From NCBI GenBank assembly GCA_947384775.1, contig CANDIF010000001.1:1-64000 (forward strand): a DNA stretch of 64,000 nucleotides, read 5' to 3'. The notes beneath the pieces were generated by a model. The model made no database searches and was not told the origin of the DNA. It worked only from the letters and a program-made list of their open reading frames with translations. Made by a program: the position numbers and the translations under genes. How positions within the stretch are numbered: the stretch's first letter is position 1; each line of letters begins with the position of its first letter. Below, piece after piece: positions 1-64,000 of this stretch. The stretch comes from an uncultured Clostridium sp. (GTDB lineage Bacteria; Bacillota; Clostridia; TANB77; CAG-508).

Positions 1-72
1 AAATAGTTTGAATACAATAATAAAAAAATAATAGGTAACTATAAAATTACAATTTGAAAGTGAGATGAAATA

Positions 73-549
73 ATGGATATTCACTTTGGATTTTCATATA
101 TAGGTTTCATATTTTTGCTAATGCTAATAATACCTAATATTATATGGAGTAAAAATCAACCTGAAGATTATGATAAATATGTTAAAAATGAAAATAAAGT
201 ATTACTATTATTTGAAAGGATTGGAGAAATGCTAGTAACTTGTTTATCTTTGATATTTAGTGATTTTAATATAAATAAGATTTCAAATTGGTCTATTATA
301 TTGTTAATTGCATTTATTATTATGATTTTATACGAAATATATTGGATAAAATATTTCAAAAGTAATAAAACAATGAAAGATATGTATAGTAGTTTATTAG
401 GAATACCAGTTGCAGGTGCTACACTGCCAGTATTAGCATTTCTATTACTAGGTATATATGGTAAAAATATATTCTTAATTATGGCAACAATTATATTAGG
501 AATAGGACATATAGGAATACACTTGAATCATAGAAAAGAAGTTATATAA
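73..549 (+). CDS. Conserved clostridial-type membrane protein of unknown function
   Basis: The 158-residue product has about four hydrophobic segments: an N-terminal one just after MDIHFGF, two in the middle near residues 75-95 and 110-130, and one near 133-150. It ends in a short polar tail with two histidines. I recognise no catalytic motif and no named family. The start is preceded only by a weak GTGAG ribosome binding site. The gene ends 26 bases before an acyltransferase in the same direction, so the two may be co-transcribed. Base composition matches the AT-rich host genes. Confidence 0.7.
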   Translation: MDIHFGFSYIGFIFLLMLIIPNIIWSKNQPEDYDKYVKNENKVLLLFERIGEMLVTCLSLIFSDFNINKISNWSIILLIAFIIMILYEIYWIKYFKSNKTMKDMYSSLLGIPVAGATLPVLAFLLLGIYGKNIFLIMATIILGIGHIGIHLNHRKEVI

Positions 550-575
550 ATTACAATTTTAAGAGGAGATAATTT

Positions 576-1625
576 ATGAGAAAACATTATTTAGATAATT
601 TAAGAACAATTATGATTCTACTTTTATTTCCTGTTCATACTTTCATGATTTGGAATAACTATGGAACGAAATTTTATGTTTGGGCAGGAGAAAATAAGTT
701 ATTAAGCTCATTAATTATTATAGTTAATCCTTGGATTATGGCAGTATTGTTTGTTATAGCAGGAATGTGTGCAAGATATTCATTAGAAAAACGAAGTGTG
801 AAAGAATTTTTAAAAGAACGATTTTCTAAACTAATTATTCCATTTGTTAGTGGAATATTATTACTTGTTCCAATACAAACATTATACGCAAGAAAATTCT
901 TTTTTGGATATAATGGAAATATTTTAAACAATTACGAATACTTCTTTACACATTTTACAGATTTAAGCGGAAATGATGGGTGTTTCACACCAGGTCATTT
1001 GTGGTTTATATTATTTTTGTTTATAATTTCTCTTTTAGCTCTATTAATAATAAGATACATACCTTATGAAAAAGTTTCAGCTAAATTAGAAAAAGTAAAT
1101 ATAATTGGAATAATTTCGCTATTTGTACCTATATGGCTAATGTCTTATATTGGCGCTTTTGGAGTATATAGTTTGGGTAGATATTTTACATTGTATTTAC
1201 TAGGTTATTATATATTTACTAACGAAAAAATTACAGATAAAATTGTGAAGAATAAGAAATTAATTTTGGAATTGTTTTGCTTGTTTCAACTAACATTAGT
1301 AATAGTATATTATAATTTTTCTTACTATGGAGATATATTCGTAAATTTTGTTGGATGGTTGGGAACATTATCTTGTATAATTATAGGTAAATTGTACTTA
1401 AACAAAGAAAGTAAAATTACTAACTATTTTAATAAGGCGTCATTTCCAATTTATATTTTACATCTCCCAGTTTTAGTAATAATTGGGTATTATTCTTTAA
1501 TAATGATAGACAATATAGTTTTACAAATATGTATGATTATTTTTGGAAGTTTTATAGTAACTATATTAGTTTATGAGATTATTAAAAAAATTCCTATTCT
1601 AAAAAAGATGATAGGAGTTAGATAA
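576..1625 (+). CDS. Acyltransferase 3 (AT3) family integral membrane protein
   Basis: The 349-residue protein begins RKHYLDNLRTIMILLLFPVHTF, the usual start of acyltransferase-3 proteins, where an Arg in the first helix and the His near residue 21 belong to the active region. About ten membrane helices follow. AT3 enzymes move acetyl or other acyl groups across the membrane onto sugars, for example peptidoglycan or surface polysaccharides. The substrate here cannot be read from sequence. An AGGAG site precedes the ATG. Length is normal for the family. Confidence 0.8.
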   Translation: MRKHYLDNLRTIMILLLFPVHTFMIWNNYGTKFYVWAGENKLLSSLIIIVNPWIMAVLFVIAGMCARYSLEKRSVKEFLKERFSKLIIPFVSGILLLVPIQTLYARKFFFGYNGNILNNYEYFFTHFTDLSGNDGCFTPGHLWFILFLFIISLLALLIIRYIPYEKVSAKLEKVNIIGIISLFVPIWLMSYIGAFGVYSLGRYFTLYLLGYYIFTNEKITDKIVKNKKLILELFCLFQLTLVIVYYNFSYYGDIFVNFVGWLGTLSCIIIGKLYLNKESKITNYFNKASFPIYILHLPVLVIIGYYSLIMIDNIVLQICMIIFGSFIVTILVYEIIKKIPILKKMIGVR

Positions 1626-1726
1626 ATTACAATTCTATGGCTATAAATCTTGAATGTTAATACGCATTGCTTGTAGCAACGGACTATTCTTTATATAATA
1701 GTTTGTAAAGAAAGGAGTTGTTCAAA

Positions 1727-2236
1727 ATGTTAAAAGAAAATATTAAACAATTAAGAAAATCAAGAGGACTTTCTCAAGAAGAACTTGCTATCAAATTAAA
1801 TGTAGTAAGACAAACGATTTCTAAATGGGAACAAGGATTATCAGTTCCTGATTCTGAAATGTTAATTTCTATATCAGAGGTTCTTGAAACACCAGTAAGT
1901 ACTTTACTTGGAGAAACTATTTCAGAGGCTAAAGCAGATGATTTGAAAGCAATTTCTGAAAAATTGGAGATAATAAATTTGCAACTTTCAGAAAGAAGGA
2001 ATATGAAGAGAAAAATAATTCATTGGCTATTAATTTCGTTATGTGCAATCATAGTAATAATTTTCATCACTTTAGTTTTATTAAATAGTCCGTACATGAA
2101 ATGGAATTATAACGATCCTGAAAATGCTGTTTTAGGAGTTGCTTTTCATTCATTTGAATGGATATTTATTAGAATAGCACCGATTATTCTTATTAGCTCA
2201 ATAGTTGGAATTGTATTAACTCGAAAGAAAACGTAA
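1727..2236 (+). CDS. XRE-family regulator with C-terminal membrane segments
   Basis: Residues 1-62 form a Cro/CI helix-turn-helix (SQEELAIKLNVVRQTISKWEQG is the core). A short linker and two hydrophobic segments (about residues 92-118 and 142-165) follow, so this is a membrane-anchored DNA-binding protein. I chose the ATG at 1727, nine bases after AAAGGAG, over an upstream in-frame TTG at 1718 that abuts the ribosome binding site. Membrane-tethered XRE proteins often sense envelope or redox change, but no input is evident here. Confidence 0.75.
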   Translation: MLKENIKQLRKSRGLSQEELAIKLNVVRQTISKWEQGLSVPDSEMLISISEVLETPVSTLLGETISEAKADDLKAISEKLEIINLQLSERRNMKRKIIHWLLISLCAIIVIIFITLVLLNSPYMKWNYNDPENAVLGVAFHSFEWIFIRIAPIILISSIVGIVLTRKKT

Positions 2237-2298
2237 ATTGTTAAAGAATTTTTACAAAATGTTAAATAAATTTGATTTATAATAATCATCATAAATAG

Positions 2299-2304
2299 TA
2301 TAAT
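2299..2304 (+). promoter_or_regulatory. -10 element of the second XRE gene
   Basis: A TATAAT lies 19 bases before the ATG at 2323. An in-frame ATG at 2305 would lie next to this box, upstream of any transcript start, which supports the later start with its GAGGTG site at 2311-2316. Confidence 0.6.
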
Positions 2305-2322
2305 ATGCGTGAGGTGATAAAG

Positions 2323-2769
2323 ATGACCAGTATAGGTGACAAAATAATTGAACTAAGAAAAAAATACAATTTTACTCAAGAAAAACTGGCAGAAAAGCTT
2401 GATGTATCTAGGCAGACAGTATCGAGTTGGGAGAGTGATATAACAAGCCCAAGCTTAGCACAAGCAAGTATTCTAGCAAAAACATTAAAAGTAAGTTTAG
2501 ATGAACTAACTGACAATAATATAGAAATTGAATGCAAAAACAATTTAAAAAATCAAATATTTAACAATATTATTGATGAAAAATGTTATTTAACATTATC
2601 TGACGACTATTTTGATATAGACGTTAATGAAACCATACCAGTAAAAGTATTAAGTGTTAATGAAGATTTTATTAAAGTCGAATATAACAAAAATAAGAAA
2701 CCTACTATAAAATTGATAGATATTGATTTAGTTGTTGCTATTAAAGTAATCAAAGGAGATGATGAATAA
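2323..2769 (+). CDS. XRE-family transcriptional regulator
   Basis: The N-terminal 60 residues are a helix-turn-helix of the Cro/CI type (FTQEKLAEKLDVSRQTVSSWE). The remaining 85 residues are a small beta-rich domain I do not recognise, with no membrane segment. The ATG at 2323 is preceded by GAGGTGAT at proper spacing. Its stop codon overlaps the start of the next gene by one base (TAATG), so the two are translationally coupled and probably work together. Confidence 0.75.
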   Translation: MTSIGDKIIELRKKYNFTQEKLAEKLDVSRQTVSSWESDITSPSLAQASILAKTLKVSLDELTDNNIEIECKNNLKNQIFNNIIDEKCYLTLSDDYFDIDVNETIPVKVLSVNEDFIKVEYNKNKKPTIKLIDIDLVVAIKVIKGDDE

Positions 2770-3080
2770 TGGAGTATTTAATATTATTTGCAATAATAAT
2801 AGTCTATTCTAGTTTATCATCTAAAATCTCTAAGATTATGACTAGTATGACTACTAACAACAAAAAAAGATTTCCTTCATTAAAAGAATTGGTAGGAAAA
2901 AATATTGAAATAGAAACAGATGAATATTTGGAATTATCTTATGGATACAGTACAAAAGGTTTATTAAAAGAATATAACGATACTTGGTTAGTGATAGAGT
3001 CAAGAGATAAGAAAGATAGAAAAGAATTGTACTATTATAGAATTAAAAATATAACATCAATAAATGTAATTGATAATTAA
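2769..3080 (+). CDS. Small membrane-anchored protein coupled to XRE regulator
   Basis: The 103-residue product has one N-terminal membrane helix (residues 1-18), then a cytoplasmic or surface domain with a beta-strand pattern (KNIEIETDEYLELSYGYST). It resembles the small C-terminal domain of the preceding regulator in size and strand pattern, so it may be a membrane-bound partner. That is inference from coupling only. No named family recognised. A hairpin at 3101-3128 follows. Confidence 0.6.
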   Translation: MEYLILFAIIIVYSSLSSKISKIMTSMTTNNKKRFPSLKELVGKNIEIETDEYLELSYGYSTKGLLKEYNDTWLVIESRDKKDRKELYYYRIKNITSINVIDN

Positions 3081-3100
3081 AAATGAAAACTGTTTTGAAG

Positions 3101-3128
3101 GGAAGTGAGTTGAAAACCGCTTCCTTTT
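3101..3128 (+). terminator. Intrinsic terminator
   Basis: GGAAGTG pairs with CGCTTCC (one G-U) and is followed by TTTT. It closes the XRE operon. Confidence 0.65.
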
Positions 3129-3189
3129 AGGATATCATTTAATATATATTTTTTTAAAGAGAGATGATATTATAGATAAGAAAAAAGTA

Positions 3190-3315
3190 ATGAATTGGGT
3201 AATTGCAATAACTGTTGCTATTGTGTATTTAACAGTAAGTATTATATTTAATACTTGGGCATATTCTTGGCTTATCTGGGTTGCTTATGCAATTTATAGA
3301 TTTATTGTAAAATAG
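3190..3315 (+). CDS. Small membrane protein, 41 residues, possibly a remnant
   Basis: The frame starts MNWVIAITVAIVYLTVSI and ends AIYRFIVK. It holds two hydrophobic stretches with Trp-rich turns and resembles the two-helix tail common at the C-terminus of membrane-bound XRE regulators. No good ribosome binding site sits directly before this ATG. The open frame runs further upstream, towards AAAGAGAG near 3157, but an ATG there is quickly stopped in its own frame. It could be a real small protein or a decayed tail of a regulator like the one at 1727. Confidence 0.4.
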   Translation: MNWVIAITVAIVYLTVSIIFNTWAYSWLIWVAYAIYRFIVK

Positions 3316-3352
3316 AAATGAAACAAAGCAATAATAATATGTAATAACAAGG

Positions 3353-3380
3353 AAAGAGCAGATTATTAAATTTGCTCTTT
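3353..3380 (+). terminator. Intrinsic terminator
   Basis: AAAGAGCA and TGCTCTTT form a stem around an AT loop, ending in TTT. It follows the 41-residue ORF. Confidence 0.55.
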
Positions 3381-3472
3381 AAAATTTATAGACAAATATT
3401 AACAAGAAATATCGGGTATAACCAATTTTTTTAAGTTAAAATTTATTTAAGAACAAGAAAGGAGCAAGAAAA

Positions 3473-4327
3473 ATGAATTGGAGTGAAAGTATAGTAAAAG
3501 CCATTGAATATATAGAAAATAATTTAACAAATGATATAACAGTAGAAGATATTGCAAACCATTTATATATGTCATCATTTTATTTTCAAAAAGGATTTTC
3601 TATTGTTTGTGGTTATGGAGTAAGTGAATATATTAGGAATAGAAAATTATCGCTTGCAGGTTATGAAATACTGCATACTAACAATAAAATAATTGATATA
3701 GCTCTAAAATATGGATATGACTCTCCAGATAGCTTTACAAAAGCATTTACAAGATTTCATGGTTCTACTCCTACAGAAGTTCGTAGAGGTGGAAAAGTAA
3801 GAGAATTTGCACCTTTAAAAATTAATTTAATAGTAAAAGGAGGTTATACTATGGAGTATAAAATTGAAGAGAGGGAAAGATTTAAAGTAATTGGTTTAAA
3901 GAGTAACTTAAAATATGAAACAGCAAGTATAGAAATACCAAAAGTGTGGACAACATTTTTTAAGAAAAATCCTTTTAGCAGAATAAAACCAAAGTATGCA
4001 GTTAATTTTGATAATAATATGAGTGGAGATACATTTGATTACATGATATGTGATGATTATAATGAAGACATGAAAATTACTAAAGGCTTTGAAGTAGTTG
4101 AAATCCCAAAATTTACTTGGGTAATCTTTTCTTGCATAGGACCATCAAATATTAAAATGCCTGAAATAAATGAGAAGATTTTTAAAGAATGGCTACCTAA
4201 TTCTACTGAGTACAAAATAGCTGCTGGTTATAATATTGAAATGTATTTAAATCCAAACGACTATAAAAAAGGTGTTAATGATGAGCAATACTATGCTGAA
4301 ATATGGATTCCAATTGAGAAAAAATAA
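3473..4327 (+). CDS. AraC-family regulator with GyrI-like effector domain
   Basis: Residues 1-105 hold two AraC helix-turn-helix motifs (VEDIANHLYMSSFYFQKGF and the second near IDIALKYGYDSPDSFTKAF). Residues 125-284 are an AraC effector-binding (GyrI-like, SOUL-fold) domain that binds small hydrophobic molecules in relatives such as Rob and BltR. GAAAGGAG precedes the ATG. The gene is single and is followed by a terminator. It sits beside a second regulator and two free-standing GyrI-like proteins, so this block looks like a drug- or metabolite-sensing region. Confidence 0.85.
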   Translation: MNWSESIVKAIEYIENNLTNDITVEDIANHLYMSSFYFQKGFSIVCGYGVSEYIRNRKLSLAGYEILHTNNKIIDIALKYGYDSPDSFTKAFTRFHGSTPTEVRRGGKVREFAPLKINLIVKGGYTMEYKIEERERFKVIGLKSNLKYETASIEIPKVWTTFFKKNPFSRIKPKYAVNFDNNMSGDTFDYMICDDYNEDMKITKGFEVVEIPKFTWVIFSCIGPSNIKMPEINEKIFKEWLPNSTEYKIAAGYNIEMYLNPNDYKKGVNDEQYYAEIWIPIEKK

Positions 4328-4344
4328 TTACACCCAATAGTAAT

Positions 4345-4370
4345 AAAAAGCACACGTTGTGTGCTTTTTA
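4345..4370 (+). terminator. Intrinsic terminator
   Basis: AAAAAGCACAC and GTGTGCTTTTTA form a near-perfect stem with a three-base loop, after the AraC gene. Confidence 0.85.
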
Positions 4371-4407
4371 GCGTAAACAATAAATAATTTATTATAAATA
4401 ATTTAAA

Positions 4408-4429
4408 ATATGACAGGCAGATGTCATAT
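4408..4429 (+). promoter_or_regulatory. Palindromic operator ATATGACA-N6-TGTCATAT
   Basis: A perfect inverted repeat with 8-base arms lies just upstream of a TATAAT at 4438-4443 and of the WYL regulator gene. The same core (TGACA-N6-TGTCA) recurs at 5363-5378 before the next operon. This is the arrangement expected for autoregulation plus control of the downstream genes. Confidence 0.75.
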
Positions 4430-4460
4430 TTATGTGATATAATAATTGCAGGAGGAAGGT

Positions 4461-5360
4461 ATGCAAGTAAATAATAGACTATTTGAAATAGTGTATATAC
4501 TAATACAAAAAAGAAAAATTACAGCAAAAGAACTAACAGATAAATTTGAAGTATCTACAAGAACTATATATAGAGATATAGAAACATTAAGTATGGCAAA
4601 CATACCAATTTATGCAAGTAAAGGAAAAGACGGAGGAATAGGACTTCTAGATGAATATGTATTAAATAAAACTATTCTTTCAGAAGAAGAACAAAATCAA
4701 ATTTTGTTTGCATTACAAGGAATGAAAAAATTAGGAAAACAGGATGAAAAAGATATATTAGAAAAGCTAAGTACATTATTTAATAAGAAAATAGATGATT
4801 GGATTAGAATAGACTTTTCTAACTGGAGTAAAAATAATGCTCAAGAAAAAAGATTTGATATGATTAAATCAGCAATTTTAAATAAAGAGCTGATTGAATT
4901 TACCTATTATAACTCTAATGGAGAAGAAAGCAAAAGAATTGTAGAACCGTTACAAATATGGTTTAAAGATAAAGCATGGTATTTAGTAAGCTATTGTAAA
5001 TTAAAAGAAGATTATAGAGTTTTTAAAGTTGCCAGAATAAAGGAAATTAAGGTATTAGAAGAACATTTTGAAAGAGAATTACCAAGAAAAAAGAAGGAAG
5101 AAAGATATAATTTTAAAAGCGTATTACTTGAACTAGAAATAAGCAAAGAAATGGCATATAGAGTATATGATGAATTTGAAAATGAAGAAATAAGTAAAAA
5201 TGAAGATGGTAATTTTATTGTAAATGTAGAATATCCAGAGAATGAATGGGTATATGGTTATATATTATCCTTTGGGGAATATGCAAAAGTATTAAAACCA
5301 AATTATGCTAAAACTATTATAAAAAATAAATTACAAAAAACTTTGAAAAATTATTTATAA
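4461..5360 (+). CDS. YafY-type HTH/WYL-domain transcriptional regulator
   Basis: An N-terminal DeoR-like helix-turn-helix (ITAKELTDKFEVSTRTIYRD) is followed by a WYL domain (residues about 125-205, with the W-Y-L-like AWYLVSYCKLKEDYRVFKV) and the usual C-terminal WCX region. WYL domains sense ligands or nucleic acids. I chose the ATG at 4461 behind GGAGG over the in-frame TTG at 4446. Matching operators lie before this gene and before the next operon, so it probably represses or activates both. Confidence 0.88.
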   Translation: MQVNNRLFEIVYILIQKRKITAKELTDKFEVSTRTIYRDIETLSMANIPIYASKGKDGGIGLLDEYVLNKTILSEEEQNQILFALQGMKKLGKQDEKDILEKLSTLFNKKIDDWIRIDFSNWSKNNAQEKRFDMIKSAILNKELIEFTYYNSNGEESKRIVEPLQIWFKDKAWYLVSYCKLKEDYRVFKVARIKEIKVLEEHFERELPRKKKEERYNFKSVLLELEISKEMAYRVYDEFENEEISKNEDGNFIVNVEYPENEWVYGYILSFGEYAKVLKPNYAKTIIKNKLQKTLKNYL

Positions 5361-5362
5361 TA

Positions 5363-5378
5363 TGACATACAGTTGTCA
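5363..5378 (+). promoter_or_regulatory. Second TGACA-N6-TGTCA operator
   Basis: TGACA, six bases, TGTCA, immediately after the WYL gene stop and before the GyrI-like operon. It matches the operator at 4408-4429. Confidence 0.7.
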
Positions 5379-5417
5379 AGTTAAGTGAGATATACTTCCA
5401 ATTAGGAGGTAAAAATT

Positions 5418-5882
5418 ATGAAATATGAAATTGTAGAATTAGAAGAAAAGGTTGTTCAAGGAATTAGAATAAAGACAACTAATCAAGAAGGAAAGTCTAT
5501 GCAAGATATAGGAATGACTTGGCAAAAATTATTTGCAGAAGGAATTTATGAAAGAATACAAAACAAGGTAAATAATAAAACAATAGGATTATACACAGAA
5601 TATGAGGGAGATTATACTAAACCTTATGTATTTATTGCAGGCGCAGAGGTAAGTAATGAAGCAGAAAATAATAACGAAACAGTTAGCAAAGTAATTCCAA
5701 AAGGAAAATATGCTAAATTTATTATAACAGGAGATGTTCAAAATTCAGTAGGAAAGGCATGGCAAGAAATATGGAATATGGATTTAAAAAGAAAATATAC
5801 TTGTGATTTTGAAGAATACCAAAACAATTCTGAAGATATGCAAAATCAAGAAATTCATATTTATATTGCAATTCAAGAATAG
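5418..5882 (+). CDS. GyrI-like / AraC effector-binding domain protein
   Basis: A 154-residue stand-alone effector-binding domain: an N-terminal strand KYEIVELEEKVVQGIRIKT, a central WQKLFAEGIYERI helix, a GLYTEYEGDY strand, and the C-terminal EIHIYIAIQ strand. No DNA-binding part is present. Such proteins bind small molecules in the cytoplasm. It is the first gene of a tight co-directional set ending at 8180, behind an operator for the WYL regulator. The start follows AGGAGG. Confidence 0.82.
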   Translation: MKYEIVELEEKVVQGIRIKTTNQEGKSMQDIGMTWQKLFAEGIYERIQNKVNNKTIGLYTEYEGDYTKPYVFIAGAEVSNEAENNNETVSKVIPKGKYAKFIITGDVQNSVGKAWQEIWNMDLKRKYTCDFEEYQNNSEDMQNQEIHIYIAIQE

Positions 5883-5896
5883 AAAGGAAGCGGAAA

Positions 5897-6535
5897 ATGG
5901 CGTTTGATTATAAAAAAGAATATAAGGAATTTTATATGCCAAAGAACAAACCAAGCATAGTTAAAATTCCTAAAATGAACTATATTGCAGTTAGAGGAAA
6001 AGGAAATCCTAATGACGAAAATGGAGAATATAAGCAATCAATAGGGTTGCTATATGCGATAGCATTCACAATAAAAATGAGTTATAAAGGAACACATAAA
6101 ATAAAAGGCTATTTTGAATATGTAGTTCCACCACTTGAAGGATTTTGGTGGCAAGAAGGAAATAAAGCTGGAATAGATTATAAAAATAAAGACAAGTTTC
6201 AATTTGTTTCTGTTATAAGATTGCCAGATTTTGTAACAAAAGAAGAATTTGAGTGGGCTATTAAAGAAGCAACTGAAAAGAAAAAACAAGATTTTTCTAA
6301 AGTAGAGTTTTTTAGCTATGATGAAGGGCTTTGTGTACAATGTATGCATATAGGAGAATATGACAATGAGCCTGAAACAATTAATTTAATGCACCATTAT
6401 ATGTTGGAAAATGGATATGAACTAGATATTACAGATTCTAGACTTCATCACGAAATCTATTTAAGTGATCCAAGAAGGTGTAATCCAGATAGATTAAAAA
6501 CAGTTCTAAGACATCCAATAAGAAAAAGGGAATAG
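5897..6535 (+). CDS. GyrI-like small-molecule-binding domain protein
   Basis: The 212-residue protein matches the longer GyrI-like family: FDYKKEYKEFYMPKNKPSIV at the start, the IPKMNYIAVRGKGNPN segment, the EGFWW loop, and a C-terminal LHHEIYLSDPRR motif. Relatives bind, and some hydrolyse, small electrophilic or drug-like molecules. Whether this one is catalytic cannot be told. It starts 14 bases after the previous gene behind AAAGGAAG and runs directly into the radical SAM gene, so it is part of the same operon. Confidence 0.85.
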   Translation: MAFDYKKEYKEFYMPKNKPSIVKIPKMNYIAVRGKGNPNDENGEYKQSIGLLYAIAFTIKMSYKGTHKIKGYFEYVVPPLEGFWWQEGNKAGIDYKNKDKFQFVSVIRLPDFVTKEEFEWAIKEATEKKKQDFSKVEFFSYDEGLCVQCMHIGEYDNEPETINLMHHYMLENGYELDITDSRLHHEIYLSDPRRCNPDRLKTVLRHPIRKRE

Positions 6536-6537
6536 TT

Positions 6538-7422
6538 ATGGAATTTATAGAAGCTAAGACAATATTGCAAAGAGCATCTCATGGAGATGAATGGTTTGGA
6601 ATTGATTATAATATGAACTTATATAAAGGATGTTGTCATAAATGTATTTATTGTGATAGTAGAAGTAATTGTTATCAAGTAGAGGATTTTGATAGAGTTA
6701 GGGCAAAAAAAGATGAAATAGAAATATTAAATCAAGAACTTAAATCAAAAAGAAAAAAAGGAGTAATAGGTATAGGTGCAATGTCAGATACGTATAATCC
6801 TTTTGAAAAACAGTATGAGATAACAAAGAAAGCATTAGAGTTAATATCTTACTATAAATTTGGAGTATCAATAGAAACAAAAAGCAATTTAATAGTTAGA
6901 GATATAGATATATTTAAAGAAATAAACAGGAAAGCAGATGTAATACTTAAGTTTACAATTACATCTGCAGATGATAATTTGGCAAAGAAAATAGAGCCAG
7001 GAGTATGTGCTTCTTCAGAAAGATTAGAAGCGATGAAACTATTATCTAAACAGGGATTGTTTGTAGGAACGCTATTAACACCAATAATTCCATTTATAAC
7101 AGATTCAGAAGAAAATATTAAAAAGATTATAAAATTATCTTATGAAAATGGAGCAAAGTTTGTATTTTCAATGGGAGGAGTTACATTAAGAGAAAATCAA
7201 AGAGACTATTTTTATGAACAATTAGACAAAATCTTCCCAAAAGTAAAAGAAAAGTATATTAAAAATTATGGAAATAACTATTTATGCTATCCATTAAATA
7301 AGAATTTAAGTAAAATATTTAAAGAAGAATGTGAAAAATATGGACTGCTTTATAAAATGAATGATATAATCAAAGCGTATAAGAAAGATACTAAACATGG
7401 AGAACAATTAAAATTTATATAG
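6538..7422 (+). CDS. SPL-family radical SAM protein
   Basis: The radical SAM cluster motif is visible as C-x3-C-x2-C in KGCCHKCIYCDSR near residues 31-43. The GIGAMSDTYNPFEKQYEITKK segment is typical of the spore-photoproduct-lyase-like (Rv2578c-type) group. It should bind a 4Fe-4S cluster and S-adenosylmethionine, but its substrate is unknown. It begins two bases after the GyrI-like gene and is followed 14 bases later by an acetyltransferase, consistent with one transcript under the WYL regulator. Confidence 0.85.
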   Translation: MEFIEAKTILQRASHGDEWFGIDYNMNLYKGCCHKCIYCDSRSNCYQVEDFDRVRAKKDEIEILNQELKSKRKKGVIGIGAMSDTYNPFEKQYEITKKALELISYYKFGVSIETKSNLIVRDIDIFKEINRKADVILKFTITSADDNLAKKIEPGVCASSERLEAMKLLSKQGLFVGTLLTPIIPFITDSEENIKKIIKLSYENGAKFVFSMGGVTLRENQRDYFYEQLDKIFPKVKEKYIKNYGNNYLCYPLNKNLSKIFKEECEKYGLLYKMNDIIKAYKKDTKHGEQLKFI

Positions 7423-7436
7423 AAAAGAGAAAAAAT

Positions 7437-8180
7437 ATGAATGAATATGTAAATATAACATTAGATAATATTGATAATGAACATTTATGTTGTGCTATTG
7501 GAGATCCAAAACATCAAAATGGTGTTAGCAATAAAAAAGAATGGATTAAAAGTAAATTAAAAGAAGGACATGTATTTAGAAAATTAAATGCGAGAGGAAA
7601 AATATTTATTGAATATGAACCTATTGAAACAGCATGGGTTCCTATCAGTGGAAAAAATTACGAATATATTTATTGCTTATGGGTAGCTGGAAGCTATAAA
7701 GGAAAAGGAATTGCAAGAGAATTATTAGAATATGCAATAAATGATTCAAAGGAAAAGAAAATGAATGGAATTTGTACTTTAGTTTCTAAAAAGAAGAAAC
7801 CGTTTTTAGGAGAAAAGAAATTTTTTGAACACTATGGATTTAAGGTTGTAGATACTATAGGAGAATATGAATTATTAGCATTACAATTTAATAATAACGA
7901 AGTGCCTAAATTTAATGAAACAGCCAGAAAAATGGAAATAGATAATAAAGATTTTACAATATATTATAGCCCAGAATGTCCTTATGTTGAAGATGAAGTA
8001 AATGAATTAACAGAATATGCGAAAGAGAATAATGTAAAAATTAACTTTATAAAAATAGACTCATTAGAAAAAGCAAAGAATGCACCATGTGTGTTCAACA
8101 ACTGGGCTAATTTTAAAGATGGTAAATTTGTTTCCAATAGTATACTAAATGCAAACTCATTTAAAAAGTTGATAGGCTAA
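7437..8180 (+). CDS. GNAT acetyltransferase with C-terminal YoaP-like domain
   Basis: Residues about 20-150 form a GNAT acetyltransferase fold with the acetyl-CoA motif GSYKGKGIARELLEYA. Residues about 170-247 form a YoaP-like domain with a thioredoxin-like start (YYSPECPYVEDEV). The substrate is unknown. It is the last gene of the GyrI/radical SAM operon and is followed by a terminator at 8203. Confidence 0.85.
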   Translation: MNEYVNITLDNIDNEHLCCAIGDPKHQNGVSNKKEWIKSKLKEGHVFRKLNARGKIFIEYEPIETAWVPISGKNYEYIYCLWVAGSYKGKGIARELLEYAINDSKEKKMNGICTLVSKKKKPFLGEKKFFEHYGFKVVDTIGEYELLALQFNNNEVPKFNETARKMEIDNKDFTIYYSPECPYVEDEVNELTEYAKENNVKINFIKIDSLEKAKNAPCVFNNWANFKDGKFVSNSILNANSFKKLIG

Positions 8181-8202
8181 TAAAATATTAAAATTTTGAT
8201 TA

Positions 8203-8233
8203 GGAAGTAATTTTATAATTGCTTCCTTTTTTT
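8203..8233 (+). terminator. Intrinsic terminator
   Basis: GGAAGTAATT and AATTGCTTCC form a stem (one unpaired base) followed by a run of T. Confidence 0.85.
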
Positions 8234-8338
8234 AAAAAGAGTATAAAAATATTTGATAATTATTATATTTTGTGCTATAGTTAATTTGAAAAATTAGATA
8301 TCATTAAAATAAACGCAATAATAAAATGAGGGTTATAA

Positions 8339-9409
8339 ATGGAGTATGTAATTGTAACTAAAAACAAACTAACTAAATATGGTAAAATATTTTTTGGAAC
8401 TATAATTGTTTTAGTTTTATTAATTGTGGGTGTATTAATTATATCGAGAGAAAAAATTTTTAATGTTCAAGAAGATGAAAGATCAAAAATAGCAAAAGAA
8501 GATAGAAATTACAAATTTGCAGTTATAGACTATATAAGTAAAGAAGAAAATAAGAAAAGTAAACCAACTTTTTTAGAAATAAAAAAAGAGATTCCACAAG
8601 AAGAACAAGACATTTTTATTGAAAATGAGAATAAAGAAGAAGACGAAACAAAATTTGCAGGAGAAATAAAATTAGATGAAGAGCAAACTATAGAAAAAAC
8701 AGAAGATAGTATAAATGAACAAACAGTACCTACAGAAAATCCAATAGAAAAGGCTGAAACTATTACTCCAAGGAACTTAGAACAATTTCAAGGAAAACCA
8801 TTACTGGCTTTTACATTTGATGATGGACCAAATAGTGAAACTACCAATAGATTATTGGACAATCTAGATAAATATAATGCTAGAGTAACATTTTTTGTTG
8901 TAGGAAATAGAATACACAATAATACTGATACTTTGAAGAGAGCATATGATATGGGAAATCAAATTGGAAGCCATTCATATAGCCATAGAAATTTCTTTAA
9001 GTTGGATGAAGCTAAGATTTTAGAAGAAGTACAAAATACAAACAATGCAATAAAAGAAGTAATTGGCGTCGAGCCAACACTTATAAGACCACCTTATGGA
9101 AATACAAATAGTGACATAAAAAACATTTATAATATGTACACAATTTTATGGGATTTAGATACTGAGGATTGGAAAAGTAAAGATGCAGATAAAATTGCTG
9201 AATATATAGTAAACAATGTTCATGATGGAGCAATAATTTTATTGCATGATATATATGACCCTTCTATAGACGGAACACTAAAAGCAATGGAAATACTAGA
9301 ACAACAAGGATATGGCTTTGTTACTATAGATGAGATGGCACAGCTAAAAAATGTAGAATTAGATAAGGATATAAGCTATCATTATTTTTATAATGAATTA
9401 CCATTATAA
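8339..9409 (+). CDS. Membrane-anchored polysaccharide deacetylase (NodB domain)
   Basis: One N-terminal membrane helix (about residues 13-35) is followed by a Glu/Lys-rich linker to about residue 145 and a NodB domain at 155-335. The zinc site is intact: TFDDGPN supplies the aspartates, SHSYSH the two histidines, and RPPYGN and LLHDIY complete the catalytic set. It should remove acetyl groups from peptidoglycan or another cell-wall glycan outside the membrane. The next frame begins immediately after its stop. Confidence 0.9.
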   Translation: MEYVIVTKNKLTKYGKIFFGTIIVLVLLIVGVLIISREKIFNVQEDERSKIAKEDRNYKFAVIDYISKEENKKSKPTFLEIKKEIPQEEQDIFIENENKEEDETKFAGEIKLDEEQTIEKTEDSINEQTVPTENPIEKAETITPRNLEQFQGKPLLAFTFDDGPNSETTNRLLDNLDKYNARVTFFVVGNRIHNNTDTLKRAYDMGNQIGSHSYSHRNFFKLDEAKILEEVQNTNNAIKEVIGVEPTLIRPPYGNTNSDIKNIYNMYTILWDLDTEDWKSKDADKIAEYIVNNVHDGAIILLHDIYDPSIDGTLKAMEILEQQGYGFVTIDEMAQLKNVELDKDISYHYFYNELPL

Positions 9410-9433
9410 ATGAAAAAAAAAGGGGTGGCAAAG

Positions 9434-10283
9434 ATGGAAAAAAAAACTAAAATATTTTTTTGTATTATAATACTAATTCTTTTAGTGATTATCACATTTT
9501 TCAGAATAAATTACTTAAAGAAAGATAAACTTAAAGTGGAAGAAGAAAATGGGGACAGTAATATGATTGCAACTATGAAAGCTGTCATAGTAAAAGTATA
9601 TGATAAAAGTTTAATAGTTATAGATTATGACGATAAAGAATTATTAAACGTAAGTTTTACAAAAAAAGGAAATATTGGATTCAAACAAGGACAAGAAATA
9701 TTAGTCCATTTTGATGGTATGGTTTATACCACATATCCAGGACAAATTAGCAATGTAGGAAAAATTGAAATTATAAAAGAAAAAAGTGGTATTAAAATAC
9801 CAGAAGATGCATTAAGATATTGCTACAGCTCTAAAGATAATGTTAAAGTTTCTGTTAATGAATTAACAAGTAGAGGTATAACATTAGAAATCGTAGACAC
9901 AAATCAATTACCATATAATTATTCTCACAGTTATTCAATAAATAAAAAAGTTAAAAATGAAAAGTATACTGGAATAGGTCAAAAAATAGGAGAAGATACA
10001 GAAACTTCTACTTCTGGATATACTCGGAAATGGATTTGAATATATATGGGAAAATATAAATCCAATTTCAGATATTTCAATTCAAGAAACTGAAGAAAAG
10101 ATAACAAGCGAAGTATCAAATATGGAAATAAGAAAATTTAACTGGACGAAGTTATATGGAATTTTAGGTGAAGGGGAATATGAGTTTACATTATATGATA
10201 GTAATTCACTTATGATAAAAATACCATTTTCAATAGACTCAAAAGGAATTTCTTACCATGAACGAGCTAAATTTGAATTTTAG
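9434..10283 (+). CDS. Secreted/membrane-anchored DUF3221-like protein, joined by +1 shift at CGG 10025
   Basis: An N-terminal membrane helix (residues 4-24) is followed by a small beta domain (MKAVIVKVYDKSLIVIDY ... FDGMVYTTYPGQI) similar to the one at 52819. In the zero frame the protein stops four codons after ...TSGYT at an in-frame CGG. Skipping the C gives ...GYTGNGFEYIWENI and a further 85 codons to a TAG at 10283, 282 residues in all. The continuation has host codon use and no other start or ribosome binding site. I chose the ATG at 9434, which follows AGGGGTGG. Confidence 0.72.
10025..10028 (+). other. +1 frameshift site: ACT CGG A
   Basis: In-frame CGG at codon 198 of the DUF3221-like gene. 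Reading GGA instead of CGG opens the remaining 85 codons. Unshifted translation stops after four codons. Confidence 0.8.
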
Positions 10284-10344
10284 TATTGACAGGAGTATTA
10301 TAATTAATAATAAAATTAAAATTTACTAAAAAGGAGAGTAAAAT

Positions 10345-11251
10345 ATGAGTAATTTAATTCTAAAGTGTGAAAACTTATGTAAAAAGTTTGGTAAAAAGCA
10401 AATTCTAGAAAATGTTTCTCTAGATATTTATGAAGGGGATATTTTAGGATTTATTGGACCAAATGGAGCAGGAAAAACAACTACAATCAAGTTAATATTA
10501 GGACTTCAAAGTATTGGAAGTGGAAAGGTAGAAATTAATGGATTTGATATAAAAAAGAACTTTGAAAAAGCAATAGAAAAAGTTGGAGCAATTGTAGAAA
10601 ATCCAGATTTATATATGTATTTAACAGGACGTCAAAATCTTAAATTAATAAAAAACATGTATAAAGATGTAGATGATAAAAGAATAGATGAAGTTGTTAA
10701 ACTGGTAAAATTGGAACAAAGGATAAATGATAAAGTATCTAAATATTCATTAGGAATGAGACAAAGACTTCGGAATTGCACAAGCAATTTTGCATAAACC
10801 AAATCTTTTAGTATTAGATGAGCCAACAAATGGATTAGATCCAGAAGGAATAAAAGAGCTAAGAGATTTAATAAAAGAACTTGCTAAGAAAGAGAGAATG
10901 GCAATATTAATTTCTAGCCACAACTTAGCAGAATTAGAGAGCTTTTGTAATAAAGTAACAATAATAAAAAATGGAAAAGTAGTAGAAACAAGTGATATAA
11001 ATAAAGTAAAGAAAGTAGAACAGTCATATATTATAGAACTTGACAATTTAGAGAAAATAGAAGATATACTAAAAATGAATGTAGAGAAAATAGATGACAA
11101 GAAATTTAGAGTTCACATAAAGAAAGAAGAAGCACCACGAATTGTTAAAGAATTAGTAGAAAACAACAAGAAAGTATATACAGTAATGGAAGAAACTTTG
11201 ACATTAGAAGATGCATTCTTAAAAAAGACAGGAGGGAATGTAATTGAATAG
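10345..11251 (+). CDS. ABC-2 transporter ATPase (BcrA type), joined by +1 shift at CGG 10771
   Basis: The Walker A motif GPNGAGKTT is near residue 38. The frame then breaks inside the ABC signature: SLGMRQRL is followed by CGG, where every relative has Gly (RQRLGIAQAI). Skipping the C gives GIAQAILHKPNLLVLDEPTNG, including Walker B, and ends at 11251 for 301 residues, the normal family length. Unshifted translation ends eight codons later without Walker B and would be inactive. The permease start overlaps its stop, so the pair is one exporter operon. Confidence 0.9.
10771..10774 (+). other. +1 frameshift site: CTT CGG A
   Basis: In-frame CGG at codon 143 inside the ABC signature motif. GGA is the conserved glycine. 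Confidence 0.9.
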
Positions 11252-12647
11252 TTTAATTAAAAATGAAATAATCAAAATATTTAAAAAGAAAAGCATATAT
11301 GTAATGCTTATTGTAACACTTGCATTTACAATACTTACAAATGTTATATATAAATATGTATACAATATGAATGGAGACTATTTTTCTGAAGGATATATAA
11401 AGGTATTAGAGGAAGAACAAAAAAATATTAACCCAAATAATCCAGAAGAAATAGGAATATATGTAAGCAATCAAACAGATTTAGAATTGTTTAGATTGGC
11501 AAAACAATATGATAAAAATTCATGGCAATATGCAGTAATAATGAATAATGGAAGAGATTACATATCAAACTTAAATTATGAGAAATATCAAAATCATGAT
11601 GATGAAGAACTAGCAATAGTACAAGCAAAATATGATGAATTTATAAAAAGATTAAACGAAAATGATTGGAGAAAATTTGCAGAAGAAGAATTAGAAAATG
11701 CCAAACAAAATGCAACACTTATACAAGACGATGATATGATGAATATCGAACTAGAAAAAGCACAGATGAGATTAGACTACAACATAGAATATGGAAATAA
11801 TTATAAAAACGAAGCATTATCAAGATATTCAAGTAGCAAAATGCAGATAGCAAACTATGAGCAAAATACTGAAAATAGAAAATATTATGAACAAAAATCA
11901 TACCAAGAAGCAAAAGAAGATATGGAGAAAGCTTTATATGCAATTAAAAATGATAAAGATATACTTAATAATTCAAACTTAAGAGGAACATTATTAGATA
12001 TGTTCTCTAGCTATGAATTGTTTATAATAATAACAGTAGTATTAATTGCAGGAGCAATTGTAAGTGAAGAATTCAATAAAGGAACAATAAAATTATTATT
12101 AGTAAGACCATATAGGAGAACTAAAATATTATTTGCTAAATTTATAGTTGTAATGTTAACAATAATATTTATAATGCTTGCAGTAGGAATAATGCAATTT
12201 ATAGTTGGAGGAATATTCTTTGGATTTGATTCATTAAGTATTCCAGCAATAGAATATAACCATAATACAGGTTCAATTGTAGAAATGAACTTACTACAAG
12301 GAATACTATTGAATGCTTTAGGAAGATTACCAATATACATCCTAATAGGAACATTAGCATTTGCAATCAGTAGCATATTTACAAATACAGCAGTAGCAAT
12401 AACAATATCAATATTAGGATATATGGCGGCACAAATAATAAATCAACTTGCATTTTCATTTAACATTGCATGGCTTAAATATTTTATAACACCAAACTGG
12501 GAATTGTCACAATTTTTCTATGGAAGATTACCAAATATGCAAGGAACAAGCTTATTATTTGCTATAACATTATGTATAGGGTATTTCTCAATAATGATAA
12601 TACCAGCATTTATGACATTTAAAAAGAAAAATATAAAGAATATATAA
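11244..12647 (+). CDS. ABC-2 family transporter permease
   Basis: The 467-residue protein has a first membrane helix at about residues 17-38, a long Glu/Lys/Asn-rich extracellular loop to about residue 250, then five hydrophobic segments, the usual plan of ABC-2 permeases. GAIVSEEFNKGTIKLLLVRP is the typical motif after the second helix. It starts at a TTG behind GGAGGG inside the end of the ATPase gene. Cargo is unknown; lantibiotic/bacitracin-type efflux is common in this family but not shown here. Confidence 0.88.
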   Translation: MNSLIKNEIIKIFKKKSIYVMLIVTLAFTILTNVIYKYVYNMNGDYFSEGYIKVLEEEQKNINPNNPEEIGIYVSNQTDLELFRLAKQYDKNSWQYAVIMNNGRDYISNLNYEKYQNHDDEELAIVQAKYDEFIKRLNENDWRKFAEEELENAKQNATLIQDDDMMNIELEKAQMRLDYNIEYGNNYKNEALSRYSSSKMQIANYEQNTENRKYYEQKSYQEAKEDMEKALYAIKNDKDILNNSNLRGTLLDMFSSYELFIIITVVLIAGAIVSEEFNKGTIKLLLVRPYRRTKILFAKFIVVMLTIIFIMLAVGIMQFIVGGIFFGFDSLSIPAIEYNHNTGSIVEMNLLQGILLNALGRLPIYILIGTLAFAISSIFTNTAVAITISILGYMAAQIINQLAFSFNIAWLKYFITPNWELSQFFYGRLPNMQGTSLLFAITLCIGYFSIMIIPAFMTFKKKNIKNI

Positions 12648-12671
12648 AAAATGGCGAAAAATATATATCTA

Positions 12672-12705
12672 AAAAGCAAGTAATCATTGAACATTACTTG
12701 CTTTT
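12672..12705 (+). terminator. Intrinsic terminator
   Basis: AAAAGCAAGTAAT pairs with ATTACTTGCTTTT after the permease gene. Confidence 0.85.
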
Positions 12706-12748
12706 GTGTTATGATTATAAAAACTTTCAATAGAAGGAGAAAACTACA

Positions 12749-12967
12749 TTGAATAAGAAAGTGTTGATATTTGGAGTGATTATAGTATTATTAGTACTTC
12801 TAATTCCAATACCACATCGTTTAAAAGATGGTGGAACAGTTGTATATAAAGCAATAATATACAAAGTTTTAAAAGTACATAGATTAGATGAAAATTCAGA
12901 AACAGGATATAGAGATGGACTTATAGTAGAAATATTAGGTTTTAAAGTTTATAATAATGTTAAATAA
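12749..12967 (+). CDS. Small single-pass membrane protein
   Basis: A 72-residue product with one N-terminal helix (residues 4-22), then a short beta-rich tail (DGGTVVYKAIIYKVLKVHRL). The start is a TTG behind AAGGAG. Similar tiny proteins are common in clostridia and have no known role. It lies 13 bases before the TfoX-like gene and may share its transcript. Confidence 0.6.
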   Translation: MNKKVLIFGVIIVLLVLLIPIPHRLKDGGTVVYKAIIYKVLKVHRLDENSETGYRDGLIVEILGFKVYNNVK

Positions 12968-12980
12968 GGAGTTGATTTAA

Positions 12981-13298
12981 ATGGCTACAACAAATGAATA
13001 CATAGAATATGTATGTGAACAAATAAAAGGTGTTGGAGAAATTAGATATAAGAAAATGTTTGGAGAATATATGGTATATGTTAACGATAAACCTGTTATT
13101 ATAGTATGTGATAATACTGCATTTGTGAAGGAATTGGAATGCATAAAAGAAATGATGGAAAATGCAGAAGAAGGATATCCATATAAAGGAGCAAAAGAGC
13201 ATTATGTGTTGGATATAGATAATTCAGAGTTATGCAGAGCAGTTATAACTGAAATTGAAAAAGTAACACCTGTACCAAAACCAAAAAAGAAAAAGTAA
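12981..13298 (+). CDS. TfoX N-terminal domain protein
   Basis: A 105-residue protein with the TfoX/Sxy N-terminal fold: a YIEYVCEQIKGVGEIRYKKMFGEYMVYVNDKPV start and the alternating strands and helices that follow, ending in a Lys/Pro-rich tail. In Proteobacteria Sxy supports competence. In Firmicutes these short proteins are uncharacterised. The ATG follows AAGGAG. Confidence 0.82.
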   Translation: MATTNEYIEYVCEQIKGVGEIRYKKMFGEYMVYVNDKPVIIVCDNTAFVKELECIKEMMENAEEGYPYKGAKEHYVLDIDNSELCRAVITEIEKVTPVPKPKKKK

Positions 13299-13323
13299 AT
13301 TTAACATTTTATGTAAAATATGT

Positions 13324-13329
13324 TATAAT
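13324..13329 (+). promoter_or_regulatory. -10 box of GC-rich cassette 1
   Basis: TATAAT followed by a small hairpin (GTAT acgca ATAC) in the leader of the gene at 13372. The TATAAT plus leader hairpin layout recurs in the other GC-rich cassettes. Confidence 0.5.
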
Positions 13330-13371
13330 ATAATTTGTATACGCAATACTATAGAAAGTCGAGGTCTTTGT

Positions 13372-13884
13372 ATGCTATTTAGAAGAGCAACAGAAAGCGA
13401 CTTTGCGGAATATGTTCGTCTTTATAATGACCCTGAAGCAGAAACCATATATCGGAAAAAAGAAGACGAAGAAATAAATCCGCAAAAACAGCAGGAAGCC
13501 TTGAAATACTTTGGACTTGATGACCCAAACAGCGATTTCGTAAAGCAATTAGAGAAAGAAAATCGGAGAACTTTTCCAAAATTCCTTAAAGACATTACAA
13601 ACTCTTCTCACAGAATAATCATAATTCAAAATTCGTACAGAGTAGTTGGATTTATTGAATTATTCATGATTAAGAGATTTTGTTGGAAAATTGCTTTTCT
13701 ATGCATTGAGCAGAGATATCAAACCCTTGAAGTCATTAATCATTTGATGCAGTACCTTAGAAAAGAAGAAAATATGCATCAGCTTGATGTATGTACTTAC
13801 AATGGAGACTTTGATGATATGCTTAAAGCTGCGGGGTTTATCAGCGATGGTTTTTCATTCCTGCACAAGACATTAGACGGCTAG
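13372..13884 (+). CDS. GC-rich cassette 1: GNAT-like acetyltransferase
   Basis: The 170-residue product starts LFRRATESDFAEYVRLYNDPEA, as GNAT proteins do, and ends with the KAAGFISDGFSFLHK strand pair. The acetyl-CoA loop is not obvious, so activity is uncertain. Codon use (CAG, CTT, GCG, CGG) is unlike the neighbours. It carries two in-frame CGG codons, at 13453 and 13564, that must be read as Arg to keep the frame open, unlike the AT-rich genes. It is monocistronic with its own terminator, so it is probably acquired. Confidence 0.6.
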   Translation: MLFRRATESDFAEYVRLYNDPEAETIYRKKEDEEINPQKQQEALKYFGLDDPNSDFVKQLEKENRRTFPKFLKDITNSSHRIIIIQNSYRVVGFIELFMIKRFCWKIAFLCIEQRYQTLEVINHLMQYLRKEENMHQLDVCTYNGDFDDMLKAAGFISDGFSFLHKTLDG

Positions 13885-13905
13885 GGAAACCTAGTCGTTT
13901 GATGT
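13877..13905 (+). terminator. Terminator overlapping the stop codon of cassette 1
   Basis: ACGGCTAGG and CCTAGTCGT form a stem closed by a GAAA tetraloop, followed by a T-rich stretch. The TAG stop lies inside the 5' arm. Confidence 0.75.
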
Positions 13906-14104
13906 TTTGTATGGATATTAATGTTTAGTAATAAAAAACAATAAATTAAAAATATCTATAAGATAATATTATGAAAGAAAATTGATAATATTAGTTAGTT
14001 ATGATATGATAAACAAAAACTAAAAGTATAAGATAAAAAATAATGGAAGAAAAGAATATAAAACTTTTTAAACTAATAATTATAAAGTAAGAGGAGGAAA
14101 AAAT

Positions 14105-14308
14105 ATGCAGAAATGGAAATGCCCAAAATGCGAAAATGAGGATTATGAGAAAGATCAATTTCAAGCGACAGGAGGAAATTTTGCAAAAGTATTTGATGTA
14201 CAGAATAAAAAGTTTATTACAATAAGTTGTACAAAATGTGGCTATACAGAACTATATAAATCAGAAACATCAGCAGGAATGAATATATTTGACTTCTTTA
14301 CCAATTAG
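14105..14308 (+). CDS. Small zinc-ribbon protein
   Basis: The 67-residue protein has two CxxC knuckles (CPKCEN near residue 5 and CTKCGY near residue 43), a classic zinc ribbon. Such proteins are often annotated as nucleic-acid binding, but this is not shown. The ATG follows AGAGGAGG. It is single, with a terminator at 14335. The 220 bases upstream, after the cassette 1 terminator, hold only AT-rich leader sequence. Confidence 0.72.
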   Translation: MQKWKCPKCENEDYEKDQFQATGGNFAKVFDVQNKKFITISCTKCGYTELYKSETSAGMNIFDFFTN

Positions 14309-14334
14309 AAATTTGTAAAAATATATAATAACAA

Positions 14335-14366
14335 AGGTTAGTTTGAAATATAACTAGCCTATTTTT
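14335..14366 (+). terminator. Intrinsic terminator
   Basis: AGGTTAGTT and AACTAGCCT pair (one G-U) and are followed by ATTTTT. Confidence 0.75.
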
Positions 14367-14433
14367 AAATATTATACAATATAATTAAATTATATTCAAA
14401 CCAAGTATATCTTAAAAAAATTTGAAAAAGGTA

Positions 14434-14464
14434 TTGACTTATAGCTAACTATAAGTGATATATA
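14434..14464 (+). promoter_or_regulatory. MerR-type promoter/operator of the small GNAT gene
   Basis: TTGACT and TATATA are separated by 19 bases, longer than the usual 17, with a palindrome ACTTATAG-N4-CTATAAGT in the spacer. This is the hallmark of MerR-controlled promoters. The same arrangement is found at 14772. Confidence 0.85.
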
Positions 14465-14486
14465 TTAATAGAAAGAGAGGGATAAA

Positions 14487-14741
14487 ATGATTGAAATTAA
14501 GTTTGTTAAAGAACAAAACAAATCCATTGCATATGATGGAAGCAATCAAATAGGAGAATGCAGTTTTATAGAACAAGGAGAGGAATGGAATATAGTTCAT
14601 ACAGAAGTTAGTAATTTATATCAAGGACAGGGAATTGCAAGAAAATTGGTGGAAGATGTTATAAAAAATGCAGTTCAAAATGCGAAAAGTGTTGTAGCAG
14701 ATTGTTCATATGCTAAGAAAATTTTAGAAAGTAAAAAATAG
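14487..14741 (+). CDS. Small GNAT-fold acetyltransferase (YjdJ type)
   Basis: An 84-residue member of the short N-acetyltransferase family: the acetyl-CoA motif YQGQGIARKLVEDVI is intact and the C-terminal CSYAKKIL segment is typical. The substrate is unknown. It is the only gene behind a MerR-type promoter matching that of the regulator gene downstream, so it is likely part of that regulon. Confidence 0.82.
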   Translation: MIEIKFVKEQNKSIAYDGSNQIGECSFIEQGEEWNIVHTEVSNLYQGQGIARKLVEDVIKNAVQNAKSVVADCSYAKKILESKK

Positions 14742-14771
14742 AAAAACATATTAAAAAATTTAAAGAAACTA

Positions 14772-14802
14772 TTGACTTATAGTTAAGTATAAGTGATATA
14801 TA
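14772..14802 (+). promoter_or_regulatory. MerR-type promoter/operator of the merR gene
   Basis: TTGACT and TATATA with a 19-base spacer containing ACTTATA-N6-TATAAGT, almost identical to the site at 14434. This implies autoregulation. Confidence 0.85.
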
Positions 14803-14821
14803 TAGTAGCAGAGGTGAAATA

Positions 14822-15205
14822 ATGACGATAGCAGAAGTAAGTAAAAAGTATGATTTAACACCAGAGACACTTAGATATTATGAAAGAATAGGGTTAATGA
14901 ATAATGTTCCAAGAAATAAAAATGGGATAAGAAATTATGACGAAAAGTCTTGTTCACGTATTGAATTTATAAAATGTATGAGATCAGCTGGTGTAGAAAT
15001 TGAAATTTTAATGGAATATATGTCTTTATTTGAAAAAGGAAAAAGCACAGTTGGTGCTAGAAAAAGCTTATTAGAAGAACAAAGAGAAAAGCTATTAGAA
15101 AAACAGAAAAAAATTAATGAAACTATAGATAGACTAAACTATAAAATTGAGTTATATGAAGAAATAGAAAAAGGAAAACGAAAAGACTTTACAGAGGACT
15201 TATAA
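14822..15205 (+). CDS. MerR-family transcriptional regulator
   Basis: The N-terminal winged helix is clear (TIAEVSKKYDLTPETLRYYERIGL). A dimerisation coiled coil runs from about residue 75 to 115. There is no conserved metal-binding cysteine pair at the C-terminus, so the ligand is probably not a metal ion. Its own promoter and that of the upstream acetyltransferase have matching operators. The DUF362 gene follows after 48 bases with no promoter that I can see. Confidence 0.9.
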   Translation: MTIAEVSKKYDLTPETLRYYERIGLMNNVPRNKNGIRNYDEKSCSRIEFIKCMRSAGVEIEILMEYMSLFEKGKSTVGARKSLLEEQREKLLEKQKKINETIDRLNYKIELYEEIEKGKRKDFTEDL

Positions 15206-15253
15206 GGTAAATTGACCTTAATGTATAAATAAAAAATAGAAAGGGGAAATTTT

Positions 15254-16135
15254 ATGGAAAAAGCAAAAGTATATTTTTCAAAGCAGATTACTCCAGAAAA
15301 TGTTGTTAAAATATATGAAAAACTAGGAATAACATTACCTGGAAAAGTAGCAGTTAAACTACATTCAGGAGAGGATGGAAATCAAAACTATATAAAACCT
15401 GAATTTGTAAAAGCAATAGTAGAAAAAGTAAATGGAACAGTTGTTGAATGTAATACAGCTTATGATGGAGCAAGAAATACTACCCAAAGACATGAAAAAT
15501 TAATGGAAAAACACGGTTGGAGCAAATACTTTGATGTAGATATTATGGATGGAGAAGGACCAGATAAGGTATTAGAAATACCTAATGGAAAAGTAATTAA
15601 AAAAGATTATGTAGGAAAAAATATATACAATTATGATTCAATGCTAGTATTATCACATTTTAAAGGACATCCAATGGGGGGATATGGAGGAGCATTAAAG
15701 CAGTTATCAATAGGTGTCGCATCAGGACATGGAAAAAGTTATATACACTGTGTTGGAAATGAAAATGGAACATTTGAAGAAATGTTTAAAGTAGACCAAA
15801 ATAAGTTTTTAGAAGCAATGGCAGATTCAGCTTCAGCAGTAGCAAAACATTTTGAGGGTAAAATTGCATATATAAATGTAATGTGTAATTTATCAGTAGA
15901 CTGTGATTGTTGTGCAGTAGCAGAAGACCCTTGTATGAAAGATATAGGAATTCTTGCAAGCTTAGATCCAATAGCAATAGATCAAGCATGTATTGATTTA
16001 ATATATAATTCAAAAGATCCAGGAAGAAATCACTTTGTCGAAAGAGTTGAAAGACAAAATGGAGTTCATACAATAGAAGCAGCAACTAAATTAGGATTTG
16101 GAAACAGAGAATATGAATTGATAAATATAGATTAA
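15254..16135 (+). CDS. DUF362 domain protein
   Basis: The 293-residue protein has the DUF362 layout: KVAVKLHSGEDGNQNYIKPEF, a central HFKGHPMGGYGGALKQLSIG motif, and the C-terminal DPCMKDIGILASLDPIAIDQA segment. The CDCCAVAEDPC cysteines near residue 220 could bind iron or zinc, but a true 4Fe-4S ferredoxin motif is absent. Function is unknown for the family. It probably shares the merR transcript. Confidence 0.85.
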   Translation: MEKAKVYFSKQITPENVVKIYEKLGITLPGKVAVKLHSGEDGNQNYIKPEFVKAIVEKVNGTVVECNTAYDGARNTTQRHEKLMEKHGWSKYFDVDIMDGEGPDKVLEIPNGKVIKKDYVGKNIYNYDSMLVLSHFKGHPMGGYGGALKQLSIGVASGHGKSYIHCVGNENGTFEEMFKVDQNKFLEAMADSASAVAKHFEGKIAYINVMCNLSVDCDCCAVAEDPCMKDIGILASLDPIAIDQACIDLIYNSKDPGRNHFVERVERQNGVHTIEAATKLGFGNREYELINID

Positions 16136-16156
16136 AGCTGTAGGGACACTATAGCA

Positions 16157-16188
16157 CGCAGGGGCGATTTTAATTACCCACAACTGCG
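16157..16188 (+). other. G+C-rich hairpin in the leader of the ECF S-component gene
   Basis: CGCAG and CTGCG pair around an inner GGG/CCC step in an otherwise AT-rich leader. There is no U-tract. It could be a regulatory leader or a remnant of an intergenic repeat. I cannot assign it to a riboswitch class. Confidence 0.35.
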
Positions 16189-16240
16189 AAGAAATTACTA
16201 AAAATATATTAAAACGTTAATATTAGAAAGGGGAATTACA

Positions 16241-16807
16241 ATGGGAAAAGTAGAAACTATAAAAAAGGAAAAAGGAATACTTGGAACCTTAACAAGTACG
16301 AAAGCAAAATATATAATAGGAACAGTATTATTAAGTGGAATAGGTATAGCATTACCTAGAATATTTCATATTTTAGCAGGAAGCACAGCAGGTTCAACAT
16401 TCTTACCAATGCACATTGCAGTATTAATTGCAGCACTAACATTTGGAGTAATTAGCAGTACAGCTGTAGCAGGCATTTCAATAATATTTAGCTATTTATT
16501 AACAGGGATGCCAACGGTTGCGAGACTACCATACATGTTAATAGAGCTTGTAATATATGCAGTATTATTAGGATTATTTAATAAAAAGTTTAATTCATAC
16601 ATATCATTAATTGCTACAATAGTTTTAGGAAGAATAATATATTCAGGAGTGCTATTTGCGCTAATCAATTGGATAGGATTACCTACTTATGGAATATCAG
16701 TAATAGAGAGCATAAAAGTAGGAATACCAGGAATAATTATTCAATTATTATGTGTTCCAGTAATTGCTAAAGTAATGAATGAAAGGCTAAATTTGAAAAA
16801 TGAGTAA
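16241..16807 (+). CDS. ECF transporter substrate-specific (S) component
   Basis: The 188-residue membrane protein has about six helices in the ECF S-component pattern (a FLPMHIAVLIAALTFG second helix and a GIPGIIIQLL last helix). It binds a vitamin or similar substrate and uses a shared ECF module encoded elsewhere. Which substrate is not readable. Its last codons overlap the next gene by eight bases. Confidence 0.8.
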   Translation: MGKVETIKKEKGILGTLTSTKAKYIIGTVLLSGIGIALPRIFHILAGSTAGSTFLPMHIAVLIAALTFGVISSTAVAGISIIFSYLLTGMPTVARLPYMLIELVIYAVLLGLFNKKFNSYISLIATIVLGRIIYSGVLFALINWIGLPTYGISVIESIKVGIPGIIIQLLCVPVIAKVMNERLNLKNE

Positions 16808-17204
16808 TCTAGAAACTGTAAAACAAAAGCTATATGAAACAAATGCAAGTTTAGTTGTTTTATATGCAAATGGAGAATGCAAAGAATATTATCAAAATAG
16901 AATTAATGATATAAAGGAAATATTGCAAAAAGATAAAACAGCATTAAAAGATGCAGTTATATCAGATAAGGTAATAGGAAAAGTAGCAGGTTCAATTCTA
17001 ACAGTAGCAGGAGTTAAAGAAATATATGCAGATGTTATGAGTAAGTATGCAATACAAGTACTTGAAGAAAATGGCATAAAATATGAATATAAAAATTTAA
17101 CAGAATATGTACAAAATAATACTAAAACTGGAATGTGTCCTATGGAGAACAAATATAGAGATGAAAAAGATATAAAAAAGATTTATACAGAGATGATACT
17201 TTAA
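16800..17204 (+). CDS. DUF1893 domain protein
   Basis: The 134-residue protein matches DUF1893: NASLVVLYANGECKEY, then the helix ALKDAVISDKVIGKVAGSI, and a CPMENKY segment. Its start overlaps the ECF S-component gene, so the two are coupled and may act on the same compound. No function has been demonstrated for the family as far as I know. Confidence 0.8.
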   Translation: MSNLETVKQKLYETNASLVVLYANGECKEYYQNRINDIKEILQKDKTALKDAVISDKVIGKVAGSILTVAGVKEIYADVMSKYAIQVLEENGIKYEYKNLTEYVQNNTKTGMCPMENKYRDEKDIKKIYTEMIL

Positions 17205-17228
17205 ATTCATAAATTTTAGAATAAACAC

Positions 17229-17257
17229 TTGTACAAAGACATAAAATGTAGTATAAT
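17229..17257 (+). promoter_or_regulatory. Promoter of riboswitch/antiporter transcript
   Basis: TTGTAC and TATAAT separated by 17 bases, just upstream of the structured leader. Confidence 0.7.
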
Positions 17258-17269
17258 CTTAGTCGATAA

Positions 17270-17400
17270 AAAATAAGGGAGTAATTGGCATAGAAATTAT
17301 GTAATAAAGTCAACATACTGATAGAAAATCTATCTGGCTTTATTTTAAATAATGAGACTTGTTTGCAAACATAAAAATGCAGACAAAGTCTCTATTTTTG
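17270..17400 (+). ncRNA. yybP-ykoY (manganese) riboswitch with terminator
   Basis: The leader contains the yybP-ykoY hallmarks: AAGGGAGTA followed about 40 bases later by AAAGTCAACATACTG, a hairpin, then CTGGCTTT closing the helix. A terminator follows at 17354-17398 (GAGACTT ... AAGTCTC then TATTTTT). The class senses Mn2+ and usually switches on Mn exporters. Assigned by eye from consensus, not by a covariance model. Confidence 0.8.
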
Positions 17401-17434
17401 TGCTGATTTTAAAACACGAAAGGAGAAAAGAAAA

Positions 17435-18391
17435 ATGGTTTTACCAGTAATTTTGATAATAGTAGGATTTGTACTATTAATAAAAGGGGCAGATTTATTA
17501 GTTGATGGAGCAAGTGATATTGCTAAGAAATTTCATATTCCAGAGATTATAATAGGATTAACAATAGTCTCAATAGGAACATCCATGCCAGAATTATTTG
17601 TGAGTACTACATCAGCGATACAAGGACGTTCTGATATGGCAATGGGAAATGTAATTGGAAGTAATGTATGTAATTTATTATTGATTTTGGGATTATCGAC
17701 AGTAATTAAACCTGTAAAATTTCAAAAGGAGACAAGACTTATAGAAATACCATTATGTCTAACGTTAACAGTAATTTTTATGACTCTTTGTAATACAGGA
17801 AATGGAATAACAAGAGCAAAAGCAATTACTTTACTTGTTTTATTTTCGTTATTTATAATTTACACAATAATAATGGGAAAAAATGCAAATAAATTTGATA
17901 AAGAAGCACAGAACACAAGAGGAGAAGATACAACTAATATATCAATGCTAAAAAGCATAATATATGTAATTTTAGGAGTAATTGCTTTAAAATTTGGTGG
18001 AGATTTTACTGTAGATAACGCAGTAATTATAGCAAATCATTTTAATATAAGTGAGCAAGTAATAAGTTTAACAATTTTAGCAATAGGAACAAGTCTTCCA
18101 GAACTAGTGACAAGTGTAACCGCTGCTTTCAAAGGAAATAGCGATATAGCAATAGGAAACATTATAGGTTCAAATATTTTTAATATGCTATTAATAATAG
18201 GTGTAGCATCAATTATAAATCCAATAACATATAATATTAAATACAATATAGACATGGCAATATTAATTTCAGGTACAATATTATTGGCTTTATTTCCAGT
18301 AATACCTCCTAAAAATGAAATGAATAGAGGCAATGGTTTGGTATATTTAGCCTTTTATGCAATGTATATGGTAATTTTATTTAATACATAA
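17435..18391 (+). CDS. Calcium/sodium antiporter family (CaCA/YrbG) cation exporter
   Basis: The 318-residue protein is built of two repeated halves, each with the exchanger alpha motif: GTSMPELFVSTTSA near residue 48 with GNVIGSNV, and GTSLPELVTSVTAA near 223 with GNIIGSNIFN. About ten helices. The family exchanges Ca2+ for Na+ or H+. The manganese riboswitch in its leader suggests that in this organism it exports Mn2+ or serves Mn homeostasis; that is inference. Confidence 0.88.
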   Translation: MVLPVILIIVGFVLLIKGADLLVDGASDIAKKFHIPEIIIGLTIVSIGTSMPELFVSTTSAIQGRSDMAMGNVIGSNVCNLLLILGLSTVIKPVKFQKETRLIEIPLCLTLTVIFMTLCNTGNGITRAKAITLLVLFSLFIIYTIIMGKNANKFDKEAQNTRGEDTTNISMLKSIIYVILGVIALKFGGDFTVDNAVIIANHFNISEQVISLTILAIGTSLPELVTSVTAAFKGNSDIAIGNIIGSNIFNMLLIIGVASIINPITYNIKYNIDMAILISGTILLALFPVIPPKNEMNRGNGLVYLAFYAMYMVILFNT

Positions 18392-18400
18392 CAACAATAT

Positions 18401-18490
18401 AAAATCCGCTTCATCTTTCTGGATGTTCGATTTTTAAAATTTTAATACAGTTGTTTAAAATTTTAAAAATGAACATCCACGAGGAGTCAC
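18401..18490. repeat. Dispersed palindromic element, copy A
   Basis: About 90 bases. The left arm GCTTCATCTTTCTGGATGTT and the right arm GAACATCCACGAGGAG pair around an AT-rich loop containing AATACAGTTG. It is closely similar to the reverse complement of 33812-33902 and shares its arms with 39905-39978. Confidence 0.8.
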
Positions 18491-18527
18491 TTAGATAATA
18501 ACTAAATGGGGTGATTTGAAATTTAAT

Positions 18528-18556
18528 AAAAAGCAACAAATATGTTGCTTTTTTAT
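18528..18556 (+). terminator. Intrinsic terminator
   Basis: AAAAAGCAACA and TGTTGCTTTTTT form a perfect stem with a four-base loop. Confidence 0.8.
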
Positions 18557-18599
18557 AAGTTATATGCTATATTAAAACTAAAAAAAGGGGGAAATAGTT

Positions 18600-19154
18600 A
18601 TGAACAAAAAAGTAATAATAGCTATAATCGCAGTTGTTGCAATAATTGCAGTTATTGTTGGAGCAATAATGCTATTAGGCAAAAAGGACAACAAGGATGA
18701 TAATGGAATAAAATTAGAAACAGAACAAGAGATGAAAGATTTAATTGACAAAATGTATGAAAACTTAGCAGGAAAGCTTCCAAGTTTACAAACTTATGAT
18801 GTAAATAAGGAAAATAAAGAAGAAGTTAGTATTTATACAGGATTAAAAGATACAAGCAATGTAGAAAAAGTTGTAGTATCAGAACCTATGATGAATGCAC
18901 AAGCATATTCACTAGTAATGGTAAAAACAACTGCAGGTGCAGACGTAGAAGCAATGAAACAAGAAATGATAGACAATATTGATGTGAGAAAATGGATATG
19001 TGTTTCAGCAGAAAAAGTATATGTTACAAACTACAAAGATGTAATATTCTTAGTAATGTCAGATGAAGAATGGGCAAAACCAGTTTATGATGAATTTAAA
19101 AATCTTGTAGGCGGAAAAGTAGGGAAAGAATTAGTAAGAACAGAAGAAATTTAA
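18600..19154 (+). CDS. DUF4358-like secreted protein linked to O-acetylation genes
   Basis: A signal/anchor helix (residues 4-26) is followed by a 150-residue domain with the DUF4358 pattern (PSLQTYDVNKENKEEVSIYTGL ... EPMMNAQAYSLVMVK). The mature part is predicted outside the cell. Such proteins are often found next to MBOAT/DHHW polymer acetylation genes, as here, though a terminator-like hairpin separates them. Role unknown. Confidence 0.72.
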   Translation: MNKKVIIAIIAVVAIIAVIVGAIMLLGKKDNKDDNGIKLETEQEMKDLIDKMYENLAGKLPSLQTYDVNKENKEEVSIYTGLKDTSNVEKVVVSEPMMNAQAYSLVMVKTTAGADVEAMKQEMIDNIDVRKWICVSAEKVYVTNYKDVIFLVMSDEEWAKPVYDEFKNLVGGKVGKELVRTEEI

Positions 19155-19171
19155 ACCAAATAAAGTATTAT

Positions 19172-19214
19172 AAAGCCTCTAAAATGAACATACTGTTCAT
19201 CTAAGAGGCTTTAT
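19172..19214 (+). terminator. Intrinsic terminator
   Basis: AAAGCCTCT pairs with AGAGGCTTTA, with an inner TGAACA/TGTTCA stem. Confidence 0.7.
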
Positions 19215-19238
19215 TGTTAGATAAAATAGGAGGCAAAC

Positions 19239-20637
19239 GTGCTTTTTTCAAGTATTAGTTTTTTATATTATTTTTTACCATGTGTAATATTGATATATTT
19301 TTGTTCTCCCAAAAAACTTAAGAATCTAGTATTATTAGTGAGTTCATTATTCTTTTATTTTTATGGAGAACCAGTATATATATTAATAATGATTGGATCA
19401 ATAATATCAGCATATATACATGGGATTTTAATAGATAAATATCCTAAACACAAAAAGAAATTTTTAATTTCAGCAACTATAATCAGTTTAGGATTATTAG
19501 GATTATTTAAATATTCAAATTTCATAATTTCAAATATAAATATTATTTTTAATGCAGATATAGTTTTATTAAAATTAGCACTACCTATAGGCATATCATT
19601 TTATACATTTCAGATATTAAGTTATGTAATAGATGTATATAATGGAAAAGTAGAAGTTCAAAAAAGTTTTATAAAATTAGCTACATATGTATCTTTATTT
19701 CCACAGCTAATTGCTGGACCAATTGTAAGATATATAGATATAGAAAAAGAACTTAAAACAAGGAAACACTCATTTGAAAATTTTGCACTAGGAACAAGGA
19801 GATTTGTACTAGGATTAGGTAAAAAGATTTTAATTGCAAATCAATTAGGTGAACTATGCAAGATATTTTTGCAATCAAATGAATTAAGTGTAGCTTTTTA
19901 TTGGATTTATGGAATATCTTTTATGCTACAAATATATTTCGATTTCTCAGCATATTCAGATATGGCAATCGGTCTTCGGAAGAATATTTGGCTTTCACTT
20001 TTTAGAGAATTTTAATTATCCATATATATCAAAAAGCATTACTGAGTTTTGGAGAAGATGGCATATTTCATTAAGTAGTTGGTTTAAAGATTATGTGTAT
20101 ATTCCACTTGGAGGAAATAGAGTAGGAAAATTAAAATTATTAAGAAATATTTTAGTAGTATGGCTATTAACAGGACTATGGCATGGAGCAAACTGGACAT
20201 TTATATTATGGGGATTAATATTTGCGATATTACTAATAATAGAAAAATTTTTCTTGCTAAAACGATTAGAAAAAACACCAAAAATATTAAATCATATATA
20301 TGTATTATTTATTGTAATGATAAGTTTTATAATATTTAATAGTGAGAGCATTAAACAGGCTAAATATCAAATATTGGGACTATTTGGTGCTAATGGAGAA
20401 ACTTTTATTAATCAATATACATTATATTATCTAAAAAGTTATGCAGTAATTTTAGCCATAGCAATAGTTGGTGCAACGCCATTTTCAAAAAATGTAATAG
20501 AGAAATTAAAAGAAAACAATAAAATAAAAATGCTAATAAATTTGTTAGAACCAATAGTAATTGTTATATTACTTTTAATAGTTACAGCATATTTAGTAGA
20601 CAATTCATATAATCCATTCTTATATTTTAGATTTTAA
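19239..20637 (+). CDS. MBOAT O-acyltransferase (AlgI-like), joined by +1 shift at CGG 19977
   Basis: The first 246 codons from the GTG behind AGGAGG carry the N-terminal helices and FDFSAYSDMAIGL. An in-frame CGG then leads to a stop 12 codons on. Skipping the C gives GRIFGFHFLENFNYPYIS and WRRWHISLSSWFKDYVY, the canonical AlgI core with the catalytic His (LWHGANW, about residue 313), ending at 20637. The total of 465 residues is the family norm. It transfers acetyl groups through the membrane to a surface polymer together with the next gene. Confidence 0.92.
19977..19980 (+). other. +1 frameshift site: CTT CGG A
   Basis: In-frame CGG at codon 247 in the conserved DMAIGLGRIFGF motif. GGA is the expected glycine. 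Confidence 0.92.
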
Positions 20638-20650
20638 GGAGAAAAGGCAT

Positions 20651-21745
20651 ATGTCAGATAAAACAAAAAATATAGTGGTAACAATAGGATTTGTACTATT
20701 ATTATTTATAATTTTAATAAGTCATATATTAAAAACACCTACAAAAATTTCTATAACTGAGAGAAGAAAACTAGCGGGATTTCCAGAAATAACAATAAAA
20801 AAGTTTTTAGACGGAAGCTTTTTTAAAGAATTTGAAAAGTATACGACAGACCAAATAGTAAAAAGAGAAGATTTCAGAAAATTAAAAGCTATAACAGAAT
20901 TTGAAGTGTTTTTAAAGAAAGACAATAATAAATTGTATATGTATGATAATAATATAATAAAAATAGAATATCCGTTAAATGAAAAATCAATTTTGAATGC
21001 AACTAAAAAAATCAATTGGATTAATGATAAGTATTTAAAAGACTGCAAAGTATATTATTCAATAGTTCCAGATAAAAATTATTTTACAGATGAAAAAGAA
21101 TATATAAAAATGAATTATGGAAAATTAGAAGATTTAATGCAAGAAAATATTTCAAATGCAGAATATATAAACATTTTTGATACAGTAAACTTAAAAGATT
21201 ACTATATAACGGACATACATTGGAAACAAGAAAACTTATTAAATACAGCAGAAAGAATAAGCAACAAAATGGGGTTTAAAGAAAGATTAACAACACCATA
21301 TAATAAAAAGTATATAATGAATTTGGAAGGAATATATGCAGGACAGCTTCCAATAAAAACAGAAAAAGATAGCATTAATATATTAACGAATAATATAATT
21401 GAAAGTGCAATAGTTTACAATTATGAAACAAAAGAAGAAACATCAATATACGACCTAGGAAAATTAGAAGGTTATGATAAATATGATATATATCTATCAG
21501 GAGCAACACCACTAATTGAAATTAGAAATAAAAATGCAAAAACTGATAAAGAATTAATAGTTTTTAGAGATTCTTTTGCAAGTAGTTTAACACCATTATT
21601 TACAGAGGGATATAAGAAAATAACATTAGTTGATATAAGGTATATGAGTAGTAAGAATTTAGATGAGTATATAGAGTTTAACAATCAAGATGTATTGTTT
21701 ATATATAGTACAACGGTACTAAATAATAGCTTTACGTTTAAATAA
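20651..21745 (+). CDS. DHHW / AlgX-like SGNH protein partner of MBOAT
   Basis: One N-terminal membrane helix (residues 7-27) is followed by an extracellular SGNH-like domain of about 330 residues. The catalytic pair is visible as YYITDIHWKQ (Asp-x-His) near residue 191 and VFRDSFASSL (Ser) near 304. These proteins accept acetyl groups from MBOAT partners and place them on a surface polysaccharide or teichoic acid. The gene starts 13 bases after the MBOAT stop behind AAGGAG, clearly one operon. Confidence 0.85.
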   Translation: MSDKTKNIVVTIGFVLLLFIILISHILKTPTKISITERRKLAGFPEITIKKFLDGSFFKEFEKYTTDQIVKREDFRKLKAITEFEVFLKKDNNKLYMYDNNIIKIEYPLNEKSILNATKKINWINDKYLKDCKVYYSIVPDKNYFTDEKEYIKMNYGKLEDLMQENISNAEYINIFDTVNLKDYYITDIHWKQENLLNTAERISNKMGFKERLTTPYNKKYIMNLEGIYAGQLPIKTEKDSINILTNNIIESAIVYNYETKEETSIYDLGKLEGYDKYDIYLSGATPLIEIRNKNAKTDKELIVFRDSFASSLTPLFTEGYKKITLVDIRYMSSKNLDEYIEFNNQDVLFIYSTTVLNNSFTFK

Positions 21746-21813
21746 AATGGCATATTGAAATATACATATATGTATGATAGAATATCGCAAGAATAAAATA
21801 TAAAGGAGGATTT

Positions 21814-22701
21814 ATGGAATACATAATAAACGGAATACGAGGATTTTGTATGGCACTTGCTGATAGTGTGCCAGGAGTATCAGGCGGAACAATTGCATTT
21901 ATATTAGGATTTTATGATAAATTTATAAATTCATTAGATGGATTAATGTTTGGAAAGAAAGAGGAAAAGAAAGAAGCAATTAAATTTTTAATAAAAATTG
22001 GAATTGGTTGGGTTATAGGTTTGATACTTGCAGTGCTTGTATTAACTAATTTATTTCAAACACAAATATACAAAGTAAGTTCAGTGTTTATTGGATTTAT
22101 TATATTTTCAATACCTCTTATTATAAGAGAAGAAAAAGAAGTTTTAAAAGGAAAGTATATAAACTTAATATTTACATTAATAGGAATTGCAGTTGTAGCC
22201 TTGATAACATATTTTAATCCAGTATCTGGAGAAGGAAATGTAGTAAGCTTAACTAACTTGAATTTTGGTTTGATTGCATATGTATTTGTTGCAGGAATGA
22301 TTGCAATATCAGCAATGGTATTACCAGGAATATCAGGTTCAACATTACTTTTAATATTTGGACTTTATATACCAATAATATCAGCAATAAAAGAGTTTTT
22401 ACATTTTAATTTAAGCTATTTCCCAGTATTATTTGCATTTGGAATAGGAATTATTATTGGTGTACTTGTAGTAATAAAATTAATAAAAATGGCACTAAAA
22501 AAATTTAGAAGTCAGACTATATACTGCATAATTGGACTTATGATTGGCTCAATATATGCAATAGTAATGGGACCAACTACTTTAGAAGTACCTCATGACC
22601 CAATTAGTTTTGAAACATTTAGTATAATTTTCTTTATACTAGGTGGAGCATTAATTATAGGTTTAGGAAAAATAAAGAAAATACTAGAGAAAAAGGCTTA
22701 A
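21814..22701 (+). CDS. popT: DUF368 (PopT) undecaprenyl-phosphate translocase
   Basis: The 295-residue membrane protein has the DUF368 signature GFCMALADSVPGVSGGTIAF near the start and its repeat MIAISAMVLPGISGSTLLLIFG in the second half, with about eight helices. DUF368 proteins have been shown to recycle undecaprenyl phosphate across the membrane for wall synthesis. The two inverted repeats with PGxSG re-entrant hairpins are intact. The ATG follows AAAGGAGG. It sits next to the polymer-acetylation operon. Confidence 0.85.
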   Translation: MEYIINGIRGFCMALADSVPGVSGGTIAFILGFYDKFINSLDGLMFGKKEEKKEAIKFLIKIGIGWVIGLILAVLVLTNLFQTQIYKVSSVFIGFIIFSIPLIIREEKEVLKGKYINLIFTLIGIAVVALITYFNPVSGEGNVVSLTNLNFGLIAYVFVAGMIAISAMVLPGISGSTLLLIFGLYIPIISAIKEFLHFNLSYFPVLFAFGIGIIIGVLVVIKLIKMALKKFRSQTIYCIIGLMIGSIYAIVMGPTTLEVPHDPISFETFSIIFFILGGALIIGLGKIKKILEKKA

Positions 22702-22727
22702 AATTTGTGATTTAAAGGAAAAGATGG

Positions 22728-22733
22728 TATAAT
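22728..22733 (+). promoter_or_regulatory. -10 box of GC-rich cassette 2
   Basis: TATAAT, followed by an 8-base-pair leader hairpin (ATATAGCT ... AGTTATAT) before the ribosome binding site AGAGGAG. Confidence 0.55.
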
Positions 22734-22788
22734 ATTAATGATATAGCTTTTTGAGTTATATTATTCTAGACAAAGAGGAGTTGTACCA

Positions 22789-23703
22789 ATGGCGCAGCAG
22801 CAACAACCAAAGCAGAAGTCCATTTCCTTTGAGGCTCCGCTGTACAGACAACCGTCTGATCACCTGCGGAATTTCATGGAAAAACTTATGCGCAAACCTG
22901 CACCCTGCCATGCAATATGGCGTGAAGATCAAAAGCTGACATTTTATGTGTCCAAGTCGGAAAAAGCTACGGTTGCTCCGTTCTTCAGGAAAACTGAAAA
23001 ACCGAAAAACGTGGTAAATAAGATGAAAGCTTTTGCTTCAAAGTTCAATGTTACGAATATTGCAGTCGTAAAAGACGAAGCAGATATGTACTTTGAACTT
23101 CTTAGCCCTGCGGATCTGGCTGAAAAAGACGAAAAAATGGATCCTAGCTATGGCGATGGCGTGCTATATGTTATGCGCGTGAGGGTTACTTGCAAAAGTA
23201 ATGAAGCAACGAGAGTTCTGCTCAAGTTCTATGGAACTCTGGATATGAGTATCGAACCGTTACACTTCAATCTTCAATTGCAAGATTGGCCTTCAAGGGA
23301 CTTATCGGAATTCGCAAAGCAGATGAACCAAGCTAACTACCCGTGCTATGCAGTGGCACATGGACATGAGAAATTATTAATTACTGCTAAAAATTTGTCC
23401 GAAAACCAAATCATTATACCCAGCAATGTGAAAAAAGAGGACGAGAAAACGATTGCTAAAAGTCTTTCTATCTTTGCTTCAAAGCTGAATGCAACATCAA
23501 CATTCATTGATAAGAAGCAGGTATCTATCAGAATCGACTTTTTGCATGTCCACGAATTCAAAGCGAAGTATGGCGAAACGGCGTGTAACCAATGTGACGA
23601 AAACACTGTATGTGTTATGCAGGTAAACGTTACCTGCACCGAAGCGGAAGCCAGGAATGTTTTGGGCGACTTCTTCAAAATGCTTGACAAATATGGCAAT
23701 TAA
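22789..23703 (+). CDS. GC-rich cassette 2: tandem-duplicated protein of unknown function
   Basis: The 304-residue product is two related halves: about residues 22-148 and 166-300. Each runs from a helix through PCHAIW/PCYAVA, a helix with KAFASKFNVT / LSIFASKLNAT, a strand pair, then VLYVMRVRVTC / TVCVMQVNVTC and a final helix. No catalytic motif is seen and no family recognised. Codon use is far richer in G+C than the flanks. One in-frame CGG at 22867 must be read as Arg. It has its own promoter and terminator. Confidence 0.6.
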   Translation: MAQQQQPKQKSISFEAPLYRQPSDHLRNFMEKLMRKPAPCHAIWREDQKLTFYVSKSEKATVAPFFRKTEKPKNVVNKMKAFASKFNVTNIAVVKDEADMYFELLSPADLAEKDEKMDPSYGDGVLYVMRVRVTCKSNEATRVLLKFYGTLDMSIEPLHFNLQLQDWPSRDLSEFAKQMNQANYPCYAVAHGHEKLLITAKNLSENQIIIPSNVKKEDEKTIAKSLSIFASKLNATSTFIDKKQVSIRIDFLHVHEFKAKYGETACNQCDENTVCVMQVNVTCTEAEARNVLGDFFKMLDKYGN

Positions 23704-23754
23704 GTAAGGCCAAACATGTCAGAGCATCGCTATAAGAGATAATCTATAGTGGAT

Positions 23755-23797
23755 GTCCCATTATTCAGCGAAAGCTGGGTGATGGGACTTTTTTTAT
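23755..23797 (+). terminator. Strong terminator of cassette 2
   Basis: GTCCCAT and ATGGGAC, with inner CAGC-GAAA-GCTG, are followed by seven T. Confidence 0.88.
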
Positions 23798-23870
23798 ATG
23801 AGTGTAGAACCTTGATAAATATAAAATTTTATGTTAATATTTTATAATAACGTGAAGTAGGAGGAAATAG

Positions 23871-25058
23871 ATGAATAAATATAAAAAGATTTGGATTATA
23901 GTCACTACTTTTATATTGTTACTGATAATATCAATGTTTTTCATGATTGATAAAGAAAAACTTGAACATTTTGAGTATAAAGAATTTTATGAGTACTTAG
24001 AAGAAGGAAAAATAAAAGAAGCAAAAATAGAAAATGATAAAGTAGAATTTTTTAAACTAGAAGGAGAAAGTTCTGGAGAATGGTATTATACTGAAAATCC
24101 ACACTATGATGGATTTGAAGAAAAACTATTATTAAATGGAGTAAAAGTACAAACAATATCAACAAGTGAGGATATTGCATTTATAATTGATTTAATGTTT
24201 TACCTATTTTTCTTTGGAATTATAATTTTTACAATAGTAAAAGTAGTTAAATCAACTGGTGAAAATTTTAAAGTAATAAAACATACAAATATAAAATTTG
24301 ATGATATTGCAGGAATGGACGAGCTAAAGAATGAAATGAGCAAAACTGTAGAGATTTTAAAAAATCCCAAAAAATATAAAGAAAAGGGAATAAGACCTAC
24401 AAAAGGAATTATACTAGAAGGACCTCCAGGTAATGGCAAAACTCTTTTTGCAAAAGCTTTAGCGGGAGAAACAGATGTAAAATTTATTGCTACAAGAGGA
24501 GCAGATTTTCAAAGTGCAATGATGTCTATTGGAAGTAGAAAAATAAAGGCATTATTTAAAAAAGCGAGGAAAAATACTCCATGTATAATTTTTATTGATG
24601 AATTTGATGGAATTGGAGAAAGAAGAAATTATGCAGGTAGTGGAGTAGATAAAGAAAATAATAGAATTATTACAGCAATGCTTAATGAAATGGATGGTTT
24701 CGAAAGTGGAGAAGGAGTATTAGTTATAGCAGCAACGAATTCATATAGTTCATTAGATTCAGCTTTGATTAGACCAGGAAGATTTGATTTAAAGTTTAAT
24801 ATTTCAAATCCAGATATTAATACTAGAATAAAACTAATAGAACTTTATACGAAGAATAAAGTTTTAGATAAAAGTATAGATAAAAGCAGATTAGCAGAAT
24901 CTTTTGAAAATTTAAGTTGCTCTGCAATAGAAACAATTTTAAATGAAGCATCAATGAATGCAAAGCTAAATAATAGAGAAATAATAATAGGAGAAGATAT
25001 TGTAATTGCAAGCAAGAAAACAAAATGTAATATAAATATAAGAAAATTGATAGGCTAA
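23871..25058 (+). CDS. FtsH-like membrane AAA ATPase lacking the protease domain
   Basis: Two membrane helices (residues 7-27 and about 105-125) flank an FtsH-type extracellular domain. Residues 145-360 form an AAA module with Walker A GPPGNGKT, Walker B IIFIDEFDGIG and the second region of homology ATNSYSSLDSALIRPGRFD. The protein ends at residue 395, just after the AAA lid, with no HEXXH metalloprotease domain. It could unfold or extract membrane proteins without degrading them, or supply a separate protease. The stop is followed by a clean terminator, so this is not an obvious truncation. Confidence 0.85.
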   Translation: MNKYKKIWIIVTTFILLLIISMFFMIDKEKLEHFEYKEFYEYLEEGKIKEAKIENDKVEFFKLEGESSGEWYYTENPHYDGFEEKLLLNGVKVQTISTSEDIAFIIDLMFYLFFFGIIIFTIVKVVKSTGENFKVIKHTNIKFDDIAGMDELKNEMSKTVEILKNPKKYKEKGIRPTKGIILEGPPGNGKTLFAKALAGETDVKFIATRGADFQSAMMSIGSRKIKALFKKARKNTPCIIFIDEFDGIGERRNYAGSGVDKENNRIITAMLNEMDGFESGEGVLVIAATNSYSSLDSALIRPGRFDLKFNISNPDINTRIKLIELYTKNKVLDKSIDKSRLAESFENLSCSAIETILNEASMNAKLNNREIIIGEDIVIASKKTKCNINIRKLIG

Positions 25059-25080
25059 AAATGAAAAAGTAACTTTAATA

Positions 25081-25116
25081 AAAGCAGATAATTACTATTG
25101 ATAATTATCTGCTTTT
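25081..25116 (+). terminator. Intrinsic terminator
   Basis: AAAGCAGATAATTA pairs with TAATTATCTGCTTTT. Confidence 0.85.
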
Positions 25117-25179
25117 ATGGTAGTATAGGAAAGTGCAAAAAAATACAATATTTGCTAAATTATTAAAATGGAGGTTAAA

Positions 25180-25974
25180 ATGGAGTATTTATGGTATGTT
25201 ATTGCTTCATTAGGAGCAGGAATAGGAACTGGACTTGTAGGAATATCTGCTGCAACAGTAATGGTACCAATAATGATAGTTTTATGCCCTTCATTTGCTG
25301 GGAAAATGGGAGTATACCAATCAACAGCAATAGCATTGATGTCAGACGTTCTAGGATCTGCTGGAACAAGCTATATTTATATAAAAAATAAAAATATAGA
25401 CATAAAAAGAGCAATGATTATGTTTGTATGTATAATTACTATGTGTATATTAGGAAGTTTTGTAGCTAGCTTAGTTGGAGATGTTGTATTAGGAACTTTT
25501 ACATTAGTTGCGATATTAATAGTAGGAATAAGATTTTTACTTAAACCAGATACAACCAAAGAGGCATTAAATAGAAACCAAAAACTTACTAATAAAGAAA
25601 TTATACTTTCATTGCTATTTGGATTATTAATTGGATTTGGTACTGGATTCCAAGGAAGCGGTGGGGGAATGATGATGCTCATAGTATTTACACTTTTATT
25701 AGGAATGTCTAGGAAAAAGGCAATTGGAACAAGTACTTTCATCATGACATTTACCGCATTAATAGCATCTATAAGCCATGTAATTATTGACCCTGATATA
25801 ATTTTTGAAAAATGGAAAGTAATAATTGTATGTGCAATAGTAACAACATTGTCATCAATTGTAGCAGCAAAATTTGCGAACAAATTTGAAGATAAAATAG
25901 TAAGTATAACAACAGGAACTATTTTAACTGGATTAGGGATAATGTTAATAATATTAAAAATATTTTTTATTTAA
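25180..25974 (+). CDS. TauE/SafE family sulfite exporter-like permease
   Basis: The 264-residue protein has about eight helices in two repeats with the family's glycine-rich motifs (GAGIGTGLVGISAATVMVP near residue 10, GFGTGFQGSGGGMMML near 150). The family exports sulfite, sulfonates or related anions; the substrate here is unknown. I use the ATG at 25180 because GGAGG lies just after the alternative ATG at 25168. Confidence 0.85.
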   Translation: MEYLWYVIASLGAGIGTGLVGISAATVMVPIMIVLCPSFAGKMGVYQSTAIALMSDVLGSAGTSYIYIKNKNIDIKRAMIMFVCIITMCILGSFVASLVGDVVLGTFTLVAILIVGIRFLLKPDTTKEALNRNQKLTNKEIILSLLFGLLIGFGTGFQGSGGGMMMLIVFTLLLGMSRKKAIGTSTFIMTFTALIASISHVIIDPDIIFEKWKVIIVCAIVTTLSSIVAAKFANKFEDKIVSITTGTILTGLGIMLIILKIFFI

Positions 25975-26007
25975 GTAGTAGTGAATATCCTACTACTTGA
26001 TTTTTTT
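25973..26007 (+). terminator. Intrinsic terminator
   Basis: AAGTAGTAG and CTACTACTT pair, followed by ATTTTTTT. Confidence 0.82.
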
Positions 26008-26020
26008 GATTAAAACAAGG

Positions 26021-26026
26021 TATAAT
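26021..26026 (+). promoter_or_regulatory. -10 box of GC-rich cassette 3
   Basis: TATAAT, followed by a leader hairpin TAAGTGT-tgaaag-ACATTTA, the same layout as the other cassettes. Confidence 0.55.
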
Positions 26027-26091
26027 TAAAGTGTAAGTGTTGAAAGACATTTACTTAGCAAAACTCCAAAAAACTTTTAGGAGATGAAACT

Positions 26092-26493
26092 ATGGAAAAA
26101 ATGCTAAACGCATTTGCCCAATGTCTTCTCATCCAGTATCCTACAGAGGATGGGAAAAAGGCTAAAGAGGCAAGTGAGGAGCAGAAGGATGCTTTCAAGG
26201 AAGCAATTCGAGAGCATCTGGCTTCCGCCAGTAGAGTTCGAGATCCTGGCTATGTTGTGACCTACGATTACCGACAAGGGAAAATCCGTGGCGGAAAGCG
26301 ACTTGCAGATGAGGTTACAAGTCCGAATAGAAACTTGGGGAGTGTCCTTGAAAAACTCCCTGAACTTCCAGAAGGCGAAACTTACATCTTCCCGACTCCT
26401 ATGTTTATTTCTTTTAGGATTAGGGAACGTGCATACAAAGAGCCTTTCGAGGTCATCAGTTTCTGCCAGTGGATTAACAGCAATCTGCAATAA
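26092..26493 (+). CDS. GC-rich cassette 3: hypothetical protein
   Basis: The 133-residue soluble protein has a helical N-terminal half rich in Glu, Lys and Ala, then a basic segment (YDYRQGKIRGGKRLADE) and a C-terminal part with ETYIFPTPMFISFRIRER. No family recognised. G+C-rich codons contrast sharply with the neighbours. Unlike the other cassettes it contains no CGG codon; its arginines use CGT, CGA, AGA, AGG and similar. It is monocistronic with its own 3' hairpin. Confidence 0.55.
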   Translation: MEKMLNAFAQCLLIQYPTEDGKKAKEASEEQKDAFKEAIREHLASASRVRDPGYVVTYDYRQGKIRGGKRLADEVTSPNRNLGSVLEKLPELPEGETYIFPTPMFISFRIRERAYKEPFEVISFCQWINSNLQ

Positions 26494-26503
26494 ATAGCAA
26501 TTT

Positions 26504-26547
26504 CCAAAGCACCCGCCCCGTTTGAAAAAACGGGGCGGGTGCTTTGG
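26504..26547 (+). terminator. Very strong G+C-rich hairpin after cassette 3
   Basis: CCAAAGCACCCGCCCCGT pairs perfectly with its complement around an A-rich loop. There is no U-tract after it, so it may protect the 3' end or block read-through rather than act as a classic terminator. Confidence 0.7.
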
Positions 26548-26644
26548 GTAGAAGATAGAAAAGAAAAATTTACTAAAATACTACACAAATTAATAAAAGT
26601 ATGGTAAAATACTTTAGTATAATTATAATAAAGGAGGAATTGAC

Positions 26645-27370
26645 ATGTCAGGACATAGCAAATGGCATAATATTCAAGCAAGAAAAGGAAAAGCAGATGC
26701 TGCAAGAGGAAAAATATTTACAAAACTTGGTAGAGAATTATTAATGGCTGTAAAAATGGGAGGACCAGATCCAGTTGGAAATTCTAAATTAAAAGAAGTT
26801 ATAGCAAAATGTAAAGCAAATAACATGCCAAATGATACAATTAACAATTCAATTAAAAAAGCAGCAGGAGCAGGAAATAGTGAAAATTATGAGGAAATCA
26901 CATATGAAGGATATGGACCAAGTGGTGTAGCAGTAATAGTAAATGCTTCAACAGATAATAAAAACAGAACAGCTGCAGATGTTAGACATGTTTTCGATAA
27001 ATTTGGAGGGAAATTAGGAACAACTGGTTGTGTATCATATATGTTTGAAAGAAAAGGTGTAATAGTAATAGAAAAGGCATCTACAGAATTAACTGAAGAT
27101 GATATAATGTTAATTGCTTTAGATAATGGAGCAGAAAATTTAGAATCAGAGGATGAATTCTATGAGATAACTTCAGCACCAGAAGATTTTTCTACATTAA
27201 GTGAAGCTTTGGAAAATAGTGGATTAAAATTTGTAGAAGCAGATATTAAAATGGTACCAAACAATTATGTGGAGCTAGATGAGAATTCAGTTAAGAGAAT
27301 GGAATTAATATTAGAAAAATTAGATGAATTAGATGATGTTATTGATATATATCATAACTGGGATGAGTAA
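26645..27370 (+). CDS. YebC/TACO1-family regulator
   Basis: The 241-residue protein begins [21 protein letters not shown] and continues with the full YebC three-domain pattern ([24 protein letters not shown], then [29 protein letters not shown]). Family members act as transcription regulators and as helpers of translation at proline stretches. Length is normal. AAAGGAGG precedes the ATG. Confidence 0.93.
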
Positions 27371-27390
27371 TAAAATAAAGGAGACATTTT

Positions 27391-28101
27391 ATGCCAGAAA
27401 ATAGAAAAATAGGGAACTTAACAACAAAAGAAAAGGTAAAATCAGTTATTGATGATTATGATGATATTGCAGAGGAATATGCCGATGAATTTTATGAAGA
27501 CCCGTCTAATAGAAAATATATAGATAGATTTCTTCAATCTTTAAATGGAAGAGGAATACTAGATGCAGGTTGTGGAGTTGGACAGGATTGCAAATATATG
27601 CAAGAAAAAGGTTTTGAAACAATAGGAATTGATTTGTCTAGAGGAATGTTAGAGGTAGCAAAGGAAAGATATCCACAAGGTAGATTTCAGTTAATGGATA
27701 TGGCAAATATAGCTTATCCAGATAATACTTTTGATGGTATTGTTTCAAATTGCTCACTATTTCACATTCCAACTGAAATGTTACCACAAGTATTGGAATC
27801 ATTTAAAAGGGTTTTGAAACCTGATGGAAAATTACTTTTAATATTGCAAGAAGGAAATGAACAAGTAATGGTAGAAGAACCATATAGACCAGGAACATAT
27901 CTATATATGAATTATTTCTCTAGCGAAAATATTGAAAAATTATTGAGAAAACACGGTTTTAGAGTAGATGGATTTGATAGAGAAGCAGCACTTAATGAAT
28001 TTGAACTAGGAAATGGAAAACTAATTGTTTTTTCTAGTAATGAAAAACTTGTAGAATTTCCTAATCAAAAAGATAGAGATGATGATGAGGATGGAAGATA
28101 A
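27391..28101 (+). CDS. Class I SAM-dependent methyltransferase
   Basis: Motif I is ILDAGCGVGQD near residue 55, followed by GIDLSRGMLEVAKERYPQG and the motif IV-like FDGIVSNCSLFHIP. The fold is the Methyltransf_11/25 type, and the substrate cannot be inferred. A convergent terminator lies 3' of it. It starts 20 bases after yebC and may share its promoter. Confidence 0.85.
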   Translation: MPENRKIGNLTTKEKVKSVIDDYDDIAEEYADEFYEDPSNRKYIDRFLQSLNGRGILDAGCGVGQDCKYMQEKGFETIGIDLSRGMLEVAKERYPQGRFQLMDMANIAYPDNTFDGIVSNCSLFHIPTEMLPQVLESFKRVLKPDGKLLLILQEGNEQVMVEEPYRPGTYLYMNYFSSENIEKLLRKHGFRVDGFDREAALNEFELGNGKLIVFSSNEKLVEFPNQKDRDDDEDGR

Positions 28102-28136
28102 AAAAATGTGTATCTTATAGGATACACATTTTTTAT
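28100..28136. terminator. Bidirectional terminator
   Basis: AAAAAATGTGTATC and GGATACACATTTTTT, between the methyltransferase and the convergent tmcAL gene. Confidence 0.82.
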
Positions 28137-28141
28137 CTTCC

Positions 28142-29365
28142 TTAAACAACTATTAACTTTTCTGTATAATCTAAATTAGCAGAAGAGTTCTTTTTATATG
28201 CAAGGGTATAAATATTGCTAGCATAAATATCTTTTTCAAGCATTGATTTTAATATTCGATTATTGCTAGTATCTAGGAATTCTTTTACAGATGTTACGAT
28301 ATTATTTTTCTTATTTATAGATAATTCTGATAGAAAATGCTTACCAGCTTGACTTACACCCAATACTCTAATATAGGGAATAATTCGTTTTGAATTAGAA
28401 TAATCAGTGTCATTAATGTCTAATAAAATATATAATAAGATTCTATGAATTCTTGTTAATGTATAACGTTTTGATTTTATCATAAAAATTAAATCATCTA
28501 ATTTATTGCAACTATTAGCAGCTTCTTTAATTTTATATTCTAATCCTTCAGCTACATCTGGAACTTTCGAAAGTTCTTTAATAGACATACTTCTAATTTT
28601 ATACAATATCTCTTTTTCAAATTCAGAAAGACCAAGAACAAAGTTACCTAAAGCACATTCTTCTTTCAAAATTTCATAAGAAACTGTAGGCATAAATTTT
28701 TTTACTGATTTTTGATTCATTAATAATTCTCTAATTGCAGTAGCACTTGAGTATTCGCTAGAAGTAGAAGAGCTATTATAACCTGAACCTATACGTTTAA
28801 TAGAGATTGCTTTGATTTTATTATTTGTTTTTTGTATTTGTTTTAAATATTCGATTCCTAAAATATTATTGGGTTCGGAAAGCACATGAGCTGATTTACG
28901 AATATCATTTAAATACAATAATAAAGCATTCTCACGAGCTTTAGGAAAAGGTAAACCCTTAGCAAGCTCATGTTTGAGCATTGTAACATATTCAGGAGGT
29001 TCTTCAAGTAATATCTTAGCAAATTTATTTAGTACATCAACATCACCACATTCACTACCAAAAGATAATGTTACATCTTCTCCTAAAGTATTTAATATTT
29101 TTATAGCCCCAGCAGCAAAGTTTTCAGCACTTGAAATGCTGTAGATTGTCGGAAGTTCGATAACCATATCGAAACCAGCCTTTAGAGCGGCTTTTGTACG
29201 AGCCCATTTACTAATAATTGCAGTATCACCACGTTCCATAAAATTTCCACTCATAATGCAAACAGAAAAGTCAGGATCCACAAGCTTTAGGGATTCTTCT
29301 AGGTGGTATTGGTGACCATTATGCATAGGGTTATATTCGGATATTACTCCTAAAATTTTACTCAT
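28142..29365 (-). CDS. tmcAL: tRNA(Met) cytidine acetate ligase
   Basis: The 407-residue protein starts GVISEYNPMHNGHQYHL, the nucleotidyltransferase start with the HNGH motif typical of TmcAL (YlbM), and continues with SGNFMERGDTAIISKWAR and FGSECGDVDVLNKFA. It makes N4-acetylcytidine at the wobble base of elongator tRNA-Met using acetate and ATP. AAAGGAG precedes the start. Length matches the family. Confidence 0.9.
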   Translation of the reverse strand: MSKILGVISEYNPMHNGHQYHLEESLKLVDPDFSVCIMSGNFMERGDTAIISKWARTKAALKAGFDMVIELPTIYSISSAENFAAGAIKILNTLGEDVTLSFGSECGDVDVLNKFAKILLEEPPEYVTMLKHELAKGLPFPKARENALLLYLNDIRKSAHVLSEPNNILGIEYLKQIQKTNNKIKAISIKRIGSGYNSSSTSSEYSSATAIRELLMNQKSVKKFMPTVSYEILKEECALGNFVLGLSEFEKEILYKIRSMSIKELSKVPDVAEGLEYKIKEAANSCNKLDDLIFMIKSKRYTLTRIHRILLYILLDINDTDYSNSKRIIPYIRVLGVSQAGKHFLSELSINKKNNIVTSVKEFLDTSNNRILKSMLEKDIYASNIYTLAYKKNSSANLDYTEKLIVV

Positions 29366-29453
29366 ATAGACTCCTTTACTATTGATTTTTTTTATTATTT
29401 ACTGATATAATATCACAATAAGTTAAAAAAAACAATGTGTGAGTGGAGGAAAG

Positions 29454-29889
29454 ATGGAAAAAGTTGTAATATATACTGATGGCGCATGTTCACGGAAACC
29501 CTGGACCAGGTGGCTGGGGAACTATTTTAATGTATAAAGATAATAAAAAAGAAATGAGCGGAGGGAATCCTCAAACTACTAATAATATAATGGAAATAAC
29601 AGCGGTAATAGAAGGATTGAAAGCATTAAAATTTGAATGTGAAGTAGAAGTTTATAGTGATAGTGCTTATGTAGTTAATGCATTTAACAATCATTGGATA
29701 GATGGATGGAGAAAAAATAATTGGAAAAATTCTAGCAAAGATCCTGTAAAAAACAGAGAATTATGGGAAGAACTATATGATTTAACAAAGAAACATAAAG
29801 TTACATTTATTAAAGTCAAAGGACACAGTGATAATGAATATAATAATAGATGTGACGAACTAGCAAGAAATGCTATAAAAAACATATAA
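29454..29889 (+). CDS. rnhA: Ribonuclease HI, joined by +1 shift at CGG 29493
   Basis: From the ATG behind GTGGAGG the protein reads [13 protein letters not shown], then CGG. Skipping the C gives [14 protein letters not shown] and the rest of RNase [16 protein letters not shown] (Glu), [12 protein letters not shown] (Asp) and the C-terminal [15 protein letters not shown] (His, Asp). The product is 144 residues, the normal size. The first catalytic Asp (YTDG) lies before the shift, so no internal start can give an active enzyme. The enzyme cuts RNA in RNA-DNA hybrids. Confidence 0.93.
29493..29496 (+). other. +1 frameshift site: TCA CGG A
   Basis: In-frame CGG at codon 14 in the RNase HI motif DGACSGNPGPGG. 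The second catalytic part lies in the +1 frame. Confidence 0.93.
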
Positions 29890-29909
29890 TTAGGAAGAAG
29901 GAAAAATAA

Positions 29910-31103
29910 ATGTACGAAGTATTTGCCGATTTACATATACACATAGGAAGAAGTGAAAACAATAAACCAATTAAAATAACAGCAGCAAGGTCTTTGAACT
30001 TTGCAAATATTGCTAAGGAATGTTCAGATAGAAAAGGAATAAATATTGCAGGAATAATTGATTGTGCATCACCATATGTAATAGAAGATATTGAAAACTT
30101 CTTAAAAACTGGAGAAGCTTATGAAATAAAAGATGGTGGAATAATATATAAAGATAAAGTATGTATAATTTTAGGAAGTGAAATTGAAACATCTGAAATT
30201 GGGATAAATGGCAAATGTGGAAGTGCGCATAATATTTGCTTTTTTCCGCATTTAGAAGATATAAAAGGATTTTCTAAAGAAATGCAAAACCATATAAAAA
30301 ATATTACATTGAGTTCTCAAAGAGCAAATATTTCTGCATATGAATTAATAGATATAGTAGAGAAATATAATGGAATATTAATACCAGCTCATTGTTTTAC
30401 TCCACATAAAAGCTTTTATGGTAATTGCACAGATAGTTTAAGAAAGATATTTAAAGAAAAATATGATAAAGTACCAGCAATAGAATTAGGACTAAGCTCA
30501 GATACAAACTTAGCAGATAATATTTCTGAACTAGAAAGCAAGACATTTGTTACTAATTCAGATGCACATTCTTTGCCTAAAATAGCAAGAGAATATAATA
30601 AAATTTTAGTAAATGATATAAGTTTTAAAGAATTATTAATGGCATTAAAAAATGAAGAGGGAAGAAAAATTGTTGCAAATTATGGCTTAGATCCTAAACT
30701 TGGTAAATATCATAGAACGTATTGTGAAGTGTGTGAAAAAAATATTCCAGGAACAGCACCAGTAACAAAGTGCGACACATGTGATAGTAGAAATATAACA
30801 ATGGGAGTGTATGATAGAATTCAAGTTATAAAAGATAAAACAGTTAGTAAGAGCCCAAAGACAAGACCAGAATATGTGTATCAAATCCCATTATCATTTA
30901 TACCAGGTGTTGGGAATAAAGTTATGGATAAATTATTAAATAATTTTGAAACAGAAATGAATATATTACACAAATTATCTTTTGATGATTTAGAGGCAGT
31001 AGTTGGAGAAAAATTGGCAAGAAATATTATTTCTGCACGAGAAGGAAAGATGACAATTACAGAAGGCGGAGGCGGAATATACGGTAAGATTAATGCTGTT
31101 TAA
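29910..31103 (+). CDS. Endonuclease Q-like PHP-domain protein
   Basis: The 397-residue protein has an N-terminal PHP metal site (FADLHIHIGRS, then PAHCFTPHKS and NSDAHS), a four-cysteine zinc finger (CEVCEKN ... CDTCDSRN, about residues 272-295), and a C-terminal helix-hairpin-helix (IPGVGNKVMDKLL). This matches archaeal EndoQ and Bacillus YqxK, which nick DNA at deaminated bases. It follows rnhA by 20 bases, so the two form a small nucleic-acid maintenance operon. Confidence 0.87.
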   Translation: MYEVFADLHIHIGRSENNKPIKITAARSLNFANIAKECSDRKGINIAGIIDCASPYVIEDIENFLKTGEAYEIKDGGIIYKDKVCIILGSEIETSEIGINGKCGSAHNICFFPHLEDIKGFSKEMQNHIKNITLSSQRANISAYELIDIVEKYNGILIPAHCFTPHKSFYGNCTDSLRKIFKEKYDKVPAIELGLSSDTNLADNISELESKTFVTNSDAHSLPKIAREYNKILVNDISFKELLMALKNEEGRKIVANYGLDPKLGKYHRTYCEVCEKNIPGTAPVTKCDTCDSRNITMGVYDRIQVIKDKTVSKSPKTRPEYVYQIPLSFIPGVGNKVMDKLLNNFETEMNILHKLSFDDLEAVVGEKLARNIISAREGKMTITEGGGGIYGKINAV

Positions 31104-31167
31104 GGAATTTTTAATATTATAATGATAGAAATATATTGAAAAATTATATTTATGAGAGGAAGTCAGG

Positions 31168-33756
31168 ATGTTAAAATTAGTAGATATCAAGAAATCATAT
31201 TTAAGTGGAGAAAATGAAGTTAAGGCTTTAAAAGGCATTAGCTTGGAATTTAGACAGAATGAATTTGTTTCTATTCTAGGACATAGCGGATGTGGTAAAA
31301 CAACACTTTTAAATATCATAGGAGGACTAGATAGATATTCTTCAGGAGATTTACAGATAAAGGGTAAATCTACAAAGGAATATAAAGATAGAGATTGGGA
31401 TACATATAGAAATCATTCAGTGGGATTTGTATTTCAAAGTTATAATTTAATAAGCCATCAAAGTGTTCTTGCAAACGTTGAACTTGCATTAACTTTATCT
31501 GGTATTTCTAAAGATGAAAGAAGAAAACGTGCAAAAGAAATGCTAGAAAAAGTGGGATTAGGAGATCAAATACATAAAAAGCCAAATCAATTATCAGGTG
31601 GACAAATGCAAAGGGTTGCTATTGCAAGAGCTTTAATAAATAACCCAGAGATATTACTTGCTGATGAACCGACAGGAGCATTAGACTCAAATACAAGTGT
31701 TCAAATAATGGAACTTTTGAAAGAAATTGCAAAAGATAGACTTGTAATAATGGTAACACATAATCCAGAACTTGCTGAACAATATTCAACAAGAATTATA
31801 AAATTATTGGATGGAAATATTGTAGATGATTCAAATCCATATAACAGTAGAACTAAAAAAGCTGAGGAAAAAAAGAAAAACAAAAAAACACATATGAAAT
31901 TTTTTACAGCATTATCATTAAGTTTGAACAACTTAATGACTAAAAAAGGAAGAACATTTTTAACCGCTTTTGCTGGAAGTATTGGTATTATAGGAATTGC
32001 TTTAATTTTATCGCTATCAAATGGTGTTCAAGAATATATAAACAAAGTACAAGAAGATACATTATCAACATATCCATTGACAATACAAAAATCTACAGTT
32101 GATATGACAAGTATGTTAGAAAGTTTAATGCAAGAAGAGGAAGAAACAACAGAATATAAAGACAAAAATGTAGTATATTCTAAGAATGTCATATCAAATA
32201 TGTTGAGCACATTTTCAAAACAAATAAAAGCAAACAATTTAGTAGCATTTAAAGATTATTTGGAGAGTAATAAAACAAATATAAAAGACTATACGAGTGC
32301 AATTCAATATGGTTATGATATAAATTTAAACTTATATAGAAAAGAAGATAATGGAGAATATTTACAAGTAAATCCAAATCAATTATTTACTAAATTAGGT
32401 ATGGCAGAAATGATGGAAGCACATAATTCAAATCCACTTGGAATGGATGTTACAGGGCAATATGATGTTTGGACAGAAATGCTTGATAATCAAGAATTAT
32501 TAAATTCACAATATGAGGTGATAGCAGGAAAATGGCCAACCGCATATAATGAAGTAGTTTTAATAGTAGGTAAAAATAATGAAATAAGTGATTACACATT
32601 ATATTCATTAGGATTAATAGATCAAAATGAATTAGTAGAAAAGTATAAAGCTTTACAAACAGGAGAAACAATAGAAGAAAGCAAAGTAAATACTTATAGT
32701 TATGATGAACTATTAAATATGTCTTTTAAATTATTATTAAATACAGATTATTATGAAAAAGAAGGAAACTTATGGGTAGATAAATCTAATAACAAAGATT
32801 TAATGAAACAAAAGTTAGAAAATAGTGAAGACGTAAAAATAGTAGGAATTATAAGACCAAACCAAGAAGCTGTAGCAACATCAATAAATGGCGCAATAGG
32901 ATACACATACGAACTTCAAGAATATGCAATAAATAAAATAAATGAAACAGAAATTGCAAAAGAACAAAAGGCAAATCCAAATATTAATGTATTGACAGGA
33001 ATGGAATTTTCTGAAAATACAGAAGGTGGATTTGATTATAATTCATTGCCAGATGAACAAAAAGCATATATGCAAAGTTTAAGTCAAGAAGAACTTGCAA
33101 AGGTTATGGAAACATATTCAAAAAATAACTCTGCTACATATGAAAGTGCTTGTGAAAAATTAGGGATAGTTGATTTAGATAGTCCATCAACAATTAATAT
33201 TTATCCAAAAGATTTTAAAGCAAAAGATGAAATTGCAAAAATTATAGAAAACTATAACCAAGAAAAACGAGATGCTGGAAATGAAGATGATGTCATTAAT
33301 TATACAGATATAGTTGGAGTAATGATGAATTCTGTAAGTACAATTATAGATGTAATAAGCTATATATTAATTGCATTTGTTGCAATATCATTAGTAGTTT
33401 CATCAATAATGATAGGAATAATAACATATATTTCTGTGTTAGAAAGAACAAAAGAAATAGGAATATTAAGAAGTATAGGTGCATCTAAGAAAGACATTTC
33501 AAGAGTATTTAATGCAGAAACATTTATTGTAGGAATAACAGCAGGATTACTAGGAATAGGAATAACAGTATTGTTAACAATACCTATAAACATGGTAATA
33601 AAACATTTAGCAGATATATCAAATGCAGCAAGATTACCACTTGCAGGGGGAATAATATTAGTAGTAATTAGTGTTGTATTAACAGTAATTGCAGGATTAA
33701 TACCGGCCAAATTTGCAGCAAAGAAAGACCCTGTTGAAGCACTAAGAACGGAGTGA
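31168..33756 (+). CDS. MacB-type ABC transporter, fused ATPase and permease
   Basis: Residues 1-225 are an ATPase (GHSGCGKTT, LSGGQMQRVA, ILLADEPTGALD). A membrane helix lies at about 264-288 with AFAGSIGIIGIALILSLSNG, then a large extracellular domain of about 420 residues, then three helices with ISVLERTKEIGILRSIGASK and a final GLIPAKFAAKKDPVEALR. The plan is that of MacB/FtsX exporters, which drive extracellular work or export of peptides. The extracellular part is longer than in classic MacB. Cargo unknown. Confidence 0.9.
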   Translation: MLKLVDIKKSYLSGENEVKALKGISLEFRQNEFVSILGHSGCGKTTLLNIIGGLDRYSSGDLQIKGKSTKEYKDRDWDTYRNHSVGFVFQSYNLISHQSVLANVELALTLSGISKDERRKRAKEMLEKVGLGDQIHKKPNQLSGGQMQRVAIARALINNPEILLADEPTGALDSNTSVQIMELLKEIAKDRLVIMVTHNPELAEQYSTRIIKLLDGNIVDDSNPYNSRTKKAEEKKKNKKTHMKFFTALSLSLNNLMTKKGRTFLTAFAGSIGIIGIALILSLSNGVQEYINKVQEDTLSTYPLTIQKSTVDMTSMLESLMQEEEETTEYKDKNVVYSKNVISNMLSTFSKQIKANNLVAFKDYLESNKTNIKDYTSAIQYGYDINLNLYRKEDNGEYLQVNPNQLFTKLGMAEMMEAHNSNPLGMDVTGQYDVWTEMLDNQELLNSQYEVIAGKWPTAYNEVVLIVGKNNEISDYTLYSLGLIDQNELVEKYKALQTGETIEESKVNTYSYDELLNMSFKLLLNTDYYEKEGNLWVDKSNNKDLMKQKLENSEDVKIVGIIRPNQEAVATSINGAIGYTYELQEYAINKINETEIAKEQKANPNINVLTGMEFSENTEGGFDYNSLPDEQKAYMQSLSQEELAKVMETYSKNNSATYESACEKLGIVDLDSPSTINIYPKDFKAKDEIAKIIENYNQEKRDAGNEDDVINYTDIVGVMMNSVSTIIDVISYILIAFVAISLVVSSIMIGIITYISVLERTKEIGILRSIGASKKDISRVFNAETFIVGITAGLLGIGITVLLTIPINMVIKHLADISNAARLPLAGGIILVVISVVLTVIAGLIPAKFAAKKDPVEALRTE

Positions 33757-33811
33757 TTTTGAAATTAAAGTATTTAATAGTTGAGTGTCAAATGTGAATT
33801 ATTTATGCAAT

Positions 33812-33902
33812 ATAGCTCCACGTGGATGTTCATTTTTTAATTTTTAAACCACTGTATTAAAAATTAAAAATCGAACATCCAGCAAGATGGAGCGGATTTT
33901 TT
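33812..33902. repeat. Dispersed palindromic element, copy B (inverted)
   Basis: About 90 bases. The reverse complement aligns with 18401-18490 through both arms and through the loop AATACAGTGGTTTAAA. It lies in the 240-base gap before glyQS, which otherwise holds only AT-rich promoter sequence. Confidence 0.8.
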
Positions 33903-33999
33903 ATATACAAATAAAATAAAAGGATTTTTTTACTTTTATCTTGATTTACATTAAGAAATAATGTAAAATAATAGGAAATGAAAAAAGGAAGTGATATTT

Positions 34000-35385
34000 A
34001 TGGCAGACAAGTCTATGGATAAGATTGTTAATTTGTGTAAAAGTAGAGGATATATATATCCAGGCTCTGAGATATATGGAGGCCTTTCAAATAGCTGGGA
34101 TTACGGACCTTTAGGAGCTGAGATGAAGAAAAACATAAAAGATATGTGGTGGAGAAAATTTATAAAAGAATCTAAATACAATGTAGGTATAGATGCAGCA
34201 ATTATAATGAATCCACAAGTATGGGTAACAACAGGACATGTTGGAGGATTTAGTGATCCACTTATAGATTGTAAAGAATGTAAAACAAGACATAGAGCAG
34301 ATAAATTAATAGAAGAATGGGGATTCCAAAATAAAAAAGATATTAGTGGACTAGATGGATGGACAAATGAACAATTAGTAGAATATATTAATGAAAATAA
34401 TATAGTTTGCCCAAACTGTGGAAAAAGAAATTTCACAGAAATAAGAAAATTTAATTTAATGTTTAAAACATTTATGGGAGTAACAGAAGATGCTAAATCA
34501 GAAGTTTATTTAAGACCTGAAACTGCACAAGGAATGTTTGTTAATTTCAAAAATGTACAAAGAACAACAAGAAGAAAATTACCAATGGGAATAGGACAAA
34601 TGGGACGTTCATTTAGAAATGAAATAACACCAGGAAACTTTATATTTAGAACAAGAGAATTTGAACAAATGGAATTAGAATTCTTCTGTAAACCAGGAAC
34701 AGATTTAGAATGGTATGAATACTGGAAGAAATTCTGTAAAGATTGGTTAGTAAGCATAGGAATAAAAGAAGAAAATCTAAGAATGAGAGAACACTCAAAA
34801 GAAGAATTAAGTTTTTATAGCAAGGGAACAACAGATATAGAATACTTATTCCCATTTGGATGGGGAGAACTTTGGGGAATAGCAGATAGAACAGATTATG
34901 ATTTATCAAGACATATGGAAGCTTCAAAAGAAGACTTAACATATTTAGACCCAGAAACAAATGAAAAATATGTACCATATTGTGTAGAACCAGCAGTTGG
35001 TGTAGATAGAATATTCTTAACAGTTCTATGTGACGCATATGATGAAGAAGAAGTTGGAGAAGGAGATGTAAGAACAGTATTACATTTACATCCATCAATG
35101 GCACCAGTAAAAGTAGCAGTTTTACCATTATCAAAGAAATTATCTCCAAAGGCAGAAGAAGTATTTGAAAAATTATCAAAGAAATATATGTGTGAATATG
35201 ATGAGGCAGGAAGTATAGGAAAGAGATATAGAAGAGAAGATGAAATAGGAACACCATATTGCGTAACAGTAGACTTTGATACAGAAACAGACAACTCAGT
35301 AACAATAAGAGATAGAGACACAATGGAACAAGTAAGAGTAAAAATAGACGAATTAGAAAATTGGTTAGATGAAAAATTACAATAA
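34000..35385 (+). CDS. glyQS: Glycyl-tRNA synthetase (homodimeric type)
   Basis: The 461-residue class II synthetase starts [24 protein letters not shown]. Zinc-type cysteines ([19 protein letters not shown]) lie near 90-145, motif 2 is [19 protein letters not shown] near 205, and motif 3 lies near 325 ([11 protein letters not shown]). The anticodon-binding domain is at about 365-455. I use the ATG at 34000 rather than the GTG at 33991, which overlaps the ribosome binding site. The T-box elements often seen here are not evident. As the supplier of Gly-tRNA it is the enzyme that would charge the tRNA used at the CGG sites. Confidence 0.95.
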
Positions 35386-35393
35386 AATAAATC

Positions 35394-35427
35394 AATTTAG
35401 GGGCTGCTCTTGACCAGCCCCTAAATT
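35394..35427 (+). terminator. Intrinsic terminator
   Basis: AATTTAGGGGCTG and CAGCCCCTAAATT around an 8-base loop. Confidence 0.82.
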
Positions 35428-35503
35428 ATATAAAAATAAAGCAATCACTAAATTAATAAAATTTGAATATACTATAGTAACCAAATAAATTGGAGGTTGT
35501 AAG

Positions 35504-35932
35504 ATGAATCTTTTATTGATTTTTTTTGCCTTCCCTATAGCTGTTATTATAGTATCATATATATTAGAAAAATTATTGAATAGTCCAGTAGCTGTTGCAA
35601 GCTTAATTTTTGCAATATTTTTAATTGTTACATTTGCAGCTTTTGATGAAACCTTTTTAATAGCTACTTTAGCATATACATTGATAGCATTTATAACTGC
35701 ACTTATTGCTAGGTATTTTTGTAATAGAAACGAAAGCGAAGATAATATATGTGAAAAATTAAATAATATTTTAAATACTTTATCAAATAATAATAACAAT
35801 AATAGTTGTAGTTGCAATAACGATGATGAGGATAATATTTGCGAAGCTGTGGGGCAACTTTTAAATAATAATAGTAATAACAATTCGAATAATTGTGGAT
35901 GCGGTTGCAATAGATATAGGAGAAGATTTTAA
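35504..35932 (+). CDS. Small membrane protein with Asn/Cys-rich tail
   Basis: The 142-residue protein has three hydrophobic segments (about residues 1-22, 30-47 and 52-70), then a low-complexity tail rich in Asn runs with scattered Cys (SCSCNND, CGCGCNRYRRRF). No family recognised with confidence. The cysteines could bind metal or cross-link, as in some spore-coat proteins, but that is speculation. AATTGGAGG precedes the ATG and a terminator follows. Confidence 0.62.
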   Translation: MNLLLIFFAFPIAVIIVSYILEKLLNSPVAVASLIFAIFLIVTFAAFDETFLIATLAYTLIAFITALIARYFCNRNESEDNICEKLNNILNTLSNNNNNNSCSCNNDDEDNICEAVGQLLNNNSNNNSNNCGCGCNRYRRRF

Positions 35933-35938
35933 AATAAG

Positions 35939-35971
35939 AAATTAGAATAGTAAAAACTATTCTAATTTTTT
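35939..35971 (+). terminator. Intrinsic terminator
   Basis: AATTAGAATAG and CTATTCTAATTTTTT form a stem with a U-tract. Confidence 0.82.
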
Positions 35972-36133
35972 GTTAAAAAATGGAATAAAAATTGAAATTT
36001 TAGGAAAAGATAATAAGGGTATATAAAGAATAAAAAATAAATGTATAGAATATAAAATTTCCTCTTGATTTTAATGCTATTTTAATATATATTATTATAT
36101 TATAAAATATATTGATTAAAGGAAGGTAAGAAA

Positions 36134-37168
36134 ATGGAAGAAACGAAGAAAAATACTAAGAAGAAAGAAACAATTATTGCAGGAACAATAGGAATTGTGA
36201 TAGGAATAGCTATAACATGTATAGCAGGAGTACTATTAAACTTTTTTGCGAAATCAGCAGGAATTGCGAGGTTAAAATATGGAGAAGAAGTAGTTGTAAC
36301 AGTAAATGGAAAATCAATAAAAGCATCTGAGATTTATGAAAAAGTAAAAAAACAAAACGGACTAAACTTAATAATGAATGATGTTGATAACATGATTTTA
36401 GAAGACATGTATCAACTAACAGACAAAGAGAAAGAAGAAGCGAAAGAACAAGCTAATTATTATTTACAAATGTATGCAGCACAAGGTTATACGCAAGAAG
36501 CCTTTTTAAAATCTTATGGATTTGCAAACTATGATGAATTTGTAAAGGATATTGAGACACAAACTAAATCATCAAAATATTTATATGATTATTTAGAAAA
36601 AAAATTAGATAAAGATGCAGTTCAAAATTACTATAATGAGCATAAAAGTGAAATAGAAACATATGATTCAGAGCATGTACTAGTAAGAATTACAGATACT
36701 GTAACAGACGAACAAGCATTAGCTTTAATAAATGAGATATTAGCAAAAGTAAATGAAGGAAAAACTTTTGAAGAGATAGAAAAAGAATATGGTGATAAAA
36801 TAATACACGAAGAATTAGGTTTCCAAGGAAAAGATTCAAACTTAGAGCAAGCATATATAGATGGATTAGTTGCACTTGAAGATAATTCATATAGTAAAGA
36901 ACCAGTAAAAACTTCATATGGATATCATATAATTCATAGAAAATCAACAGCAACATTAGATGATTTAAGAGAAACAATAATAGAAAAATTATCAGAAGAT
37001 ACACTAAAAAATGACCCTAACATAACATACAAAGCATTTGTCGAATTAAGAGAAGAAAAGAAATTAGAAATATTTGATAAAGAATTAAAAGAAGAATATG
37101 AAAAATATGTAGATGATTTAAATGCTCCAGCAACTAACGATAACACAAATACAACAATATCTCAATAA
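36134..37168 (+). CDS. Parvulin-type peptidyl-prolyl isomerase / foldase (PrsA-like)
   Basis: An N-terminal basic region and membrane helix (residues 13-40) are followed by a SurA/PrsA-like chaperone arm (about 50-165) and a parvulin domain at about 172-275 (SEHVLVRI ... ELGFQGKDSN ... VKTSYGYHIIHR). It helps secreted proteins fold outside the membrane. It lacks a lipobox, so it is anchored by the helix. The tail is Asn/Thr-rich. Confidence 0.85.
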   Translation: MEETKKNTKKKETIIAGTIGIVIGIAITCIAGVLLNFFAKSAGIARLKYGEEVVVTVNGKSIKASEIYEKVKKQNGLNLIMNDVDNMILEDMYQLTDKEKEEAKEQANYYLQMYAAQGYTQEAFLKSYGFANYDEFVKDIETQTKSSKYLYDYLEKKLDKDAVQNYYNEHKSEIETYDSEHVLVRITDTVTDEQALALINEILAKVNEGKTFEEIEKEYGDKIIHEELGFQGKDSNLEQAYIDGLVALEDNSYSKEPVKTSYGYHIIHRKSTATLDDLRETIIEKLSEDTLKNDPNITYKAFVELREEKKLEIFDKELKEEYEKYVDDLNAPATNDNTNTTISQ

Positions 37169-37176
37169 AATAAATT

Positions 37177-37203
37177 AAAAGTCGCTAAAAGGCGACTTTT
37201 ACA
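37177..37203 (+). terminator. Intrinsic terminator
   Basis: AAAAGTCGC and GCGACTTTT form a short strong stem. Confidence 0.75.
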
Positions 37204-37241
37204 ATAAGATATGTTTAAAAAAAGGAGGAAAGTGAAAGTAT

Positions 37242-37898
37242 ATGTCATTAAAAGAAAAGATAATAATTCCTAAATATTCATTAGCAGAAGAATTAGTAAA
37301 TAGTATTTCACACGGAATAGGAGCATTGCTATCAATAGCTGCATTAGTATTATGTGTAGTAACAAGTGCTATACATGGAAATGCTATGGCAGTTGTAGCA
37401 AGTAGTATATATGGAGCAACATTAATTATTCTATATACAATGTCTACATTATACCATTCTTTTAAAGTGAACAATGCAAAAAGAGTATTTCAAATAATAG
37501 ATCACTGCTGTATATTTTTATTGATTTCAGGAACATATACAGTATATACTTTAGTGGTTCTTGGAGGAGCAATTGGATGGATAATGTTTGGAATAGTATG
37601 GGGAGCAACTGTACTAGGAATTATTATAAACAGTATTGATATAAATAAATTTAAAGCACTATCAATGATTCTCTATTTAGCAATGGGTTGGGTAATAATT
37701 TTTGCATTCAAACCATTAGCTCAAAACTTAGATATTAATGGAATGATTTTATTAGTGGCAGGTGGAATTTCATATACTGTAGGAGCAATTTTTTATGCAA
37801 TTGGGAAAAAGAAAAAATTTATGCATTCAGTATTTCACATTTTTGTATTGCTTGGAAGTACATTACATTTTTTCTCAATAATTTTATATGTACTGTAA
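37242..37898 (+). CDS. Hemolysin III / PAQR-family membrane protein
   Basis: The 218-residue protein has seven helices and the conserved histidines of the family: ELVNSISHGIGA at the start, MSTLYHSF near residue 68, and HSVFHIFVLLGSTLHF near 190. These form a zinc site like that of adiponectin receptors. Bacterial members influence membrane lipid or energy homeostasis. Length is normal. GGAGG precedes the ATG. Confidence 0.9.
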   Translation: MSLKEKIIIPKYSLAEELVNSISHGIGALLSIAALVLCVVTSAIHGNAMAVVASSIYGATLIILYTMSTLYHSFKVNNAKRVFQIIDHCCIFLLISGTYTVYTLVVLGGAIGWIMFGIVWGATVLGIIINSIDINKFKALSMILYLAMGWVIIFAFKPLAQNLDINGMILLVAGGISYTVGAIFYAIGKKKKFMHSVFHIFVLLGSTLHFFSIILYVL

Positions 37899-37924
37899 AA
37901 TTTGCAATTTGAAAACTTAAGTGC

Positions 37925-37930
37925 TATAAT
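37925..37930 (+). promoter_or_regulatory. -10 box of GC-rich cassette 4
   Basis: TATAAT, followed by a leader hairpin TGGTTTCC-aaaaaa-GGAAATCA just before the GGGAGG ribosome binding site. Confidence 0.6.
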
Positions 37931-37974
37931 AATTTGGTTTCCAAAAAAGGAAATCATAAGGGAGGAAAACACAG

Positions 37975-38382
37975 ATGAGACTTTGGACAATGGTTCTAAA
38001 GAAAAATGAACCAGCAGATTTTACATTTGTAGAGCGAACTAAACCAAAAAATTCCTGGTTTTATAATATCGCTATCGACACAACTAAGAACCGAATTCCA
38101 GCTACTTCACCAAGTGTTCGGCCTATCATAGATGCTGCTATAGAATTATGTGATGAGTTAGACCTTTTTCCAGAAAAGGCACCAGACTGTTGCATAGAGG
38201 AAAGCATAATGATACGGAGAGGATACGAAACACTGGTGTGTATAGCACGGGCCGAAGCGTTCGAAGTGATGGTTGAAAACGGTGTTAAAAAAATCAGAAC
38301 AAACAGGTATTTCTTTTCAGAAGAAGAAGTAAAAGCAATTTTAAAATTTATAGATGTAGTAATTAACCATGGGTGGTTTTAA
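37975..38382 (+). CDS. GC-rich cassette 4: hypothetical protein
   Basis: The 135-residue soluble protein (RLWTMVLKKNEPADFTFVERT ... KFIDVVINHGWF) matches no family I know. It has three in-frame CGG codons, at 38119, 38215 and 38248, that must be Arg for the frame to stay open. The middle one is followed by A, exactly the CGGA context that marks shifts in host genes. Codon use is unlike the neighbours. It has its own promoter, leader hairpin and terminator. Confidence 0.55.
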   Translation: MRLWTMVLKKNEPADFTFVERTKPKNSWFYNIAIDTTKNRIPATSPSVRPIIDAAIELCDELDLFPEKAPDCCIEESIMIRRGYETLVCIARAEAFEVMVENGVKKIRTNRYFFSEEEVKAILKFIDVVINHGWF

Positions 38383-38402
38383 TAACCAAATTTGTGTAAA
38401 CT

Positions 38403-38443
38403 CGGGCAGCCTCATAATATGGGGCTGCCCACAATCATTTTTA
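38403..38443 (+). terminator. Terminator of cassette 4
   Basis: GGGCAGCC and GGCTGCCC pair across a 10-base loop, followed by ATCATTTTTAT. Confidence 0.78.
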
Positions 38444-38518
38444 TAGCTATAAGCAAAATATCTTGACAAGTACTTACAAAACATATAAAATTATGCTATT
38501 AACGAGGAGGAATTGAAA

Positions 38519-39895
38519 GTGCTAGATAAAATAGTTGAGGAACAAAAACAATACTTAAATAAAGTAAGAAAAATAAATAATAATAAAAAACTATATTATA
38601 ATATAATAACAATGGGATGTCAGCTAAATGAAAATGACTCAGAAAAACTTTCAGGAATGCTAGAAGGAATGGGATATATAAGAACAGAGAGTTTAGAAAA
38701 AGCAAATATATATGTGATAAATACTTGCTGTGTAAGAGAAAATGCAGAAGAAAAATTATTTGGAAAGTTAGGAGAGTTAAAAAAACTAAAAAAACAAAAT
38801 GATAGTATAATTGCAATAGGTGGATGTATGATGCAAGAAAGGCATATACAAGATAAATTAAAGCAAAGCTATCCATATGTAGATATTATATTTGGAACAC
38901 ATACATTACATAAATTGCCAGAAGACATTTATAAAATATTAGAAACTAGAAAAGCCATTAAAGATGTAATTGATATAGATGGAGAAATATACGAAGGGCT
39001 ACCAATAAAAAGAAATAGCAATAAATCCGCTTCTGTAACTATTATGTATGGATGTAATAATTTTTGCTCATATTGTATAGTTCCATATGTAAGAGGAAGA
39101 GAAAGAAGTAGAACACCAGAGAATATATTAGAAGAGATAAAAGATTTAGCAAAAGAAGGATATAAAGAAGTAACATTACTTGGTCAAAACGTAAATTCAT
39201 ATAAAGGAAAAGAAAACTATGGATTTGCAGAACTCTTGAGAGATGTACAAAAAATAGAAGGAATAGAGATAATAAAATTCATATCTCCACATCCAAAAGA
39301 CTTTACAGATGATGTAATATTGGCAATAAAGGAATGCAGTAAAGTATCAAGATTAATACACTTACCGCTTCAATCTGGAAGTACCGAAATTCTTAAAAAT
39401 ATGAACAGAAAATATACAAAAGAGCAATACCTAGAATTAGCAGAAAAAATAAGAAAAGAGATACCAGAAGTATTATTCTCAACTGATATAATAGTAGGAT
39501 TTCCAGGAGAAACAGAAGAAGATTTTGAAGACACTTTAGATGTAGTAAGAAAAATGAATTTCGAACAAATATTTATGTTTATATATTCAAGAAGAGTAGG
39601 CACGCCAGGAGATAAAATGGAAAATCAGATACCAGAAGAAATAAAACATAAAAGATTTGATAGATTAAAAGAATTATTTGAAAAGCAAGTAGAAGAAAAT
39701 AATAAAAAATATATTGGAAAAATAGAAAAAATTTTAGTAGAAGGCAAAAGCAAAACAAATGAAGAGATGCTAACAGGAAGAACTAATTCAAACAAAGTAG
39801 TTGTATTTGAAGGAACAGAAGAACTAATTGGAAATGTGGTGGACATAGAGATTGTTTCTGAACACAAATGGTATTTAAAAGGAAAGATAAAATAA
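38519..39895 (+). CDS. miaB: tRNA-2-methylthio-N6-dimethylallyladenosine synthase MiaB
   Basis: The 459-residue protein has the N-terminal MTTase cluster cysteines (TMGCQLNENDSE, NTCCVREN, GGCMMQ), the radical SAM motif YGCNNFCSYCIVPYVRGRERSR near residue 180, and a C-terminal TRAM domain. It adds the methylthio group to i6A37 of tRNAs. I prefer the GTG at 38519, 8 bases after GAGGAGG, to the TTG at 38513, which is too close. It modifies tRNAs that read U-starting codons and so affects frame maintenance. Confidence 0.93.
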   Translation: MLDKIVEEQKQYLNKVRKINNNKKLYYNIITMGCQLNENDSEKLSGMLEGMGYIRTESLEKANIYVINTCCVRENAEEKLFGKLGELKKLKKQNDSIIAIGGCMMQERHIQDKLKQSYPYVDIIFGTHTLHKLPEDIYKILETRKAIKDVIDIDGEIYEGLPIKRNSNKSASVTIMYGCNNFCSYCIVPYVRGRERSRTPENILEEIKDLAKEGYKEVTLLGQNVNSYKGKENYGFAELLRDVQKIEGIEIIKFISPHPKDFTDDVILAIKECSKVSRLIHLPLQSGSTEILKNMNRKYTKEQYLELAEKIRKEIPEVLFSTDIIVGFPGETEEDFEDTLDVVRKMNFEQIFMFIYSRRVGTPGDKMENQIPEEIKHKRFDRLKELFEKQVEENNKKYIGKIEKILVEGKSKTNEEMLTGRTNSNKVVVFEGTEELIGNVVDIEIVSEHKWYLKGKIK

Positions 39896-39904
39896 ATTGC
39901 TATA

Positions 39905-39978
39905 AACAGCTTCATCTTACTGGATATTCATTTTTAAAATTTTAAAAATGAATATCCAGTAAGATGAAGCTGTTTTTA
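39905..39978. repeat. Palindromic element, copy C (short, near-perfect)
   Basis: AGCTTCATCTTACTGGATAT and its exact complement flank a short AT loop. The arms match copies A and B, but the loop is reduced. It also serves as a bidirectional terminator between miaB and tdk, ending in TTTTTA. Confidence 0.82.
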
Positions 39979-40001
39979 TATAGGCAAAATAACCTGCAAT
40001 T

Positions 40002-40547
40002 TTATATACCATTATATTCTTTCATTAATTTATCATAGCAATTCCTGCAAACTGCTAGATATTCTGAATCGCCAATTAATATATCTCCATCTTTTTTCCC
40101 TTTGTAGAAAGTATAGATAGCATTATCATTTTTACAGTTATCGCAGATAGAGGTAAGCATATTAATGTTATCTGCAATACATAATAAATCTCCCATTTTG
40201 CCGAAAGGCTTTTTTTCAGCTGTTAAATTAAGACCAGCGATAAAAAATTTCTTTCCTTTACTTGCCATTCTTTCAATGATATTAATATCTCCATTTAAAA
40301 ACTGAAATTCATCTATAAAGTAAGTATCTGCTTCATAATTTTCTAGTTCGTCTATAGAATTAATTCCAATAGCTTCAATTTTATTTCTATTTCTAGATTT
40401 TATATTAGAAGTTCCAAATCTTGTGTCAATAGTAGGAGAGAATACTTTTATATTCTTTTCTGCTATTTGTTGTCTTGCAAATTCATCGAAAATTTTTTGC
40501 GTTTTGCCACATTTCATTGGTCCAGTAAATACATTTATATTACCCAT
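40002..40547 (-). CDS. tdk: Thymidine kinase
   Basis: The 181-residue type II thymidine kinase has the P-loop FTGPMKCGKTQKIF, Walker B DTYFIDEFQF near residue 80, and zinc-ribbon cysteines CDNC (about 139) and CRNC (about 170). It phosphorylates thymidine for dTTP salvage. The start codon follows AAAAGGAATGAT on the minus strand. Length is normal. Confidence 0.9.
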   Translation of the reverse strand: MGNINVFTGPMKCGKTQKIFDEFARQQIAEKNIKVFSPTIDTRFGTSNIKSRNRNKIEAIGINSIDELENYEADTYFIDEFQFLNGDINIIERMASKGKKFFIAGLNLTAEKKPFGKMGDLLCIADNINMLTSICDNCKNDNAIYTFYKGKKDGDILIGDSEYLAVCRNCYDKLMKEYNGI

Positions 40548-40655
40548 TTTTTATCATTCCTTTTATTATTCTTACACAATTATAGCAAATAAAAAATATA
40601 ATTCAAGGGGTCAGGCACAATTATTTTTTAAAAACATATAATTTGTTATGGAGAT

Positions 40656-41369
40656 GTGGGGGTGCATTTTTTGAGTTACTTTTTACTAAGCTTTTTTGAG
40701 TTTTTAAAGACGGCTTTTTTTATGTTAGGATATATACAAAACAGTAATTTATTTCCAGAACCATTATCAGCAGAAGAAGAAAAGTATTATCTTGAAAAAT
40801 TTTTTAATGGAGATGAAGAGGCTAGAAACATATTAATAGAAAGAAATTTAAGGTTAGTTGCACATATATGCAAAAAGTATAATATTCCTAATATTGAACA
40901 AGATGATTTGATTTCAATAGGAACAATTGGGTTTATAAAAGGAATAAATACTTTTAAACCAGATAAGAATGTAAAACTTGCAACATATGCTTCTAGATGT
41001 ATAGAAAACGAAATTTTAATGTTTTTGAGAAGTAATAAAAAAATAGGAGCAGAAGTTTACCTAAATGAACCAATAGGAAAAGATAAAGACAATAATGAAA
41101 TTACCTTAATAGATGTATTGGAGAATGATGAAAAGAGTATAGAAGAAGAAATCGATTTTAAACTAAAATTACGAAATACATACCAAAAGATAAAAGAAGT
41201 TTTAAAAGAAAAGGAACAGATAGTAATAAATTTACGATTTGGATTAGGTGGTAAAAAACCAAAAACACAAAATGAAGTAGCGGAAATAATGGGAATATCT
41301 CGATCATATGTATCAAGAATAGAAAAGAAAGCAATAAGTAAATTAACTAATGAAATATCAAAACAGTAA
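40656..41369 (+). CDS. sigK: Sporulation sigma factor SigK with pro-sequence
   Basis: The 237-residue protein has a hydrophobic pro-sequence (FLKTAFFMLGYIQNSNLFPEPLS) like that of Bacillus pro-sigma-K. Region 2 follows (RNLRLVAHICKKY, DDLISIGTIGFIKGI, TYASRCIENEILMFLR), then region 4 (TQNEVAEIMGISRSYVSRIEKKA). It directs late mother-cell genes after cleavage by a membrane protease. The gene is intact, with no inserted skin element. Its presence argues that the organism sporulates or recently did. Confidence 0.92.
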   Translation: MGVHFLSYFLLSFFEFLKTAFFMLGYIQNSNLFPEPLSAEEEKYYLEKFFNGDEEARNILIERNLRLVAHICKKYNIPNIEQDDLISIGTIGFIKGINTFKPDKNVKLATYASRCIENEILMFLRSNKKIGAEVYLNEPIGKDKDNNEITLIDVLENDEKSIEEEIDFKLKLRNTYQKIKEVLKEKEQIVINLRFGLGGKKPKTQNEVAEIMGISRSYVSRIEKKAISKLTNEISKQ

Positions 41370-41373
41370 AATA

Positions 41374-41401
41374 AAAGCTGCCATATGAGGTAGCTTTTTT
41401 T
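41374..41401 (+). terminator. Intrinsic terminator
   Basis: AAAGCTGCC and GGTAGCTTTTTT, after sigK. Confidence 0.75.
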
Positions 41402-41419
41402 GATAAAGAGGTGGTAATA

Positions 41420-41575
41420 ATGAATTCTTGTGAATTTGTAACATTTATTTCAGGTTTAGCATGTTCAATTGCAAAAGACAAAACTCCAGAAGAAATAAAT
41501 CTATTATCAACATTTTTTACTCAACTAGGAGACACTTTAGCAACAATTACAGCATTTAATGATAAAAATTGTTAA
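41420..41575 (+). CDS. Small conserved protein (DUF6774-like), 51 residues
   Basis: Reads MNSCEFVTFISGLACSIAKD and ends TITAFNDKNC. The ATG follows GAGGTGG. Two central cysteines, one at the C-terminus and a helix-helix pattern resemble a family of tiny Firmicute proteins with no known role. It lies just after sigK but behind a terminator. Confidence 0.6.
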   Translation: MNSCEFVTFISGLACSIAKDKTPEEINLLSTFFTQLGDTLATITAFNDKNC

Positions 41576-41676
41576 AAAATATGAAATATATCATTGATAA
41601 AGTCAATAGTAGCATAGAAATACTTGATATAATGTAATAAGTATGATATATTTTAGAAAAAAGGAGTTGTTGAGAT

Positions 41677-42285
41677 TTGACAGAAATTTTATATACACTT
41701 ATATTAGGAATTGCATTTATAATTCCAGGTTTTATCATAACTTCGATAAAAAATAAAATAATTCCAACGCAAAATAAAGAATATAAAGTAAAGATTGTTG
41801 AATTTTTTGTATACAGTTTTGTAAATTTATTTTTATGGGGAATGCCATTATGCAAAATGTACAAAAATATAAATTGGTACAGAGAACATTATTGTATAAC
41901 ATGGGGAATTCTTTTACTAATAATATTCGTAACTCCAATAGTGATTTCAGGAATAGTTGTATTCATAAATAAAAAAGATGTTATAAGGAAATTTTTATCA
42001 AAAATTAGCATTAATGTGATTGAGGCAGAGCCAACTGCATGGGATTTTAAATTTGCAAATATGGAGGTAGAATGGGTTATTGTAACATTAAATAATAATA
42101 AAACTGTTGCAGGATATATGGATGATAACTCTTGTGCATCATCAAATGAAAATGACAGAGATTTATATATAAAAGAAGTATATAAAATAGATGACAATGG
42201 GAAATGGAAAAGAGTAGAAAATACAGATGGGATACTCATAAAAGCAGAACAAGTAAAATATATAGAATTTTTTAAAACAAAATAA
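41677..42285 (+). CDS. DUF6338-like membrane protein
   Basis: The 202-residue protein has three hydrophobic segments (about residues 1-24, 45-60 and 75-97) and a C-terminal soluble domain with EAEPTAWDFKFANMEVEWVIV and GYMDDNSCASSNENDRDLYI, the pattern of DUF6338. It starts at a TTG behind AAGGAG. Function unknown. The next small gene follows after 13 bases behind AAGGAGG, so they are one operon. Confidence 0.68.
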   Translation: MTEILYTLILGIAFIIPGFIITSIKNKIIPTQNKEYKVKIVEFFVYSFVNLFLWGMPLCKMYKNINWYREHYCITWGILLLIIFVTPIVISGIVVFINKKDVIRKFLSKISINVIEAEPTAWDFKFANMEVEWVIVTLNNNKTVAGYMDDNSCASSNENDRDLYIKEVYKIDDNGKWKRVENTDGILIKAEQVKYIEFFKTK

Positions 42286-42298
42286 AGGAGGAATAACA

Positions 42299-42472
42299 AT
42301 GGCAAATGCAAAGAAAGCAAATTCTACTAATAATTCTAAAAAAGGATTTGGAGCTTACTATGAAAGAAAAACTCCCCAAATCGGATATAGACCAGCAGAT
42401 AATACAAATGGAACTAAACCAATTCCACCAACTGGTGGGACAAGTGTTCAAAATGCTAAAGAAAAAAATTAA
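42299..42472 (+). CDS. Small basic hydrophilic protein, 57 residues
   Basis: MANAKKANSTNNSKKGFGAY to NAKEKN. It is Lys/Asn-rich and disordered, with a central YYERKTPQIGYRPADN motif. AAGGAGG precedes the ATG at ideal spacing. It follows the DUF6338-like gene and is probably a partner. The 198 bases after it contain only AT-rich sequence with no clear element. Confidence 0.62.
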   Translation: MANAKKANSTNNSKKGFGAYYERKTPQIGYRPADNTNGTKPIPPTGGTSVQNAKEKN

Positions 42473-42670
42473 ACTAATTTAATAATTTATACTCAGAAAA
42501 TGAACCGTACCAAGAGATTTTACAAAATATAAATATTTACTTATTGTTACCATTAATAGGTTGTTATTATATTAATTATGTGATAGAATAATTTCAGATT
42601 TAGACTAAAAACTAGGTTTTAATATAACAAAAGACAAATTAATTAAAAGTATATAAAGAAGTTTTTAGTT

Positions 42671-43414
42671 ATGGTAAATATTTTAATAGCTGATGATAAT
42701 ATTAGTTTTGCGACTAGTTTAATGAATTATCTTAATGAAAAGAATAATAACGTTAGAGTTTGTTATATTGCAAAAAACGGAAAAGAGACATTAGAATTTC
42801 TAAATAATAAAAAAGATATCGATATAGTATTATTAGATTTAGATATGCCAATGCTTACAGGAATTCAAGTTTTAGAAAATGTAGAGGATAAAAGAAAATA
42901 CGAAGAATCATTTATAATTATATCTGGAAAAAATGATTTAATAAAAAAGATTTTATCTAAAGAACTAATATATTCCATTATGTATAAAGCAATTGACATA
43001 GAGAGTATTGCTGAAAAAATAAATAAATTAATAAAAAATAAAGATAAATTAAAATCTCAAAAGAGCATAAAAGAACAAATTGTACAGGAATTATTATATT
43101 TAGGATACGATATTTCTTATAGAGGTACTAAATATTTAGTAAGTGTAATTGAATATATTTCGTTAAATCAAAATTGCAATACTGAAAATTTAAAAAAAAA
43201 TGTTTATCCAACAGTGGCAAAAAAATATAATACTTCTATACATAATGTGAAATCTAATATAAATAGAGCGAACAATTTAATGTATTACAATTGTGATATA
43301 GAAAAATTAAAAAAATATTTTACATTTGACATAGATGTGAAGCCCAAAATAAAAACAGTTATAAATACAGTAATAAATAAGATATCCAAAAAAGTCACAA
43401 AAAGTTGCGTTTAA
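42671..43414 (+). CDS. Response regulator with divergent Spo0A-type DNA-binding domain
   Basis: Residues 1-118 are a receiver domain (ILIADDNISFATSLM, phospho-acceptor Asp in VLLDLDMPML, and conserved Lys near YSIMYKAID). Residues about 130-215 resemble the Spo0A C-terminal domain (YLGYDISYRGTKYLVSVIEY, VYPTVAKKYNTSIHNVKSNI), which binds DNA in Spo0A. The DNA-reading helix differs from true Spo0A (HNVKSNINRA against SRVERAIRHA), so targets are probably different. It precedes the caspase-like operon but is separated from it by a terminator. Confidence 0.78.
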   Translation: MVNILIADDNISFATSLMNYLNEKNNNVRVCYIAKNGKETLEFLNNKKDIDIVLLDLDMPMLTGIQVLENVEDKRKYEESFIIISGKNDLIKKILSKELIYSIMYKAIDIESIAEKINKLIKNKDKLKSQKSIKEQIVQELLYLGYDISYRGTKYLVSVIEYISLNQNCNTENLKKNVYPTVAKKYNTSIHNVKSNINRANNLMYYNCDIEKLKKYFTFDIDVKPKIKTVINTVINKISKKVTKSCV

Positions 43415-43438
43415 AAATGCAACTTTTTGTGACTTTTT
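43391..43438 (+). terminator. Strong intrinsic terminator overlapping the 3' end of the regulator
   Basis: AAGTCACAAAAAGTTGC and GCAACTTTTTGTGACTT form an 18-base stem, then TTT. The 5' arm includes the last codons. Confidence 0.88.
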
Positions 43439-43520
43439 ATAACAATAGCAAAAATATATGATATAAAGAAAAATAAAAGAGGGGAAAATTATAAAAAAGT
43501 TAAAAAATAAGGAGGAAAAA

Positions 43521-44177
43521 ATGAAAAAAAGTATATTATTATTTATTATCTTATTAGGTATAGTATTAACAAATAGCTCTTTTGCAGCTTATGGAGCTGT
43601 ATATGTGGACTATATGGATAATTTTAGTATGAGCAAGGAGATATATTCAGAAATAACAGATTACGCTACCGATATGGGGTATACTTGTTATGGACGTAGA
43701 AATCCAACGAATAGTGCAATGATAAGCCATATGAAATCTTCAAATATTTACATTGCATCAGGACATGGTTCTCCAGGATTATTTGAATCTAGTGGCGGAA
43801 CATATATAGTTGGTAAAAATATGGGAAGTAGTGGAACATATATAGCACTTAGCACTCTTCCAAGTTCATCTCTTAAAAATTTAAAATTAGCATTTTGCTA
43901 TAGTTGCGAATCTGGTTTGACGGAAAGCGAATGGGGAAATCTTATAGATGTTACAGTAGATAAAGGTGCTAAATGCGCAGTTGGATGGAATGATAGTATA
44001 AAGGAAGAGGAAGATGTAATTTGGAACAAATTATTTTTTGAAAAAGTCCAAACCGAAACAATTGTAGAAGGATTTAGACATGCAGATTACTGGCTTGAAG
44101 TAAAAAAAGGAACAGCCGCAAAAAATAGGATGCAAAATAGATATGAACGAGGAAATATATATCAAACACTTTATTAA
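43521..44177 (+). CDS. Secreted caspase-like (clan CD) protein
   Basis: A signal peptide (residues 1-22, cut near SSFA) is followed by a 195-residue domain with the clan CD dyad layout: strand IYIASGHGSPG (His82), then a strand LKLAFCYSCESG (Cys129, with Cys126 beside it), then GAKCAVGWNDSI. This order, hhhxSGHG then hhxxCxSG, is that of caspase, CHAT and gingipain-like peptidases. Substrate unknown. It is the first gene of a tight four-gene operon with three paralogous anchored proteins. Confidence 0.72.
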   Translation: MKKSILLFIILLGIVLTNSSFAAYGAVYVDYMDNFSMSKEIYSEITDYATDMGYTCYGRRNPTNSAMISHMKSSNIYIASGHGSPGLFESSGGTYIVGKNMGSSGTYIALSTLPSSSLKNLKLAFCYSCESGLTESEWGNLIDVTVDKGAKCAVGWNDSIKEEEDVIWNKLFFEKVQTETIVEGFRHADYWLEVKKGTAAKNRMQNRYERGNIYQTLY

Positions 44178-44193
44178 ATGAAAGGAGACAACT

Positions 44194-44967
44194 ATGAAAA
44201 TAAATAGAAAAATAATATTTACACTTATTCTAATTACAATTATTTTAAGTATCAGTACTATTACAGTAAAAGCTATTATAAATGATAAAATAGGAATGGA
44301 AAATAAAGACTTAGAAAATACGAAAATATTAGAAGCAAATCTTTCAGATAAATACGAAAATTTATTCGGAAAAGAAAATCCTGTAACATATAAATATTCA
44401 AATGATGATGTGAAAGTATATGAAGACAATAACAATACGGAATATTTATTAAAAAATGAAAGTCTTATAGGATTTATAAAAGAAATTGAACCAAGAAAAG
44501 TTGCACTAAAAATAAAAAGTAGAGGAATTAGTGAACAACATGCTTATGAAATAGCAAATACATATTGTGAAAGTAATATTAGCAACTCTGAACAATATAT
44601 ACTTATAGAAAATAAATACATAGAAACTTATAAAGAATACAATATAGTATTTAATAAAAAAATCGGAGAATATCAAACTATGGACTTAATATTTATAGCA
44701 ATAAATACGCAAGGAGAAATAACGGCATTTGTTGCACCAAACCAAGGTGAATTTGATGAATATAAAAATGTAAAAACAGATAATGCGGAAATAAGCAACT
44801 TTATAGCAATTGAATTAAACAATAAATATGGAAATGATTTGAAAAATTTTATAGAAAAAGAGAAAACTTTTAAAATAATTAATAATAAATTAGTATTAGA
44901 ATGTTCTGTGAAAATAAAACTAACTAATGGATTTGAAACTTTAGATACGGTATGTTATTATATTTAA
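44194..44967 (+). CDS. Membrane-anchored partner protein 1 of the caspase-like gene
   Basis: The 257-residue product has an N-terminal signal/anchor (residues 4-27), a first region with KYENLFGKENPVTYKYSN, and a second with AYEIANTYCESNISNSEQY, FNKKIGEYQT, then NNKYGNDLKNFIEKEKTFKI. The same blocks recur in the next two genes. I see no catalytic residues and do not know the family. It starts 16 bases after the caspase-like gene behind AAAGGAG. Confidence 0.7.
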   Translation: MKINRKIIFTLILITIILSISTITVKAIINDKIGMENKDLENTKILEANLSDKYENLFGKENPVTYKYSNDDVKVYEDNNNTEYLLKNESLIGFIKEIEPRKVALKIKSRGISEQHAYEIANTYCESNISNSEQYILIENKYIETYKEYNIVFNKKIGEYQTMDLIFIAINTQGEITAFVAPNQGEFDEYKNVKTDNAEISNFIAIELNNKYGNDLKNFIEKEKTFKIINNKLVLECSVKIKLTNGFETLDTVCYYI

Positions 44968-44980
44968 TAGGAGAAAATTT

Positions 44981-45556
44981 ATGAAAAAAGACAAAAAAAT
45001 AATTTTTATAATATATATAATAATTATAATTTTATTAATAATATGTTTCTTTTGTTTGCTAATAAATTACATAAATAAGCGACCACAATTGACTGTTCCA
45101 GATACTGGAAAATTTGAAAGAGGAGTACAAGAGCCTTTCTATGAAACGGCAAAAACATATTGTGAAAATAATATTGGTAATTTTGAAGGATATAATTGCA
45201 TAAAGAACGAATACATTGAAAGCATTAATAGTCATATTTTAGTATTTAAAAAAGAAAATGACTTATTATTTATAGCATTAACTCCAAATAGAGAAGTAAC
45301 AGCCTTTACTAAGCTAAAACAAAATGAATTAAATAAATATACTAATATAGAAATAGATAATGCAAAGCTAAATATTTTTATAGAAAATGAATTAAAGAAT
45401 AAATATGGAGATAATTTTAAAAGGTTTACAGAGCAAGAAAGAAAACTTAAGATAATAGATGGTAAAATTATTCTAGAATGTTCTATAGAAACAGAATTAA
45501 AGGCCGGAAAACCTTTTTTTAAAAATGATATAGTACTATATTTGATAGGAGAATAG
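44981..45556 (+). CDS. Membrane-anchored partner protein 2 (short form)
   Basis: The 191-residue paralogue has an anchor at residues 4-29 and then only the second region: YETAKTYCENNIGNFEGY, ALTPNREVTAFTKLKQNE, NKYGDNFKRFTEQERKLKI. The first region of its siblings is missing. It starts 13 bases after partner 1, with AGGAG before the ATG. Confidence 0.7.
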   Translation: MKKDKKIIFIIYIIIIILLIICFFCLLINYINKRPQLTVPDTGKFERGVQEPFYETAKTYCENNIGNFEGYNCIKNEYIESINSHILVFKKENDLLFIALTPNREVTAFTKLKQNELNKYTNIEIDNAKLNIFIENELKNKYGDNFKRFTEQERKLKIIDGKIILECSIETELKAGKPFFKNDIVLYLIGE

Positions 45557-45560
45557 AAGT

Positions 45561-46520
45561 ATGAAATTATGTAAAAAAATATTTTTTGTAATGTGTATAC
45601 TAATCATAAGTTTTTTATTACTGTGGTTATTATGTTTTTCAGTTGATTATATATTATTTAAAAATCATAAGTTGCCGGTATTTTGTAAAGTTACTGATGT
45701 ACTTCTAGATGGCTCAGGAACAAGAGAATATACAGGTTTAGGATATAAAATTTTTGTATTTAGTAAGGATGGAGAATATGGTATGCAACTTGGTTCATTA
45801 TCAATGAACATCATGGATGAGTATTATAAATTCTTTTTATTACCTGAGCCAATATATGAAGGACCTACATGGATACCACCAGAAGAATCTAATCTTTCTG
45901 AAAAATATAGAAATTTACTAGAGCAAGAAAATACAATAGTATGTAAATACTTAACTAATGATATTTCAATATATGAAGATGAAGAAAATACAAAATATCT
46001 ATTAAAAGATGGGTATCCTGTAGGATTTATAAAAGAAGTTAATCCTAACGAAGTTGTAAAGCAGATAGGAAATAAAGAGTTCAGTAATCAGCAAGCTTAT
46101 GAAATAGCAAAAGGGTATTGTGAAAAGAATATTGAAAAATTTGAACAATATACACTAATAGAAAATGAATACAACGAAAAATATAAGCAATATGATATAG
46201 TATTTAATAAAAAAATAGGGGAATACAAAACCACTGATAATATATTTGTATCAGTAAATACTAGCCACATAATTACATCTTTTGTTGTACTAAATCAAAG
46301 TAAATTTGATGAATATAAAAATATAGAGATAGACGATGTAAAAGTAAGTAGTTTTATGAAAAATGAATTAAGCAATAAATATCAAGATGCTTTAGTAGAA
46401 TATGAAGAACAGGAGAGAGTTGTTAAAATGGTTAATGATAAACTGGTTTTAGAATGTTCAATTAAAGTAGAATTAGAGCAGGCAAGCCCTTTTATAGACG
46501 TGATATATTACAATATCTAA
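45561..46520 (+). CDS. Membrane-anchored partner protein 3 (long form)
   Basis: The 319-residue paralogue has an anchor (residues 7-30), an extra N-terminal region of about 80 residues (FCKVTDVLLDGSGTREYTG ...), then both shared regions (KYRNLLEQENTIVCKYLTND; AYEIAKGYCEKNIEKFEQY; NKYQDALVEYEEQERVVKM). It starts four bases after partner 2. A terminator follows at 46527. Confidence 0.7.
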   Translation: MKLCKKIFFVMCILIISFLLLWLLCFSVDYILFKNHKLPVFCKVTDVLLDGSGTREYTGLGYKIFVFSKDGEYGMQLGSLSMNIMDEYYKFFLLPEPIYEGPTWIPPEESNLSEKYRNLLEQENTIVCKYLTNDISIYEDEENTKYLLKDGYPVGFIKEVNPNEVVKQIGNKEFSNQQAYEIAKGYCEKNIEKFEQYTLIENEYNEKYKQYDIVFNKKIGEYKTTDNIFVSVNTSHIITSFVVLNQSKFDEYKNIEIDDVKVSSFMKNELSNKYQDALVEYEEQERVVKMVNDKLVLECSIKVELEQASPFIDVIYYNI

Positions 46521-46526
46521 AAATAA

Positions 46527-46564
46527 AAACAGATTAGAAATTTTAGTTGCTAATCTGTTTTTTT
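46527..46564 (+). terminator. Intrinsic terminator
   Basis: AAACAGATTAG and CTAATCTGTTTTTTT, at the end of the caspase-like operon. Confidence 0.83.
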
Positions 46565-46633
46565 ATTTATCTTATATGGACATTTATTTTTCATTGTGAT
46601 AGAATAAATAAAACTAAAAATTAGGAGGACATA

Positions 46634-47800
46634 ATGAAAGATATAAATATTTCTAAAGATATTTTGTATATTGGAGCAGATGATAAAGATATAGAATTAT
46701 TTGAAAGTCAATATCATGTTCCTAATGGAATTTCATATAATTCATACTTGATAAAAGATGAGAAAATAGCTATTATGGATACCATTGATAAAAGAAAAAC
46801 TAACGAATGGTTTGATAATTTAGAAAAAGCACTAGAAGGAAGAAATCCAGATTATTTAATAATTTCTCATTTAGAACCAGATCATGCATATAATATAGAA
46901 AATGTAGCGAGAAAATATCCAGAAATGAAAATAGTAGGGAATGAAAAAATTTTTGCATTTATACCACAATTTTTTGAAATACCTAATTTAGATGAAAGAA
47001 AAATAGTTGTAAAAGAGGGAGACACTTTAAGTTTGGGAAAACATACTCTTCAATTTATTATGGCACCAATGGTACATTGGCCAGAGGTAATGATGGAGTA
47101 TGAACAAACTGAAAAAATATTATTTTCAGCAGATGGATTTGGAAAGTTTGGAACTCTTGATACTGAAGAAGATTGGGATTGTGAAGCAAGAAGATATTAT
47201 TTTAACATTGTTGGAAAATATGGATTACAAGTGCAAAATGTATTAAAAAAAGCATCAACATTGAATATAAAAACAATATGCCCATTACATGGACCAATAT
47301 TAAAAGAAAACTTAAGCCATTATATAGAAAAATATGATATTTGGAGTTCATATAGACCAGAAGATGATGGAGTATTTATTGCATGTAGTTCTATACATGG
47401 AAACACATTAGAAGCGGCAAAAGAATTAAAAATAATCTTGGAAGAAAAAGGAGCAAAAAAAGTAGTTTTATGTGATTTACCAAGAGAAGATATGGCAGAA
47501 GCAATAGAAGATGCTTTTAGATATGATAAAGTTATTCTTGCTTCATCAAGTTATAATTTTGGATTATTTCCAGTAATGGAAGAATTTTTAAATCATTTAA
47601 AAGGAAAAAATTATCAAAATAGAAAGATAGGAATAGTAGAAAATGGAACATGGGCACCGACAGCTGGAAAATGTATGAATGATATAATTTCTCAAATGAA
47701 AGATATAGAATTAATAGAACCAATGGTAACAATTAGGTCAAGACTAAATGAGGAAAGCAGAAAAGGATTAGAAGACCTTGCTATAAATATTTTGAAATAA
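46634..47800 (+). CDS. fprA: Flavodiiron protein (FprA)
   Basis: The 388-residue protein has a metallo-beta-lactamase-like diiron domain ([14 protein letters not shown] with the H-x-E-x-D-H ligands, a later [11 protein letters not shown] and CPLHGPIL) and a flavodoxin domain (from about 250, [15 protein letters not shown]). It reduces oxygen to water or NO to N2O with electrons from rubredoxin, encoded next. AGGAGG precedes the ATG. Confidence 0.92.
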
Positions 47801-47816
47801 GAAAGAGGTGGAGAAT

Positions 47817-47954
47817 ATGAAATATAAATGTGTAGCTTGTGGATATATTTATGATGATAATGTAGAAAGTGTAAAATTTGCTGATTTACCAGATGATTGG
47901 ACATGCCCTTTATGTGGTGTAGGGAAAGATATGTTTGAAGCATTTGAAGGATAA
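47817..47954 (+). CDS. Rubredoxin
   Basis: A 45-residue protein with the two iron-binding knuckles [12 protein letters not shown] and [16 protein letters not shown]. It is slightly shorter than the usual 52-54 residues, with a shortened middle loop. It carries electrons to the flavodiiron protein and the superoxide reductase. AGAGGTGG precedes the ATG, 16 bases after fprA. Confidence 0.93.
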
Positions 47955-47958
47955 TTGC

Positions 47959-48044
47959 ATTTGGCGTTGTTAAACTGCGTTTGAAATTTAATCAACATAC
48001 AAAAGTATGCCTCATAAATTTCAAACTTGTTTGCCTAGCCAAAT
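47959..48044. repeat. Large nested imperfect palindrome
   Basis: Three nested inverted repeats share one centre: ATTTGGC/GCCAAAT, TTTGAAATTTA/TAAATTTCAAA and CATAC-aaaa-GTATG. There is no U-tract. The whole could form an 86-base hairpin between rubredoxin and desulfoferrodoxin. It may be a processing site, an mRNA stabiliser or a small palindromic element. Confidence 0.6.
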
Positions 48045-48091
48045 ATCAATTCTTCTTCAAATGAATTTAATGAATAATAAGGAGAATAATT

Positions 48092-48472
48092 ATGAAAAAT
48101 GAATTAAAATTATATGTATGCCCAATATGTGGAAATGTAATAGAAGTAGTAAATGGTGATGCTAAACATATTATGTGTTGTGGTAAACCAATGCAAGAAA
48201 TTGTACCAAATACTGTAGATGCTGCAACAGAAAAACATATACCAGTATACGAAAAAGTAGATGATGAAATAGTAGTTAAAGTTGGAGAAGTAGAACACCC
48301 AATGGAGAAAGAACATTATATAAACTGGATAGCTCAAGTAAAAGAAAACAAGGTAAACAAAATAACATTATATCCAGAACAATCTACAGAAGTAAGATTC
48401 AAATATATTCCAAATGCTACAATATATGCTTATTGTAATAAACATGGATTATGGAAAAAGGATGTAGAGTAA
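48092..48472 (+). CDS. dfx: Desulfoferrodoxin (superoxide reductase, 2Fe type)
   Basis: The 126-residue protein has an N-terminal desulforedoxin-like site (YVCPICGNVIEV ... MCCGKPM) and a C-terminal catalytic site with four His and one Cys (EKHIPVYE, EHPMEKEHYINW, AYCNKHGLW). It reduces superoxide to peroxide without making oxygen. With fprA and rubredoxin it forms an anaerobe's oxygen-defence cluster. Confidence 0.93.
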   Translation: MKNELKLYVCPICGNVIEVVNGDAKHIMCCGKPMQEIVPNTVDAATEKHIPVYEKVDDEIVVKVGEVEHPMEKEHYINWIAQVKENKVNKITLYPEQSTEVRFKYIPNATIYAYCNKHGLWKKDVE

Positions 48473-48486
48473 TTTGTTGAAATAAA

Positions 48487-48522
48487 AAAATAAGCCCTAG
48501 AATTTCTGAGGCTTATTTTTTG
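48487..48522. terminator. Bidirectional terminator
   Basis: AAAATAAGCC and GGCTTATTTTTT between dfx and the convergent L,D-transpeptidase gene. Confidence 0.78.
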
Positions 48523-48531
48523 TATTAGTTG

Positions 48532-49669
48532 TTATTTATTATTTAAAGAATTATTTTCAAGAGTATTATTACCCTCTGGTTTTACTGAAGAATTAGTACC
48601 AGGGGTGGTATTTTCAGGTGTATTGTTTTCCACAATGTTATTACCAACATTATTTTCAGGTATAGTATTTTCTACAACATTGTTATCAGTATTATTTTCA
48701 GATGAATTATTATTTGAAACATTATTGTCAGTATTATTTTCTTGAGTAGTATTGTTTTCAGTTGTAACATTATTTTCTACTACATTTGTATTAGTACTAG
48801 GCTGTGTTGGCTCTTCGGGAATAGGAGGATTTTCTGGTTCTTCAGGTTTTAACTCTTCTTTATATGAATGCCAGGGATTACCAGAAGTGTAATCAGTTGG
48901 ATCCCAATCTCTACATTCAATATTAGAAGAAATTTTTCTCGCTGATGGTTTTCCGAAGTGGTCCAGGATCTCCAGATGAATAAAATTCAACACTTGTTCC
49001 TCTAGGAATATTATTATATATCCACTTTGCATCAGCTACTGTAAGTCTTATACAACCTGCAGAAGCAGTAGTTCCTAATTTATCGTATTCCCAATATTCC
49101 AATGAAGCAGGATCATATTTTTTCAAATATGGTACTGAATGGAAAAGAATATTTCCAACAATTTGAGTACTATAATGTCCATATACATTTCCAATTAAAC
49201 CTAACCATTCCCATCTACTTTGAATTTTATAGGTACCTGACTTGGGTGTTGCTCTACCAGTAGAACAAACCATTGCTTTTACTGGTATTGAAAAATTACC
49301 ATTTTCATCATTTGTATATATTGTAACAACATTTGCACCATAGTTAACTTTTATATAATATTTTGTTCTAGCACTAGATGAAGAGGTTTTTGGAACAGAT
49401 GAATTATTAGAAGAGTTAGATTTATTAGAATTATTAGAGTTAGTAGGATTACTATTTTTTATTTGATTAGTTGTTTCTAAATTTTCTTCTATAATATTTT
49501 CTTCTGAAAAATTTTCTAAGTCTTCAATATTAATTTCTTCACCAGCTATATCAGTAATTATATTATCGTTAATTTCTTTAGCAGTTGTAATTCCTGAATC
49601 TTTAGGTTTTGCAATTTTTATTGCTAAAGAAACTGTAGCAAATATGCATATAAATATAACAAAATACAT
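48532..49669 (-). CDS. L,D-transpeptidase (YkuD domain) with Asn-rich tail, joined by +1 shift at CGG 48955
   Basis: An N-terminal membrane helix, a Ser/Asn-rich linker, then a YkuD domain with HSVPYLKKYDPASLEYWEYD and the catalytic SAGCIRLTVADAKWIY. The frame breaks at SSGDPGPL-CGG; skipping the C gives GKPSARKISSNIECRDWDPTD, the conserved end of the domain, then an Asn/Thr/Glu repeat tail, 378 residues in all. The ATG at 49669 has no ribosome binding site. An upstream ATG at 49710 behind GGAGTGAT would give MKINVKTKK joined to the membrane helix if an A7 run (49684-49690) had one more A, so the true start may be there. Confidence 0.85.
48952..48955 (-). other. +1 frameshift site: CTT CGG A
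   Basis: In-frame CGG at codon 239 in the conserved GDPGPLGKPSA segment. The unshifted frame stops 10 codons on. Confidence 0.9.
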
Positions 49670-49908
49670 TAAACGAATTAAAATTTTTTTGTTTTAACAT
49701 TTATTTTCATTAGTATCACTCCAATAATTATTATAACATGTTTAGATGGACATGTCACTACTTCAATAAAAAAATATAGAACGATAAAAACATATGTTTG
49801 ACAACAGAGAAAAACTAATATATAATAATTAGCGCAAGTGTTAGAAATATGTGTATTTTGTTTCTTGACAACTGTAATTAGAAATTTTATAATAATTGTG
49901 GAGGGTTT

Positions 49909-51119
49909 ATGAAACGACAAATTTTACATGTAGATGTAAATAATGCCTTTTTAAGTTGGCTCGCAGTATATATGCTAAAAAATAATAATACAATAGATAT
50001 AAGAAATATTCCTTCGATTATTGGTGGGGATGAAGAGGCAAGAAAAGGCATTGTTCTTGCAAAAAGTATGAAAGCAAAGGCTTGTCGGAATTGTTACTGG
50101 AGAACCAATATACCAAGCAAAGAAGAAATGCCCAGGATTACAAATATATATAGGAAATTTTAAAGTTTTTAGAGAGTACTCAAATAGATTATATTCACTT
50201 TTATTAGAATATACAGATAGAATAGAACGTTTTAGCATAGATGAATGTTTTTTAGATATGACCTTTTATTTAGGAAAAGAAACGTTACTAGACAAAGCAA
50301 AAGAAATAAATAAAAGAGTTAAAGAAGAATTAGGATTTACTGTAAACATAGGGGTGGCAAATAATAAAGTACTTGCAAAAATGGCATCAGATTTTACAAA
50401 GCCTGATAGAATACATACATTATTTAAAGAGGAAATACCTAGTAAAATGTGGACATTACCAGTATCAGAATTATTTTCAATTGGAAGAAGAACCTTGCCA
50501 AAATTAAATAACTTGGGAATAAAAACAATAGGAGATTTGGCGCATTTTGATAGAAACATATTGATAAAGAAATTTGGAAAACAAGGGAATATGATATGGG
50601 AATATGCTAATGGAATAGACAATTCAGAAGTAAAATATGAACCAGAACAGCCAAAATGTATAGGGAACGAAATTACATTACCAAGGGATATATGTAAAAG
50701 ACAAGAATTAGAAGAAATGCTATTAGCATTAACAGAACAAGTTACATATAGATTAAGAAGACATAAATTATTAGCAAATAGTGTAAGCGTACAATTAAAA
50801 ACAAAAGAATTCATAAGTACTTCACACCAAGGGAAATTAGATTTTGCAACTTCAAACACTCAATTAATTTATAAAAAAGCGAAAAAACTCTTAAAGGAAA
50901 TGCATAATGAGGAACATTTTATAAGACTTATAGGAGTAAGAGTAGATAATTTGGTAAACATAGATGAAGTACAATTATCTTTATTTAATGATAAGAATGA
51001 AGAGAAAAGAGATAAGATAGATAATATAATGGATGAATTAAAAAATAAATATGGTTATAATTCAGTCACATTAGCTCGGTAAAATGAATATAGGAAATTA
51101 TATAAAATTTAAGGAATAA
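49909..51119 (+). CDS. Y-family DNA polymerase (DinB/UvrX type), joined by two +1 shifts
   Basis: Codons 1-59 end KSMKAKAC at an in-frame CGG (50086). Skipping the C gives GIVTGEPIYQAKKKCP and the catalytic RFSIDECFLDMT. The frame then runs to a second CGG (51077) just before TAA. A second skip gives GKMNIGNYIKFKE and a stop at 51117-51119. The full protein is 402 residues, normal for this group, with palm, fingers, thumb and little finger. It performs error-prone lesion bypass. GGAGGG precedes the ATG. Confidence 0.9.
50086..50089 (+). other. +1 frameshift site: TGT CGG A
   Basis: In-frame CGG at codon 60 of the Y-family polymerase. GGA is the glycine of KACGIVTGEP. Confidence 0.92.
51077..51080 (+). 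other. +1 frameshift site: GCT CGG T
   Basis: In-frame CGG directly before TAA. The +1 reading GGT AAA ATG adds 13 residues typical of the polymerase C-terminus. It is the only CGGT among the nine sites and the least certain. Confidence 0.7.
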
Positions 51120-51147
51120 ATTTTATATTAAGGAGGGATTTCTATAG

Positions 51148-52776
51148 ATGAGCAAATCTGTAGATGTTAAAGAAAAGAAAAAAAGGTCATTTAAAAGAAG
51201 CGTAATAAAGAAAAATGCAAGAAAAAATGTAAAACGTCATTATATACGAAACATTTTAATAATATTTTTAACCTCGTTTATTATAAATGGAGGTTACTTA
51301 CTTAATTCTGATAATATAGATGTTACAGAAATAACTTTTCAAGATACAACATATGAAATATCAGGGAAAAAGTCAAACACAGAAATTATTACAGATTTTT
51401 TTAGTGGACAAAATGAAGATATAGCAAATGAAGCAGAAACGAAGAATAATAATTATCAAAAAGGGGTTTTAAATGTTTTTATAAATGAAACGACGAGAAG
51501 CGGGTCACTAGTATTTGGTATTCTTAATGCATTTAACCAGTTATATTTTCATGGCAGGGTAAGTGCCTTTGTAACAATATTAATATTTACAGCCATTTCA
51601 TTTGCAATATTCTCTTTAGTTCAAAACATTATTGTAGTTGGAAAAAATAGATATTTTTTAGAACAAAGGAAATATTCTAATGTAACTGTGGATAGAATCT
51701 TATTTCCATACAAAGTAAAGAAGACACTAAACTTATCATACATACTGTTTTGCAAATATATATACCAACTATTTTGGAACTTTACGATAGTTGGAGGATT
51801 TATAAAACATTATGAATATTTTTGCATACCATATTTATTAGCTGAAAATCCAAATTTAACTAAAAAAGAAGCTTTTGCATTATCAAAAGAATTAATGAAA
51901 GGTGAAAAATGGAATACATTTAAATTAGATTTTAGTTTTTTTGGATGGGGAATACTAGAGAGCTTAACATTGGGATTAAGCAGTATATTTTATTTTAATA
52001 GCTATAAAGAATGTACATATACCGAATTATATATAAGTGTAAGAATTGCAAAGAAAGAAAATATTGAAAATTCAGAATTATTATCAGATACTCTTTTATA
52101 TGTTAGTGACAATATGGAAGAAGCTTACCCAGAAGAGGTACTTCCTGTAACAAGCAAAAGAAGTGTTTTGCAAAAGCTGGATTATAAACAAAACTACGAT
52201 ATAACATCATATATATTATTTTTCTTTACATTTGCATTTGTTGGATGGTGCTGGGAAGTTTTTCTACATTTAGCTAATGATGGTGTATTTGTAAATAGAG
52301 GTACGATGTTCGGACCATGGTTACCTATATATGGTGCAGGAGGATTATTAATATTAGTATTGTTAAAACCATTTAGAGATAAACCAGGAATGCTATTTTT
52401 ATTATCATTTATATTATGTGGAATTGTTGAATATTCAACAGCATGGTATTTAGAAACTTTTAAATTCATGAAATGGTGGGATTATACAGGATATTTCCTA
52501 AATATACATGGAAGAACTTGCTTAGAAGTTCTTATAGTGTTTGGATTAGGAGGATGTGCTTTTACATATTTATGCGCACCATTACTTAATAATATATATA
52601 AAAAATTCAAATCTGATTTAAAAATATTTGCTTGTATTATATTAGTAACTCTTTTTACTATAGATTTAGTGTATTCAAAATATCATCCAAATACAGGAGA
52701 AGGTATTAGTACACCAGTAGCAGAAATTGTTTTAAATGAAAGTAAAAACCTTAAGGTAAATGAAACCTTTTCATAA
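51148..52776 (+). CDS. DUF975-like / CmpB-like two-domain membrane protein
   Basis: The 542-residue product has a DUF975-like N-terminal half (five to six hydrophobic segments, RGSL-like SGSLVFGILNAFNQLYFHG, GYYLAENPNLTKKEAFALSKELM-type region) and a C-terminal CmpB/DUF1113-type half from about residue 350 (FVGWCWEVFLHLANDGVFVN, then GPWLPIYGAGGLLIL and EYSTAWYLE). Both families are uncharacterised. The fusion suggests they act together in the membrane. AAGGAGG precedes the ATG. Confidence 0.75.
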   Translation: MSKSVDVKEKKKRSFKRSVIKKNARKNVKRHYIRNILIIFLTSFIINGGYLLNSDNIDVTEITFQDTTYEISGKKSNTEIITDFFSGQNEDIANEAETKNNNYQKGVLNVFINETTRSGSLVFGILNAFNQLYFHGRVSAFVTILIFTAISFAIFSLVQNIIVVGKNRYFLEQRKYSNVTVDRILFPYKVKKTLNLSYILFCKYIYQLFWNFTIVGGFIKHYEYFCIPYLLAENPNLTKKEAFALSKELMKGEKWNTFKLDFSFFGWGILESLTLGLSSIFYFNSYKECTYTELYISVRIAKKENIENSELLSDTLLYVSDNMEEAYPEEVLPVTSKRSVLQKLDYKQNYDITSYILFFFTFAFVGWCWEVFLHLANDGVFVNRGTMFGPWLPIYGAGGLLILVLLKPFRDKPGMLFLLSFILCGIVEYSTAWYLETFKFMKWWDYTGYFLNIHGRTCLEVLIVFGLGGCAFTYLCAPLLNNIYKKFKSDLKIFACIILVTLFTIDLVYSKYHPNTGEGISTPVAEIVLNESKNLKVNETFS

Positions 52777-52818
52777 TGTAAATGGTATTATAGTTAGAAA
52801 GGAAAAAAGGTGGTAGTT

Positions 52819-53550
52819 ATGAACAAAAGAATTTTAATTATTTTAATTGTAGTATTGCTAGTAATGATAGAGGCACTATTTTTAACCAATTTTAAAAAAG
52901 TTCAGAAAAATGATAATCCTAAATTAGATAATAGGCAGGAAGCTTTTGAAGGTGAGACTAGTTTTTATGGAACAGTCATAGAATCAAGAGTAGGTTATGT
53001 TATTGTAGAACCTGATGAAAGTGAAGCAGAAAGGAAATCAGCTGATAAAATTTCAATTAGCTTAGGAGAGCATAGTGATGTATTCTATCATGTTGGAACT
53101 AGAGTAAAAGTAACATACACAGGCGAAATAATGGAAACATATCCAGCACAAATAAAGGCAGCTAAGGTAGAAGTAAAATCAGCAGACAAATTTGAATTAA
53201 AAATAGGTCAAAATACTGTTAATACAAAAGTAAAGAAAATTATAGATAAAAATGATATAGACTTATTTGATTATAATGTATATGAATACAACTGTGATAT
53301 AAATATAATTGTTGATGGAAAAGAAATGTCGTTAAAAGATGCACTACTAAAGTATCCAAATTTAGCAAATGAAATAATAGCACAAGCAAATTATGATTTA
53401 TATAATGAGAAAATAAAAGGTGATATATACAAAGACGGGGGATCAATGATATACTATTACAATGATTATACAATAATAAAAAAGCATACATTAGATGAAA
53501 ATAGAGATATTTATATTGGTACAACAGATATGACTATGCAAGATGTTTAA
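52819..53550 (+). CDS. Membrane-anchored DUF3221-like protein
   Basis: A 243-residue protein with an N-terminal helix (residues 4-23), a small beta domain (GTVIESRVGYVIVEPDE ... GTRVKVTYTGEIMETYPAQI) like that of the gene at 9434, and a longer C-terminal region of unknown fold. I use the ATG at 52819, after AAAGGTGG, not the GTG at 52810. No function known. Its CGG-free frame is intact, unlike its relative's. Confidence 0.65.
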   Translation: MNKRILIILIVVLLVMIEALFLTNFKKVQKNDNPKLDNRQEAFEGETSFYGTVIESRVGYVIVEPDESEAERKSADKISISLGEHSDVFYHVGTRVKVTYTGEIMETYPAQIKAAKVEVKSADKFELKIGQNTVNTKVKKIIDKNDIDLFDYNVYEYNCDINIIVDGKEMSLKDALLKYPNLANEIIAQANYDLYNEKIKGDIYKDGGSMIYYYNDYTIIKKHTLDENRDIYIGTTDMTMQDV

Positions 53551-53562
53551 ACACAAATAATG

Positions 53563-53597
53563 AAAAAAGGCAACAATTAAAAATTGTTGCCTTTTTT
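53563..53597 (+). terminator. Intrinsic terminator
   Basis: AAAAAAGGCAACAATT and AATTGTTGCCTTTTTT form a perfect stem. Confidence 0.88.
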
Positions 53598-53653
53598 CAA
53601 TTTACTTTTCAATATTTTTATGGTAAAATGTGAAAAAAACGGAGGTATTTATT

Positions 53654-55192
53654 TTGGAAGTAAATGAAAAAATATTAATACTAGATTTTGGAGGACAATA
53701 TAATCAACTAATTGCAAGAAGAGTTAGAGAATGTAATGTATATTCAGAAGTAGTGCCATATAATATTTCAATTAATGAAATAAGACAAAAAAATCCAAAA
53801 GGAATAATATTTACAGGAGGACCTGCAAGTGTATATGAAAGCGGTTCTCCTAAATGCGATAGAACTATCTTTGAATTAGGAATACCAATACTTGGAATAT
53901 GTTATGGAATGCAGTTAATGGTTCAAACATTGGGAGGTAATGTTGAGAGAGCAGAAAAAAGAGAGTATGGAGTTATAAATGTTTTTATAGATAATTCATC
54001 ATTACTATTTAATGAATTTGATAATAAAAATGAATTTCTAATGAGTCATACAGATTATGTAGAAAAGCTACCAGAAGGATTTAATAATATAGGATTTACG
54101 GATACATGCCCAAATGCTGCTATAGAAAATAAAGAAAAAAATTTATATGGAATTCAATTTCATCCGGAAGTTAATAATTCAGTAAATGGGACAGTTGTAA
54201 TAAAAAACTTCTTATATAATATTTGTAATTGTTCAGGAAATTGGAAAATGTCTTCCTTTGTAGAAGAATCAATAAGAGATATAAAAGCTAGAGTAGGAGA
54301 TAAAAAAGTATTATGTGCACTATCTGGAGGAGTAGACTCTTCAGTAGCAGCAGTTTTATTAAATAAAGCAATTGGAAAGAATTTAACATGTATTTTTGTA
54401 GATCATGGATTGCTTAGAAAAAATGAGGGAGATGAAGTTGAAAAAGTTTTTAAAGAACAATATGATATAAACCTAATTAGAGTAAATGCTAAAGAACGTT
54501 TTTTAAATAAATTATCAGGTGTTATTGAACCAGAACGAAAAAGAAAAATAATTGGAGAAGAATTTATACGAGTATTTGAAGCAGAAGCGAAAAAAATAGG
54601 AAAAGTAGATTTTCTTGTACAAGGAACAATTTATCCAGATGTTATAGAAAGCGGGCTGGGAAAAAGTTCTGTTATAAAGAGTCATCATAATGTGGGAGGA
54701 TTACCAGAACATGTTGAATTTAAAGAAATAATAGAGCCATTAAGAAATTTATTCAAAGATGAAGTAAGAAAAACCGGATTAGAACTTGGAATGCCAGAAC
54801 ATTTAGTATTTAGACAACCATTTCCTGGACCAGGATTAGCAATAAGAATTATTGGAGACATAACAGATGAAAAACTAGAGATTTTAAAAGATGCTGATAG
54901 TATTTTTAGAGAGGAAATTATAAATGCTGGATTAAATAGAGATATAAACCAATATTTTGCAGTCCTAACAAATTTAAAATCAGTAGGAGTTATGGGAGAT
55001 GAAAGAACATATGACTATACAATAGCACTTAGAGCAGTGACAACAACAGATTTTATGACAGGAATTTGGAGTAGAATTCCATATGATATATTAGAAAAAG
55101 TTTCTAGTAGAATTGTAAACGAAGTTAAACATGTAAACAGAATTGTGTACGATATTACTTCTAAGCCACCAGCAACGATAGAATGGGAATAA
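53654..55192 (+). CDS. guaA: GMP synthase (glutamine-hydrolysing)
   Basis: The 512-residue enzyme has a class I amidotransferase ([12 protein letters not shown] with the Cys, HPEVNNS with His and Glu), an ATP pyrophosphatase domain ([15 protein letters not shown]) and the C-terminal dimerisation domain ending KPPATIEWE. It converts XMP to GMP. The TTG at 53654, 8 bases after GGAGG, fits best; an in-frame upstream start at 53630 precedes the ribosome binding site. No purine riboswitch is seen upstream. Confidence 0.95.
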
Positions 55193-55289
55193 AGTGATGG
55201 TGCAAATTAATCTATGAAAAAAGACTTGTAGGGGGGCGCTGACATCAAAGACCATTACTTCGAAAAAATTACTATCAAGGAGGAAAAAA

Positions 55290-56495
55290 ATGAAAATAGG
55301 TATAGACGTAGATGGAGTTTTATTAGATTTTGAAAAAGGAATGTTAGTCCAAGCAGAGTTATATGATATGGACATAGCAAGTGGAAAAGGAAAAATTCAT
55401 TCAAAACCATATTTTGTTCAAAATAAATATGACTGGACAGATAAAGAAAAAGAGGATTTCATTAAGAAAAACTTAGGAAAAGTGTCAGAAGAATCTTGTT
55501 TGATGGCAGGAGTAAAGGAAATTTTACCAAGATTACAAAATCAAGGACATGAATTAATAATTATATCAGCAAGAGGAACGGGAAATGAAGAAATGATTGA
55601 TATTGTAACTAAAAAATTTGATGAAGCTGGTGTGAAATTTAATAAATGTTTTTGGAAAATAAAAAATAAGGTAGAAATATGTAAACAAGAAAATATAGAT
55701 ATTATGATTGATGATAGCCCAACAATATGTGAAAATATGATAGAAAATGAAATAAAAACAATATATTTTAGAGGAATAAGAGGGTATAATCTTCCAGAAA
55801 ATCCTAAATTAATAGAATTAAATAACTGGGGAGAAGTATATAGATTTATTTCTAAAACAAATCTATATGGAGTAAATCCACAAATTTTAGAATACGTTGG
55901 AAAGAACATATTTCCTAAATATGAAAATGATAATGGTGCACATGGAATTAGTCATATAAAACAAGTAATAGATAGAAGTTTTGAATTAATGCTAAAAAAT
56001 GATTTGAAATTAAACAGAGATATGGTATATGTAATTGCTGCATATCATGATATAGGACATCAAAGAGACGCAAAAACTCACGAAAAAATATCAGCACAAA
56101 TATTTATTGAAGATGAAAATATGAAAAAATGGTTTACAGAAGAAGAAAGAAAAACAATAAAGGAGGCAATAGAAGACCATAGAGCATCAAGTGATCATGA
56201 GCCAAGAAGCACATATGGAAAGCTTGTAAGCACAGCAGATAGAACAATAATTAGCATAGATGAATATATAAAAAGAACATATTTATATGGACTAAAAAAT
56301 TATCCAGAACTTTCAAGAGATGAAAGAGTAGCGAGAGTATATAAGCATTTAATTAAAAAATATGGCGAAAACGGATATGCAAAAATGTACTTTCAAGATG
56401 ACAAACTTATTGAAGCATTACAAGAAATAAGAAAAGAGCTAAAAGACCAGGTAAAATTTGAGAATAAAACAAGAAAAATAATTGAAAATATGTAA
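55290..56495 (+). CDS. HAD 5'-nucleotidase-like / HD hydrolase fusion
   Basis: Residues 1-185 are a HAD-fold NT5C-type domain (KIGIDVDGVLLDFEKG, IIISARGTGNEEM, DIMIDDSPTIC). Residues about 200-350 are an HD domain (HGISHIKQVIDRS, AAYHDIGHQRD, EAIEDHRAS). Each metal site is intact, so both halves may be active phosphohydrolases, perhaps on nucleotides. The two domains are usually separate proteins. GGAGG precedes the ATG. Just upstream, 55193-55289 holds a short G-rich stretch I cannot assign. Confidence 0.82.
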   Translation: MKIGIDVDGVLLDFEKGMLVQAELYDMDIASGKGKIHSKPYFVQNKYDWTDKEKEDFIKKNLGKVSEESCLMAGVKEILPRLQNQGHELIIISARGTGNEEMIDIVTKKFDEAGVKFNKCFWKIKNKVEICKQENIDIMIDDSPTICENMIENEIKTIYFRGIRGYNLPENPKLIELNNWGEVYRFISKTNLYGVNPQILEYVGKNIFPKYENDNGAHGISHIKQVIDRSFELMLKNDLKLNRDMVYVIAAYHDIGHQRDAKTHEKISAQIFIEDENMKKWFTEEERKTIKEAIEDHRASSDHEPRSTYGKLVSTADRTIISIDEYIKRTYLYGLKNYPELSRDERVARVYKHLIKKYGENGYAKMYFQDDKLIEALQEIRKELKDQVKFENKTRKIIENM

Positions 56496-56535
56496 AAACA
56501 AAGAGGAGTCTTATTATAGGACTCCTCTTTGTTTT
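56494..56535. terminator. Bidirectional terminator
   Basis: AAAAACAAAGAGGAGTC and GGACTCCTCTTTGTTTTT between convergent genes. Confidence 0.88.
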
Positions 56536-56780
56536 TAATTTGTAGCATATTTTTGTTTAGTTGCATCAATTTTTTGTTGTTCAGCAATTTCTGTTTTATA
56601 CCAACCTTTTTCAGCCATTAAGTTATATAATTTGTTTTGAATATTTAAAGATTCATTTAAGGCATCTTTAAATGCTGAGTGAACTTCAGCAGTTGTTGAT
56701 TCAATAGTACCATGAAGATACAAATCACAAACACCTTTAATAATTAATAGTTCTTTTTCCATTAAATCTCTGTCTTCCAT
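56535..56780 (-). CDS. Spore-coat (CotF)-like protein
   Basis: The 81-residue helical protein (KELLIIKGVCDLYLHGTIES ... LNIQNKLYNLMAEKGWYK) matches the C-terminal coat-F-type helical hairpin with its YxxMxxKGWY ending. Such proteins sit in the coat or in the mother cell. It follows its neighbour by 10 bases on the minus strand, behind AGGAGG, so the two are co-expressed. Confidence 0.75.
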   Translation of the reverse strand: MEDRDLMEKELLIIKGVCDLYLHGTIESTTAEVHSAFKDALNESLNIQNKLYNLMAEKGWYKTEIAEQQKIDATKQKYATN

Positions 56781-56790
56781 AGTTACCTCC

Positions 56791-56964
56791 TTATAATAAA
56801 TTTAAAAATTTGTTGTATAATTCTGTATGTTTTTGTGTTAACTCTCCAATATAAGTAGAAAGAGAGGGATCTTGCAATTGACTAGATGTTTTAATGCTAC
56901 ATGATTTCATAAATTTTTCATGTCCTAAAGCATCTTCAACATATAAAAGTTCTTTACTTGTCAT
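56791..56964 (-). CDS. Small spore-coat-like protein
   Basis: A 57-residue protein (MTSKELLYVEDALGHEKFMK ... QKHTELYNKFLNLL) that matches the short clostridial spore-coat family with the DALGHE helix and SQLQDPSLSTYI. The start at 56964 follows AGGTGGTGA on the minus strand. Partner of the gene just downstream. Confidence 0.75.
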   Translation of the reverse strand: MTSKELLYVEDALGHEKFMKSCSIKTSSQLQDPSLSTYIGELTQKHTELYNKFLNLL

Positions 56965-57058
56965 ATTATCACCACCTGAAATAAGTATTTCCGAAAAATA
57001 CATATATATTCAGAAAAAACAAAAACAAAGCACAGTTTACAAATTATGTAAAATATAG

Positions 57059-57064
57059 TATAAT
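57059..57064 (+). promoter_or_regulatory. -10 box of GC-rich cassette 5
   Basis: TATAAT followed by a leader hairpin CGATA-gtaa-TATCG and then GGAGG. Confidence 0.55.
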
Positions 57065-57131
57065 TTATACAGTCGATAGTAATATCGTCTATATCCAGAT
57101 GCTTAGAAGACAGCAAGGAGGTAATAGCAGC

Positions 57132-57833
57132 ATGATTTATACCCAGCAAACATGGTCTAAACTTGCATTACAGGAGAAATTTCCTGTGGTGAGAGCAAGT
57201 GCGCTTTTACTGAAGGACTCCTTCATGCAGTTTGAGCCGAACACGGAGAACCAGTATCTCCTCAAGGAGAGCCTGGCACACCAGCTTGAAAGAGGGGTAC
57301 AGGATTTCAGACGGCCCGCGATTGATCCTTCGCTTGATGCGGATGGAAATATCATCTATATGGCTGGAATGGAGCCTGCACTGGGGATTCTCCCTGAACA
57401 GCTGGAGCAAAAAGCAAAAGCCTTTATGCCAAAATTAAACAGCCGGATCGGAAACGACTCAGAATATGATCTTTTCCTCGGAACTCTGATCAAATATCTG
57501 GTTGTGGAGAGAAATCATCCTATAAAAATGGCATGGGCAGAGGTCTGCTTCAGCAGTGAACTTCTTGCAAACACGGCAAATTCTCAGATTCCCTACAGCA
57601 ACGGGATGGAACCTACAGGAAACCGGGCAGAAGGTGTGTGGGCAGACCTGGGCAATGTTCAGAAAATCGTTTTGGACGATAGAACTGCTCAGTTCTTGTG
57701 CAGAGGTTGTATGTACACAGCCAGGAGCCCGTACTACAGTTTGGCAAGCAAAAGCATGCCGATTCCGAAGCTTGACATTACTGTAGAGGAGCTGCTTAAA
57801 AAGGCGACTCCTTGGATTGTTATGGAGGTGTAA
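57132..57833 (+). CDS. GC-rich cassette 5: hypothetical protein
   Basis: The 233-residue soluble protein (MIYTQQTWSKLALQEKFPVV ... LKKATPWIVMEV) has no recognised domain. It has the most G+C-rich codon use of the window and three in-frame CGG codons (57312, 57444, 57624) that must be Arg to keep it open. The start at 57132 follows GGAGG; an upstream in-frame ATG at 57099 precedes it. Own promoter, leader hairpin and 3' hairpin, typical of the six cassettes. Confidence 0.55.
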   Translation: MIYTQQTWSKLALQEKFPVVRASALLLKDSFMQFEPNTENQYLLKESLAHQLERGVQDFRRPAIDPSLDADGNIIYMAGMEPALGILPEQLEQKAKAFMPKLNSRIGNDSEYDLFLGTLIKYLVVERNHPIKMAWAEVCFSSELLANTANSQIPYSNGMEPTGNRAEGVWADLGNVQKIVLDDRTAQFLCRGCMYTARSPYYSLASKSMPIPKLDITVEELLKKATPWIVMEV

Positions 57834-57851
57834 CAGAGAAAAAGCATTTGA

Positions 57852-57879
57852 GCACAGAGCCCCGAGTGGGGCTTTGTGC
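57852..57879 (+). terminator. 3' hairpin of cassette 5
   Basis: GCACAGAGCCCC and GGGGCTTTGTGC with a GAGT loop. No U-tract follows. Confidence 0.65.
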
Positions 57880-57950
57880 CGTTAAATGAGAATTATTACA
57901 AATAATGACAAAAATAGAAAAAAATAAATTGCGAAATAAAAGAAAAAATC

Positions 57951-57979
57951 TTGACTGCAAAAAGGCAATATAATATAAT
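57951..57979 (+). promoter_or_regulatory. Upstream promoter of the surface-protein gene
   Basis: TTGACT and TATAAT with a 17-base spacer in the 306-base gap before the gene at 58140. Two exact direct repeats of TTGTAAC lie between here and the second promoter. Confidence 0.65.
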
Positions 57980-58067
57980 AATATTTGTAAGAACAAAATA
58001 TAAAAGAACAATACAAAATTGTAACATTTTTGTAACAAAAACGTAATATAAAAACCAAAGAAAAGTA

Positions 58068-58096
58068 TTGACTTTTTTTTTGAAAGGTAGTATAAA
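58068..58096 (+). promoter_or_regulatory. Proximal promoter of the surface-protein gene
   Basis: TTGACT and TATAAA with a 17-base spacer, about 40 bases before the ATG. Confidence 0.7.
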
Positions 58097-58139
58097 TAAA
58101 AAAGTATTACAAAAGTATAAAAATAAGGAGAGTTGTGAA

Positions 58140-58484
58140 ATGGAAAGAAGAAAAGTTATAGTAAGTATTTTAGCATTAGTTGTGTTAATGTTTTCAACAA
58201 CAAATGTATTTGCTGCAATTAACTGGAACGAAACAGAAGAAGATGATACTTTCAATATAGTTGTAGAGGACGAAAATAACAACAATAATAGAAATGTCAA
58301 CAATAATAACCAAGCCGGAGGAAACCTAGTACAAAAAGATGAGATTAACCAAAATGTTGAAATCAAAAATGAAAATAAGACAATACCAAATACAGGAATT
58401 GAAGATTTACCTATTATAGCTATTGTAATTTGTATAGTTTCAGCAGTGATTGCATATACTCAAATTAGAAGATACAATGTTTAA
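58140..58484 (+). CDS. Secreted surface protein with LPXTG-like anchor
   Basis: A signal peptide (residues 1-24, cut near NVFA) is followed by an Asn-rich low-complexity region (about 45-70), then IPNTGIEDLPIIAIVICIVS and a basic tail RRYNV, the layout of a sortase sorting signal with IPNTG in place of LPXTG. It may be wall-linked. It has two candidate promoters upstream and direct repeats that could bind a regulator. The ATG follows AAGGAGAG. Confidence 0.75.
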   Translation: MERRKVIVSILALVVLMFSTTNVFAAINWNETEEDDTFNIVVEDENNNNNRNVNNNNQAGGNLVQKDEINQNVEIKNENKTIPNTGIEDLPIIAIVICIVSAVIAYTQIRRYNV

Positions 58485-58489
58485 TAAAT

Positions 58490-58536
58490 AAAAGAGTTAC
58501 TTTAAAATCAAAAGTAACTCTTTTGATTTTTTTACT
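58490..58536. terminator. Bidirectional terminator
   Basis: AAAAGAGTTACTTT and AAAGTAACTCTTTT, then a T-run, between convergent genes. Confidence 0.85.
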
Positions 58537-59558
58537 ATAAAAGTAAAAAAGTATATAATAAAGCGATAATTCCTTGTAAGAATTTTCCGATAAAATAAGG
58601 TTTGATAGAAATTTTAGCTTTTGAAGTTATACTTAAAGTTTGTAATAAAATAGAAATTCCTCCAAAACCAAGAAGTAAGGATATTAGAGAAGTTTTTAAA
58701 TAAATAGAAATATTGTTGATTTCAGCGAGGCAAAAAATCCCATTGGTAACTTCGATAAATCCTATAAGTAAGCAATTTAAACTAAAAGAAGACAATCCGA
58801 AAAATTTTAAACAGAGGTTCTAACAAAAAACTTATGAAGTATAGAATTCTACTATTAGAAAGCATACTAACTACAACCGAAAAAAATACTATAAAACCAC
58901 CAATCATAACTGTAGAAACGACACCACTGTAAATACTTTTATACAGAATATCTCCGAGATTGCAAAAAGAAAGTTTTGCAGTTTCTTTATTTATATTTTT
59001 TTTCATATTTTTTATGCTCACTTTTGAATTTATTTTCCAAAATCTAAATATAAATCCTACAGTTAATGAGGCTAATATATGTATAAGCAATAGTAAAAAT
59101 CCAATTTTTACATCTAAGAAAATTCCTAAACCAACAGTGCCTATAATAAATAAAGGACCAGAATTATTTGTAAAGGCAATTAAACGTTCGGCTTCTATAT
59201 CAGAACATAATCCATTTTCTTTTAAATTAGCAACAGTTTTAGCTCCTACAGGATATCCACTTATAATTCCTAAAATTAATGCAAAAGCTCCCTCACCAGG
59301 AACATTAAACAAAGGTCTCATAATAGGATTTAATAAAGTTCCTATAATTGAAACAACATTAGTATGAGATAGAAGTTCTGTAGCTATAAAAAAAGGAAGT
59401 AAAGAAGGTAATACAGAAGAAGACCACATAGAAATTCCTTTCTTTGCAGAAGCTAAATTACTATTAGAAAATAATAACAAAAATATAATGAAAACGCATA
59501 TAGAAAAAGGGATAATAGCAGATTTTATTTTAAAAACAATAAATTTAAAATTTTTCAT
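58535..59558 (-). CDS. ylbJ: Sporulation membrane protein YlbJ, joined by +1 shift at CGG 58799
   Basis: From the start behind AAGGAG the protein has YlbJ features: MWSSSVLPSLLPFFIATELL, the GAFALILGIISGYPVGAKTV gate motif, FTNNSGPLFIIGTVG. At FKIF an in-frame CGG leads to a stop five codons on. Skipping the C gives GLSSFSLNCLLIGFIEVTNG and the second gate domain, total 340 residues. YlbJ is a membrane protein needed late in spore formation (heat resistance), so a working shift would be needed for spores. Confidence 0.88.
58796..58799 (-). other. +1 frameshift site: TTT CGG A
   Basis: In-frame CGG at codon 254 of ylbJ. GGA is the glycine joining the two halves. Confidence 0.88.
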
Positions 59559-59682
59559 ATACAAGCTCCTTGATATAAAATATATTAAAAATAAAAACAA
59601 ATATGACTTTAAATTTAAAACATATTGACTAAAAACTGCATATATAATATATTATATATGTAAGAAAGGACTGGTAGTACAT

Positions 59683-60780
59683 ATGAGAGTAATAATTGCC
59701 GCTGCAGGAACAGGTGGGCATATTAATCCAGGAATAGCAATTGCAAATGAAATAAAGAAAAATGAACCTGATTCTGAAATTATTTTTATAGGAACAAATA
59801 ATGGAATAGAAAGAGACTTAATCCCACGTGCAGGATATACTTTAAAGACATTAGATGCATATGGATTACAAAGAAAACCAAGTATTCAAAATCTAAGAAG
59901 AATGTATAGAACTTTAAAAAGCTACAAAAAAGCTAAAGAAATAGTAAAAGAATTTAAACCAGATATAATAATAGGAACAGGTGGTTATATATGTGGACCA
60001 GTAATTTCAGCAGGATTGAAGTATAATATTAAAACAACACTCCATGAAAGTAATGCATTCCCAGGAGTTGCAGTAAAATTATTATCTGGAAAAGTAAATA
60101 CAGTAATGTTAGGCTTTGAAGATGCAAAAAAAAGATTACCAAAAGCACATAAAATAGTAGTAACAGGGACTCCTAGTAAGGTATATAAAATTAATTTATC
60201 AGAAAATAAAAAAAATGAACTAAAACAAAGCCTTGATATAAAAAATAATTTACCAATAGTTTTAGTTTTTGGAGGAAGCCAAGGAGCAGAATCTATAAAT
60301 AATAGTTTAGTAGAAATAGTCAATAATAAACTAAACTCTAATTATCAATTAATATGGTCAGTTGGACAAAGTAAATATGAAGATATAAAGAAACAACTTA
60401 ATAATACTAATAATGTAAAGTTATTACCATATATATATAATATGGAAGAAATACTAAATTTAGCTGATATAGTAGTTGCAAGAAGTGGAGCTATGACAAT
60501 AACAGAAGTAACAAGATGTCATAAACCAGCAATATTCATTCCATTTCCATATGCTACAGAGAATCATCAAGAATATAATGCGAAAGTGTTGGCAAATATA
60601 GGTGCAGCAAAAATTATTTTAGACAAAGATTTAAAAGGTCAAATTTTAAACACTAATATAGTTGAAATAGTTCAAAATCAGAATAAAATGAATGAAATGG
60701 GATTCAAAGCAGCAAGTGTCGAAATAAAAAATGTAGAAGAAAAAATCTACAACGAAATAAGAAGTATTATAAATGAATAA
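59683..60780 (+). CDS. murG: UDP-GlcNAc: lipid I N-acetylglucosaminyltransferase MurG
   Basis: The 365-residue glycosyltransferase shows AAAGTGGHINPGIAIANE, IIIGTGGYICGP, LHESNAFPGVA, FGGSQGAESIN and RSGAMTITE, the full MurG motif set. It makes lipid II from lipid I at the inner membrane face. It is followed by the UDP-sugar pyrophosphorylase gene, 79 bases later, so precursor supply and use are adjacent. Confidence 0.95.
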   Translation: MRVIIAAAGTGGHINPGIAIANEIKKNEPDSEIIFIGTNNGIERDLIPRAGYTLKTLDAYGLQRKPSIQNLRRMYRTLKSYKKAKEIVKEFKPDIIIGTGGYICGPVISAGLKYNIKTTLHESNAFPGVAVKLLSGKVNTVMLGFEDAKKRLPKAHKIVVTGTPSKVYKINLSENKKNELKQSLDIKNNLPIVLVFGGSQGAESINNSLVEIVNNKLNSNYQLIWSVGQSKYEDIKKQLNNTNNVKLLPYIYNMEEILNLADIVVARSGAMTITEVTRCHKPAIFIPFPYATENHQEYNAKVLANIGAAKIILDKDLKGQILNTNIVEIVQNQNKMNEMGFKAASVEIKNVEEKIYNEIRSIINE

Positions 60781-60859
60781 GAGAAGTCTTTGCAAAATTG
60801 GACAAAACAATTAAAATATGTTATAGTATTTTTCAGTGTGTTACAAGGAGGCATACACA

Positions 60860-62075
60860 ATGGACAAGATAGAAAAAGCTAAAAAAATACTAGAAGAGCA
60901 ACATCAAATGCATATAGAAGTAAAAAATGAAGAAATAGCCGAACAAATATTAAATATAGATTTTGAACAACTTAAAAATTTATACAATACAGTTGATGAA
61001 GAAATAATATATGAAGATATAAAACCTGTAAAGGCAATAAATCCAGATAAAATGCCAGAGGAAAGAATTAAAGAATATATAAATATAGGAGAGCAAAAAG
61101 TAAAAGAGAAAAAATTCGCAGTAGCAATAATGGCTGGTGGGCAAGGCTCTAGACTTCGGACATTATGGACCAAAAGGAACATTTAAAGTAAAAATTAATA
61201 ACGAAGAAAAATATTTATTCCAAATAATAATGGAAAAAATGATAAAAGCAAAAGAAAAATATGGAGTTGAAATACCATGCTATATAATGACTAGTCCAGA
61301 AAATAATAGCGAAACAGTTCATTTTTTAGAAGATATGAATTATTTTGGGTATTCTAAAAAATGTGTTAAATGTTTTATACAAGAAGAAATGCCATTATTA
61401 GATGAAAACGGGAAACTAATAATAGGAGAAGATGGAAAAATTAAATTAGCATCAGAAGGAAATGGTGGAATCTTTTATTCAATGAGAAAGAAAAGAATTC
61501 TTGACGAAATGAAAGAAAAAAACATTGAATGGGTTTTTATAGGTGCAGTAGATAATTTATTAGTAAAATATGTAGATACATTACTATTGGGATTAGCAAT
61601 TGAACAAAAAACAAATATTGCAACAAGAACAGTAATTAAAGCAAATCCACATGAAAAAGTTGGAGTTATATGTAAACAAAAAAATAGGATAAAAGTTGTT
61701 GAATATACAGAAATTTCTGAAGAAATGCTAAAAGCTGTTGATGAGAATGGAGAAATGCTTTTTGGAGAATCACATATTATGTGTAATTTATTTAATATAA
61801 AAGCTATTGAAATAGCTAGCACAAATAAACTAAAATACCACGTGGCACATAAAAAGATAAATTATATAGAAAATGATACACTAGTAGTACCAAAAAAAGA
61901 AAATTGTTATAAATTTGAGAAATTTATATTCGATAGCTTTGGATTATTTGACAATATAACAATTTTAAGAGGGAAAAGAGAAGAAGATTTTGCTCCAATC
62001 AAGAATGCAGATGGACCAGATAGCCCAGAAACTGCAGTAAAATTATATGAGGAATATATTTCAAAACAAGTATAA
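60860..62075 (+). CDS. UDP-N-acetylglucosamine/UDP-sugar pyrophosphorylase, joined by +1 shift at CGG 61157
   Basis: The enzyme starts at the ATG behind AAGGAGG. The frame breaks inside the nucleotide-binding loop MAGGQGSRL, CGG, where the family has Gly. Skipping the C gives GHYGPKGTFKV and the rest (CYIMTSPENNSETV, GNGGIFYSM, GAVDNLLVKYVD), total 404 residues, the usual size for the UDPGP/UAP family. It makes UDP-GlcNAc or a related UDP-sugar from UTP and sugar-1-phosphate. Unshifted translation ends nine codons on. Confidence 0.92.
61157..61160 (+). other. +1 frameshift site: CTT CGG A
   Basis: In-frame CGG at codon 100 in the catalytic loop GGQGSRLG of the pyrophosphorylase. Confidence 0.92.
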
Positions 62076-62083
62076 ATATTCAT

Positions 62084-62114
62084 AAAAACACCTATAATAC
62101 CAATAGGTGTTTTT
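62084..62114 (+). terminator. Terminator hairpin that contains the yitT ribosome binding site
   Basis: AAAAACACCTAT and ATAGGTGTTTTT pair. The AGGTG at 62105-62109 in the 3' arm is the only Shine-Dalgarno for the ATG at 62115. Confidence 0.75.
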
Positions 62115-62978
62115 ATGTTATATGAAAAAAGTAAAATAGTCAATAGAATAAAAAATATATCTTTAATTTTGTTTAAAATTGTGTTTGGAACAATGCTTAT
62201 GGCAATTGGAATAGATTTATTTTTAGTACCTAGTAAATTATCAACTGGAGGATTCTCTGGAATAGGAACAGTTTTATATTATTTATGGAATATACCTGTA
62301 GGAACAACTACAATAATTTTAAACATTCCGCTTTTTATACTTGCATTTTTGAAACTAGGAAAAAAGTTTACAATTAAAACAATAATAGGAACTGCTTCAT
62401 TATCATATTTTTTAAATGTATTTGAAAAAATAACACCACTTACAACTGATAAAGTTTTAGCTTTTATTTATGGTTCAATAGCAGTTGGAATAGGGACAGC
62501 AATTGTATTAAAAGCTAAAGGTTCTACTGGTGGCTCTGATTTACTTGCAAGTATTATAAGAGCATATAATAAAAAAATTAAAACAGGAACACTCATAATT
62601 GCATTAGACACAATAATTGTTGGAGTAAATGTTCTATTCTTTCGAGAAATTGAGATTGCTTTATACTCAGCTTTGGCAATATATATTATGGGAAAGATAT
62701 TAGATATATTTTTTGAAGGTATAGATTTTGCAAAAATGATATTAATAATATCTCCAAAAGGAGAAGTAATATCAGAAAAGATAAGCAAAGAATTAGCAAG
62801 AGGTACAACAAAGATAAAGGGAATTGGAATGTATAAAAAAGAAAGTAGAAAAATTTTACTTTGTGTAGTATCCAGAAATGAAGTGAGACATGTAATGGGA
62901 ATAATAGAAGAAACAGATAAAACTGCCTTTACAATAATAACAAACGCAAGAGAGGTTTATGGAAAAGGATTTAAATAG
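62115..62978 (+). CDS. YitT-family membrane protein
   Basis: The 287-residue protein has five to six helices (AIGIDLFLVPSKLSTGGFSGIGTVLYY, GSTGGSDLLASIIRAYNKK) and a C-terminal DUF2179 domain (GTTKIKGIGMYKKESRKILLCVVSRNEV). The family has no settled function. Its ribosome binding site is part of the preceding terminator stem, which should limit translation from read-through transcripts. Confidence 0.85.
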   Translation: MLYEKSKIVNRIKNISLILFKIVFGTMLMAIGIDLFLVPSKLSTGGFSGIGTVLYYLWNIPVGTTTIILNIPLFILAFLKLGKKFTIKTIIGTASLSYFLNVFEKITPLTTDKVLAFIYGSIAVGIGTAIVLKAKGSTGGSDLLASIIRAYNKKIKTGTLIIALDTIIVGVNVLFFREIEIALYSALAIYIMGKILDIFFEGIDFAKMILIISPKGEVISEKISKELARGTTKIKGIGMYKKESRKILLCVVSRNEVRHVMGIIEETDKTAFTIITNAREVYGKGFK

Positions 62979-62994
62979 ATGTTTTATAAATATA

Positions 62995-63027
62995 GGGCAG
63001 CTGAAGAGATGAACTCTTCAGCTGCCC
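62995..63027 (-). terminator. 3' hairpin of GC-rich cassette 6
   Basis: GGGCAGCTGAAGAG pairs with CTCTTCAGCTGCCC around a five-base loop, downstream of the double-Hfq gene on the minus strand. Confidence 0.72.
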
Positions 63028-63092
63028 GGAGACTTTGCGATTATAAAAAGTATACTGATGAAACTAAAAGCAAAACAAAATGTACACCGAAA

Positions 63093-63680
63093 TTAGTACT
63101 TCATATAGATGGTCGAAAGAGCATTTTTGTAGATAACGTTGGGAGAATCACCCTTGTATCGTATAAAAACGATTACATTTTCGTCATGTGCCAAAATGAT
63201 GCCGTGCTCTTGGTATCCGCCGATAGTGACAAGGGTCACACGTGAATGAGAATTGATGAATTTTGAAAGCCAATGCTCCTCTATATTCTCATTAATAATG
63301 CTGGGGGAATATGAATCAGGGAGAATGGCTTCAAAGTCAAAATTCTCATTTTCTACTGCTGCCGGACGAGTCTTGGCACATTTCTCAATCGTAGAGAGCG
63401 CCTGTTTGTACATTATGCAAATACCGTCATGAGGATCATGGACAAGGACAAGCACTTTGGGGTCGTGGGCACGAATTTTCCCTTTTTCCTGGAATCCATT
63501 GGAAGTGAAAATTTTCACCAAAGATTGACTTTGGATATAGCTGTCAATCATGGAGATTTCATACCGATGGGGATTCGGAGCGGGGAAGGATTGTGCAACA
63601 GGCTGGGCTTCAGGCAGAGCTCTTTCTTGGAAAGCAGGGTTGCCTTTAGACCTGCGCTTGAGTCTTTGCATCTTGTTCAT
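63093..63680 (-). CDS. GC-rich cassette 6: tandem double Hfq/LSm protein
   Basis: The 195-residue protein has a basic N-terminus (1-40), then two Hfq-like domains. The first, about 44-99, has IDSYIQSQSLVKIFTSNGFQ and the Sm2 motif YKQALSTI. The second, about 130-193, has EEHWLSKFINSHSRVTLVTI, GGYQEHG and IYKNALSTI. Normal Hfq reads NGFQLKG and YKHAISTI and is a hexamer of single domains, so two fused copies might form a trimer of dimers. One in-frame CGG at 63566-63564 must be Arg. GGAGAC precedes the start. Confidence 0.75.
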   Translation of the reverse strand: MNKMQRLKRRSKGNPAFQERALPEAQPVAQSFPAPNPHRYEISMIDSYIQSQSLVKIFTSNGFQEKGKIRAHDPKVLVLVHDPHDGICIMYKQALSTIEKCAKTRPAAVENENFDFEAILPDSYSPSIINENIEEHWLSKFINSHSRVTLVTIGGYQEHGIILAHDENVIVFIRYKGDSPNVIYKNALSTIYMKY

Positions 63681-63733
63681 CTCTCTGGTCTCCTTTTATA
63701 AAAAGTGTTAGAGCAAAGCTGCTCTACACTTTA

Positions 63734-63763
63734 ATTATACCATTTTTAGGAATTTTATGTCAA
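63734..63763 (-). promoter_or_regulatory. Promoter of cassette 6
   Basis: On the minus strand TTGACA (63763-63758) and TATAAT (63739-63734) are 18 bases apart. A leader hairpin AGTGTAGAGCA-gctt-TGCTCTAACACT follows. Confidence 0.78.
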
Positions 63764-63814
63764 ATAAAGACACAAAAATATCATAGAGAGTGTAAAATAT
63801 TTAAACTAAAAGTA

Positions 63815-63843
63815 TTGACTTTACTTACAAAAATTGGTATACT
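63815..63843 (+). promoter_or_regulatory. rpsB promoter and leader
   Basis: TTGACT and TATACT with a 17-base spacer. The leader of about 100 bases holds CTTAAGA and TCTTAAG arms that could form the S2 feedback structure. Confidence 0.72.
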
Positions 63844-63951
63844 ATTATAGTTAAAATTATGCACATAAAATATCAGCTTAAGATTGTGCTTATAAAAAGT
63901 GTTCTTAAGTGTTAAAGATTTTATGGAGGAAATAACAAGGAGGAATGAAAA

Positions 63952-64000
63952 ATGGCAGTAGTTGCAATGAAACAATTACTTGAAGCAGGTGTACATTTCG
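63952..64000 (+). CDS. rpsB: 30S ribosomal protein S2, N-terminus only
   Basis: MAVVAMKQLLEAGVHF at the window edge is the start of S2, behind AAGGAGG. The rest lies outside the window. Confidence 0.9.
   Translation, partial: MAVVAMKQLLEAGVHF

Follow-up and report, generated by a model that had tools for sequence, protein, structure and literature searches.

Tandem Hfq proteins, in which a single chain carries two Hfq domains, have been noted in Zymomonas mobilis (ZMO0347) and in six other species of the Sphingomonadales, and whether three such chains form a ring was raised as a question for the Zymomonas protein in 2010 (PMC2877685). The sphingomonad proteins are described by a dedicated model (NF010691/PRK14091; cut-off 270 bits) that a Sphingomonas parapaucimobilis example of 200 amino acids, encoded on an 880-kb plasmid (L091:681-1283), exceeds with 287 bits. 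Both halves are close to canonical Hfq, both keep the YKHA motif and the gene adjoins hflX. In canonical Hfq, the proximal uridine site is formed by Gln8, an aromatic residue at position 42, Lys56/57 and His57/58, and Gram-positive Hfq has a distal aromatic residue at position 30 (PMC10628458). The Firmicutes proteins of known structure (Staphylococcus aureus, 1kq1; Bacillus subtilis, 3hsb) carry one domain in each chain, and their proximal uridine site is intact.

The window (the whole 64,000-nucleotide stretch of uncultured Clostridium sp. DNA that was analysed) encodes a protein that, like the sphingomonad tandem, has two Hfq/Sm domains in one chain and, like Firmicutes Hfq, has the Sm fold, the Sm2 lysine and the distal aromatic residue. 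Unlike the sphingomonad proteins, however, it scores 35.4 bits on NF010691, far below the cut-off, its halves have diverged from canonical Hfq and its gene does not lie beside hflX. The tandem architecture as such is not new; what appears to set the gut Clostridia protein apart, judging from its sequence, is its separate descent and its diverged sites.

The first-pass annotation of this DNA had proposed that a 195-residue chain contains two Hfq/LSm domains, in departure from the usual form of one domain per chain, and this has held up. The open reading frame, which begins with ATG and has an AGGAGA sequence close by, is real and contains all four of the motifs quoted (SNGFQEKGKI, IGGYQEHGII, YKQALSTI and YKNALSTI). 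The Pfam Hfq model PF17209 (curated cut-off 27 bits) matches two stretches of the whole protein (56.4 bits, E 2e-15) and recognises each half above cut-off when searched in isolation (Table 1); homologues and predicted fold agree. Scores on the Hfq equivalog model TIGR02383 are 49.2 bits for the window protein and 58.6 and 52.8 bits for its two orthologues, all below the cut-off of 61.7 bits. A search of the window's own 1.49-Mb assembly, rated 93% complete, gave no other convincing Hfq match.

Table 1 Features of the tandem Hfq locus (positions in the window; G000 is the window genome, G116 and G061 are the genomes with orthologues)
Feature	Position	Strand	Evidence
YitT-like membrane protein gene (name presumed), convergent, conserved neighbour	62115..62978	+	Synteny in G116 and G061
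Intrinsic terminator, 14-pair stem	62995..63027	-	Nearly identical between G000 and G116
Tandem Hfq gene, 195 aa	63093..63680	-	ORF; Pfam Hfq in both halves; orthologues in two species
C-terminal Hfq/Sm domain, residues 131-193	63102..63290	-	Pfam 29.7 bits alone; helix + five strands, pLDDT mostly >90; VIA-align to Hfq chains over 131-195
Linker, residues 101-130	63291..63380	-	pLDDT about 50-58; shorter in G061
N-terminal Hfq/Sm domain, residues 37-100	63381..63572	-	Pfam 30.2 bits alone; helix + five strands, pLDDT mostly >90; VIA-align to Hfq chains over 35-103
N-terminal tail, residues 1-36, basic first 12 residues	63573..63680	-	pLDDT 54-74; G061 orthologue without tail
Ribosome-binding site AGGAGA	63689..63694	-	AAAAGGAGA invariant in three species
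5' leader hairpin AGAGCA-GCTT-TGCTCT	63709..63726	-	Fold z -2.9; weak in G061 (z -0.9)
Sigma-70-type promoter-like site, TTGACA-18-TATAAT, 12/12	63734..63763	-	TTGACA and TATAAT invariant in three species
rpsB start, divergent conserved neighbour, runs past window end	63952..64000	+	Synteny

Orthologues were found in two of the seven other genomes of the genus, one of 194 amino acids (G116; 59% identical over the full alignment) and one of 153 amino acids (G061; 51% identical), and both retain the two Hfq domains. The basic tail that had been reported ahead of the domains is present in the window protein, with six lysine or arginine residues among its first 12, but is not a constant feature, being absent from the shorter orthologue. 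No match was obtained in the remaining five genomes (G035, G082, G100, G130 and G142); the region upstream of rpsB differs in G035, G082 and G100, and the G130 contig stops too early for that region to be judged. Searches of public genome, viral, phage and plasmid collections returned the same two orthologues, in assemblies named 'uncultured Clostridium sp.' and 'uncultured Clostridia bacterium', and nothing further, with no relative at all in the viral, phage and plasmid sets; the relatives are all metagenome-assembled genomes. The order is otherwise mostly without Hfq: 22 of its 385 genomes have Hfq matches and three have the tandem form. At the level of the class, none of 291 genomes exceeds the NF010691 cut-off, and a search of the phylum with a tandem profile recovered the window genome alone among 398 sampled. 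PHROGs yielded nothing beyond a weak match (best E 0.008) to families of unknown function. A role in a defence system was considered and dropped, PADLOC having returned no match for the tandem protein.

Comparison of the orthologues yields a dN of about 0.34 against a saturated dS of more than 3, so that dN is around a tenth of dS; NG86 values of dS above 1 are unreliable and dS is used here solely to call the silent sites saturated. The difference indicates that the tandem gene is neither a chance nor a decaying open reading frame, and the substitution rates fit purifying selection on the protein.

How the two domains came to be joined was addressed with a tree of individual domains. The three N-terminal halves cluster together (97/97), as do the three C-terminal halves (90/87), and the two groups are sisters (94/91), with single Hfq-like proteins of genus g25 as their neighbours. 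The simplest history would be that an Hfq-like domain was duplicated once within the gene, in an ancestor of the three species. When the Sphingomonas tandem and the E. coli and S. aureus Hfq proteins were added, the Sphingomonas halves grouped with E. coli Hfq (99/97) whilst the Clostridia halves stayed with the g25 proteins (97/96). Common descent of the two tandem forms is thus not what the tree returns, suggesting that the Clostridia protein arose independently; the sequences are about 60 residues long with long branches, making this moderate evidence. The g25 proteins (L017 and L018, from the same family) resemble the tandem gene in being encoded by GC-rich genes amid AT-rich DNA but have one domain and occupy other loci.

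An AlphaFold2 model built from 17 sequences (pLDDT 81, pTM 0.69) shows an N-terminal helix and five strands, the Sm fold, in both halves, and Foldseek and VIA-align agree with this assignment. The top-ranking Foldseek matches are Hfq without exception, ruling out the different fold that was named at the outset as the outcome that would overturn the domain assignment. How the domains pack against each other rests on thin data, since a model from three sequences only was poor (pLDDT 38) and the single-domain Hfq rows of the larger alignment fell almost wholly on the N-terminal half. In VIA-align, the top row is 2x4j (ORF137 of Pyrobaculum spherical virus, PSV), with 109 of 109 residues aligned over residues 44-195 of the model (Z 12.0, rmsd 2.3 Å), followed by Hfq chains that match one half or the other (Z about 8). 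Going by the model, a single chain with a similar arrangement of both domains has therefore already been solved, although ORF137 is an archaeal virus protein with 10% identity and such a resemblance is evidence of neither common ancestry nor function. A ring of three tandem chains is plausible: three chains would close a pseudo-hexamer in which N- and C-terminal halves alternate. The first-pass annotation had pictured a ring with alternating RNA-binding faces, which does not fit as worded; both halves keep the Sm2 lysine and differ at the uridine site, so that non-equivalent sites alternating round one ring would be a better description.

To examine those sites, the proximal residues and the distal aromatic position, as defined in PMC10628458, were mapped onto each half using alignments to S. 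aureus and Thermotoga maritima Hfq together with the domain alignment. Of the proximal uridine site, the lysine alone is retained in every half (K92 and K185 in the window protein). Gln8 is glutamate in both halves (E41 and E134) and is replaced in all three species, and the stacking aromatic residue at position 42 has given way to lysine or arginine in the N-terminal halves (K75) and to asparagine or threonine in the C-terminal halves (N168). His58 is lost from all C-terminal halves (N186; threonine or asparagine in the orthologues). The earlier statement that the RNA-binding histidine has become glutamine or asparagine is accurate for the window protein, where the N-terminal residue is Q93, but both orthologues keep histidine in their N-terminal halves. 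Single Hfq-like proteins of the same family also vary at or lose this histidine, so its loss is not exclusive to the tandem; the proximal site looks to be eroding across the family, and not because two domains share a chain.

The distal face presents a different picture. The aromatic residue at position 30 is retained in every half (F63, tryptophan or tyrosine in the N-terminal halves, Y156 in the C-terminal), as is the YK.A[IL]ST core. Position 28, which we take to be among the other distal contacts, is asparagine in the N-terminal halves and glycine or lysine in the C-terminal halves, a change that may make distal binding partial. From these residues we infer a weak affinity of the pore for uridine, with purines more likely to be bound at the distal face. 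With its proximal site degraded, the protein would regulate genes post-transcriptionally by binding mRNA, the distal face probably engaging purine-rich segments, and would not serve as an annealer that binds sRNA 3' uridines. On balance we lean towards this reading, namely that the tandem Hfq derives from one duplication and forms a three-chain pseudo-hexamer that takes up purine-rich RNA on its distal face and is not a classical sRNA annealer. Its significance would lie in tandem Hfq having arisen independently in a distant phylum, with sites already diverged; this offers a natural test of which ring sites every subunit must have, something that is difficult to ask of a homohexamer.

Could the protein instead be a canonical Hfq, whose three-chain ring binds sRNA 3' U-tails at the proximal pore and anneals them to mRNAs, as expected of the Zymomonas tandem? 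The Sm2 lysine in both halves and the N-terminal histidine in two of the three species speak for this, as do the intact YKHA motifs of the sphingomonad tandem and the stress phenotype of the Zymomonas hfq mutant (PMC2877685). However, none of the three proteins retains Gln8 or the stacking aromatic in either half, the histidine is missing from every C-terminal half and neither half has an arginine patch such as RRER, and we judge this reading unlikely. We are equally doubtful that the Sm ring has been kept whilst RNA binding was lost or became secondary, leaving a ring that binds DNA, or one that regulates another protein or serves as its scaffold. Rapid protein divergence (43-59% identity among the species, compared with 92-97% for rpsB) and the eroded RNA contacts of the C-terminal half would suit such a role, but the core motif and distal aromatic persist in every half and dN is far below dS.

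A third possibility concerns the gene rather than the protein. The tandem gene had been described as lying in a foreign-looking cassette, and in base composition it does stand out: its GC content is 0.43 and its GC3 0.46, against a window GC of 0.277 and a typical GC3 of 0.15. It is, however, the sole gene of its transcription unit, and its position, between the YitT-like gene and rpsB-tsf-typA, is syntenic in all three species; a foreign cassette, in so far as location is meant, is ruled out by this synteny and by the orthologous flanks. The leader hairpin is also shared with G116, where a C-G pair has become T-A through changes on both sides, preserving the pair. Of the traits of a phage moron, the gene displays a promoter-like site and terminator of its own (both consensus matches) and a deviant composition, but its flanks place it outside any prophage. 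A moron-like origin as cargo from a mobile pool, with a GC-rich self-contained unit acquired horizontally and serving a function linked to phages or plasmids, would accord with these traits and with further single GC-rich orphan genes on the contig; we regard it as quite improbable given the shared locus, the promoter conserved in three species and terminator in two, the lack of relatives in the phage, plasmid and viral collections and the saturated synonymous sites, which mean that its GC content is not that of a fading import. Rarity of Hfq in the order might also recall a lineage discarding Hfq and a functionless relict left to drift, but an open frame, promoter and core motifs retained in three species and a dN about a tenth of dS make this very improbable indeed.

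The high GC content is itself of long standing. Orthologue values are 0.43 (G116) and 0.42 (G061), yet four-fold sites in the tandem gene are 21-28% identical between species compared with 48-100% in the neighbouring genes; these sites have turned over, and the composition has thus outlived full replacement of the silent sites. The single-domain Hfq-like genes that were checked (g25, g29 and kin) have GC contents of 0.37-0.51 in flanks of 0.24-0.33, whereas a canonical Hfq gene of family f2 has a composition like that of its host. GC-rich single-domain genes in AT-rich surroundings occur at L011, L015-L021, L024 and L048-L053, several of them lacking the Sm2 histidine. Some such genes outpace their neighbours (33-52% identity against 77-90%), although the L017/L019 pair does not. 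The pattern across this family is a separate puzzle worthy of study.

Beyond Hfq, scattered single genes of high GC content (0.35-0.47 in a contig of 28% GC) lie in the window at 22789-23703, 26092-26493, 37975-38382, 57099-57833 and 13372-13884 and elsewhere on the same contig (G000:C1) at 77952-78431, 136452-136952, 147483-147914 and 221816-222949. Most are without a recognisable family, and several come with a promoter-like site and GC-rich terminator of their own; terminator-like hairpins follow six of 11 GC-rich genes compared with 11% of 215 other genes. A more speculative and rather unlikely reading would combine these strands: an alternating two-subunit Hfq ring in a mostly Hfq-less lineage, holding mRNA on one face without a working pocket for sRNA 3' ends and encoded by one of a scattered set of self-contained genes that some active process keeps GC-rich within AT-rich genomes.

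Pfam scans of two of the GC-rich genes (22789 and 57099) gave no significant match. The orphan at 57099-57833 (244 amino acids) has a syntenic orthologue in G116 (L013:14329-15033; 79% identical) but is without a match in the six remaining genomes of the genus. With a dS of 0.61 between G000 and G116, its silent change is not strongly faster, indicating that not every gene of the GC-rich class is accelerated. The 304-residue protein encoded at 22789-23703 looks by eye as if it consisted of one domain present twice in succession, the copies having diverged; its family matches are weak only (Cas6-like, E 0.003; phage late-transcription coactivator, E 0.06). Elsewhere in the window, a gene that we take to encode a UTP--sugar uridylyltransferase-like protein is split between two frames (60836-61186 and 61137-62075), similarly so in G116, whilst G061 has one open reading frame of 405 residues; the split reflects either a frameshift or a sequence error.
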